Of a stretch of DNA of 34,184 nt, positions 1 to 34,184 are shown piece by piece. The stretch spans positions 1-34,184 of IMG/VR virus record IMGVR_UViG_3300027754_000260; one strand, given 5' to 3'. A program made the translations under genes and the position numbers. A model generated the notes under the pieces. The model saw only the letters and a list, made by a program, of their open reading frames with translations, did not search any database and had not been told where the DNA came from. Numbering within the stretch: position 1 is the first letter of the stretch; each line of letters starts with the position of its first letter. This stretch comes from a virus.

Positions 1-61
1 TGCGTATGTGAGTAAAAAAATTACTGGTGAAAAGATAAAAACTTTAGTAGTTCCATCGACT
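1..61. repeat. Left copy of the terminal direct repeat (contig overlap)
   Basis: Bases 1-57 are identical to 34124-34180. Position 58 is g here and t in the right copy, and the next three bases match again. The repeat lies inside one reading frame that continues unbroken across the seam, so it is best read as assembly overlap of a circular or circularly permuted genome rather than as a biological terminal repeat. Confidence 0.9.
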
Positions 62-2134
62 CCAGCGAGTGAAGTTTCATTTGACAAATTAACTCCTACA
101 ACTGCTGGAGTTGTTTTTACACCAAATACACCAGCAACAACAAACATATTATATTATTCAACTGTTGATGGCTCAACTTGGATATATAACGGAACTATTT
201 ATAAAAGTAAAGCAATACCTAACTCAACTGAGTTTAATATAGATGGTGTTTTTGTAGATGCTGGAAGTAATAAGACTTCTTCAATATCAAGAAATGGAAG
301 TGTAATGGTTCGAGAAAATAACACTTTACTTTCAAAATTTACTCAAATTTTATCTTATGGTGTTAGTATAGTTTCTGATACTTTCGCTCAAATATCTCAA
401 ACTGCAGTAAGTACGACAGTTTATCCACTTACTAGAATGACTAGAAAAAGAGGTACTATTACAAGTCAAACAAATGCTTTAAGTGGTGATACTTTAGGCA
501 TGATGGCTTGGAATGGCGGTTCAGCAAATGATTCAGTTCAAATATTTGCACAAGCAACGGAAAATAATGCTGGAACAATTGGTTCATCTTTGTATTTTCA
601 AACCGTACAAACTGGTTCAAGTGGGTTATCAACTGCTTTTTGGATTGATGGAACTGCAAAATTAAATATATCTTTAGGTTCTGTTTATACTTATGCAACT
701 GCAAACACTTTATCAGGGTTTGATGCTTCTAAAAATCTAGTATCATTATCAACTGCTACTTACCCAAGTATAACAGAGTTATCTTATGTTAAAGGTGTAA
801 CAAGTGCAATTCAAACACAGATAAATGCTAAGGTAACGGGGTCAGGGACTTCAAGTGGAACGAATACAGGTGATCAAGTTATTTCAGATGCTACAATTAC
901 AACAACTGATATAACTACAAACAATTTCACAACTGCTAAACATGGATTTGTTCCAAAAGGGACAAATGTAGGTAACTTTTTAAAAGATGATGGTACGTGG
1001 GGAACTCCTGCAAGTGGTTCATCAGGAGGTATATGGGGAATATCAAATGCAAGTGGTGTTTATACTTATTATGCAACTTGGGCTTTAGCGGTTGCTTCTG
1101 CGGTTAGCGGTCAAGTTATTGAATTATTTGCTGACATTACTGAAGCAACAAATACATATATTCTTAAAAATGGAGTAAATATAAACGGAAACGGTCATAC
1201 AATTACTTTTAGTAATGCTGGAAACGGTTTTGACGATAACAACGTAGCTTGTACCGTTATATTTAGCAATATAAATTTGGTAAAAACAACAACATCAGCT
1301 ATTATTCAATGTTTTAATGCTTCATCAAATATTGGGGGATATAGTGCTTTTCTTAACGTTAATAATGCAGGAGCTTGGGGGTTTTATGGTAGTGGAGCAA
1401 TTTGGGGATTATCAACAACTGGAAGCGGTATAAATGTATTAACTAGAGGAGGAACGACATTAAACATTAGTAATTGTTATATTTTTGGAAGTGTAAATGC
1501 AAATAATGGAACGGTATTAATTAGTAATTGTTATATTAAAGGCTCGTCGGCAGATTTAGTGTCTGGAAGCCCATCTATGAACAATTGCATATTAATAGCA
1601 ACAGGCGGTGTTGCTTATGTTGGAAATGGCAAGAATATAACTAATTGTAGTATTGTTTCAATGACATCAAATGTGATTTCTGGTGGTGGAATTTTTGAAA
1701 ATTGTTATATTTATTCAGCCGCAGAAAGACCTATAAGTGCAGATGTTAATGCTCAATTTCACAACTGTTATATTGAAAGCGCAACACTATACATTAATCA
1801 ATTCTCAACAAGTGCAAATTACTACAATTGTACTTTAAAAGTTAAATTATCATTTTTGTTTTATGGTGGTACTCAAAAATTATACAATTGCACATTAATT
1901 AATGAATGGAATACTACAGGTGTATATATATTTAGAGATTGTGTAAATAATGTAGAAGTAAATAATTATATACAAGTTGCAAATTCTGGAACTATAATAA
2001 ATTATACGGCATCAACTCAAACAGTTTATATGTATGGAAATGCTATTAAAGGTACATCAACAATTAATTCAGCAGGCATAACAAATGCACAAATAAACAC
2101 AGCAGACGCTCAAGGAAATGTAATCTTAAATTAA
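2..2134 (+). CDS. Tail spike/fibre protein with right-handed beta-helix, C-terminal 710 residues (gene continues from the right end)
   Basis: This is the 3' portion of a gene that starts at 33801 and crosses the circular junction. The joined product is 818 aa. A GTG at position 8 could be mistaken for the start, but the frame is open upstream and continuous with 33801. The middle carries a Gly/Ser/Thr linker (TGSGTSSGTNTGDQ) common in phage fibres. From about position 1020 the protein reads as short turns of beta strand typical of a pectate-lyase-like right-handed beta-helix, with eight Asn-Cys pairs and one Asp-Cys stacked at regular intervals (about 1480-1945). Such domains bind or cleave surface polysaccharide in phage spikes. 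No catalytic residues can be assigned, so enzyme activity is unproven. It is the last gene of the tail module and probably the receptor-binding protein. Confidence 0.8.
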   Translation, partial: AYVSKKITGEKIKTLVVPSTPASEVSFDKLTPTTAGVVFTPNTPATTNILYYSTVDGSTWIYNGTIYKSKAIPNSTEFNIDGVFVDAGSNKTSSISRNGSVMVRENNTLLSKFTQILSYGVSIVSDTFAQISQTAVSTTVYPLTRMTRKRGTITSQTNALSGDTLGMMAWNGGSANDSVQIFAQATENNAGTIGSSLYFQTVQTGSSGLSTAFWIDGTAKLNISLGSVYTYATANTLSGFDASKNLVSLSTATYPSITELSYVKGVTSAIQTQINAKVTGSGTSSGTNTGDQVISDATITTTDITTNNFTTAKHGFVPKGTNVGNFLKDDGTWGTPASGSSGGIWGISNASGVYTYYATWALAVASAVSGQVIELFADITEATNTYILKNGVNINGNGHTITFSNAGNGFDDNNVACTVIFSNINLVKTTTSAIIQCFNASSNIGGYSAFLNVNNAGAWGFYGSGAIWGLSTTGSGINVLTRGGTTLNISNCYIFGSVNANNGTVLISNCYIKGSSADLVSGSPSMNNCILIATGGVAYVGNGKNITNCSIVSMTSNVISGGGIFENCYIYSAAERPISADVNAQFHNCYIESATLYINQFSTSANYYNCTLKVKLSFLFYGGTQKLYNCTLINEWNTTGVYIFRDCVNNVEVNNYIQVANSGTIINYTASTQTVYMYGNAIKGTSTINSAGITNAQINTADAQGNVILN

Positions 2135-2145
2135 TAAATAAAAAT

Positions 2146-2319
2146 ATGGAAACAGTAGAAATAGGACAGATAATTGCACAGTTAAAGATGACTGAAAACA
2201 TGAGAATAATCACTCAAGACTTAAATGGAAATAACGTGAAAGTCTTAGTGTGGGAAGATTTTACAGTTGAGGAACAAGCTCAAATGAATTCTTGTGTTAA
2301 TATGATTAAATCTAAATAA
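2146..2319 (+). CDS. Small hypothetical protein, 57 aa
   Basis: An ATG 11 bases after the spike stop, in the usual AAAATATG context, opens a 57-codon frame ending TAA just before a hairpin. The product begins METVEIGQII and contains a short beta-like stretch (VKVLVWEDF) followed by an acidic helix. I do not recognise a family. Its place directly behind the spike gene and before a terminator suggests it is the last gene of the late tail transcript, perhaps a small tail or assembly protein. It has the codon use and base composition of its neighbours. The function is unknown. Confidence 0.6.
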   Translation: METVEIGQIIAQLKMTENMRIITQDLNGNNVKVLVWEDFTVEEQAQMNSCVNMIKSK

Positions 2320-2328
2320 CAAAAATAT

Positions 2329-2369
2329 TAAAATTACGTTTTCATATATAAAATGAGAACGTAATTTTA
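2329..2369 (+). terminator. Hairpin terminator after the tail module
   Basis: Arms 2329-2345 and 2353-2369 pair over 17 bp with one G-U wobble and a 7-nt loop. The bases that follow are T/A-rich rather than a pure T-run, so termination may be partial. It separates the tail transcript from the lysis genes. Confidence 0.6.
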
Positions 2370-2389
2370 TATAAAAAATAAAATAAAAA

Positions 2390-3052
2390 ATGTTCGATTT
2401 CTTAACTCATATCAACCTTCCTCCTTATTTACTATTTATAGTGATAGTTTTAGGTATATTAACGTACTATTTTCACAAAGATATAAGTAAGTTGATTAAC
2501 CGAAAAGAAGTTGAGGAAGATATAAAGGACTTAAAATCGCACGATATATTCAATACTTTGGAGAGGGTTAAGAAAGAAGTATTTTTTATGAAGTTTTATA
2601 CAAACAGACAATTTGATGCAGTTAAAACTCAAATGTGTAAAGATTTTACAAACTATAAATGCAACATTTGTATTGACCATTTTGTTGAATTTTTAGATAA
2701 TGATTTTAGTGAAGTTTCTTTTGATGAATTAAAAACTATGATACTAAAAGAAATGTATTTGATGCACACAAATTATATTAAAGAAACAAAAACACACTGG
2801 TTAAATAAAGGCATATCAAACGAAGATGCGACTTATATAATTGAACTATTTGAAAACTTTAGATTTGATGTAGTTAATAGTTTTCAGCATAGGATAGAAA
2901 GTATATTTTCGTGTACACACCATAAATCTAATTTTGAGAAAATTTTAGCTTGTTACGATATTTTTGCAATGGGCATAGACCTATTACCAAAAGATATGCA
3001 AACAACTTTTGAAGCATTAAACGGAAAATTTGCAAAAATAATTTATAATTGA
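2390..3052 (+). CDS. Membrane-anchored hypothetical protein, 220 aa, lysis region
   Basis: The ATG start lies 20 bases after the preceding hairpin. Residues about 11-28 (LPPYLLFIVIVLGILTYYF) form one N-terminal transmembrane segment, followed by a basic/acidic helical soluble domain of roughly 190 residues. That domain has several Cys and His residues (CKDFTNYKCNICIDH at about 83-97, CTHH near 175), which could bind metal or form disulfides. I recognise no family. It is followed after one base by a 68-aa hydrophobic protein and then the endolysin, so a role in lysis or envelope modification is inferred from position only. A spanin-like role is possible but there is no lipobox or clear outer-membrane partner. 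Confidence 0.7.
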   Translation: MFDFLTHINLPPYLLFIVIVLGILTYYFHKDISKLINRKEVEEDIKDLKSHDIFNTLERVKKEVFFMKFYTNRQFDAVKTQMCKDFTNYKCNICIDHFVEFLDNDFSEVSFDELKTMILKEMYLMHTNYIKETKTHWLNKGISNEDATYIIELFENFRFDVVNSFQHRIESIFSCTHHKSNFEKILACYDIFAMGIDLLPKDMQTTFEALNGKFAKIIYN

Positions 3053-3053
3053 T

Positions 3054-3260
3054 ATGAGAATTTTAGACAAAATTAAAGCAGAAAGCACAACAGATAACAG
3101 ATTTAAAGGACAGTTTAAAACTATCTTAGTTTCGATGTTGGGAGTTATAACCGCAAGTGGGATATTAGATACGAAGCCCGTAGTTAAGACTATTGTAGAT
3201 GTAACACTAGGTATATTAACACGTGATGTAATTAAACACGCAACAACATTTAACAAGTGA
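3054..3260 (+). CDS. Small hydrophobic protein, 68 aa; candidate holin
   Basis: The ATG is two bases after the previous stop. The product has a charged N-terminus (about residues 1-22), a hydrophobic stretch at about 23-40 (TILVSMLGVITASGIL) and a second weakly hydrophobic stretch at about 45-57, then a short basic tail. Size, two-segment layout and position immediately upstream of the endolysin suit a holin or other small lysis protein, but the segments are only moderately hydrophobic and no family motif is visible. Its stop codon overlaps a GTG that opens the next tiny hydrophobic frame. Confidence 0.6.
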   Translation: MRILDKIKAESTTDNRFKGQFKTILVSMLGVITASGILDTKPVVKTIVDVTLGILTRDVIKHATTFNK

Positions 3261-3349
3261 TCTCGGTAAGTGCTATATTATTAGCAATAGTAGTAATTTT
3301 AATTATTGAACAAAATGAAAACAAGTCAGGTAGGAATAGATTTAATTAA
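3257..3349 (+). CDS. Possible 30-aa single-pass membrane peptide overlapping the endolysin gene
   Basis: A GTG at 3257 overlaps the stop of the preceding gene (GTGA) and opens 30 codons ending TAA at 3347-3349. Residues 1-17 are almost purely hydrophobic (VISVSAILLAIVVILII), followed by a polar tail (EQNENKSGRNRFN). The last 35 bases overlap the start of the endolysin gene in another frame. Its size is below normal gene-calling limits. The hydrophobic run and the tight stop/start overlap favour a real translationally coupled peptide, perhaps a pinholin or holin regulator, but chance in AT-rich DNA cannot be excluded. Confidence 0.35.
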   Translation: MISVSAILLAIVVILIIEQNENKSGRNRFN

Positions 3350-3752
3350 GTCCTTTGAAGGTTGTAAATTAACTGCATATAAATGTAGTGCTGGAGTTAA
3401 TACAATTGGCTTCGGGAACACCTATTATACAAACGGTAACAAAGTTAAGTTAGGAGATAAGATAACACAAGACGAAGCGAATAAATTGTTTTTAGACTTA
3501 TTACCTAAATACGAAAAGACTGTCTTAGATGCTATTAAAGTACCGTTAAATCAAAATCAATTCGATGCCTTAGTTTCGTTCTGTTGGAATTGTGGGAGTT
3601 CAAATACTTTATTTAAAATGATTAATGAGAAACATAGCGAAATGAACATAGTTAATTGGTTATGCTCTCATTATACAAAAGGCGGTGGTAAAGAGTTACC
3701 AGGTTTAGTTCGTAGAAGAAAAGCAGAAGCAGTACTTTTTGTAAAGAAATAA
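3315..3752 (+). CDS. Endolysin, GH24 (T4-type) lysozyme, 145 aa
   Basis: Phage lysozyme that hydrolyses the MurNAc-GlcNAc bond of peptidoglycan at the end of infection. The N-terminal motif FEGCKLTAYKCSAGVNTIGF gives the family catalytic triad positions: Glu15, Cys24 where T4 lysozyme has Asp20, and Thr30. Their spacing (9 and 6) is identical to T4 E11/D20/T26. The C-terminal GLVRRRKAEAVLF is the usual family ending. Cys in place of Asp is a known natural variant of GH24, and the engineered T4 D20C enzyme retains activity. There is no signal peptide, so a holin is needed for export. I chose the ATG at 3315 over an upstream in-frame TTG at 3306. A strong terminator follows. Confidence 0.93.
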   Translation: MKTSQVGIDLIKSFEGCKLTAYKCSAGVNTIGFGNTYYTNGNKVKLGDKITQDEANKLFLDLLPKYEKTVLDAIKVPLNQNQFDALVSFCWNCGSSNTLFKMINEKHSEMNIVNWLCSHYTKGGGKELPGLVRRRKAEAVLFVKK

Positions 3753-3794
3753 TTAGTATCTTCGTTTTTCATAATTTTAGGTTTTAGTTAATTA

Positions 3795-3829
3795 ACAGAG
3801 TGTCATAAATGATGCTCTGTTTTTTTTTG
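3795..3829 (+). terminator. Intrinsic terminator after the lysis genes
   Basis: The arms ACAGAGTGTCAT and ATGATGCTCTGT pair along their full length with two G-U wobbles and are followed by nine Ts. This is the strongest simple terminator in the window and separates late (lysis) from early transcription. Confidence 0.9.
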
Positions 3830-3851
3830 TAAAAATAAATAATAAAAGGTA

Positions 3852-3878
3852 TTGTTTATTAAAAAAGTTGTATATTTG
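3852..3878 (+). promoter_or_regulatory. Early promoter (Bacteroidota type)
   Basis: TATATTTG at 3871-3878 matches the Bacteroidota -7 consensus TAnnTTTG. A TTG at 3852-3854 lies 16 bases upstream as the -33 element, slightly short of the usual 17-23. Expected transcription start is near 3885, about 15 bases before the ATG at 3900. It probably drives the early operon 3900-5515. Confidence 0.75.
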
Positions 3879-3899
3879 TCGAAACAAAACGTAAAAATT

Positions 3900-4100
3900 A
3901 TGAAAGATTTAGAATTATTTGAAAAGTGGTGTGAACTAGAAATTGAAGCACAAGAGTTAAGAAGAAATATTGAAATTTCTGAAAACGTACCTAAATGGAA
4001 ACAACTGCAAAAGTTTGGTGATTCAAACGCCCCCGATTGTTATAGTGCAATTAAAGTTATTAGAATATTTAAAGAACAAATTTTAAACCAAAAATTATGA
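3900..4100 (+). CDS. Small hypothetical early protein, 66 aa
   Basis: First gene behind the early promoter. The frame is open further upstream to a TTG at 3852, but that lies within the promoter, so the ATG at 3900 is the start. The product is an acidic, mostly helical protein (MKDLELFEKWCELEIEAQEL) with no recognised family. It overlaps the ERF gene by ATGA (4097-4100), implying translational coupling, so it may serve in recombination or early host takeover. Function is not assignable from sequence. Confidence 0.75.
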   Translation: MKDLELFEKWCELEIEAQELRRNIEISENVPKWKQLQKFGDSNAPDCYSAIKVIRIFKEQILNQKL

Positions 4101-4609
4101 AAATCTACAAAAAAATACACGAAGCAAAGAAAGAAATCGGTATTGTTAAAAAAACGAAAACCAACCCCCATTTCAAAAATACATATGCCGATTTAAACGC
4201 ATTAATAGAAGCGGTTGAGCCAATACTACTAGAGAAAGGTTTAATATTATTACAACCGATTAAAGAGGGTAAAGTTTATACGCAAATAATTGATATTGAA
4301 AACGGTGAAATGATTGAGAGTTTTATTGAATTAACTCCAAATTTAACAAGTCAGGCTCTCGGTAGTCAAATCACCTATTATCGACGTTACCAAATTTCAA
4401 GCATTTTACTTTTAATGGCGGACGATGACGATGGGCAATTGGCTAGTAAACCACAACCTAAACAGTTACCAATTTGCTCAGAACTTTTATTTGATAAAGC
4501 GGTTGCAAGATATGAAGGGCTAGAGTTAGATGTATTTGACAAATTAATCAAAGCATATACATTAACCGCTAAGCAAATTTTAGAAATTAACGAAATAACT
4601 AATAAATAG
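4097..4609 (+). CDS. erf: ERF-family single-strand annealing protein
   Basis: ERF proteins are Rad52-like recombinases that anneal complementary single strands during phage recombination and genome circularisation. The N-terminal half carries the family pattern: NPHFKNTYADLNALIEAV at about residues 23-40, then a predicted strand ILLEKGLILLQPI. The conserved segment SQALGSQITYYRRYQ at about 90-104 leads into an LLMADDDDGQ turn. The final 50 residues are a variable helical tail. At 170 aa it is a normal length for a short ERF protein. It is coupled by ATGA overlap to the gene before it and sits with other small early genes; the VRR-NUC nuclease of this genome lies about 10 kb away. Confidence 0.88.
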   Translation: MKIYKKIHEAKKEIGIVKKTKTNPHFKNTYADLNALIEAVEPILLEKGLILLQPIKEGKVYTQIIDIENGEMIESFIELTPNLTSQALGSQITYYRRYQISSILLLMADDDDGQLASKPQPKQLPICSELLFDKAVARYEGLELDVFDKLIKAYTLTAKQILEINEITNK

Positions 4610-4614
4610 AAATT

Positions 4615-4827
4615 ATGACGGCAGTAGAATTTTTAGTTGAAGAAATAATTAAACTTACTGGGGTAAATATAAGAATTGACGAGCCAATTATTGAACAAGC
4701 TTTAGAAATGGAAAAGCAACAGATTGTAGAAGCACACGGAGATAAATTAAAAATTCACTCAGGTACTACAAGTTTTGAATATTGGTTCACTGGAGAAGAT
4801 TATTATAAAAAACAATTTAACAAATAG
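4615..4827 (+). CDS. Small hypothetical protein, 70 aa
   Basis: The ATG lies in the AAATTATG context five bases after the ERF stop. The product begins TAVEFLVEEIIKLTGV and continues EQALEMEKQQIVEAHGD. This layout (TAVE-[FW]-L-V/I-E-[EQ] ... EMEKQQI) recurs in small proteins of Bacteroidota phages and prophages, none with an assigned function to my knowledge. It is acidic, helical and has no membrane segment. It belongs to the early recombination operon. Confidence 0.8.
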   Translation: MTAVEFLVEEIIKLTGVNIRIDEPIIEQALEMEKQQIVEAHGDKLKIHSGTTSFEYWFTGEDYYKKQFNK

Positions 4828-4832
4828 AAATT

Positions 4833-5273
4833 ATGGAAAATATACAAAGACAGTCAGTAGTAGAAGTAACACCTACAACATTACAAGATTACTTCGGAAT
4901 ACTAATCGAAGCGGTTAGAAATGGAGAATTAAATCCTTTAGAATTGTACGGAAAAGCGAAAGAGATTGAAGACCTTGCACAAAAAGTTAAAATCGAGGTG
5001 CAAAGTTTAGCAATTGAAGAAGCCGAGAAACGTACAGAAAAAACTTTTAACTTCGGTAACTTTAAAGTAACTAAAGTAGAGGGCAGACGTATGATTGACT
5101 ATTCTAACATTGAGGAGTATCAGATTGCTAAGGCTAACCTTAAAGAGATTGAGGATAAATATAAACAAGTTGCTTTAAGTAGTTTGACTAGTTTAGATGA
5201 AAGCACTGGAGAAATTCTTAAACGTCCAATCATAACGTTTAGCAAAAATTCAATATCAATTAAGAATGTTTAA
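4833..5273 (+). CDS. Hypothetical early protein, 146 aa, recombination neighbourhood
   Basis: The ATG lies in the AAATTATG context five bases downstream of the previous gene. Residues about 15-75 form a helical region with heptad-like leucines (NGELNPLELYGKAKEIEDLAQ). A beta-like segment FNFGNFKVTKVEGRRMIDYS follows, then another helix and a C-terminal strand pair. The fold order resembles unnamed proteins that accompany ERF- or RecT-type recombination genes in Bacteroidota phages. I cannot name a family with confidence. It may be a partner of the annealing protein or a nuclease modulator, on position only. Confidence 0.78.
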   Translation: MENIQRQSVVEVTPTTLQDYFGILIEAVRNGELNPLELYGKAKEIEDLAQKVKIEVQSLAIEEAEKRTEKTFNFGNFKVTKVEGRRMIDYSNIEEYQIAKANLKEIEDKYKQVALSSLTSLDESTGEILKRPIITFSKNSISIKNV

Positions 5274-5469
5274 AGTATTAATCATGCCTTGTATCGGAGT
5301 AGTGGTTATATTACTACTCCGCACAAACAAAGAAAAAGAAACAATACCAGTATTTAATTATGAAGAAAGAGAAGAAATATGCAACGGAGATAGCTCCAAC
5401 TACCTACGAGAAAGCTGGGAGACCCAAAATCATAAACGCAAAGATTGTAAAGGCATTGATACCAATTGA
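5266..5469 (+). CDS. Small hypothetical membrane protein, 67 aa (3' half overlaps another frame)
   Basis: The ATG overlaps the previous stop by eight bases. An alternative ATG at 5284 is equally usable. Residues about 2-19 (FKVLIMPCIGVVVILLLR) form one transmembrane segment, and the rest is charged and without motif. The 3' 110 bases are shared with a second frame that starts in a much better context at 5360, so the coding status of this frame's second half is uncertain. A perfect 8-bp inverted repeat (GGAGTAGT/ACTACTCC) lies inside it at about 5297-5321. Confidence 0.45.
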   Translation: MFKVLIMPCIGVVVILLLRTNKEKETIPVFNYEEREEICNGDSSNYLRESWETQNHKRKDCKGIDTN

Positions 5470-5515
5470 GCGAATTTGTGAATTTAAAGAAGTGGTTAAG
5501 TCATTTCAGAAATAG
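5360..5515 (+). CDS. Small basic protein, 51 aa, immediately upstream of attC site A
   Basis: The ATG at 5360 lies in the favourable TTAATTATG context and opens 51 codons ending TAG at 5513-5515, three bases before the first attC-like site. The product begins MKKEKKYATEIAP, is strongly basic and includes AGRPK, an AT-hook-like core, followed by a predicted helix. It overlaps the 3' half of the previous frame. If the attC-like site at 5519-5646 is genuine, this gene is in the position of the cassette-borne gene served by that site. DNA binding is speculative. Confidence 0.55.
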   Translation: MKKEKKYATEIAPTTYEKAGRPKIINAKIVKALIPIERICEFKEVVKSFQK

Positions 5516-5518
5516 AAA

Positions 5519-5646
5519 ATAACGTGATGCAGATACCCGAAGGGGGGAATTACGAAGCACAAATTTTAATATAACAACAAATGTTTAATCGAAGCACTAC
5601 ACTTGATAGCACCACTAAAACCCCTCTTTTGGGTATGTGCTGTTAT
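5519..5646 (+). repeat. attC-like recombination site A
   Basis: The outer boxes ATAAC (5519-5523) and GTTAT (5642-5646) are complementary. Inner arms GCAGATACCC (5529-5538) and GGGTATGTGC (5631-5640) pair 9 of 10. Five unpaired bases (GTGAT) separate the boxes on the left but one (T) on the right. This asymmetric two-box palindrome with a long variable centre is the attC layout, and the length of 128 bp is within the attC range. Its right half is also the left boundary of cassette 1. Confidence 0.8.
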
Positions 5647-5674
5647 AAGCCGTTTTCTTCACAAATTTAAAAAT

Positions 5675-5851
5675 ATGAAATACATATCATTTACTTTAAT
5701 CACATTATGGGCTACTTGGATGCTCGCAACAAATGGAGATTTAAAACCTTCTGACAATTATTTTCTATGGATATTAGGAGTTTTATCCATAGTATATTCA
5801 GTTATTAATCTTGTCGTCTTTTATGTAGATGCTCGTAAAAATGGCTTATAA
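5675..5851 (+). CDS. Cassette 1 protein: 58-aa two-pass membrane protein
   Basis: The frame is open upstream to a TTG at 5603, but that extension reads through attC site A. The ATG at 5675, in the AAATATG context 24 bases inside the cassette boundary, is the start. Two hydrophobic segments (about 4-18, ISFTLITLWATWML, and about 29-51, YFLWILGVLSIVYSVINLVVF) flank a short polar loop, ending in basic residues. The stop codon is embedded in the left box of its own attC (TTATAAC), a compact arrangement typical of cassettes. I recognise no family. Small membrane proteins in cassettes are often toxins or envelope modifiers, which is only a suggestion here. Confidence 0.72.
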   Translation: MKYISFTLITLWATWMLATNGDLKPSDNYFLWILGVLSIVYSVINLVVFYVDARKNGL

Positions 5852-5926
5852 CGGACGGTTTGCAACTAAGTGATGAAGCGTCTGGAATATGTACGTTCGC
5901 TTTATCTCTTATTTGCTGTTATGGGG
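5843..5926 (+). repeat. attC-like recombination site B
   Basis: The boxes are ATAAC (5848-5852) and GTTAT (5918-5922). Inner arms GCAACTAAGTGATGAAGCG (from 5862) and CGCTTTATCTCTTATTTGC (to 5916) pair along their length with three mismatches. The left spacer is nine bases and the right spacer one. GGCTTATAAC at its left edge is the exact reverse complement of the start of cassette 1, and the right edge GTTATGGGG starts cassette 2. Confidence 0.85.
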
Positions 5927-5970
5927 TGTAATTTTTAACACAGTAAATAATAATTAAATAATAAAAAAAA

Positions 5971-6201
5971 ATGGAAACTTTAAGAAGAGAATTAGAATTA
6001 AATGAGGGGATTATTGAAGGTAGTAAAGTTAGAAGAATAATTAATTTATTTCCATATTTAGCAAATTCATTTAGACAAAGAAAAAGTTATGATGAATACT
6101 TTTATGATGGTGGATTTATCGAATTGTCAATAGATAATATTAATGAATTAAATGATTCAGGGTTCAAAGTTGAAATATCAACATACACTATTTCAATTTA
6201 G
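5971..6201 (+). CDS. Cassette 2 protein: hypothetical, 76 aa
   Basis: The ATG follows an A-run (AAAAAAATGG) 52 bases inside the cassette. The product starts METLRRELELNEGIIEGSK, with a helical first half and a C-terminal beta-like half (GGFIELSIDNI ... FKVEISTYTISI). It is acidic and soluble, with no membrane segment or known motif. The stop at 6201 is 30 bases before the left box of its attC. It has no visible promoter of its own, so it depends on read-through from the early operon. Its place between two attC-like sites is the main clue to its origin. Confidence 0.75.
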   Translation: METLRRELELNEGIIEGSKVRRIINLFPYLANSFRQRKSYDEYFYDGGFIELSIDNINELNDSGFKVEISTYTISI

Positions 6202-6227
6202 GTCGAACGGGTGTGTACGTCATTATG

Positions 6228-6308
6228 CCCCATAACGTTTTGCGGATAAGGGAAACGGTTCTTGAATGCGCACGTGTCAAACCGTTTTTCTTATGCGCTG
6301 TTATCTTT
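6228..6308 (+). repeat. attC-like recombination site C
   Basis: The boxes are ATAAC (6232-6236) and GTTAT (6300-6304). Inner arms GCGGATAAGGGAAACGG (from 6242) and CCGTTTTTCTTATGCGC (to 6298) pair 14 of 17. The left spacer is five bases (GTTTT) and the right is one (T), the same asymmetry as site A. CCCCATAAC at its left edge is the reverse complement of the first bases of cassette 2. Confidence 0.88.
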
Positions 6309-6356
6309 AGTTGCGAGTACACAGTTTATAAATTTAAAATTACAATAACAGAAATT

Positions 6357-6662
6357 ATGGAAGTAGAAAAATATAGTGAAATTGGAGAATACTGTTATCA
6401 AACCGATAAGCAAAACAATACTCAAATCTTTTTAGCAAAAGTATTCTCAAAAGATTTTTTATTTGAAGGTTATGAATTAAAATTTGGTGATGACTCTATT
6501 TTAGATTTTAAACAAGAGTTGTATGAGTGGTTTGAGATATACAAGAAAGGGTCAGAAAACCGTTTGTGTTTTGGTTTTTGGGATGAAAATAGTGCAATGA
6601 TAAGATGGTTTATTGAAAAAGATGAAGTTGACTTAATTAAAAGTAAATTAAACTCAAAGTAA
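6357..6662 (+). CDS. Cassette 3 protein: hypothetical, 101 aa
   Basis: The frame is open back to a GTG at 6213, but that extension reads across attC site C. The ATG at 6357 in the AAATTATG context is preferred. The product is acidic and soluble, with many aromatic residues (FSKDFLFEGYELKFGDDS, LYEWFEIYKKG, LCFGFWDENSAMIRWF), suggesting a compact alpha/beta fold that could resemble small immunity or antitoxin-like proteins. I do not recognise a family. The stop lies 36 bases upstream of the left box of the last attC-like site. It has no promoter of its own. Confidence 0.78.
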   Translation: MEVEKYSEIGEYCYQTDKQNNTQIFLAKVFSKDFLFEGYELKFGDDSILDFKQELYEWFEIYKKGSENRLCFGFWDENSAMIRWFIEKDEVDLIKSKLNSK

Positions 6663-6698
6663 AATTTCAGTTCGGAGCGATGTCCCCCCGAGCAATTG

Positions 6699-6743
6699 AA
6701 GATAACTCACTTATTGTCGCTATCATTCGCATAAATGTTGTAT
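6699..6743 (+). repeat. attC-like recombination site D (short, degenerate)
   Basis: The left edge AAGATAAC (6699-6706) is the exact reverse complement of the start of cassette 3. The right arm ends ATGTTGTAT, with GTT at 6737-6739. Only TTATTG against CATAA supports the inner stem, so this site is weaker and shorter than A-C. Its identity rests mainly on the left-box match and its position. Confidence 0.6.
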
Positions 6744-6753
6744 AACCGATGTA

Positions 6754-6787
6754 AATAACTGTCTAAATACTAGGCAGTTATTTTTTT
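6754..6787 (+). terminator. Intrinsic terminator after the cassette array
   Basis: The arms AATAACTGTCT and AGGCAGTTATT pair over 11 bp with one G-U wobble around a 7-nt loop, followed by seven Ts. It ends the early operon and cassette transcript, 90 bases after the last cassette ORF. Confidence 0.88.
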
Positions 6788-6821
6788 GTGTGAATTATTT
6801 TAAAAATAATGTGAATAAAAC

Positions 6822-6852
6822 TTGCGAGATAGATAAAGAGTGCTTATATTTG
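6822..6852 (+). promoter_or_regulatory. Promoter for the 6882-7703 operon
   Basis: TTG at 6822-6824 and TATATTTG at 6845-6852, separated by 20 bases, match the Bacteroidota promoter. The ATG at 6882 is 30 bases downstream. A short palindrome (ATTATTTT/AAAATAAT, about 6795-6810) just upstream could be an operator. Confidence 0.82.
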
Positions 6853-6881
6853 CCTAAGTATTAATTAAAACACTAAATATT

Positions 6882-7037
6882 ATGAAAACAATTAGAATCA
6901 GTCGCACAGTATTTCCAAAAGACAAACCCGAAAATTTCAATCAATGGTCGATGTGGTTCTTCGGAATGTATGCAGTAGAATTAGGGAAAGTTAAACAAGG
7001 ATTTGACAAAAATAGTTACACACCAAAAAACAAATAA
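6882..7037 (+). CDS. Small hypothetical protein, 51 aa
   Basis: First gene after a strong promoter, with its ATG in the AATATTATG context. The product begins MKTIRISRTVFPKDK and contains an aromatic cluster (NQWSMWFFGMYAVELGK), giving one amphipathic or weakly hydrophobic helix, and ends in a basic tail. I recognise no family. The four bases to the next ATG suggest an operon with the DnaA-like gene two positions downstream. Confidence 0.72.
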   Translation: MKTIRISRTVFPKDKPENFNQWSMWFFGMYAVELGKVKQGFDKNSYTPKNK

Positions 7038-7041
7038 GATT

Positions 7042-7278
7042 ATGAAAAGCAAATTAGATTTAGTGACAAAATTACACTACGAGTTAAACTTAGAGAACTT
7101 CTTTAACGTAGACATTACTCAATACAAAGTTAGTTTATTAGGATGGTACACTCCAGAACTAGAGAAACTACTATTTGATAAAGGTTATCAGATACAATGG
7201 AGCGAATTATACAAAAATATGAGATTCGATAGTGAAACAATAGCAATAGCATTAGCTGAAAAACCTATTACAATATGA
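7042..7278 (+). CDS. Small hypothetical protein, 78 aa
   Basis: The frame can be extended upstream to a TTG at 7003, but that lies inside the previous gene. The ATG at 7042 in the GATTATG context is preferred. It is soluble and acidic with tryptophans (LLGWYTPELEKLLFDKGYQIQW). Its stop overlaps the next start by ATGA, implying translational coupling with the DnaA-domain-like gene. No family is recognised. Confidence 0.78.
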   Translation: MKSKLDLVTKLHYELNLENFFNVDITQYKVSLLGWYTPELEKLLFDKGYQIQWSELYKNMRFDSETIAIALAEKPITI

Positions 7279-7703
7279 AGAACTTACAAATGCTGAAAGA
7301 TTTGGGATTAGAATTGAATATCCTACAATCAATAAGGTTTAACACAAAGATACAGTTTGATCTAGATGGGCTTGACAAATTTGTTAACGAGGTTCTGGAA
7401 TACGAACCGATAGAAGAAGTTGAACTAACGGAACAAACACCGATTAAGTTATTAGATTTGGTAGATTTTTATGGCTTAAAAGGAAGAAGCCGTAAACAAA
7501 TGTTAGTTTACAATAGAATGTTATTATCTAGTTATTTAAAGAAAAATACTACAATGACATTAAAATTTATAGGTAGTTTATTTGATTTAGAACACGATAC
7601 AATAATTTACTATTTATCTCAATATGAAAAATTAAAAACCGATAAGTACTTTCGTGAATGTACTTCTAATCTAAAATCTGATTTAAAAAGGCTTAAAATT
7701 TAG
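7275..7703 (+). CDS. DnaA domain IV-like DNA-binding protein, 142 aa
   Basis: The C-terminal half (about residues 70-140) reads like domain IV of the bacterial initiator DnaA, the helix-turn-helix that binds DnaA boxes. RSRKQMLVYNRMLLSSYL matches the basic-loop helix, and MTLKFIGSLFDLEHDTIIYYL matches the recognition helix region (family pattern SLxxIGxxFGxRDHSTV). There is no AAA+ ATPase domain, and the N-terminal 60 residues are acidic and unrecognised. A stand-alone domain IV could mark a phage origin for the host replisome, compete with host DnaA, or act as a transcription factor. The gene is followed by the first pseudoknotted RNA element. Confidence 0.72.
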   Translation: MKNLQMLKDLGLELNILQSIRFNTKIQFDLDGLDKFVNEVLEYEPIEEVELTEQTPIKLLDLVDFYGLKGRSRKQMLVYNRMLLSSYLKKNTTMTLKFIGSLFDLEHDTIIYYLSQYEKLKTDKYFRECTSNLKSDLKRLKI

Positions 7704-7724
7704 CAATAATTAATTATTTTTTTG

Positions 7725-7732
7725 TATCTTTA
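7725..7732 (+). promoter_or_regulatory. Promoter box upstream of RNA element 1
   Basis: TATCTTTA matches seven of eight positions of TAnnTTTG (final G replaced by A) and lies nine bases before the 5' arm of the structured element. No convincing -33 TTG is seen. Confidence 0.5.
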
Positions 7733-7741
7733 CAATGTGTA

Positions 7742-7820
7742 GTTACGGACACAAGTAAGAAATTTAATAAATTGCTATTGATGAGTAGAGCCGTAACCTC
7801 GAAAGTCAATAGCATTTTTT
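7742..7820 (+). ncRNA. Pseudoknotted RNA element 1 with terminator
   Basis: The 5' arm GTTACGG (7742-7748) is complementary to CCGTAAC (7791-7797). The latter lies in the apical loop of a hairpin whose main stem is TGCTATTGA (7773-7781) with TCAATAGCA (7806-7814) and whose inner stem is GAG/CTC (7783-7785, 7798-7800). Six Ts follow, and the HNH start codon is only five bases beyond. The fold matches elements 2 and 3 without sequence similarity. It is either a short terminated RNA or an attenuator controlling the homing endonuclease gene. Confidence 0.65.
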
Positions 7821-7824
7821 GTTT

Positions 7825-8331
7825 ATGGAAGAAATATTTAAAGACATACCTAACTATGAAGGTATTTATCAAGTGAGTAATTTAGGAAATGTTAAGAGTT
7901 TACCTAGAGAAATATGGAAAAATGGATTTTATATTACTAAAGAAAAAATATTAAAGCCTAATATTGGTAATGTCAATTATTGTTATGTAATTCTTTATAA
8001 AAATTCACAAAAAAAAACAATTAGAGTTCATCAACTTGTTGCTATGGCTTTTCTTAATCATACTCCTTGTGGACATAAATTAGTAGTTAATCATAAAGAT
8101 TTTAATAAACTAAATAATAATTTATATAATTTAGAAATAGTAACTAATAGAGAAAATACTAATAAAAAACATTTAAAAAGTAGTAGTAAATATGTTGGAG
8201 TTAATTGGTGTAAAAATAATCTTAAATGGAAATCTAGAATAGTTATTAATGGTAAACGTATATCTTTAGGATATTTTAAAACAGAAGAAGAAGCATATTT
8301 AGCATATGAATTAAAATTAAAAACATTATGA
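7825..8331 (+). CDS. HNH homing endonuclease 1 (NUMOD4-HNH-AP2)
   Basis: Free-standing homing endonuclease, 168 aa. The N-terminal NUMOD4 motif (DIPNYEGIYQVSNLGNVKSL, about residues 6-25) is followed by the HNH region: VHQLVAMAFLNH, then VVNHKDFNKLNNNLYNLEIV, with the His of NHKD as the expected metal/base residue. The C-terminus is an AP2-type DNA-binding unit (SKYVGVNWCKNNLKWKS ... ISLGYFKTEEEAYLAYE). Such enzymes nick or cut a target allele and are copied in by repair. The start is the ATG at 7825, not the TTG at 7819, which is inside the T-run of RNA element 1. Its stop overlaps the next start (ATGA). Two paralogues occur at 14641 and 16328. Confidence 0.92.
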   Translation: MEEIFKDIPNYEGIYQVSNLGNVKSLPREIWKNGFYITKEKILKPNIGNVNYCYVILYKNSQKKTIRVHQLVAMAFLNHTPCGHKLVVNHKDFNKLNNNLYNLEIVTNRENTNKKHLKSSSKYVGVNWCKNNLKWKSRIVINGKRISLGYFKTEEEAYLAYELKLKTL

Positions 8332-8651
8332 TAGACAAAAATCAAATCAAATACAAAAGAAAGTTAGCTCGAGAATACAGAGAGCAAATGTATTTAGAGG
8401 ATAAGAAACACTATGATAAATTAATTGGTATAATAGTAACTTGGACTCCTTTATTTATAGAATACTACGAGGAGTTAAATAGTGTTATGCCTGAGTTCTT
8501 CACCAACGATGTAATTAAGGTTCTAGAACGCAACGCAAATAGTCTTTATTATAAGAATAGCAACGAAGATAAAGACCAACTGGCACAGGAACACACCGAC
8601 AATTTAAAAGAGTTTAGAAATATTGTTGAACAAACATTTAAAGTTAAGTGA
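8328..8651 (+). CDS. Hypothetical protein, 107 aa
   Basis: It overlaps the homing endonuclease by ATGA. The protein is highly charged and helical (IKYKRKLAREYREQMYLEDKKHYDKL), with a short hydrophobic patch IGIIVTWTPLFIEYY at about 33-47 that is more likely a buried helix than a membrane span. I recognise no family. It belongs to the replication-region operon and was probably directly downstream of the DnaA-like gene before the homing gene inserted. Confidence 0.75.
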   Translation: MIDKNQIKYKRKLAREYREQMYLEDKKHYDKLIGIIVTWTPLFIEYYEELNSVMPEFFTNDVIKVLERNANSLYYKNSNEDKDQLAQEHTDNLKEFRNIVEQTFKVK

Positions 8652-8652
8652 T

Positions 8653-8871
8653 ATGGAACGTGAAATTCGCTTCAAGTGTTACCTACAAAGCGAGGGTAAC
8701 AATCAGCACAGAAAGTTATATAACTTCTTTAAAACGATTAAAAGCATTAAACAAATAGCCTACGGTGAGCATTTACGTAGCAAAGTATTAATGAAGCATA
8801 ACAGACGAGAGTTATTCGGATTTAATTTGACAAATTTTAAATCTAAATATGTGAATAATGAATGTGATTAG
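8653..8871 (+). CDS. Small basic hypothetical protein, 72 aa
   Basis: An in-frame TTG at 8623 lies inside the preceding gene, so the ATG at 8653, one base after the previous stop, is preferred. The product is basic (FFKTIKSIKQIAYGEHLRSKVLMKHNRRELFG) and rich in aromatic and Arg/Lys residues, consistent with nucleic-acid binding, but without a recognised motif. It overlaps the methyltransferase start by 14 bases. Confidence 0.72.
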   Translation: MEREIRFKCYLQSEGNNQHRKLYNFFKTIKSIKQIAYGEHLRSKVLMKHNRRELFGFNLTNFKSKYVNNECD

Positions 8872-9289
8872 TCTTTTTAACGGAATGAATACGGGTAGGC
8901 AAGCACTTGAAAACGTAGGTATTAAAGTAGATAAATACTATTCAAGTGAAATAAAGCCTTATGCTATAGAATTAACACAACATCACTTTCCCGACACTAT
9001 ACAAGTAGGGGATGTTACTAAATGGCGAGAATGGGATATTGATTGGAAAAGTATTGATTTAATATTGTCTGGAAGTCCATGTCAAGACCTCTCAGCCGCT
9101 GGTAAACGTGCAGGTATAAATGGTAAAAAATCTAGTTTGTTTTTTGTGTTTGTTGAAATTTTAGAACATATTAAATCATTAAATCCGAACGTTTTATTTC
9201 TTCAAGAAAATGTAGGTTCGGCTTCAAAACTAGATGTTGGAATAATGAGTAGAGCTTTGGGTGTTTACCCTTGTAATATAAATAGTTAA
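8858..9289 (+). CDS. C5-cytosine DNA methyltransferase, N-terminal part (in-frame stop)
   Basis: Residues 1-34 carry the SAM-binding motif I region (NVISLFNGMNTGRQALENVG, then SEIK). Motif IV is GSPCQDLSA with catalytic Cys75. Motif VI is LQENV (Glu117). The frame ends at TAA (9287-9289) exactly within the conserved segment that should read INSxLLTAQLRNR (motif VIII). The same frame continues downstream to the end of the gene at 9817, so one codon interrupts an otherwise intact 319-codon enzyme. Possibilities are a nonsense mutation (AAA to TAA is one change), a sequencing error, or a functional two-chain enzyme as in M.AquI. The expected role is masking phage DNA from restriction; no cognate nuclease is nearby. 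Confidence 0.85.
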   Translation: MNVISLFNGMNTGRQALENVGIKVDKYYSSEIKPYAIELTQHHFPDTIQVGDVTKWREWDIDWKSIDLILSGSPCQDLSAAGKRAGINGKKSSLFFVFVEILEHIKSLNPNVLFLQENVGSASKLDVGIMSRALGVYPCNINS

Positions 9290-9349
9290 CTTTTAACCGC
9301 CCAACTCAGAAACCGTTACTACTGGTCAAACATAAGAACTAAAGAAACT

Positions 9350-9817
9350 ATGTTTGATATTGTGACTGATATACCTCAACCAAAAGATAGAGGTATCATG
9401 TTTAAAGATATTATAACAGATGGTACTGTTGAAAGAGTTAAAGCATTAGCATTATTAGAAAGTGAAAGTAGAGCTTGTACAAGTCAAGATAGTATTAAGA
9501 AAAGAGCATCAAAAGAATTTATTAATATAGTATATCAAATTAATCCAAGTAAAGAAAGTAATGGACAACAACCATTTATGCAAAATAGAATATATGATGT
9601 AAAAGGTAAATCTGTATCTCTTACAGAATGTATGGGACATAAAATTAAATATCAAACAGAAGATAAATTAGTAAGAACAGTTAACCAAATAGAAATGGAA
9701 CGTTTACAGGGCTTCCCAGATGGATATACAAGTATATTATCTAAAGCAAAAGCAGGTAGTTTATTGGGTGATGGTTGGACGTTACCAATAATTGAACATA
9801 TATTTTCATTTATATAA
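9350..9817 (+). CDS. C5-cytosine DNA methyltransferase, C-terminal part
   Basis: Same frame as the upstream part. The first ATG after the in-frame stop is 9350, which would give 155 aa containing the target-recognition region, motif IX (RTVNQIEMERLQGFPDGY) and motif X (GDGWTLPIIEHI). Motif VIII (AQLRNRYYWSN) lies between the stop and this ATG at about 9302-9334. An independently started C-terminal chain would therefore lack the Q-R-R residues unless a non-ATG start is used. That makes simple two-subunit function less likely than a broken gene, read-through or sequence error. Confidence 0.82.
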   Translation: MFDIVTDIPQPKDRGIMFKDIITDGTVERVKALALLESESRACTSQDSIKKRASKEFINIVYQINPSKESNGQQPFMQNRIYDVKGKSVSLTECMGHKIKYQTEDKLVRTVNQIEMERLQGFPDGYTSILSKAKAGSLLGDGWTLPIIEHIFSFI

Positions 9818-9818
9818 C

Positions 9819-9826
9819 TATCTTTG
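9819..9826 (+). promoter_or_regulatory. Promoter box before the small lipoprotein gene
   Basis: TATCTTTG matches TAnnTTTG. A TTG at 9792-9794 lies 24 bases upstream, one more than the usual range. Transcription would start near 9833 and meet the hairpin at 9867 within about 35 bases. Confidence 0.5.
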
Positions 9827-9866
9827 CATTAACAGTAGTTTGTTCAAGCAGCAGACTCATTATATT

Positions 9867-9896
9867 AACCATTCATTAATTTGGATGGTTTTTTTT
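9867..9896 (+). terminator. Hairpin and T-run upstream of the lipoprotein gene
   Basis: AACCAT (9867-9872) pairs with ATGGTT (9885-9890) and is followed by a T-run to 9896. It sits between a TAnnTTTG box and the start codon at 9909. It therefore either ends the methyltransferase transcript or attenuates the lipoprotein gene. Confidence 0.7.
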
Positions 9897-9908
9897 ATCT
9901 TTATACCT

Positions 9909-10094
9909 ATGAAATACCTTTTAATTTTATTGCTATCCAGTTGCTCGTATTCAATTCATGAAGCCAATATGATACAACAACGTAAAACGATGCTGAAATA
10001 CGACAAGCAAAGCAAGAAAACTCAGCAGAAAATTAGAAGTGGGAGAAATGATAAAAAAAAGTTAGTGAAAAGTAGTAGTAGAAGGATAGTGTAA
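9909..10094 (+). CDS. Small basic lipoprotein, 61 aa
   Basis: The start is the ATG at 9909. The frame is open upstream to a TTG at 9792, but that crosses the terminator hairpin. Residues 1-11 (MKYLLILLLSS) form a short lipoprotein signal ending in lipobox LLSSC, so Cys12 would be lipidated. The mature chain of 50 residues is very basic and rich in Lys, Arg, Ser and Gln, ending KSSSRRIV. Phage lipoproteins of this size act in superinfection exclusion or as the outer-membrane half of spanins (Rz1-like). This one is far from the endolysin, which argues against a spanin. It directly precedes the replication origin. Confidence 0.68.
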   Translation: MKYLLILLLSSCSYSIHEANMIQQRKTMLKYDKQSKKTQQKIRSGRNDKKKLVKSSSRRIV

Positions 10095-10097
10095 ACT

Positions 10098-10297
10098 ATG
10101 ACAACTAAATTCAATTGATTATCAACACTTTAAACCTTTTGGTTGTCACATATAAAAAAATAAATTTACTAAATAAAAAAAATATTTTTCAAAAAACGCA
10201 AAGTGTAAACTTTTTGAGTTAAAACATTGATAATCAGTTAAAATTGGTTGTCACTTTGGTTGTCATTAGTTGTCATTGGTTGTCACTTGGTTGTCAT
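10098..10297 (+). other. Putative replication origin with iterons
   Basis: Five direct copies of [A/G]GTTGTCA begin at 10246, 10258, 10268, 10278 and 10289, spaced 10-12 bp, so they lie on one face of the helix. A sixth copy is at 10141 and an inverted copy (ATGACAAC) at 10098-10105. An inverted pair TGATTATCAA (10116-10125) and TTGATAATCA (10227-10236) flanks an extremely A/T-rich stretch (10150-10200) suited to unwinding. The block lies in a 362-base gene-free gap directly upstream of the primase-helicase gene. The binding protein is unknown; the DnaA-like protein at 7275 is one candidate. Confidence 0.78.
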
Positions 10298-10319
10298 AGA
10301 TATTTTTTATTAAAAACTA

Positions 10320-10348
10320 TTGTAAATTAAAATAATTAATTATATTTG
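10320..10348 (+). promoter_or_regulatory. Promoter for RNA element 2 and the primase-helicase gene
   Basis: TTG (10320-10322), 18 bases, then TATATTTG (10341-10348) is a textbook Bacteroidota promoter. The structured leader begins 10 bases after it. Confidence 0.85.
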
Positions 10349-10358
10349 TACTCGTTCT

Positions 10359-10439
10359 CATCCTACAATATAAGAACTAAAGGAATTAAAACCCTTACAA
10401 TGAAACAGAGGTAGGATGCTGTGGATTTGTGAGGGTTTT
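10359..10439 (+). ncRNA. Pseudoknotted RNA element 2 (leader of the primase-helicase gene)
   Basis: The 5' arm CATCCTAC (10359-10366) is complementary to GTAGGATG (10411-10418) in the apical loop of a hairpin. The main stem is AAAACCCTTACA (10388-10399) with TGTGAGGGTTTT (10428-10439), 12 bp with one G-U, and the inner stem is ACAG/CTGT. Only four Ts end the stem, so read-through into the gene at 10457 is likely. Length (81 nt), start distance from the promoter and fold match elements 1 and 3. Confidence 0.72.
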
Positions 10440-10456
10440 GTCATTTAATAACATTT

Positions 10457-12706
10457 ATGAAATTAGAATTAGGTAAGTTAAAAAAGTTTTTAGACGATGG
10501 TTATTCAGTAATCACAATTGGAGAAAAGAAAATTCCAAATATCCCTTGGAAGATTAGACAAGATTTACCATTTACAAAAGATGCTTTTGAAGAAGCATAT
10601 GAATTAGAATCTACTAAAGGTCAAGGTTTTTGCACTGGGTACAATGGGTTAGAAGTATTTGATATTGATTTAAAAGTACTTCCAACACTTCAAAAACAAA
10701 CAGAGTTTTGGAATGAATATTTATCTTTTTTACAAGATAATATAGCAGATTTTGAGGATAAATTTGTAATATATAAAACAGTTTCAAATGGTTACCATAT
10801 TCTTTATAAATGTGAACAAGTTGGAGGTAATCAAAAGATAGCAACTTTAAGTGATTGTAAAGAGGCTATTATTGAAACTAGGGGTATTGGCGGTTATGTT
10901 TTTATTTATGAACGTAAAGTAAGTAAATTAAGTTATTCAGAAATTCAAACTATATCAATTCATGATAGGGAGGTTTTATTTGGAGTTTCAAAATACTTTG
11001 ATAGCAAAAAAGATATTATTACAGAGAATCCAGTTAATGAAGTAGTAAAAAAAGTAACTGAGTATAATGAAAATGAAATTAAACCATGGGACGATTTTAA
11101 CGAAAAAACAACAGTATGGGAATTAATAGAATCAGATTTTACTATTGTAAGAAGATTAAAAAATAAGAATGTAATTAAAAGACATGGAGCAACTTCTGAA
11201 CATTCAGGATATATCTTTAATGATACAGGTTTTATGTTTCTTTTTTCAACAGGAACAATTTATCCAAATGAAACTTTATTAAGTCCATTTCAAGTATTTA
11301 CTTATAAATATTTTAATGGAGATTTTAAAGAAGCATCAAAGGATATTTATTCAAAAGGTTTTGGAAGTAGAATAGTTAAGAAAGTAGAACAACTTGAAAG
11401 ACAGATTGAAATTAAACAAGAAGATTTAGTTTTTCCTATTGAAATATTCCCTACTTCTATTCAGAATTATATGTTAGAATGTAATCGTACATTAAGTAGT
11501 TCAATAGATTATATGGGTTGTTCTATGCTTTGGTTAATGTCAATTATAATTGGTAATACTGTAAAGTGTGAGGTTAAAAAAGGATGGATTGAAAGTGTTA
11601 ATATTTGGTTGGCTATTGTTGGAAAGGCTGGAGTTGGTAAATCTCACAATTTAGATATTATTACTTATCCTTTAAATTTTTTAAATAATTTAGAGATTAA
11701 AAAATATGCTAAAAACTGTCAAAGATTTAACGAATATAATGCTTTGACTAAAAAAGAGAAAGCAGAAACAGAACATATTGAGCAACCGATTAAAAGCCAG
11801 TTTATTGTTTCAGATATTACTTTAGAGGCATTAGTACAACTGCATTCAGAAAATAAGAATGGTATAGCAGTAATGAAAGATGAGTTAGCAGGATGGTTTA
11901 AAGACATGAATAAATACAGAGCTGGTTCTGATTTAGAATTTTGGTTATCTAGTTGGTCAAATAAAGCAATTGCATTAAATAGAAAAACTAGCGAATCTAA
12001 CTTTGTTTCAAGCCCAATCATTCCAATATTAGGAGGTATTCAGCCAAGTGTATTAAGTCAGGTATTTACTATTGAAAATAAAGATAACGGTTTTATAGAT
12101 AGGGTTTTAACATCGTTTCCAAATGTAAAGATTGAAGAATGGAACGATGAAGAAATGGATGAAGAAATATTAGAATGGTATAAAAATTATATTATTACTT
12201 TATTTCAATCATTTAAGAAAGTACTTAAAACTGATAACGATGGAGAAATTATACCTATTATTGCTCGCTTTAATTCAGATGCAAAGGAAGAATTAAAAAG
12301 AATATTTAACGAGATAACAACTATTCAAAATTCAGAAGATGAAAATGAATATATGAAATCAATGTTACCAAAACAAAAGTCTTATATACCTCGTTTTGCT
12401 TTAATGATTAATACTTTGCAAGTTTTTGATAATGACAAGAATGAACCTTTATATTTTATTACTAAAGAATCTATTTTAAAAGCGGAAAAGTTATCTAAAT
12501 ACTTTATTTCAATGGCTAAAAAGATAAAGATTAATAGTACTGAGGTAAATGAGTATAAAGAAACTTTAAGTAAAAATAAATCATTAAGTAAAAAAGAAAG
12601 AGTAATACAGATTTATAAAGAAAACCCAGACTTTAACCGTTCAGAAGTTGCTGAATTGATTGGAGTTTCAAGACAAATGATAACTAAATACTTAAAAGAA
12701 TTATGA
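10457..12706 (+). CDS. Primase-helicase (prim-pol domain plus DUF3987 ATPase), 749 aa
   Basis: It combines primer synthesis with DNA unwinding at the phage fork. Residues about 1-180 resemble the bifunctional primase-polymerase (AEP) fold: LEVFDIDLK (about 66-73) gives the metal-binding Asp pair, VSNGYHILYK (about 108-117) supplies the conserved His, and IETRGIGGYVF (about 138-148) completes the site. Residues about 330-620 match the DUF3987 helicase-type ATPase, with P-loop GKAGVGKS (about 389-396) and acidic motif MKDELAGW (about 473-480). The C-terminus ends in a helix-turn-helix (RSEVAELIGVSRQMITKYL), perhaps for origin binding. It is next to the iterons and overlaps the following helicase gene by ATGA. 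Confidence 0.88.
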   Translation: MKLELGKLKKFLDDGYSVITIGEKKIPNIPWKIRQDLPFTKDAFEEAYELESTKGQGFCTGYNGLEVFDIDLKVLPTLQKQTEFWNEYLSFLQDNIADFEDKFVIYKTVSNGYHILYKCEQVGGNQKIATLSDCKEAIIETRGIGGYVFIYERKVSKLSYSEIQTISIHDREVLFGVSKYFDSKKDIITENPVNEVVKKVTEYNENEIKPWDDFNEKTTVWELIESDFTIVRRLKNKNVIKRHGATSEHSGYIFNDTGFMFLFSTGTIYPNETLLSPFQVFTYKYFNGDFKEASKDIYSKGFGSRIVKKVEQLERQIEIKQEDLVFPIEIFPTSIQNYMLECNRTLSSSIDYMGCSMLWLMSIIIGNTVKCEVKKGWIESVNIWLAIVGKAGVGKSHNLDIITYPLNFLNNLEIKKYAKNCQRFNEYNALTKKEKAETEHIEQPIKSQFIVSDITLEALVQLHSENKNGIAVMKDELAGWFKDMNKYRAGSDLEFWLSSWSNKAIALNRKTSESNFVSSPIIPILGGIQPSVLSQVFTIENKDNGFIDRVLTSFPNVKIEEWNDEEMDEEILEWYKNYIITLFQSFKKVLKTDNDGEIIPIIARFNSDAKEELKRIFNEITTIQNSEDENEYMKSMLPKQKSYIPRFALMINTLQVFDNDKNEPLYFITKESILKAEKLSKYFISMAKKIKINSTEVNEYKETLSKNKSLSKKERVIQIYKENPDFNRSEVAELIGVSRQMITKYLKEL

Positions 12707-14523
12707 ATATCACACAAAAAAGAACATTAGCAAAAGAGATAAAAGATATTTTAATAGTTGGTGAAATATTAGATACTGGCTCAGATTTTGAATATTTAAA
12801 TGAATATTTTAAATTACATCCAAATTATAATGAAAAATTTAATAATGGATGTACTGGTTTTATTAAAAGAAACAAAACAGAATGGGGTAAAAATTCAGAA
12901 TGTTTACATATTATTGATGAAGACTTAAATGAAATATCTATATCAGTTAATTTTCCTTTATCAATTAATAAAAAGGCTGAGGTAATTAAAGCATTTAGAA
13001 ACTCAATACATAGTGAAATAATTATATTCAAAAAAACTTTTATAAAAGGAGTTACTAAATGTGAAATATCAAATAAGATAATTAATGAATGGGAAGATAT
13101 AAATATAGATCATCATAATTTAGATTTTACAAATATTGTAGAAAAGTTTATATTTTTAAATAATTATACTTTTGAATTATTATTTGATATTGTAATCTAT
13201 AATGATTCAATAGCTTTATTTAATGATTTTGAATTTAGAGATAAGTTTGTAAAATTCCACAATGAAAACACTAATTTAAGGTTCACTTTAAAAACTGAGA
13301 ATCAAACAAAAGTATTGCCAAAATTAAGGGATTACCAGTTAGAACTTTCGCAAAAAGCAGTTGAAATTTTAAAAGATAAAAAAATAGTTTATCTAAATAT
13401 GCAACCAAGAACAGGTAAGACGTTAACCGCTTTAAACGTGGCTAAGTTGAACGGTTCTAAAAATGTTTTATTTATAACTAAAAAGAAAGCGATTAGTTCA
13501 ATTCAAGACGATTACAACAACTTTAATTTTATATTTAATATAACTATCATAAATGCGGAATCATTGCATAAGGTTGAAGATAAATATGATTTAATTATTT
13601 CAGACGAACATCATGGAAACGGAGCTTTTCCAAAACCAAGTAATCGAACTAAACTATTTAAATTAAAATATTCGTATTTACCTATGATTTTTTTAAGTGG
13701 GACGATGTCAACAGAAAGTGGCTCACAAATATTTCATCAATTTTGGGTATCTTATTATTCACCGTTTAAAGAATATGGTAATTTTTATAAATGGTCAAAA
13801 ACATTTGTAAATGTAACTCAGAAACATTTAGGATATGGAATTGTAAAAGATTATTCAGATTCTAAAATGAATTTAATCAATCCAATTATTGATGAATATA
13901 CAATTAAATACACTCAGGAAGATTCAGGTTTTAAATCGAAAGTAAATGAGAATATAATTTATTTTAATTCTTGCAATAAAAATATTATTAATAAATTAAA
14001 AAAGGATTTAATTATTGAGGGTAAAAATGAAACTATACTTGCAGATACTAATTTAAAATTAATGAGTAAAATACATCAATTAGAAAGTGGTACTGTTAAA
14101 TTTGAAAGCGGTAAAAGTATGATTTTAGATAAATCAAAAGCTGAATTTATACGTGAATATTTTAAAAATAAAAAATTAGCTATATTTTATTATTACATTG
14201 AGGAATTAGAACTATTAAAACAAGTTTTTACTAACCATACAACAGATTTAAACGAGTTTAATAATACAAATAAGCATTATATAGGGCAACAGTATTCTAG
14301 TGCAATGGGAGTTAATTTAAGTTCAGCAGATTGTTTAGTATTTTATAACTTTGGATATTCAGGAACTAATTTTTTACAATCTAGAGATAGATTAACGACT
14401 CAAAATCGTAAAGAGAATGATGTTTATTTTATTTTTGGTAAAGGAAGTCTTACCGAAAAAATTTATAAAGTAATAAGTCAGAAAAAAAACTTTACAGAAT
14501 CACAATTTAAGAAGTATATTTAG
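12703..14523 (+). CDS. SF2 (DExH-type) DNA helicase, 606 aa
   Basis: ATP-dependent helicase or translocase. The first about 200 residues are an unrecognised helical/beta domain. The helicase core then begins with LRDYQLELSQKAV (Q-like motif, about 208). Walker A is QPRTGKT (about 234-240). Motif II is SDEHH (about 300-304). Motif III is LSGT (about 331-334), and motif VI is QSRDRLTTQNR (about 559-569). The second RecA-like domain includes LAIFYYYIEELELL and the SSA-type segment before motif VI. It overlaps the primase-helicase gene by four bases, so both are likely made together. Probable roles are fork progression, recombination or origin remodelling. Confidence 0.87.
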   Translation: MNITQKRTLAKEIKDILIVGEILDTGSDFEYLNEYFKLHPNYNEKFNNGCTGFIKRNKTEWGKNSECLHIIDEDLNEISISVNFPLSINKKAEVIKAFRNSIHSEIIIFKKTFIKGVTKCEISNKIINEWEDINIDHHNLDFTNIVEKFIFLNNYTFELLFDIVIYNDSIALFNDFEFRDKFVKFHNENTNLRFTLKTENQTKVLPKLRDYQLELSQKAVEILKDKKIVYLNMQPRTGKTLTALNVAKLNGSKNVLFITKKKAISSIQDDYNNFNFIFNITIINAESLHKVEDKYDLIISDEHHGNGAFPKPSNRTKLFKLKYSYLPMIFLSGTMSTESGSQIFHQFWVSYYSPFKEYGNFYKWSKTFVNVTQKHLGYGIVKDYSDSKMNLINPIIDEYTIKYTQEDSGFKSKVNENIIYFNSCNKNIINKLKKDLIIEGKNETILADTNLKLMSKIHQLESGTVKFESGKSMILDKSKAEFIREYFKNKKLAIFYYYIEELELLKQVFTNHTTDLNEFNNTNKHYIGQQYSSAMGVNLSSADCLVFYNFGYSGTNFLQSRDRLTTQNRKENDVYFIFGKGSLTEKIYKVISQKKNFTESQFKKYI

Positions 14524-14531
14524 TATATTTG
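14524..14531 (+). promoter_or_regulatory. Promoter box upstream of RNA element 3
   Basis: TATATTTG starts directly after the helicase stop codon and is 10 bases upstream of the 5' arm of the structured element. No clear -33 TTG is present at the expected distance. Confidence 0.6.
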
Positions 14532-14541
14532 TAATTAAGTA

Positions 14542-14623
14542 ACGTCGAAAATTACTAAAAAACTTTTTTGAAACACTATTAAACGATGCCTTTTCGACGT
14601 GGCTAATTTAATGGTGTTTTTTT
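14542..14623 (+). ncRNA. Pseudoknotted RNA element 3 with terminator
   Basis: The 5' arm ACGTCGAAAA (14542-14551) is perfectly complementary to TTTTCGACGT (14591-14600), which forms the whole apical loop of a hairpin. The main stem is AAACACTATTAAA (14571-14583) with TTTAATGGTGTTT (14607-14619), 13 bp with one G-U, and the inner stem is GCC/GGC. A seven-T run ends at 14623, and the homing endonuclease ATG is at 14641. This is the clearest of the three elements. Confidence 0.75.
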
Positions 14624-14640
14624 ATTTTAAATAATGTCGA

Positions 14641-15153
14641 ATGAATAATGAAATTTTTAAAGATATACCTGAATACGAAGGGTTATATCAAGTTAGTAAT
14701 TTAGGAAATGTTAAATCATTACCTAGAAAAATATGTAATCATAAGGGTTGTCATATTTCAAAAGAAAAATTTTTAAAAGCAGGTCTTTCAAGAAAATATC
14801 TTTCTGTTGTATTATCAAACAAAACAAGTTTTAAAACATTTAAAGTTCATCAATTAGTAGCAAAATCATTTTTCAATCATTTTTCAGATGGAACAACTAA
14901 AATAGTTGTAGACCACATTAATAATATTAAGACTGATAACAGATTAGAAAATCTACAATTAATTACCAATAGAGAAAATTGTTCTAAAGACACAAAAGGA
15001 ACTTCAAAATATACTGGTGTTAGTTGGTGTAAGGTAAAAAAAAAGTGGGTAACTCGATTTAAATTTAATGGAAAGTATCTTCATTTAGGATATTTCAATA
15101 ATGAATTAGATGCAAGTTTATCATATCAGGCTAAATTAAAAGAGATATGTTAG
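14641..15153 (+). CDS. HNH homing endonuclease 2 (NUMOD4-HNH-AP2)
   Basis: 170 aa, paralogue of the enzymes at 7825 and 16328. NUMOD4 reads DIPEYEGLYQVSNLGNVKSL. The HNH segment is VHQLVAKSF followed by VVDHINNIKTDNRLENLQLI, with the DH pair as the expected active-site motif. The AP2-like C-terminus is SKYTGVSWCKVKKKW ... LHLGYFNNELDASLSYQ. It lies behind RNA element 3 and overlaps the VRR-NUC gene by seven bases. It looks like an insertion between the helicase and nuclease genes. Confidence 0.92.
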   Translation: MNNEIFKDIPEYEGLYQVSNLGNVKSLPRKICNHKGCHISKEKFLKAGLSRKYLSVVLSNKTSFKTFKVHQLVAKSFFNHFSDGTTKIVVDHINNIKTDNRLENLQLITNRENCSKDTKGTSKYTGVSWCKVKKKWVTRFKFNGKYLHLGYFNNELDASLSYQAKLKEIC

Positions 15154-15428
15154 AATCAGTTATTCAAAGTAAGATAATAAATGAAGCTAAAAAGAACGGA
15201 TATTTAGTTTTAAAGGTAGTTAAATGTAATATGAATGGTTATCCTGATATTACTTTATTTAAAGACAATAAAACAATATTTGTAGAGGTTAAAAATGAGA
15301 AGGGAATACAAAGCGAAATACAGAAATACATTCAAAAACAATTAGAAAGTAAAGGTTTTGAATATTATTTAGTTAGATCACTTGATGAATTCAAAAATAT
15401 AGTTATATTTGCTCACACAAAAATTTAA
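15147..15428 (+). CDS. VRR-NUC domain nuclease, 93 aa
   Basis: Minimal PD-(D/E)XK nuclease of the VRR-NUC family, found in phages and in FAN1, acting on branched or flap DNA. The order of conserved residues is clear: ESVIQSKIINEAKKNG (Glu and Gln of the first helix), MNGYPDITLF (the PD Asp at about residue 31), IFVEVKNEKG (the ExK at about 46-48), then IQKYIQKQLESKGFEYYLV. The length is typical of single-domain phage members. A role in recombination or Holliday-junction processing with ERF is inferred. Its start lies within the preceding homing gene. Confidence 0.88.
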   Translation: MLESVIQSKIINEAKKNGYLVLKVVKCNMNGYPDITLFKDNKTIFVEVKNEKGIQSEIQKYIQKQLESKGFEYYLVRSLDEFKNIVIFAHTKI

Positions 15429-15433
15429 AAATC

Positions 15434-15709
15434 GTGAATATTACAGGAACATTGAAAGTAAAAAAAGATACTCAGGTAGTATCGGAAGCATTCTCAAAAC
15501 GTGAATTTGTCTTAACAGTTGTAGATGGTGCATTCTCGAATGACATATTAATTCAGTTGACAAAAGACAAAGTAACATTGATTAACGATATTAATATTGG
15601 GGATTTGTTAGAAGTTGAGGTGAATTTGAAAGGCAAAGAATGGACAAGCCCAAGTGGAGAGGTTAAATACTTTAATAGCATCGAATGTTGGAAATTAAGC
15701 AAAATATAA
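15434..15709 (+). CDS. DUF3127-like protein (OB-fold, possible ssDNA-binding), 91 aa
   Basis: The start is GTG at 15434, five bases after the nuclease stop. The sequence follows the DUF3127 pattern: ITGTLKVKKDTQVVS, SKREFVLTVVDG, ILIQLTKDKVTLI, IGDLLEVEVNLKGKEW and YFNSIECWKLSKI. This is a five-strand arrangement consistent with an OB fold. Members are common in Bacteroidota and their phages near replication genes, and single-strand DNA binding is often suggested but not established. No acidic C-terminal tail of the canonical SSB type is present. Confidence 0.75.
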   Translation: MNITGTLKVKKDTQVVSEAFSKREFVLTVVDGAFSNDILIQLTKDKVTLINDINIGDLLEVEVNLKGKEWTSPSGEVKYFNSIECWKLSKI

Positions 15710-15897
15710 TAGCAACGTCAAAAACGACGGAGTTAACTATACAGGTTACATACGAAGACAACCATATTATTAAAGGTTTTGTTTTGGTAGGTGATGCTTT
15801 CAACAAAGTAGGTGCAATTGACTACTGGTCCACAAGTTCATTTAATATCTCAAAAATAAATTATGTTAATAGACCCAATACTAAAACTACCGAATAG
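15685..15897 (+). CDS. Small hypothetical protein, 70 aa
   Basis: The ATG at 15685 overlaps the end of the DUF3127 gene by 25 bases. The product is beta-rich (TTELTIQVTYEDNHIIKGFVLVGDA) with a central GAIDYWSTSSFNISKI segment. No known motif is visible. It is part of a run of small, mutually overlapping genes upstream of the terminase. Confidence 0.65.
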   Translation: MLEIKQNIIATSKTTELTIQVTYEDNHIIKGFVLVGDAFNKVGAIDYWSTSSFNISKINYVNRPNTKTTE

Positions 15898-16045
15898 AAA
15901 GAACATAGTAACTAAGCATGGAACTTTGTCAGACCTTCATAAAGTTGCAAGAGAATGGTATAGAAGCGAAAAGGATAGTGTGTTTATGCGAGAGTTTGTC
16001 ATCTACATAGTGAACAATTATAGTACTTTTAAAAGTAAGAAATGA
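15863..16045 (+). CDS. Small basic hypothetical protein, 60 aa
   Basis: The ATG at 15863 lies in the AATTATG context and overlaps the preceding gene by 35 bases. The product is basic, with helices around SDLHKVAREWYRSEKDSVFMREFVIYIV. Its stop overlaps the start of the next tiny frame by ATGA. Function is unknown. Confidence 0.65.
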   Translation: MLIDPILKLPNRKNIVTKHGTLSDLHKVAREWYRSEKDSVFMREFVIYIVNNYSTFKSKK

Positions 16046-16140
16046 CAGTTGAGCTATTCCAATGGATTGAATTAATTGTATACTATGATATTAGGTGTAA
16101 AAAATATGACTATATTTATGAAATATTATGTTACAATTAG
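16042..16140 (+). CDS. Possible 32-aa peptide
   Basis: The ATG overlaps the preceding stop (ATGA) and the frame ends 13 bases into the next gene. The peptide MTVELFQWIELIVYYDIRC followed by KKYDYIYEILCYN is aromatic and amphipathic. The stop/start overlaps at both ends are the support; there is no family. Confidence 0.4.
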   Translation: MTVELFQWIELIVYYDIRCKKYDYIYEILCYN

Positions 16141-16331
16141 AGGTTAAAGTTAAAAAGCACATACCTGATGCAGTTTTTGTTGATGGTAGATTAGTTAGTC
16201 CATTACCTACAATCAAAGTAGGTTATAAAGTTGTGACCTATAATAACTATGTTGAACTTGCTTTTATTAGGTACGACTTTAAAACGGTTATTGAAGCGAT
16301 GAAGAACAAGAAAATAATATTGAATTTATGA
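16128..16331 (+). CDS. Small hypothetical protein, 67 aa
   Basis: The ATG at 16128 lies in the AATATTATG context. The product is beta-rich and basic (MLQLEVKVKKHIPDAVFVDGR, then LPTIKVGYKVVTYNNYVELAFI), resembling a small OB- or SH3-like barrel, but no family is recognised. It overlaps the third homing endonuclease by ATGA. Confidence 0.68.
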   Translation: MLQLEVKVKKHIPDAVFVDGRLVSPLPTIKVGYKVVTYNNYVELAFIRYDFKTVIEAMKNKKIILNL

Positions 16332-16834
16332 TAGAAGAGTTTAGAGATATTGATAATTACAAAGGCTTATACCAAGTAAGTAATTTTGGCAAAGTTAAAA
16401 GTCTAAGTAGAGAAATTAATCAAGGATTCAGGGTTTTTATATCAAAAGAAAAAATATTAAAACATGGTATTAATAGTGATGGTTATTGTTGTGTTGTTTT
16501 ATATTCTAATAGCAAATCAAAATCATTTAAAATACATAAATTAGTAGCTCAAACATATTTAGAATGTAATAATAATAAGTTAGTAGTTGATCATATTAAT
16601 AATGATAAATTAAACAACACAGTTGAAAATTTACAATACATAACGCAAAGATTAAATTCATCAAAAGATAAAAAAAACACTTCTTCTAAATATACTGGTG
16701 TAAGTTGGAATAAGGAAAAGAAAAAATGGAAATCTTGTATAAGAATAACTGGTAAAATTAAACATTTAGGATATTTTACAGATGAATTAGAAGCTAGTAA
16801 AGTATATCAAAAAGAAATAAATGTCAGCAACTAA
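16328..16834 (+). CDS. HNH homing endonuclease 3 (NUMOD4-HNH-AP2)
   Basis: 168 aa, third paralogue. NUMOD4 reads DIDNYKGLYQVSNFGKVKSL. The HNH segment is IHKLVAQTYLE followed by VVDHINNDKLNNTVENLQYI. The AP2-like C-terminus is SKYTGVSWNKEKKKWKS ... KHLGYFTDELEASKVYQ. It overlaps both neighbours: ATGA with the gene before, and 14 bases with the terminase small subunit after. Homing genes beside terminase genes are well known in phages. Unlike copies 1 and 2 it has no structured RNA element upstream. Confidence 0.92.
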   Translation: MIEEFRDIDNYKGLYQVSNFGKVKSLSREINQGFRVFISKEKILKHGINSDGYCCVVLYSNSKSKSFKIHKLVAQTYLECNNNKLVVDHINNDKLNNTVENLQYITQRLNSSKDKKNTSSKYTGVSWNKEKKKWKSCIRITGKIKHLGYFTDELEASKVYQKEINVSN

Positions 16835-17312
16835 AGGTAATCAGTTTTGGAAATTAAGAAGTAAACATGGAAGGGATAAATTATTTGAAACTCCTGACTT
16901 ACTTTTAGAAAGTGCATTTGAATACTTTCAATGGTGTGATGATAATCCAATAATAAAAACAGAATCAACTAAAACAGATAAAGGATTTATTGAAAAGGAA
17001 ATACCAACACCAAGACCTTACACAAGAGATGCTTTTTTTCTTTACATTGGGTGTTCTGATAATTGGTTAAGAGAATTTAAAAAGACTTGTAACAATGATT
17101 TTTTGAGGGTCATTGATGAGATTGAAAAAACTATTGACACAAATCAATTAATTGGTGCAACTGTTGGAATGTATAACGCTAATATTATAGCTCGTATTCA
17201 AGGATTAAAAGAACAAACAGAATCAACTAATCTAAATATAAACAAAGAAGTTAAAGAGTTATCAGACGAAGAAATTAAACGTATTGATGAAGCATTAAAT
17301 AATGAGTATTAG
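16821..17312 (+). CDS. terS: Terminase small subunit, 163 aa
   Basis: DNA-recognition subunit of the packaging motor. Residues about 1-75 contain a helical DNA-binding region (FETPDLLLESAFEYFQWCDDNP, then RPYTRDAFFLYIGCSDNWLREF, a helix-turn-helix-like segment). The C-terminal half holds the family pattern GMYNANIIARIQGLKEQ, as in P22/Sf6-like packaging proteins, followed by an acidic tail. It overlaps the large subunit start by 11 bases, the normal pairing. Confidence 0.85.
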   Translation: MSATKGNQFWKLRSKHGRDKLFETPDLLLESAFEYFQWCDDNPIIKTESTKTDKGFIEKEIPTPRPYTRDAFFLYIGCSDNWLREFKKTCNNDFLRVIDEIEKTIDTNQLIGATVGMYNANIIARIQGLKEQTESTNLNINKEVKELSDEEIKRIDEALNNEY

Positions 17313-18723
17313 CGAAAATGATATAATTAAAAGAAAATGTGAAACTTCATTAGAATTTTTTGTTAGATACTTCTTTAAGAAGAAATTTGGTAAAAAATTT
17401 ATAATGAATGAACATCATTATATTATAATTGAAACACTTGAAAAGATAGCTAAAGGAGAATTAAAACGAGTTATTTTCAACATTGCACCTAGATACTCAA
17501 AAACTGAATTAATAGTTAAGAATTTTATTAGTTGGTGTTTATCATTAAATGATTCAGCTAAATTCATCCATTTATCATATTCTGAACAATTAGCACTTGA
17601 TAACTCCGAAGAAATAAAAGATTTAATATCTAGTTCAGAATATCAAGAAATATTCAAATTAATAGAAATAAAGAAGGATTCAAGAGCAAAAAATAAATGG
17701 TACACTTCTAATATGGGCGGTATTTTAGCTCGTTCATCTAGTGGACAAGTAACAGGTTTTGGAGCTGGCAGAGTTGAAGAAGAAAACGAAATAAACGAAT
17801 TTATAACCGATTTAGAAAAGTATAAAAACTTTGGAGGTGCAATTATAATTGATGACCCTATAAAACCTGATGATGCTAATTCTGATACTGTAAGAGATAA
17901 AATAAACTATAAATTTGAAACAACTATTCGTAATCGTGTTAATAGTAGAAATACTCCGATTATTGTGGTTATGCAAAGATTACACGAAGAAGATTTATGT
18001 GGTTATTTACAAGACTTAGAGCCTAATGAATGGACTGTTATATCTATGCCAGTAATAAAAGAAGACGGTACGGCATTATGGGAACATAAACACACAGTTG
18101 ATGAGTTAATGAAGATAAAACAAGCTAATCCATTTGTTTTTGAAACTCAATACATGCAGAATCCAATTACTCAGGAAGGTATTTTATTTCCTATTGCACA
18201 ACTTCAAACTTATACAGAAATAGATACTAATAAAATAGAACAATTATGTGCATTTGTAGATGTTGCAACTTCAAAAGGTGGTGATTATCATTGTTGTTTA
18301 ATTGGTGGTATTATAGATAAAAAACTTTATATTTTAGATTGTATTTATACAAATGAAGGTTCTGATATTAATATTCCTAAAACTGCTGAATTACTAAATA
18401 AATGGAATCCTGAATTTGTAAGAGTTGAGAGCAATGGTGTAGGCTCATTGTATTCTAATCAATTGCAACCTTTATTAAATTATACTCAATGTTTACCTTG
18501 TCATCAATCAGTAAATAAACAAGCTAGGATATATCAAAACGCAATGTTAGTAAAACAGTTATGTGTATTCAAATCTAATTCAACTTTACAAGAAGATTAC
18601 AACCTATATTTTAAGCATTTTATTAGATATAAAGTAAATGTAACAGATCAAAAAGACGATGGAGTAGATTGTACGGATTCTTTATTAAATATGTCAAGGT
18701 CGTTCTATTTAGAAAGTTTTTAA
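17302..18723 (+). CDS. terL: Terminase large subunit, 473 aa
   Basis: ATPase and nuclease of the packaging motor. The N-terminal ATPase has a Walker A-like NIAPRYSKTE (about 60-69), Walker B and catalytic region AIIIDDPIKP (about 179-188), and VVMQRLHEEDLCGYL coupling motif. A linker YMQNP (about 284-288) precedes the RNase-H-like nuclease: CAFVDVATSKGGDYH (first Asp at about 320), VRVESNG, and the final acidic DDGVDCTDSL. The length is typical. Its stop overlaps the stop of the minus-strand portal gene by four bases, with no terminator between the converging genes. Confidence 0.95.
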   Translation: MSISENDIIKRKCETSLEFFVRYFFKKKFGKKFIMNEHHYIIIETLEKIAKGELKRVIFNIAPRYSKTELIVKNFISWCLSLNDSAKFIHLSYSEQLALDNSEEIKDLISSSEYQEIFKLIEIKKDSRAKNKWYTSNMGGILARSSSGQVTGFGAGRVEEENEINEFITDLEKYKNFGGAIIIDDPIKPDDANSDTVRDKINYKFETTIRNRVNSRNTPIIVVMQRLHEEDLCGYLQDLEPNEWTVISMPVIKEDGTALWEHKHTVDELMKIKQANPFVFETQYMQNPITQEGILFPIAQLQTYTEIDTNKIEQLCAFVDVATSKGGDYHCCLIGGIIDKKLYILDCIYTNEGSDINIPKTAELLNKWNPEFVRVESNGVGSLYSNQLQPLLNYTQCLPCHQSVNKQARIYQNAMLVKQLCVFKSNSTLQEDYNLYFKHFIRYKVNVTDQKDDGVDCTDSLLNMSRSFYLESF

Positions 18724-19928
18724 AGGGTTACAAGCTTATCAATCTCACTTCTAGTATAACCACTATTTAACAACGTGCTAATTGCATCTGCTTTCATTTT
18801 AAAGTTTTCAGCTTGTTGCTTATCATTTTCTTTCATTACTTCAATATGTGAATAGTCAAGTTCTAATATCAAACCTTTAGCAGTTAAACCTAATCTATTT
18901 GATAAATTAAAACAAAGTTGTTCTGACTCAGGAATAATTCTATTTTGATATGTTTGTCGTAAAGCTTCATTCATATTTGAAAACTTAGCATTATTAAGAT
19001 TTGAGTAAATATCTGCATTATGACCGTAAGCATCAATAATACTTTTAAAATCCGCTTCGACCTCTTCAAACAACATTAAGTCTTTTGTAGGAAAACTCAT
19101 TGACTGCCACGATAAAGGCGAACCAGTCATGATTAAAGAGCTTTGTCCATCATGAATACCGTAATCGTTTGAGTGTTGTTGTTCTATTCTTTGTCTTTCT
19201 GTATTGTTTAATGGAATACCTCCACTTGCATCTTTTGAAGCACTTGAAAGAATACCCAACGCTCCTGATTTAACTATTATTTTATTTCTAAAACCGTATG
19301 CACCACGAATATTAGATATAGGCATAGTTAACGAATGCAAAGGACTTAAACCCATTAAAGGGTTATTAGGGTTAACTATTTGAGAAAATATAATATCATT
19401 TACTTCATAAGTTGTTATACTTCCATTGCTTTCTTTTACTTCATATCTTTCTATAATATCTTCAATATTGTTTTGTTTAACATACTTACCAGTCTTAACA
19501 ACCTTAACATAAGCAGAATTAAGATTCACTAAAGTAGATGGAAAAGCACTATTATACGCTCTATTGATATAGATAAATTGATTACCATATATATTTTTTT
19601 GTATTTGATAATCCATTAACCAACTATTTTGATTTTGTACAGGGTTCGGATTAGCTAATAATTTTAATGCTTCATGATTGTCTTGAATTTCACCTTTAAG
19701 ATTTTTAACTACAAATCGACCATTTGATAACATTTGAGCATCTTTATTTATAACTATCGAAAGTTGCGGTGTTGTACGATATAACTCGAATTCATTATCA
19801 TTAATACTTACATACTCCTCTTTGGTAGTTGAATAGTTTTGATTAAAGTATTGTAAAGGAGTTGTTTTAGTAAATCTATTCGTTCCGATGTTGTAAATGC
19901 CTTGTCCTAAAATTTGAAGAAAATTCAT
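18720..19928 (-). CDS. Portal protein (HK97 gp3-like), 402 aa, on the minus strand
   Basis: The dodecameric portal forms the DNA entry vertex and docks terminase and tail. Family features include VINKDAQMLSNGRFVVKN, LLANPNPVQNQNSWLMDY, YGNQFIYINR, the DIIFSQIVNPNNPLMGLSPL stretch, and the C-terminal helical region NMNEALRQTYQNRIIPESEQL. The start is the ATG at 19926-19928. A TTG at 19949 overlaps the -7 box of its own promoter and is unlikely. The gene order terminase-portal-protease-capsid is normal, but here portal alone is inverted: it converges on terminase and diverges from the protease. Its codon use and composition match its neighbours. Confidence 0.92.
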   Translation of the reverse strand: MNFLQILGQGIYNIGTNRFTKTTPLQYFNQNYSTTKEEYVSINDNEFELYRTTPQLSIVINKDAQMLSNGRFVVKNLKGEIQDNHEALKLLANPNPVQNQNSWLMDYQIQKNIYGNQFIYINRAYNSAFPSTLVNLNSAYVKVVKTGKYVKQNNIEDIIERYEVKESNGSITTYEVNDIIFSQIVNPNNPLMGLSPLHSLTMPISNIRGAYGFRNKIIVKSGALGILSSASKDASGGIPLNNTERQRIEQQHSNDYGIHDGQSSLIMTGSPLSWQSMSFPTKDLMLFEEVEADFKSIIDAYGHNADIYSNLNNAKFSNMNEALRQTYQNRIIPESEQLCFNLSNRLGLTAKGLILELDYSHIEVMKENDKQQAENFKMKADAISTLLNSGYTRSEIDKLVTL

Positions 19929-19946
19929 ATAAATATATTTTTTTAA

Positions 19947-19984
19947 CAAATTTACATATTATTATATAAAAATGATTATTTTTG
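19947..19984. promoter_or_regulatory. Divergent promoters for portal (minus) and protease-capsid genes (plus)
   Basis: On the minus strand TAAATTTG (complement of 19947-19954) lies about 19 bases before the portal ATG. On the plus strand TATTTTTG (19977-19984) lies 19 bases before the ATG at 20003. Both match TAnnTTTG; clear -33 TTG elements are lacking in each. Confidence 0.55.
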
Positions 19985-20002
19985 TTAAAAGATTAACACT
20001 CT

Positions 20003-20092
20003 ATGGAAAAAGAAGTTAAGATAATAGATATTAAAAAGCTGAAAAAAGACAAGCTAAAACAAATTAATTCAACTGAAATAGTTAAGAAATGA
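20003..20092 (+). CDS. Small basic peptide, 29 aa, upstream of the protease
   Basis: The ATG at 20003 follows the plus-strand promoter box. The lysine-rich frame (MEKEVKIIDIKKLKKDKLK, ending EIVKK) stops with ATGA overlapping the protease start. The tight coupling supports translation. It may be a leader peptide or a short structural peptide. Confidence 0.5.
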   Translation: MEKEVKIIDIKKLKKDKLKQINSTEIVKK

Positions 20093-20856
20093 CTTTAGAA
20101 GAAATATTAAAAGATAAGCAAGAAGCTATTAATATCAAAAAGAGTGCATATAAACACTCTGACAACGTTTGTAATCATATCATTAAAGATGGTGATGAAA
20201 ATGTAACGAAAATAATATTAGAAGATGAAGAACAAAACAATACAGTTAAAGTAATAGCAAACACTTACTATTGGTTAGATTCTCATGGAGATGTTCACGT
20301 TAAAGGTTGTTTTACAAAATCAATCAAAGAAAGTACAAACAAAATATTTCATTTTGATAATCATGAACATTCATTTAATTCTAAGGTAGGTAAAGTTAAA
20401 TCTGTTAAAGAAGTAAATGTTAACTGGTCTGATTTAGGAGTTGAAAAGGAAGGAAAAACTATTTGTGTTATTGGTGAAACTGAATTGATTGAAGATTATA
20501 ATTGTCAAGTTTACGATGCTTATAAAAACAATGAAGTAAATCAACATTCAGTAGGTATGCAATATGTTAATCTACAAATTGCGGTTAAACAACCTCAGGA
20601 AGTTGAAGCATATAAACTATGGAATGAAATTTATCCAATGTTAGGTAATCAAGAATTAGCTGATAAGATGGGTTATTTTTGGGTAGTTAAAGAAGCAAAA
20701 TTAAAAGAATATAGTTGTGTATTGTGGCAAGGATCAAATTCACTTACACCAACTGTTAAAAATATTGAAGCCGTTGAAGACACTTCAAAAATCGAGCCGT
20801 TGAAAGACACTCAAAACGAACAAAAACAATTTTTTATTAACTTATTAAAAAAGTAA
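20089..20856 (+). CDS. Prohead maturation protease (HK97 U35-like), 255 aa
   Basis: Serine protease that trims the capsid scaffold domain during head maturation. The catalytic His lies in the motif IFHFDNHEH (about 86-94; family pattern LxxDHxxxxxxG, with KVGKV following). The catalytic Ser is in NQHSVGMQYV (about 151-160). The N-terminal segment SDSHGDVHVKGCF-type pattern (LDSHGDVHVKGCFTKSI, about 63-79) is also typical. The C-terminal 50 residues are polar. It is followed after three bases by the major capsid gene, the expected order. Confidence 0.9.
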   Translation: MTLEEILKDKQEAINIKKSAYKHSDNVCNHIIKDGDENVTKIILEDEEQNNTVKVIANTYYWLDSHGDVHVKGCFTKSIKESTNKIFHFDNHEHSFNSKVGKVKSVKEVNVNWSDLGVEKEGKTICVIGETELIEDYNCQVYDAYKNNEVNQHSVGMQYVNLQIAVKQPQEVEAYKLWNEIYPMLGNQELADKMGYFWVVKEAKLKEYSCVLWQGSNSLTPTVKNIEAVEDTSKIEPLKDTQNEQKQFFINLLKK

Positions 20857-20859
20857 CAA

Positions 20860-22134
20860 ATGAACAAATTTGAAACATTCCTACAAACAAAAGGAATTAC
20901 AACTGAAGTATTCGCTACAAAAACTGCTGAAGAGTTAGCAGGATTGTATAACGAATTTAACGAAGTTCAGGCAACTGAATTAAAATCTTTAGTAGATGGA
21001 AAAGCTACAAAAGAAGATATTGAAAAAGCTGTTTCTGAATTGAGAGATGCTCAAATGGAGCAAATGAAGAACCTTAATGAAGCATTGAAAGAAATCGGTC
21101 TTTCTATTAAAGCTAATAAAGAAGGTAATTCAACAGTAAAAGAATCTTCTATTAAAGAAGCTTTAAAATCTAACTCTGATGCTATCAAAACGTTGAAAGA
21201 CAATAGAGATGCTCAATGGGTTAAAATGACTGTTAAGGCGGTTGGTACAATGTTAGAAAGTGCTAACGTATCAGGCGGTAACGTTCCAGTAGAACAACGT
21301 ATTCAAGGATTAAATGCTATCGCTTCAAGACGTATTCGTTTAATGGATTTAGTTTCAAGAGGTAAAGCAACATCTAATCTTATTTCATGGGTTTACCAAT
21401 CAGGTAAAGAAGGGACTGCTGGTGGAACTGCTGAAGGTGCTACAAAAAATCAAATTGATTTTGATTTAGTTGTTGCTTCACAAGTTGTTGTTAAACGTTC
21501 TGCATTCATCAAAGTATCTACTGAAATGTTAGAAGATATTGATTTTATTGAGTCTGAAATTCAAAACGAATTATTAAGAGAATTAAACAAAGATGTTGAG
21601 TTAACGGCTTATTCAGGAAATGGAACTGCTCCAGCAATGAACGGAGTTAGAACAACAGGAACTGCATTTGCGGCTGGTGATTTCGCTTTAGCAATTGATA
21701 ACGCAAACGAAGCTGATGTTTTAGTTGTAGCTATCAATCAAATTGCTATCGCTGAACAACCAGAACCAACTGCTATTTTGATGCACCCAACAGATGTTGC
21801 TAAATTATTAGTAATTAAAGTTTCTGCTACTGACAAACGTTATGTTGAAAGATTACAAATGATTGCTGGACAACTTTCTTTAGATGGTATTCCAATCGTT
21901 AAAACTACACTTGTAACTGCTGGTACTTATTTAGTTGGTGCTTTTAATTTAGCAACTCTTTATGATTTAGGTACTTTATCTATTGAAATGGGGTTAGATG
22001 GAAATGATTTCACTAAAAATCTAAGAACTATAATAGCTGAGTATAGAGGTGCAATGGTTGTTAAAAACAATGATCGTACTGCATTCGTTAAAGGTACATT
22101 CTCAACTGATAAAGCGGCTTTAGAAACTGCATAA
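20860..22134 (+). CDS. Major capsid protein (HK97 fold), 424 aa
   Basis: The N-terminal about 110 residues are charged and helical (coiled-coil delta domain, KEDIEKAVSELRDAQMEQMK), the scaffold removed by the protease. The rest follows the HK97 capsid pattern: DLVSRGKATSNLISWVYQSG, VKRSAFIKVSTEMLEDI, the long spine helix IESEIQNELLRELNKDVE, AILMHPTDVAKLL and a C-terminal IIAEYRGAMVVKNNDRTAFVKG strand set. The codons are less A/T-extreme than most genes here (more GCT, GGT and CGT), consistent with high expression. A hairpin follows within 10 bases of the stop. Confidence 0.94.
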   Translation: MNKFETFLQTKGITTEVFATKTAEELAGLYNEFNEVQATELKSLVDGKATKEDIEKAVSELRDAQMEQMKNLNEALKEIGLSIKANKEGNSTVKESSIKEALKSNSDAIKTLKDNRDAQWVKMTVKAVGTMLESANVSGGNVPVEQRIQGLNAIASRRIRLMDLVSRGKATSNLISWVYQSGKEGTAGGTAEGATKNQIDFDLVVASQVVVKRSAFIKVSTEMLEDIDFIESEIQNELLRELNKDVELTAYSGNGTAPAMNGVRTTGTAFAAGDFALAIDNANEADVLVVAINQIAIAEQPEPTAILMHPTDVAKLLVIKVSATDKRYVERLQMIAGQLSLDGIPIVKTTLVTAGTYLVGAFNLATLYDLGTLSIEMGLDGNDFTKNLRTIIAEYRGAMVVKNNDRTAFVKGTFSTDKAALETA

Positions 22135-22143
22135 TATTAATAT

Positions 22144-22167
22144 AGGGAGTTTGAAATATAACTCCCT
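22144..22167 (+). terminator. Hairpin after the major capsid gene
   Basis: AGGGAGTT (22144-22151) and AACTCCCT (22160-22167) form a perfect 8-bp stem with an 8-base loop, followed by TAATTTTATTT. It is probably a partial terminator or 3' stabiliser that raises capsid mRNA over downstream genes. Confidence 0.65.
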
Positions 22168-22181
22168 TAATTTTATTTAAG

Positions 22182-22343
22182 ATGGCAAAGAAAGTTATTA
22201 GCGAAGTTGTAGAATTAGAACATTTTGACGGAGAGTTAGAATTTGAATGTACTGGTAAATCTAAACACTTACCAATAAAATTAAAGGTTAATTTACATTT
22301 TGATTTGGCTAAGTTGTTTAAACGTTTAGGATATATTAAATAA
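22182..22343 (+). CDS. Small hypothetical protein, 53 aa
   Basis: The ATG lies in the TTTAAGATGG context, 14 bases after the capsid hairpin. The product is MAKKVISEVVELEHFDGELE followed by a basic stretch (KLKVNLHFDLAKLFKRLGYIK). Its stop overlaps the next start by one base (TAATG). It lies between capsid and head-tail connector genes, so it is probably a minor head or connector-related protein. No family is recognised. Confidence 0.72.
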   Translation: MAKKVISEVVELEHFDGELEFECTGKSKHLPIKLKVNLHFDLAKLFKRLGYIK

Positions 22344-22843
22344 TGAGTATAGTTTTAAATAGTGATTTTGTAAATAAATATGAGTTAACGTTAACTCAGT
22401 TTAATACTTCTTTGATTGATAGTTATATCGCAAAGTATGAAAAAGAATACCTAATTAAAATGTTAGGTAAAGCTTTATATGATTTGTTTATTGCTAATTT
22501 AGTTAATGGAGTTCCAACGAGTGCTATTTATCAAACTATATTTAACCCTTTATATGTTGACACTTTTGTAAATGGTGAGGTTGAATCTAACGGAATTAAA
22601 GAAATGTTATTAGGGTTTATCTATTATCATTATACTTTAGACACGCAACAACAACAAACTTCCGTTGGAGTTACTGCTCCCAAAAGTGAAAATTCAGAAG
22701 GTATAAACTTAAATAGTATATCAATAAGCAGATTTAACGACAATGTAAAATCTTATAAAACTATTCAAAGTTACATACAACAAAATTCAAGTAGTTACCC
22801 TACATTTAACGGTAAAGATTTAAAATACGAATACTTTTTATGA
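22343..22843 (+). CDS. Putative head-tail connector protein, 166 aa
   Basis: The position directly behind the capsid and the composition suggest the gp6-like adaptor. Residues about 20-60 form helices (NTSLIDSYIAKYEKEYLIKM, LGKALYDLFIANLV), followed by GIKEMLLGFIYYHYTLDTQQ and a polar Ser/Asn-rich tail. Bacteroidota phages carry unnamed homologous-looking proteins (DUF6712-like) here. It overlaps the next gene by ATGA. Confidence 0.65.
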   Translation: MSIVLNSDFVNKYELTLTQFNTSLIDSYIAKYEKEYLIKMLGKALYDLFIANLVNGVPTSAIYQTIFNPLYVDTFVNGEVESNGIKEMLLGFIYYHYTLDTQQQQTSVGVTAPKSENSEGINLNSISISRFNDNVKSYKTIQSYIQQNSSSYPTFNGKDLKYEYFL

Positions 22844-23538
22844 AAGACATTTTCGACATAGTAAAAGACGAAATAATTGATAAAATTGATTTAACTGTTA
22901 AAGTTATTTCTGTTTCAAATGTTGGTTCTATTTTTACTATTGAATTATGTGATAATAAATGGGTTCGAGTTAATCAATACCTTAACAATGGAACTCACAA
23001 TTGGTTAATTACTGCTATTAATTCAAGCGGAATTATTACTGCAACAAAACCAACTGGCTCATCAAACATTACTAAACGACAAATATTAACCATTAAAGAA
23101 CCTACATTTATGTCAGGTACTAAATTAGCAGTTAATAGTGAGTGGTTAAGTTTAACGAATGATATGCGAAATAAGTTACCATTGATTTGGTTACTAGAAT
23201 CTATTGAGGAGCAAGAGTTTGGTATTAAGTCATCTATTGAAAGAAAATCAAAAATAAGAGTTTTATTTTTAGATGATAATAACCCTAAGCAATATCTTAT
23301 CAAAGATTATCGTAAAAACGTTGTAAGTCCGATGTTGGGGTTAAAAGATGGTTTTGTCGATGCTATCAATAAGAATCTAATTTTCGATTATATTGAAAGT
23401 TGGAGTTCAAAACCGTTTACTCGTTTTGGTACTGAAAATGAGAATGGATATTTAAACAATATACTAGATGCTGATTTATCAGGAGTACAACTAGATATAA
23501 GTTTACCTATCTACAAAAGAAAAGAATGTAAATGTTAA
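22840..23538 (+). CDS. Putative head-tail joining/neck protein, 232 aa
   Basis: It is coupled by ATGA to the connector gene and directly precedes the tail tube gene, the place of head closure or tail completion proteins. The N-terminal half (about 1-85) is beta-rich (VKVISVSNVGSIFTIELCDN, WVRVNQYLNNGTHNWLI), like small barrel adaptor domains. The second half has IWLLESIEEQEFG and IRVLFLDDNNPKQYLIKDY, resembling unnamed tail-completion proteins of Bacteroidota phages. Exact role is inferred from position. Confidence 0.6.
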   Translation: MKDIFDIVKDEIIDKIDLTVKVISVSNVGSIFTIELCDNKWVRVNQYLNNGTHNWLITAINSSGIITATKPTGSSNITKRQILTIKEPTFMSGTKLAVNSEWLSLTNDMRNKLPLIWLLESIEEQEFGIKSSIERKSKIRVLFLDDNNPKQYLIKDYRKNVVSPMLGLKDGFVDAINKNLIFDYIESWSSKPFTRFGTENENGYLNNILDADLSGVQLDISLPIYKRKECKC

Positions 23539-23557
23539 ATTTTAAAATTATAAAAAA

Positions 23558-24454
23558 ATGAGTGATTCTTGTTTATGTGGTGTTGGAATGAATAATACAG
23601 GTTTAGCGACTTGTCTTCCAGCCTTTAAAAAAACTACTGGTATGTTTTTAGTTCCTTTATTTGCGAACGATGGAACGAGAAACAGTATTGATATGTCAAC
23701 AACTATTAGTTTGTCTGCTAAATTAAACAATGCTGATAAATCTAAACGTTTTTATCCTATTCAGGATTTGAAAGATGTTGAGCTTCCAGTTGCTGATACA
23801 AAGTTTAAAACTTACAAAGATGGTACTAAACGTAAATTAGCTGATGGTGTTCGTTCATTCAAGGCTACTATGCCTGAGGCTTCAAGTGTATTAATCGGTA
23901 AATTACAAGGTGTTTCATGTGAGAAATTCGGAGTTTATTTATTCGATATTGATGGACAATTAAGAGGTTTAAAAGATGGCACTTTACTTTATCCAGTTGA
24001 GATTGGCGGATTTGATGCAATATTCAAAGATGCAACAGATGACGAAGTAAACGAAGGTATGATTCAATTTGATTTTGATATTTTATTGAAAATCGCTAAG
24101 TTTTGGATTTTGTCTACTACTGACTTAAATGTTAACCCAAATGAAACGAGCGGTTTAATTGATGCTAATTTAGTTGAGGTTTCAAGTGGTGCAACATCTA
24201 CTGTATTAAAAATTAGTTCAGATTTCGGAAGCGGTTTAGCTTCAAACCCAGCTCCAATTGTTGGATTGGTTACTGCTGACTTCTCAGCTTATAACGATAC
24301 AGATGCTTTAGCAGTTACTGTAACTGTTGCAGAATCTACTACAATTGATGGACAGTATACAATTACTTACACAGCTCAAACAGTAGCAGACAAAGTAACG
24401 TTTAATGTGTTGCCAGCTTCAGGATTTGAAGGAAGTCTTCAAGTAACTATCTAA
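23558..24454 (+). CDS. Major tail (tube) protein, 298 aa
   Basis: A Cys-rich start (MSDSCLCGVGMNNTGLATC) is followed by a beta-rich chain. FYPIQDLKDVELPVADTKFK, GVRSFKATMPEASSVLIGKL and CEKFGVYLFDIDGQLRGL are typical of tail-tube folds in Bacteroidota siphophages. The final about 95 residues (VEVSSGATSTVLKISSDFGSG onward) form an Ig-like or decoration domain. The codons resemble the capsid gene, consistent with high expression. It lies upstream of the tape-measure module. Confidence 0.78.
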   Translation: MSDSCLCGVGMNNTGLATCLPAFKKTTGMFLVPLFANDGTRNSIDMSTTISLSAKLNNADKSKRFYPIQDLKDVELPVADTKFKTYKDGTKRKLADGVRSFKATMPEASSVLIGKLQGVSCEKFGVYLFDIDGQLRGLKDGTLLYPVEIGGFDAIFKDATDDEVNEGMIQFDFDILLKIAKFWILSTTDLNVNPNETSGLIDANLVEVSSGATSTVLKISSDFGSGLASNPAPIVGLVTADFSAYNDTDALAVTVTVAESTTIDGQYTITYTAQTVADKVTFNVLPASGFEGSLQVTI

Positions 24455-24597
24455 TGAGATATAAGATTGATTTTAACCCAATTCATTTAACTATGGATTG
24501 GGTTAATTTTAAAGAGTTATTCTCACACGTTGACGAAAACTATTTAAAATCGGAATGGGAAAAGGCAAACGGAAAGATTAAGAAAACAAAGAAATAA
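24454..24597 (+). CDS. Small hypothetical protein, 47 aa
   Basis: The start overlaps the tail tube stop by one base (TAATG). The product begins MRYKIDFNPIHLTMDWVNF and ends in a lysine-rich tail (KANGKIKKTKK). It is too short for a canonical tail assembly chaperone, but sits in that interval. It ends four bases before a bidirectional terminator. Confidence 0.65.
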   Translation: MRYKIDFNPIHLTMDWVNFKELFSHVDENYLKSEWEKANGKIKKTKK

Positions 24598-24600
24598 AAA

Positions 24601-24632
24601 AAACCCTAGTATTAATTTACTAGGGTTTTTTG
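24601..24632. terminator. Bidirectional terminator
   Basis: AAACCCTAGTA (24601-24611) and TACTAGGGTTT (24618-24628) pair perfectly. T-runs follow on the plus strand, and an A-run precedes on the left that becomes a T-run on the minus strand. It ends both the tail-tube transcript and the converging lipoprotein transcript. Confidence 0.92.
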
Positions 24633-24905
24633 TTATTCATGAGTAGAATAACTTGTATTATTATCTACTTTAATTGTTTCGGTGTAGTTAATCGTATTGT
24701 CAAATCTTGACGTTACATTTACCGAATATTCACCTTTGTTTAATATAATAATATCAAAATCGGTATTATTCATTTTTAAATCTTCAAATTCACTAGATTT
24801 AACCGTTATAGGTTTACCCGAATCATTCGTTATTGTTAATTCATACGTTTTGTACTTTCCACAACTAAATGCTAGTAATGGAATAAATAATAATAGTTTT
24901 TTCAT
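24633..24905 (-). CDS. Minus-strand lipoprotein, 90 aa; likely moron
   Basis: The start is the ATG at 24903-24905; a TTG nine bases upstream is unlikely. The signal MKKLLLFIPLLAFSC contains lipobox LAFSC, so Cys15 would be lipidated after cleavage. The mature part is a small beta-sandwich-like domain (KTYELTITNDSGKPITVKSS, GEYSVNVTSRFDNTINYTE). The gene lies inside the tail module on the opposite strand with its own promoter and terminator, the hallmark of a moron expressed independently of late genes. Superinfection exclusion or masking of a surface receptor is the usual job of such lipoproteins, inferred here. Confidence 0.75.
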   Translation of the reverse strand: MKKLLLFIPLLAFSCGKYKTYELTITNDSGKPITVKSSEFEDLKMNNTDFDIIILNKGEYSVNVTSRFDNTINYTETIKVDNNTSYSTHE

Positions 24906-24906
24906 T

Positions 24907-25023
24907 TTAATCAATTGTTTTAATCGTTAATAATGCTTTAATAATTTTTAATATGTCCTCTTTTATTAAAGGATCATTTGAGATTATCGTTATCTCATTG
25001 TTTTCATCAAATAGTATTTCCAT
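24907..25023 (-). CDS. Minus-strand small protein, 38 aa, upstream of the lipoprotein
   Basis: The ATG at 25021-25023 opens 38 codons (MEILFDENNEITIISNDPLI, then KEDILKIIKALLTIKTID) ending TAA one base before the lipoprotein ATG. It is acidic with an amphipathic C-terminal helix and has a TAGTTTTG promoter box five bases upstream. It forms a two-gene unit with the lipoprotein; function unknown. Confidence 0.6.
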   Translation of the reverse strand: MEILFDENNEITIISNDPLIKEDILKIIKALLTIKTID

Positions 25024-25027
25024 ACTT

Positions 25028-25104
25028 CAAAACTATAAATTATAATCATTCAAAAATCAACGTGTTAAAATATTAACGTATTAACGTAAATTTGTTTAAA
25101 TTTG
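25028..25104. promoter_or_regulatory. Divergent promoters: lipoprotein unit (minus) and tail genes (plus)
   Basis: On the minus strand TAGTTTTG (complement of 25028-25035) has a TTG 22 bases upstream. On the plus strand TAAATTTG occurs twice (25087-25094 and 25097-25104) before the GTG at 25109. A short direct repeat ATTAACGT lies just upstream of the plus boxes and may be a regulatory site. Confidence 0.65.
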
Positions 25105-25108
25105 TATT

Positions 25109-25555
25109 GTGGCTATTGGTAAAACAAAATTAGATGAATTATTACAACGTGGTAAACTTTTAAAAGAGTTAGATGCGTGGAATAGTTCGTTTAATGAAAT
25201 GACAAAGAAGCAATTGATTGATTGGGTGCAAGACCAATTACAACAAGGTAAAGATGGTAAAGATGTTTTACAGGGTACTTATAGTTATGCTACTCAATTA
25301 ATAAGTAAAGGTAGAAAACAACAAGGAGATAACTATACATTTGAAGATACTGGATATTTCTATAATTCTATGCAAGTTTATATCTCAGAATACTTAATCG
25401 AGATTACTGGAGATGGTAAAAAAGGAAATGAAAACCTTTATACAAAATACTCACAATTTTTAACAAGTTTGAACGATGAACATATTGAGAAGCTTAAAAC
25501 GATTATTAATAAAGCCTACATTGACTACATTAGAAAGGTATTACGAATCAATTGA
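25109..25555 (+). CDS. Hypothetical tail-region protein, 148 aa
   Basis: The GTG start follows tandem promoter boxes. Helices occupy residues about 5-50 (KLDELLQRGKLLKELDAW, then WVQDQLQQGKDGKD). They are followed by TYSYATQLISKGRKQQGDNY and FEDTGYFYNSMQVYISEYLI, a pattern seen in unnamed tail proteins of Bacteroidota phages. Position upstream of the tape measure would fit a tail assembly chaperone or a minor tail protein. Its last 80 bases overlap the next gene in a different frame. Confidence 0.65.
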   Translation: MAIGKTKLDELLQRGKLLKELDAWNSSFNEMTKKQLIDWVQDQLQQGKDGKDVLQGTYSYATQLISKGRKQQGDNYTFEDTGYFYNSMQVYISEYLIEITGDGKKGNENLYTKYSQFLTSLNDEHIEKLKTIINKAYIDYIRKVLRIN

Positions 25556-25967
25556 CGAAATGTTTTTAAATGCGTGGGTGAAATGTAATAATAATGAAAT
25601 TAAGTACACTAGAAGGACGTTAACAGATGGAACGGAACAAGAAGATATAAAACAATGGGAAGTTCTGCAAAATCAATATTTAGAACGTTTCGGACTTCCT
25701 GAGGATTATCAAAAGTTTTTAATGTTATCAGTTAGCAAAGCAAAGGCACAACTTGAATACGTTATAACTGGAAAACGATTTGAATTAAATAAAATAACGG
25801 CTTTAGAATTTAAAATAAACTCATTAACAAATAAAAGCGGTGAAGAAATTACAATTCAAAAAATGCTTAATCATTTATCTAAGATGCAAGGCTATACACT
25901 TACTTTATACAATACAACAGTTTCTCAATATTTTGAGTTAATAGACACTTTACAAAAACAAAAATAA
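25476..25967 (+). CDS. Hypothetical tail-region protein, 163 aa
   Basis: The ATG at 25476 lies inside the preceding gene, and an in-frame ATG at 25560 is an alternative. The segment between them (LERYYESIDEMFLNAWVKC) reads like genuine protein and resembles the N-terminal part of unnamed Bacteroidota phage tail proteins, so the longer form is preferred. The remainder is helical (EVLQNQYLERFGLPEDYQKF, SKAKAQLEYVITGKRFEL, MLNHLSKMQGYTLTLYN). It overlaps the tape-measure start by one base. A tail-assembly role is inferred from position. Confidence 0.68.
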   Translation: MNILRSLKRLLIKPTLTTLERYYESIDEMFLNAWVKCNNNEIKYTRRTLTDGTEQEDIKQWEVLQNQYLERFGLPEDYQKFLMLSVSKAKAQLEYVITGKRFELNKITALEFKINSLTNKSGEEITIQKMLNHLSKMQGYTLTLYNTTVSQYFELIDTLQKQK

Positions 25968-28768
25968 TGGCTGAATCAATAAAAAAGTCCGACATCATCG
26001 AAAATGACATTCTAAAGAGTGTTATAATTGAATTTGAACAAGCACAAGTAAAAATAAAGGCTTTTAACGATGAATTAAGGCAAACTGCTAGATTATCTAA
26101 GGACGGTTTAAACAACGTTAAATTTAATAGTGTAACCGATATTAATCAAGCAAAAATTGCAATACTAGAAGCAAATAACGCAATTAAGCAAAAGGTACTA
26201 CTTGAAAAAGGTGAAATTGAGGTTGCTACTGCTTTAGAACAGGCAAAAGTTAAACAAGCGAAAGCGGAAAATGATTTAAACCAACAAAAGGCAAGAAGCG
26301 AAGCGGTAACAAATAAACTTACTAGAAGTGAGCAAATGTTACAAAGTGCCTATTCTCGTGTTAATGGTTGGTTGGGTAAACTAAGAAGCGAATATAGAGA
26401 CTTAGCAATTAAGAAGGAATTAAACGGTAAGTTGACGGATGCAGAAATAACCCGAATGAAAAACATTGAGGTTAGAATGCAATCGTATGATAATGCACTC
26501 AAAAAAGTAGATGCTTCAATGGGTAACCATCAACGTAATGTTGGTAATTATGCAATGGCTTATAATGGTTTAGGAAACTCAGTTAATCAATTAACAAGAG
26601 AGATGCCAGCCTTTGCAAATTCAGTAGGTACTGGGTTTATGGCAATATCTAACAACTTACCTATTTTCTTCGATGAAATAACAAAAATTAAAAACGCAAA
26701 TAAAGAATTAATAGCACAAGGGCAACCAGTAAAAAGTGTATTTAGTCAAATCGGAAGTTCTATATTTTCAGTTGGTACTTTATTAAGTGTTGGAGTTACT
26801 TTATTAACTGTTTACGGTGCTAAGATAATTGAATGGGCTTCTAATTTAGGAGGTGTTAATGAAGAACTAATTAAACAACAAAAAATAAAAGAACGATTAA
26901 ATAAAGAGTATCAAGACGGTATCAAATTTATAAGTGAAGAAAGTTCTGAATTTGTAGGATACATTGAAGCTTTAAGTAAAACTAACAAAGGAAGCAAAGA
27001 AAGAAGTGAATTAATAACTGATATAAACGATAAATTTGGAACTACTTTAAAGAATTTAAAAGATGAAAAGAAATTTCAAGACCAATTAAATAGCTCTATT
27101 GAAAATTATTTGATTTATAAAGATGCTGAATATAAAATGAAGTTGAATGATGAAAAGATTCAAACAGCTTTAGCAATGAGGTTAAAACTTCAAGAAAGAT
27201 ATAACGAAGCTGAAAAATTCTATAATGAAATTATGGAAAATAGAAAAAAAGCTGGATTAAGTCAAGACCCATTTTTTGCTGAAGAACCATTAGGAGTTAT
27301 GGAAAGAACAGGTAAAGAAATAGATAAATTAAATAAGCACTTAAAAGATTATGGTTATAATTTCAATTTATTACAAAAAATAATAAAAGATAAAGGTTTT
27401 GACAATGAAAATGATAAAGATAAAACAGAATCAAAAATAAAATTTGAGAAAGATTTAACTATTGCAATTCAAGAAGAAAACATTAAACAAATAGAACTTG
27501 AATATATCCAACAACAAGAAACAATTAAATTAAATGCTAAAAAACAAATAGATAGTATTAATTCTGAAATTAAAACAAAAGAAGAAATTGCTAAAATGGA
27601 TAAAGATAGTTTAGCAAAATATAATCAATATTTAATTGATAAGGGTATTCTTGAAAAAGAAATTACAGAATCAACATTAATTGAATTAAGAAAGTTAGAT
27701 GAGAAATTTACAGATGAGCAAAAGAAAATAATAAATGATTTTAACGATTATTATTTTGATCAACTAACTAAAAAATATGAAGCTGAATATCAATTGAAAT
27801 TAAAAGGATTAGAAGATAATGAAAAGATATGGGAAACTAATTTGAATAATTCAGATTCAAGTGATAAAGAAATAGCAGAACAAACTAAAAAAAACAGAAT
27901 AGAAACATTAAAAGAAATAATTAAATTAAATAAAGAATATCATAAAAGCACAACAGATGAAGAGTTAGAACTTTCTAAACTTACAAATACTAAAATAGTA
28001 ATTGACACAAAACAAACTGCAACTAATTTAAACAACATTACAAAATTAACTGCTGATTACTTCATTGAACAATCAAATCGTAAAATAGCACAAATAGAAC
28101 TTGAAAAACAACAACACGAAAAAGCATACTCACTTTATTCTGATTTAGCGAAAAACGGCAACATACAAGCGAAAGAAAGTTTAGCACTTGAAAACCAACA
28201 AATAGTTGAAGCGAATAAGAAAAAACAAGCTGAATTGAAAAAACAAGCTATGTGGAAACTAATTGAGGGTGGAGTTAGTGCATACGCAAAAAATGCTGGT
28301 GATCCAAATGTAAAAAACCCAGTAATGAAAACATTTACAGATATTACTTTACTTACTCAATTGCTTAAAACTTTACCCTCATTTGAAGTTGGAACGGAAG
28401 ACACAGGGACAAATGGAAACGGTATTGATGGTAGAGGTGGTTTTCATGCAATATTACATCCAAATGAAAGAGTTTTAACGAAAGAACAAAATCAATTGAT
28501 AGGTAATGTTTCAAATGAAGATTTAGCCTTAACAATGAATAAAATAAATAGTGGTGAATTGGTTAAACTAAAAGATGGTGCAACGTCCAATGTAGGTAAT
28601 TGGCAAAATATGGCTTTAATTAGTGAAATTCAAGACTTGAAAAATATCATTAAAAACAAACCCGACTTTAAAATAGAAGCTGGTGAGATTATTCAGGGAG
28701 CAATGAGTATAGTTGAAACTAAAACGACTAAAAATTCAATTTATTCAAATAGATACATAGTTAAATGA
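25967..28768 (+). CDS. Tail tape measure protein, 933 aa
   Basis: It sets tail length and is ejected ahead of the DNA. The N-terminal about 200 residues are coiled coil (LEQAKVKQAKAENDLNQQKA, LGKLRSEYRDLAIKKELNGK). Then follow the GNHQRNVGNYAMAYNGLGNS region and a hydrophobic stretch at about 255-290 (GSSIFSVGTLLSVGVTLLTV) suited to membrane passage. The long central part is Lys/Glu/Asn-rich helix, and the C-terminal GGFHAILHPNERVLTKEQNQ motif is typical of phage tape measures. By the usual 0.15 nm per residue it implies a tail near 140 nm. It overlaps the next gene by ATGA. Confidence 0.93.
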   Translation: MAESIKKSDIIENDILKSVIIEFEQAQVKIKAFNDELRQTARLSKDGLNNVKFNSVTDINQAKIAILEANNAIKQKVLLEKGEIEVATALEQAKVKQAKAENDLNQQKARSEAVTNKLTRSEQMLQSAYSRVNGWLGKLRSEYRDLAIKKELNGKLTDAEITRMKNIEVRMQSYDNALKKVDASMGNHQRNVGNYAMAYNGLGNSVNQLTREMPAFANSVGTGFMAISNNLPIFFDEITKIKNANKELIAQGQPVKSVFSQIGSSIFSVGTLLSVGVTLLTVYGAKIIEWASNLGGVNEELIKQQKIKERLNKEYQDGIKFISEESSEFVGYIEALSKTNKGSKERSELITDINDKFGTTLKNLKDEKKFQDQLNSSIENYLIYKDAEYKMKLNDEKIQTALAMRLKLQERYNEAEKFYNEIMENRKKAGLSQDPFFAEEPLGVMERTGKEIDKLNKHLKDYGYNFNLLQKIIKDKGFDNENDKDKTESKIKFEKDLTIAIQEENIKQIELEYIQQQETIKLNAKKQIDSINSEIKTKEEIAKMDKDSLAKYNQYLIDKGILEKEITESTLIELRKLDEKFTDEQKKIINDFNDYYFDQLTKKYEAEYQLKLKGLEDNEKIWETNLNNSDSSDKEIAEQTKKNRIETLKEIIKLNKEYHKSTTDEELELSKLTNTKIVIDTKQTATNLNNITKLTADYFIEQSNRKIAQIELEKQQHEKAYSLYSDLAKNGNIQAKESLALENQQIVEANKKKQAELKKQAMWKLIEGGVSAYAKNAGDPNVKNPVMKTFTDITLLTQLLKTLPSFEVGTEDTGTNGNGIDGRGGFHAILHPNERVLTKEQNQLIGNVSNEDLALTMNKINSGELVKLKDGATSNVGNWQNMALISEIQDLKNIIKNKPDFKIEAGEIIQGAMSIVETKTTKNSIYSNRYIVK

Positions 28769-30516
28769 GACACTTTATAAATGGGGTTGAAATAACTCCC
28801 CGAAATATTGAAAGTATTGGATTCGTTTCTAATTGGACTGATTCAACGTCTATGAGTGATAAGGATCATAAAGATTTATCATTAAATGTAGATACTATTA
28901 TTCTACCAAATGAAGGTAAAAGAGAAGTTGAAAATTGGTTAGCTTCTATGGGTTCGTTTGCTGGAATACCTTATCAAGTTCAAATGTCAAACGGTACAAA
29001 AATAGATTATTACGTTGACTTAACAGAACAACCAATATACAAAGATTATGAAGTTGAGGTAAAGATTAAAAGATTAAAGAATCAAGATAATTTCTATGAA
29101 CAAGCACAAGGAAGTAGTTTTGATTATTTATCATTTACGGAAAAAGCTACATTTACCTATATTGATGTGCCTTATATAATTGTACCTCAAAATCAAATTG
29201 AAATGGGTTTAACACTTTCACTTTCAATTTTTGTAATGGTACAGACTTTAGAAACTGCTATTTTAAAGTTAGCAGAACTTTCAGCTGAATTAGTAGCTGA
29301 TTTAGTGCCTGATGTTGGTGTTGGTGTTGGTGCGGTTGTTATTGTTAAAGTTGTAGACCTTGTAAAAGATGCGGTTAAATTAGCTTTACAAATTGCGTAT
29401 GTTGCTTTATTGATTATTGCAATTAAGAAATTAGCAGACCAATTAAGCGAATTAATATTTCCTAGAATTAGGAATTTTAAGGCTTGTAAAGTAAAAGAAT
29501 TAATTGAAAAGTCTTGTATTTCGTTTGGATATACTTTTAAATCTACTTTATTAGATTCATTAGATGGTTTAACGGTTCTTCCAGTTCCTTTAATTAAATC
29601 AAAATATAAAGGTAAAAATTTAAAGAAATATACTATTGACTTTATAGCGAATGAGTTAGATTTTGCATATACAAAAGGACATCCAACAGGAAGCGATTCA
29701 GTTAGTTCAGTTTGGCAGTTAATTCAAGCAATTGAAACGACTTTTAACGCAAAATGTAGAGTAAGCAATGGACTTGTTGAGATTGAAAGTGTAAACTATT
29801 GGAAAGATATAGCAACTAATCAAATTAACACTTCTTTAGCACTTCAAGATACTAGACAAGATAAATATACTTTGAACACTTATGAAAGTTGGAAAAGGTG
29901 TTATATTCACTACCAGCCTGACTATTCAGATTATCACACACTAGATAATTTTGAGGTAACAGATTTTGAAGCATCTACTGATAGTATTCAAGCAACTTAC
30001 AACGACAATATAAAAGGATTAAGAGATATTAGTGTTCCGTTTAGTTTAGGAAGACGAAAAGAAACTTTAAATTGGATTGAACAAAGAGCGAAAGAGTTAT
30101 TTATAGTCATCGACAGTATTTGTTCTACTTCTTTTGAGTCAAATATAACCGACAGAATAGGAGTGTTAATAGTTAGTCAACAATATTTTGTAAATACTAA
30201 ATTACTATACACTTCAAACGGTAAACAATTAGAAAACTACATCGCTAAAATTGGAGCTTCAGCACTTTGGTATAATCATCATTATTTATCTCAAATACAA
30301 TTAAACGGATATAAGATAAAAGAATCTGTTAAAATCTTAATGAATGATGAAAATTTTGTAAATTTGTTAAATAATAATTGGGCTAATATAAACGGTAAAA
30401 TTTGCGAACTTTTACAACTCGAATATAAAGACATGGAAAGTTATGCAACTATTAGTTATAAAGAGCCTTTTGATTATTCAAGTAAATTCTTAACAACAAC
30501 AATAATAAATGGATAA
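28765..30516 (+). CDS. Tail tip/distal tail protein with a large hydrophobic insert, 583 aa
   Basis: It follows the tape measure, the place of distal tail and baseplate-hub proteins. The N-terminal about 120 residues are beta-rich (HFINGVEITPRNIESIGFVS, QMSNGTKIDYYVDLTEQP, YEVEVKIKRLKNQDNF). An unusual hydrophobic region follows at about 149-227: LTLSLSIFVMVQ, then GVGVGAVVIVKVVDLVKDAV and LALQIAYVALLIIAIKKL. The C-terminal half is alpha/beta (FIANELDFAYTKGHPTGSDS, RVSNGLVEIESVNYWK). The insert could contact the membrane during DNA entry. Family is not named. Confidence 0.7.
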   Translation: MRHFINGVEITPRNIESIGFVSNWTDSTSMSDKDHKDLSLNVDTIILPNEGKREVENWLASMGSFAGIPYQVQMSNGTKIDYYVDLTEQPIYKDYEVEVKIKRLKNQDNFYEQAQGSSFDYLSFTEKATFTYIDVPYIIVPQNQIEMGLTLSLSIFVMVQTLETAILKLAELSAELVADLVPDVGVGVGAVVIVKVVDLVKDAVKLALQIAYVALLIIAIKKLADQLSELIFPRIRNFKACKVKELIEKSCISFGYTFKSTLLDSLDGLTVLPVPLIKSKYKGKNLKKYTIDFIANELDFAYTKGHPTGSDSVSSVWQLIQAIETTFNAKCRVSNGLVEIESVNYWKDIATNQINTSLALQDTRQDKYTLNTYESWKRCYIHYQPDYSDYHTLDNFEVTDFEASTDSIQATYNDNIKGLRDISVPFSLGRRKETLNWIEQRAKELFIVIDSICSTSFESNITDRIGVLIVSQQYFVNTKLLYTSNGKQLENYIAKIGASALWYNHHYLSQIQLNGYKIKESVKILMNDENFVNLLNNNWANINGKICELLQLEYKDMESYATISYKEPFDYSSKFLTTTIING

Positions 30517-30739
30517 TTTAGATATTAAAGGACTTCAAGAACGAATTGATTTATTGAAGGAAAAACAAAAACAATCTTTTGATAAATTATCTATTGCTTT
30601 GAGTAAGTTAAATGTAAGTGAATTATTACCAATTTATAGCGACATTAAAGCAATGCAATTAATGATTGAGAACGGGAATATTGATGAAAAAGAAATTGAA
30701 AATATAAAAGCTAAATATGGGACTGAAACAAATAAGTAA
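30509..30739 (+). CDS. Small coiled-coil protein, 76 aa
   Basis: It overlaps the preceding gene by eight bases and the following gene by 23. The product is almost entirely helical with heptad spacing (LQERIDLLKEKQKQSFDKLS, SDIKAMQLMIENGNIDEKEI), and likely forms an oligomeric coiled coil. It is probably a tail assembly or accessory protein; no family is recognised. Confidence 0.72.
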   Translation: MDNLDIKGLQERIDLLKEKQKQSFDKLSIALSKLNVSELLPIYSDIKAMQLMIENGNIDEKEIENIKAKYGTETNK

Positions 30740-32918
30740 TACATATACCGATATATTCGGAAATGTTACAACATCATATAAAGCAAATGCTGGAGATAAG
30801 ATAGTTTTAACATCTATTATTGAAGCAAATATATTAATTCAAGAAGATGCAACTAATAGTTTTCAAATTGATTGGATAAACGACCAATTGCAATTATTAG
30901 GGTCTAAAAGTTGGTTAAAAGAGGGTTTTAGGATAGGTGATTCAGTTAGTTTAAAGATATACGAGAAAGATAATTGGACTTTACACGCAACTAGAACATA
31001 TACAGTTGATTCAGTTGATGCAACATTTATTAGATTTACTGCAACTGTTGGTGCTTATTTTGATAAAAATGATTACATTCTACAATTATCAAGTACTAGA
31101 AACTACGATGAATTAGATTTTAATCTTAATCATATAGACCAATCTAATAATCCAACTTATAACTCGTTAATTGATGGCGAACTAACAACGGTTAAATTTA
31201 AAGACTTAAATGCTTTATCTGTTTCAGGAACTAAAACGGGTTTATTAATTGGTAAGCAATCAGGGCAATATTTAATTAGTTCAGTTTTAACGAGAAATAC
31301 AGATGCTCATAGTTCACGAGTTTACACAATAGTTTCAACGTTTATTCAAAGTGGTATTTATAAAGAAGATTGGTTCAGTTTAGGCACTTGCTTAAAGTTA
31401 TGTTATAAATATTCGTTCTATTCAGTTGCTGGAGACATTTCAAATTTGCAAACTTTAGAATTTAGCGAGAATGCAAATACTGGATGGTTTGATGAGCCTT
31501 TTAATACTGAGGTTGTAAATAGTACATTAACAACTGGTATAACTAGTTTAGATTATGCTACTGCTTCAAACAAAACAATAGTAATTGATTCAAGTAATAG
31601 CAATTTATATTTAGGTGCTTGTTATATTTCAACAGATGAAACGTATTATAATAATAAGGTAGATAATCAGCAAAAAGTATCATATTTATTAAATGCTTAT
31701 GTACCAATTGCAGTTGGAACTTATACAGATTTTAATTCAGGTTATACAATTGCAATAACAAGTATAACAACAGTTGGAACGGTACGGACAATTAATTTAA
31801 CTTTTACACCAACTTTCACCTCATTTATTGAAAGCAAAGACGAAGATGATCGTTTGTTTTATATTTGGGTTAGGTGTGGAAATATTAATCATTTAGTATT
31901 TAAAAATCAATTAACAAAATTTGTTGAAAATGAACTACCATTATTAGTAGATAATGATTTAACATATTTTATAAGACATGATGATAATATTGAAAATCCT
32001 TCTAGTATTGTTCTAAGCAAATCAAATATTGAGGATAATTTAGCCTTTACATCTACTTTTGATTTTGTTCCTAATGATATATGGAATAGTTTAAAAATGT
32101 CAATTATTGCTTATAATAGTGTAACATTTGAAGAATTTGAATTAGATAAAATATTTTTTGATTTATCAAATGCACCTATAAACAGTTCAGGACAATATAT
32201 TTTAAATGAATATCAAAGTGTAGGTAATGACTTACCAACTACCTCAGCAAAGAAAAAAGCACACTTAACAAGTGATTTAACTGGAGATTATTGGACTGTT
32301 TACTATCCATTCATTAATAATTGGAGATATTGGGAAACTCAAATAAATGCACCAAATGATTTTTACCCTAATCAAAATAATAATTGGTTAAATTACATTA
32401 CTGGTAATTGGTCGATTAAAGCTAAAATAACTCAAAGCAATAGTACAACAGATTATACTTACAGAAAATCATTACCCATAAGCGATTATAATACTGAATC
32501 ATTAATAAGTACTACATTTGAATTATATCGTTCTGACAATACACTTGTAACGGCTTTATTAGACGGTGAAATAATGACTATCAAAGCCATTCACAATCAT
32601 AGTCCATTAACAAGTTTTGATTATTGGGGAGAGATAACTATCGAAGAAACGGAAAGTTCACCACGTTATTTATTATCTACTGTAATTGATTTTGATAATA
32701 ACGCAAATAGTCCAATTTACCCAATCTCAGGAACTACATTAACAAGTTCAACAGTTAGCAACATAACAACATTTAGTTGTTTACTAGACACAACTAAACT
32801 TAGTAAAGATGCAAAAATAACATCTAAAATATTTATCTCAGATGCTTTTGAATCAGTTGAATTTGAAAGTGGTGAAATTATACAATTTGAAAACAATACA
32901 TATTTAGAATGGGAATAG
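30717..32918 (+). CDS. Large minor tail protein, 733 aa
   Basis: The ATG is inside the previous gene (AATATGGGAC). The chain is beta-rich, with repeated sandwich-like domains and many Thr/Ser/Asn residues, such as RIGDSVSLKIYEKDNWTLHA, DYILQLSSTRNYDELDFNLN and GSGVYTDF-like segments (VGTYTDFNSGYTIAITSITT). It looks like a multi-domain tail-tip or baseplate structural protein. No lysozyme, peptidase or adhesin motif is evident. It overlaps the next gene by 10 bases. Confidence 0.68.
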   Translation: MGLKQISNTYTDIFGNVTTSYKANAGDKIVLTSIIEANILIQEDATNSFQIDWINDQLQLLGSKSWLKEGFRIGDSVSLKIYEKDNWTLHATRTYTVDSVDATFIRFTATVGAYFDKNDYILQLSSTRNYDELDFNLNHIDQSNNPTYNSLIDGELTTVKFKDLNALSVSGTKTGLLIGKQSGQYLISSVLTRNTDAHSSRVYTIVSTFIQSGIYKEDWFSLGTCLKLCYKYSFYSVAGDISNLQTLEFSENANTGWFDEPFNTEVVNSTLTTGITSLDYATASNKTIVIDSSNSNLYLGACYISTDETYYNNKVDNQQKVSYLLNAYVPIAVGTYTDFNSGYTIAITSITTVGTVRTINLTFTPTFTSFIESKDEDDRLFYIWVRCGNINHLVFKNQLTKFVENELPLLVDNDLTYFIRHDDNIENPSSIVLSKSNIEDNLAFTSTFDFVPNDIWNSLKMSIIAYNSVTFEEFELDKIFFDLSNAPINSSGQYILNEYQSVGNDLPTTSAKKKAHLTSDLTGDYWTVYYPFINNWRYWETQINAPNDFYPNQNNNWLNYITGNWSIKAKITQSNSTTDYTYRKSLPISDYNTESLISTTFELYRSDNTLVTALLDGEIMTIKAIHNHSPLTSFDYWGEITIEETESSPRYLLSTVIDFDNNANSPIYPISGTTLTSSTVSNITTFSCLLDTTKLSKDAKITSKIFISDAFESVEFESGEIIQFENNTYLEWE

Positions 32919-33772
32919 ATTTAGAAAATAGAGGTTTTGAAGTATTTAACAAAGTTATGCTATCAAAGAAAAAAAGTACATTAACATTGCCTAGTGAATT
33001 TGATGATACTTGCAACTGCGTAGCGTTTAATGTTTATGGAAAAATAAACGGTGAAAGTTGGGAGCAAGATATAACTGGAGCATGGATAAAAGCCTATTCA
33101 GGTGATACTATTATTTTTAGATTATATAAAGAGGGTATTTTAGTAGACAATCCAGCTCCTATTTCATTTGTTAATGATACTTATTCTAAATACTGTCAAG
33201 TTAATTGGACTCAACAACTAGAAATTAACGGTATAGGATGCTATGAATTAAAAATCGATTATACAATTGCTGGAATAGTAGATACTATTTTGTGGGGTGA
33301 ATATTCGCTTCAAGAATACGATATTTTAAAGGTAAAAAATACAGTTAGATTGAAAAGTATATTTAATTCTAATCAATCAATTGAAAACATAGATTTTACT
33401 AATTCAAAGGTTGTTGATACTATTCGGTTTGCTGGTTATTTTGGAGATAGACAACCTAATACTTTTGTAGATAACATTATCTATTCAGATAGAAAAATGA
33501 ATAAGGTAATGAGAGAGAATTTAAATAAATACTATTTAGAAACTAAAAACATACCTATTAACTACATTGAAAGTTTAGTTGATCTACATTTATTGTCTGA
33601 GAATGAAGTTTATGTTTCAGATTATAACTTTAAAAACCCCGTTAAATACTATTTAGATTATCCATGTATTGTTTCTGAAAGTGCAGAAATTGAATACATC
33701 GACACAACTGACAAGCCATCATTGAAATGTGTATTCAATGATAAAATAAAAAATTCACGTTCTTACTATTAA
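32909..33772 (+). CDS. Minor tail protein, 287 aa
   Basis: It overlaps the preceding tail gene by 10 bases. It is beta-rich in the first half (CNCVAFNVYGKINGESWEQD, GDTIIFRLYKEGILVDNP, EINGIGCYELKIDYTIAGIV, DTILWGEYSLQEYDIL). The helical/beta second half has SDRKMNKVMRENLNKYYLET and EYIDTTDKPSLKCVFNDKI. Such proteins next to spike genes usually serve as tip or spike adaptors; this is inferred from order. Confidence 0.65.
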   Translation: MGIDLENRGFEVFNKVMLSKKKSTLTLPSEFDDTCNCVAFNVYGKINGESWEQDITGAWIKAYSGDTIIFRLYKEGILVDNPAPISFVNDTYSKYCQVNWTQQLEINGIGCYELKIDYTIAGIVDTILWGEYSLQEYDILKVKNTVRLKSIFNSNQSIENIDFTNSKVVDTIRFAGYFGDRQPNTFVDNIIYSDRKMNKVMRENLNKYYLETKNIPINYIESLVDLHLLSENEVYVSDYNFKNPVKYYLDYPCIVSESAEIEYIDTTDKPSLKCVFNDKIKNSRSYY

Positions 33773-33788
33773 TTGTTAAATTTTTAAC

Positions 33789-33796
33789 TAATTTTG
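33789..33796 (+). promoter_or_regulatory. Promoter-like box immediately before the spike gene
   Basis: TAATTTTG fits TAnnTTTG but lies only four bases before the ATG at 33801. If used, the mRNA would be leaderless or nearly so. A chance match in AT-rich DNA is also possible. Confidence 0.35.
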
Positions 33797-33800
33797 TTAT

Positions 33801-34184
33801 ATGAGTAGATTACAAGACATAACGACATTTACAGATACAGAAATCAATGATTTAGATTATTTTTGGGTAAATGAAATCGAAACAAGCACCGCAACTTTAT
33901 CAATTGCTTCACCATGCGTAGTTAGTAAAAATTCACATGGTTTAGAGGTTGGTAATAAAATATCATTCACAACAACAGGAGCTTTACCAACTGGATTAGT
34001 TGCAAGTACTAATTATTTTATTATTTCTTCAGGTTTTGGAGCAAATAGTTTTAAATTATCGGCTACATTTGGCGGTACTGCAATAAATACAAGCGGAACT
34101 CAAAGCGGTGTACATACATATACTGCGTATGTGAGTAAAAAAATTACTGGTGAAAAGATAAAAACTTTAGTAGTTCCATCTACT
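33801..34184 (+). CDS. Tail spike/fibre protein, N-terminal part (continues at position 62 of the left end)
   Basis: The ATG at 33801 opens a frame without stop to the window end. Because 34124-34184 repeats 1-61, it joins in frame to the left-end segment and gives an 818-aa protein. Residues about 1-30 (MSRLQDITTFTDTEINDLDY) are the likely virion-attachment end. Residues about 34-105 form one copy of a beta domain common in phage tail proteins and often labelled E1 FCCH-like (LSIASPCVVSKNSHGLEVGN, ISFTTTGALPTGLVASTNYF, SGTQSGVHTYTAYV). The remainder is the beta-helix region at the left end. Confidence 0.85.
   Translation, partial: MSRLQDITTFTDTEINDLDYFWVNEIETSTATLSIASPCVVSKNSHGLEVGNKISFTTTGALPTGLVASTNYFIISSGFGANSFKLSATFGGTAINTSGTQSGVHTYTAYVSKKITGEKIKTLVVPST
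34124..34184. repeat. Right copy of the terminal direct repeat (contig overlap)
   Basis: It matches 1-61 in 60 of 61 positions. The single difference (34181 t versus 58 g) changes TCG to TCT, both serine. It shows circular closure and hints at two variants in the source population. Confidence 0.9.

Follow-up and report, generated by a model that had tools for sequence, protein, structure and literature searches.

The window analysed here, a virus record of 34,184 bases with a GC content of 28%, raises the question of why three stretches of its plus strand, each about 80 nt long and unrelated in sequence, can form the same pseudoknotted RNA fold, and what such RNAs would do in a phage. Positions 1-61 of the record are repeated at 34124-34184 (98% identity, one mismatch), so the window is probably a complete circular phage genome. 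The phage is of the flavobacterial type. The plus strand carries the terminase gene and almost all others, the minus strand the portal protein gene (18720-19949). A gene for a HaeIII-like C5 cytosine methyltransferase is seemingly split into two ORFs (8858-9289 and 9350-9817), of which the first corresponds to the N-terminal part and is similar to phage methylases, and the second alone contains the C-terminal Pfam match. The search for tRNA and tmRNA genes found none in the window.

The initial annotation placed the three elements (E1, E2 and E3) at 7742-7820, 10359-10439 and 14542-14623, with segments in the order A-B-A'-B' and with A paired to A' over 7, 8 and 10 bp, and all of this was recovered in the present analysis. 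The long B/B' stems comprise 10, 14 and 14 bp when G.U pairs are counted, and the inner stems 3, 4 and 3 bp. Segment A had been regarded as a free 5' arm, which does not hold, as it lies in the loop of a hairpin of its own, P1 (TGTGT/ACACA, GTTCT/AGAAC and AGTAA/TTACT). The pseudoknot is thus an intramolecular kissing complex, and each element consists of P1 with loop A, an A-rich linker, the hairpin P2/P3 with loop A', a T-run and the ATG of the next gene. The promoter box TAnnTTTG proposed for all three elements is present before E2 and E3 (TATATTTG), but E1 possesses the variant TATCTTTA. Similarly, the T-run described after each element is clear in E1 and E3 and weak in E2 (TTTTGTCATTT), and of the proposed ACTAAA-type motif only an A-rich linker (AAARNNATT-like) could be retained, not a strict motif. 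The features are as follows.

7736-7820, plus strand: whole element E1
7725..7732, plus strand: E1 -7 promoter box TATCTTTA, differing from TAnnTTTG at one base, aligned with the TAnnTTTG boxes of relatives in alignment A2
7736..7753, plus strand: E1 hairpin P1, TGTGT (7736-7740) with ACACA (7749-7753)
7742-7748, plus strand: E1 loop A, GTTACGG, inside the P1 loop
7773..7814, plus strand: E1 hairpin P2/P3, TGCTATTGAT (7773-7782) with GTCAATAGCA (7805-7814)
7784-7787 and 7801-7803, plus strand: E1 internal loop, AGTA opposite GAA
7791-7797, plus strand: E1 loop A', CCGTAAC, closed by P3 (GAG/CTC)
7815..7820, plus strand: E1 T-run, recognised from the sequence and from family statistics
7825..8331, plus strand: gene downstream of E1, NUMOD4-HNH-AP2 homing endonuclease
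10354-10440, plus strand: whole element E2
10341..10348, plus strand: E2 promoter box TATATTTG
10354..10377, plus strand: E2 hairpin P1, GTTCT with AGAAC
10359-10366, plus strand: E2 loop A, CATCCTAC, inside the P1 loop and followed by AATATA
10387..10440, plus strand: E2 hairpin P2/P3, TAAAACCCTTACAA (10387-10400) with TTGTGAGGGTTTTG (10427-10440)
10411-10418, plus strand: E2 loop A', GTAGGATG, closed by P3 (ACAG/CTGT)
3' end of the E2 P2/P3 hairpin, plus strand: weak E2 T-run TTTTGTCATTT, overlapping that end
10457..12706, plus strand: gene downstream of E2, DUF3987 primase-helicase
14538-14623, plus strand: whole element E3
14524..14531, plus strand: E3 promoter box TATATTTG, directly 3' of the stop codon of the helicase gene
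14538..14556, plus strand: E3 hairpin P1, AGTAA with TTACT (alternative GTAATT/AATTAC)
14542-14551, plus strand: E3 loop A, ACGTCGAAAA, inside the P1 loop
14570..14620, plus strand: E3 hairpin P2/P3, GAAACACTATTAAA (14570-14583) with TTTAATGGTGTTTT (14607-14620)
14591-14600, plus strand: E3 loop A', TTTTCGACGT, closed by P3 (GCC/GGC)
14617..14623, plus strand: E3 T-run
14641..15153, plus strand: gene downstream of E3, NUMOD4-HNH homing endonuclease

The window encodes three NUMOD4-HNH paralogues, starting at 7825, 14641 and 16328. The first two are preceded by the kissing leader; the third has none, lies within an operon and overlaps the preceding ORF. About 45 nt 5' of the E2 promoter and the primase leader, five copies of the iteron-like sequence ATTGGTTGTC were found at 10243-10297 with a period of 10-12, and this array is likely a replication origin. 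At the corresponding place, several other primase loci possess repeated palindromes (GTGTAAC, GTTTAAA and AAAGTGTGA).

In a symmetric architecture scan of the plus strand, E1, E2 and E3 occupied ranks 1, 2 and 3 of the window. In ViennaRNA predictions, each of the three forms P1 and P2/P3 while the two loops stay open (z about -2.6), and 3, 3 and 1 of 200 shuffled sequences were equally good. A promoter-independent descriptor scan over 1.29 Mb of related loci, with a cut-off score of at least 30, revealed 137 matches, compared with 13 in Markov-2 sequence. The TAnnTTTG box was found at the expected place in 57 of the 137 matches and in none of the 13 simulated ones, while the reversed box was found in four of the 137. 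The P1 stems are longer than in shuffled-flank controls, and in the largest group of elements P1 begins 4-7 nt past the box, near the expected +1. In some elements (in loci L086, L064, L108, L047 and, at 37470-37598, L165) the linker contains a further small hairpin, for example GGTTTTTTAACC, and can therefore accommodate an inserted domain.

E1-E3 are members of a large RNA family that is apparently undescribed. Relatives of the primase and HNH genes were taken from IMG/VR, and seventy-three box-bearing elements were present among them, a sample biased by these two query genes. About seventy cases among Bacteroidota phages are clear, far more than the further examples in related phages on which the initial annotation had made its proposal depend. 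Alignments based on sequence were made for an E2-type set (A1) and for an E1-type set (A2), and their covariation scores were 0.383 against 0.207 for shuffled alignments and 0.473 against 0.236, respectively, with slid controls well below. P1, P2 and P3 covary, and in A2 all seven kissing pairs show changes on both sides. A covariance model of A2, built from the two hairpins without the kissing pairs, retrieved E3 and E2 of the window as well as elements of cultured phages. Among its matches, 31 of 36 possess loops complementary over at least 6 nt, compared with 58 of 1260 swapped pairs (4.6%); the thirty-six include some training members, and the model itself carries no kissing information. 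A rebuilt model (R2) found matches in 18 of 25 whole virus records, with one to five copies each, and some R2 matches of marginal score lack kissing loops. With all filters off, this final hairpin-only model detected exactly E1-E3 in the window (73, 57 and 50 bits), and the next match reached 25 bits. Locus L191, absent from all training, combines P1 with a 9-bp kissing pair (GCCTTCGAC/GTCGAAGGC) and a U-run followed by an ORF. The covariation and the complementary loops bear out the earlier proposal that unrelated sequences are held in one fold by selection on structure.

The family is found in environmental Bacteroidota phages and in cultured phages of Flavobacterium, Polaribacter and Tenacibaculum, namely Flavobacterium columnare phages FCV-1 and FCL-2, Polaribacter phages P12002L/S and Tenacibaculum phage JQ. 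FCV-1 and FCL-2 share a 94% identical flank up to a promoter box (FCV-1 35867, FCL-2 37479), past which the architecture is shared, the sequence is unrelated and the genes are different. In FCV-1, the RusA gene and the next conserved gene are separated by an HNH gene that carries a promoter and a leader of its own (element 40349-40464); the corresponding site of FCL-2 lacks this HNH gene. Promoter, leader and endonuclease gene therefore look like one transferable unit. No convincing element was detected in the first 50 kb of each of the cultured phages crAss001, Cellulophaga phi38:1 and Bacteroides BF486P2. In bacterial genomes the element is very rare, and the matches are located on small or phage-like contigs. 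Of 300 Flavobacteriaceae genomes two matched, and of 395 Bacteroidota genomes one, a Psychroflexus MAG being counted in both; scans of this kind evaluate only a few candidates in each genome and overlook weak elements. A host riboregulator was rejected on this near absence from Bacteroidota chromosomes.

Isolated mismatches in P2, when P2 is defined by Watson-Crick cores only, are G.U in 21 cases and A.C in two, which indicates that the element acts as RNA of the coding strand. The GC content is 56% in the kissing arms, 29% in P1 and 40% in P2 (genome 28%), and the A:A' duplex has a mean energy of -10.1 kcal/mol. A T-run, with at least six T in the 8 nt after P2, was found in 86% of the elements and in 9.4% of 1740 control ORF upstreams. 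In nearly all elements the ATG of an ORF of at least 40 aa follows 7-28 nt beyond P2, and 70 of the 73 elements lie 3-40 nt 5' of the ATG of a co-oriented ORF. This tight coupling, together with the terminator-like T-run, argues against a free sRNA and for a cis leader. Among the primase relatives with sufficient upstream sequence, 35 of 69 possess the element directly 5' of the ATG; the same lax test was positive for 8.2% of long ORFs as a whole and for 1.7% of positions chosen at random. The genes downstream encode DUF3987 primase-helicases, replication initiation proteins (FCL-2 gp54, Polaribacter P12002L), an ssDNA-binding DUF3127 protein, an ERF recombinase, a T5orf172 nuclease, many NUMOD4-HNH endonucleases and small proteins without assigned function. 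With a promoter, a structured leader and, before the start codon, a GC-footed hairpin with a U-run, the family shows the layout of an intrinsic-terminator attenuator leader. An ATG ORF of at least five codons starting 5' of P2 was found in just 19 of the 73 elements, and a leader-peptide attenuator was discarded as a general explanation for this reason.

The initial annotation had left two uses of these RNAs side by side, stand-alone sRNAs and leaders that gate the downstream gene. The second appears to be the better alternative, with ATGs at 7825, 10457 and 14641 directly 3' of the elements. The reading we favour, with a probability of roughly 0.6, is that the element controls replication and homing-endonuclease genes as an attenuator, a conditional terminator close to the promoter. 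Each element would be the 5' leader of one phage transcription unit, with transcription starting roughly at the foot of P1. In the emerging RNA, P1 would display loop A and, after the A-rich linker, P2/P3 would display loop A', so that the two could pair into an intramolecular kissing complex. P2 and the U-run would form an intrinsic-terminator-like structure 7-28 nt 5' of the start codon, where transcription may end and the gene would be held back until a condition or factor lets the polymerase through. Loop-loop pairing may set the outcome, termination or read-through, because A:A' is the most stable pairing between the emergence of A' and that of the P2 3' strand. When the transcript is folded as it grows, A:A' is favoured before this strand emerges, and P1 together with P2/P3 only later. 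The pairing might tune the formation of the P2 terminator, or it might offer a shape to the polymerase or to a phage factor. In the final fold the kissing pair and P2 are compatible, and no mutually exclusive antiterminator is visible.

Termination cannot be universal, since E2 and the L004-L008 clade have only a weak T-run. In L004, L005, L006 and L008 the weak T-run is accompanied by a third copy of A (A''; AGTGCAG, GGGCAT, GGGCAG) that is located 3' of P2, some 10-25 nt ahead of the ATG, and changes together with A and A'. These two features suggest that the clade has a translational variant, in which A and A'' would compete for A'. A downstream copy of A beyond chance was found in the L004-L008 clade only; E2 has none by search, E1 none by inspection, and the search in E3 gave no more than a partial match of 6 nt. 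FCV-1 (L160) possesses, at about 7027-7124 and at 11949-12061, further leaders composed of promoter, hairpin and terminator whose loops are not complementary. Leaders of this type precede structural genes in FCV-1 and FCL-2 and might be related to the element as simpler forms, and the kissing loop may elaborate a wider leader scheme.

Several other functions could be served by such a fold. The element could be a stand-alone sRNA of about 80-90 nt, a terminated kissing RNA with a target in the host or the phage, the gene downstream being incidental or expressed by read-through. Its own promoter box, its terminator-like end and a structure that closes both ends suit this idea, which we nonetheless consider unlikely: the position 3-40 nt before a co-oriented ATG in 70 of 73 elements would be needless for a free sRNA, the elements of one genome share no sequence with which to address a common target, and a copy of A downstream beyond chance is confined to the L004-L008 clade. 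Alternatively, in a 5'-UTR stability or translation element, P1 would close the 5' end, the kissing would block 5'-end-dependent decay or present the start codon, and the T-run would be an unstructured AU-rich ribosome entry region. The distance of P1 from the box in the largest group, the weak T-run of E2, and the weak T-runs of L004, L005, L006 and L008 with a covarying third A that could compete for A' are consistent with such a role. However, a T-run in 86% of elements against 9.4% of controls, preceded by a P2 foot whose 3' strand is G-rich, is the signature of an intrinsic terminator, and a simple hairpin would be enough for 5' protection and would leave the kissing unexplained; overall we regard this role as quite improbable.

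A put-like antiterminator, in which the host polymerase would be bound by the kissing RNA and would then pass over later terminators, would agree with a two-hairpin RNA at the start of transcription units whose shape rather than sequence is conserved. The terminator-like T-run that ends the element would be unexpected in a cis antiterminator, though, and the element is without a strict sequence motif, so this function seems very improbable. Operator or origin repeats acting as DNA, or chance inverted repeats in AT-rich DNA, are hardly credible. The iteron-like array just 5' of E2 would fit the former, but the excess of G.U over A.C and the coupling to promoter and ATG are strand-specific, three different A sequences occur in one genome, and the random controls and the covariation of P1, P2 and P3 contradict both; inverted repeats at the DNA level were ruled out by the G.U bias.

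Within the attenuator reading, we tentatively propose a new class of phage RNA switch that is free in sequence, a possible but doubtful extension in which the state of the kissing complex, rather than a ligand pocket or an antisense RNA, would decide on the passage of the polymerase. The loop sequences A differ among all three elements of the window genome. Each copy would have its own orthogonal loop pair, so several switches could work in one genome, and in a subclade the loop would have been redirected to a third copy, from transcriptional to translational control.

The search with the Rfam 15 covariance models could not detect any family above the gathering threshold, and permissive scans gave one chance snoRNA match and none; as initially annotated, no known RNA family was recognised. 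The literature outside subscription papers yielded nothing on the element. The leader RNA of phage P4 (CI RNA, with seqA, seqB and seqC) controls termination via complementary segments on its own transcript and is part of an immunity system whose trans RNA is processed. The phage element likewise has complementary segments in a leader, three of them in the L004 clade, but A and A' are cis hairpin loops and no prophage immunity context was seen. A seqA-B-C type was rejected, as the third copy of A is present only in L004, L005, L006 and L008. The put RNA of HK022 is a two-hairpin phage leader just past the promoter, with a conserved sequence and without a terminator, and is not known for loop-loop kissing. 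The phage element is also a two-hairpin leader adjoining its promoter, but it possesses a T-run after P2 and no conserved sequence. Similar to c4 antisense RNA (RF01695), it is a phage RNA whose loops covary with their complements; c4, however, acts in trans as an antisense RNA and has another fold, and the element gave no Rfam match. Loop-loop kissing is also present in lysine and purine riboswitches, which the element resembles in its kissing loops, in a terminator as output and, in a subset, in a bulged-G/loop-E-like AGUA/GAA motif. Unlike these riboswitches, it has no conserved ligand-binding core, and all its helices are free in sequence.

Attenuators of the pT181 type lie in the leader of a replication gene, use a 5' hairpin loop in kissing and have a terminator before the gene, and the phage element is alike in these respects. 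The kissing partner in the pT181 type is a trans antisense RNA, whereas in the phage element both loops are in one transcript. A kissing-hairpin attenuator of the pT181 type has been described (PMC3753616). TAnnTTTG boxes were absent from the minus strand in 7352-8392, 9334-12127 and 13326-15399, a search that covers promoters of this type only, and a pT181-type antisense attenuator was rejected because no such antisense promoter lies over the leaders. The element appears to be a phage leader of the attenuator type, unusual in its self-kissing and in a design free of fixed sequence, and nearest in logic to pT181-type attenuators, P4 CI RNA and put RNA.

The element is probably an undescribed RNA control element. 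Without a conserved sequence it escapes ordinary homology searches, which may explain why the family seems undescribed. It offers a handle on gene timing in flavobacterial phages, a little-known matter, and on the way in which free-standing homing endonuclease genes bring along their own regulation. The family is also a source of dozens of natural orthogonal kissing-loop pairs, and its presence in cultured phages makes the element open to direct testing.
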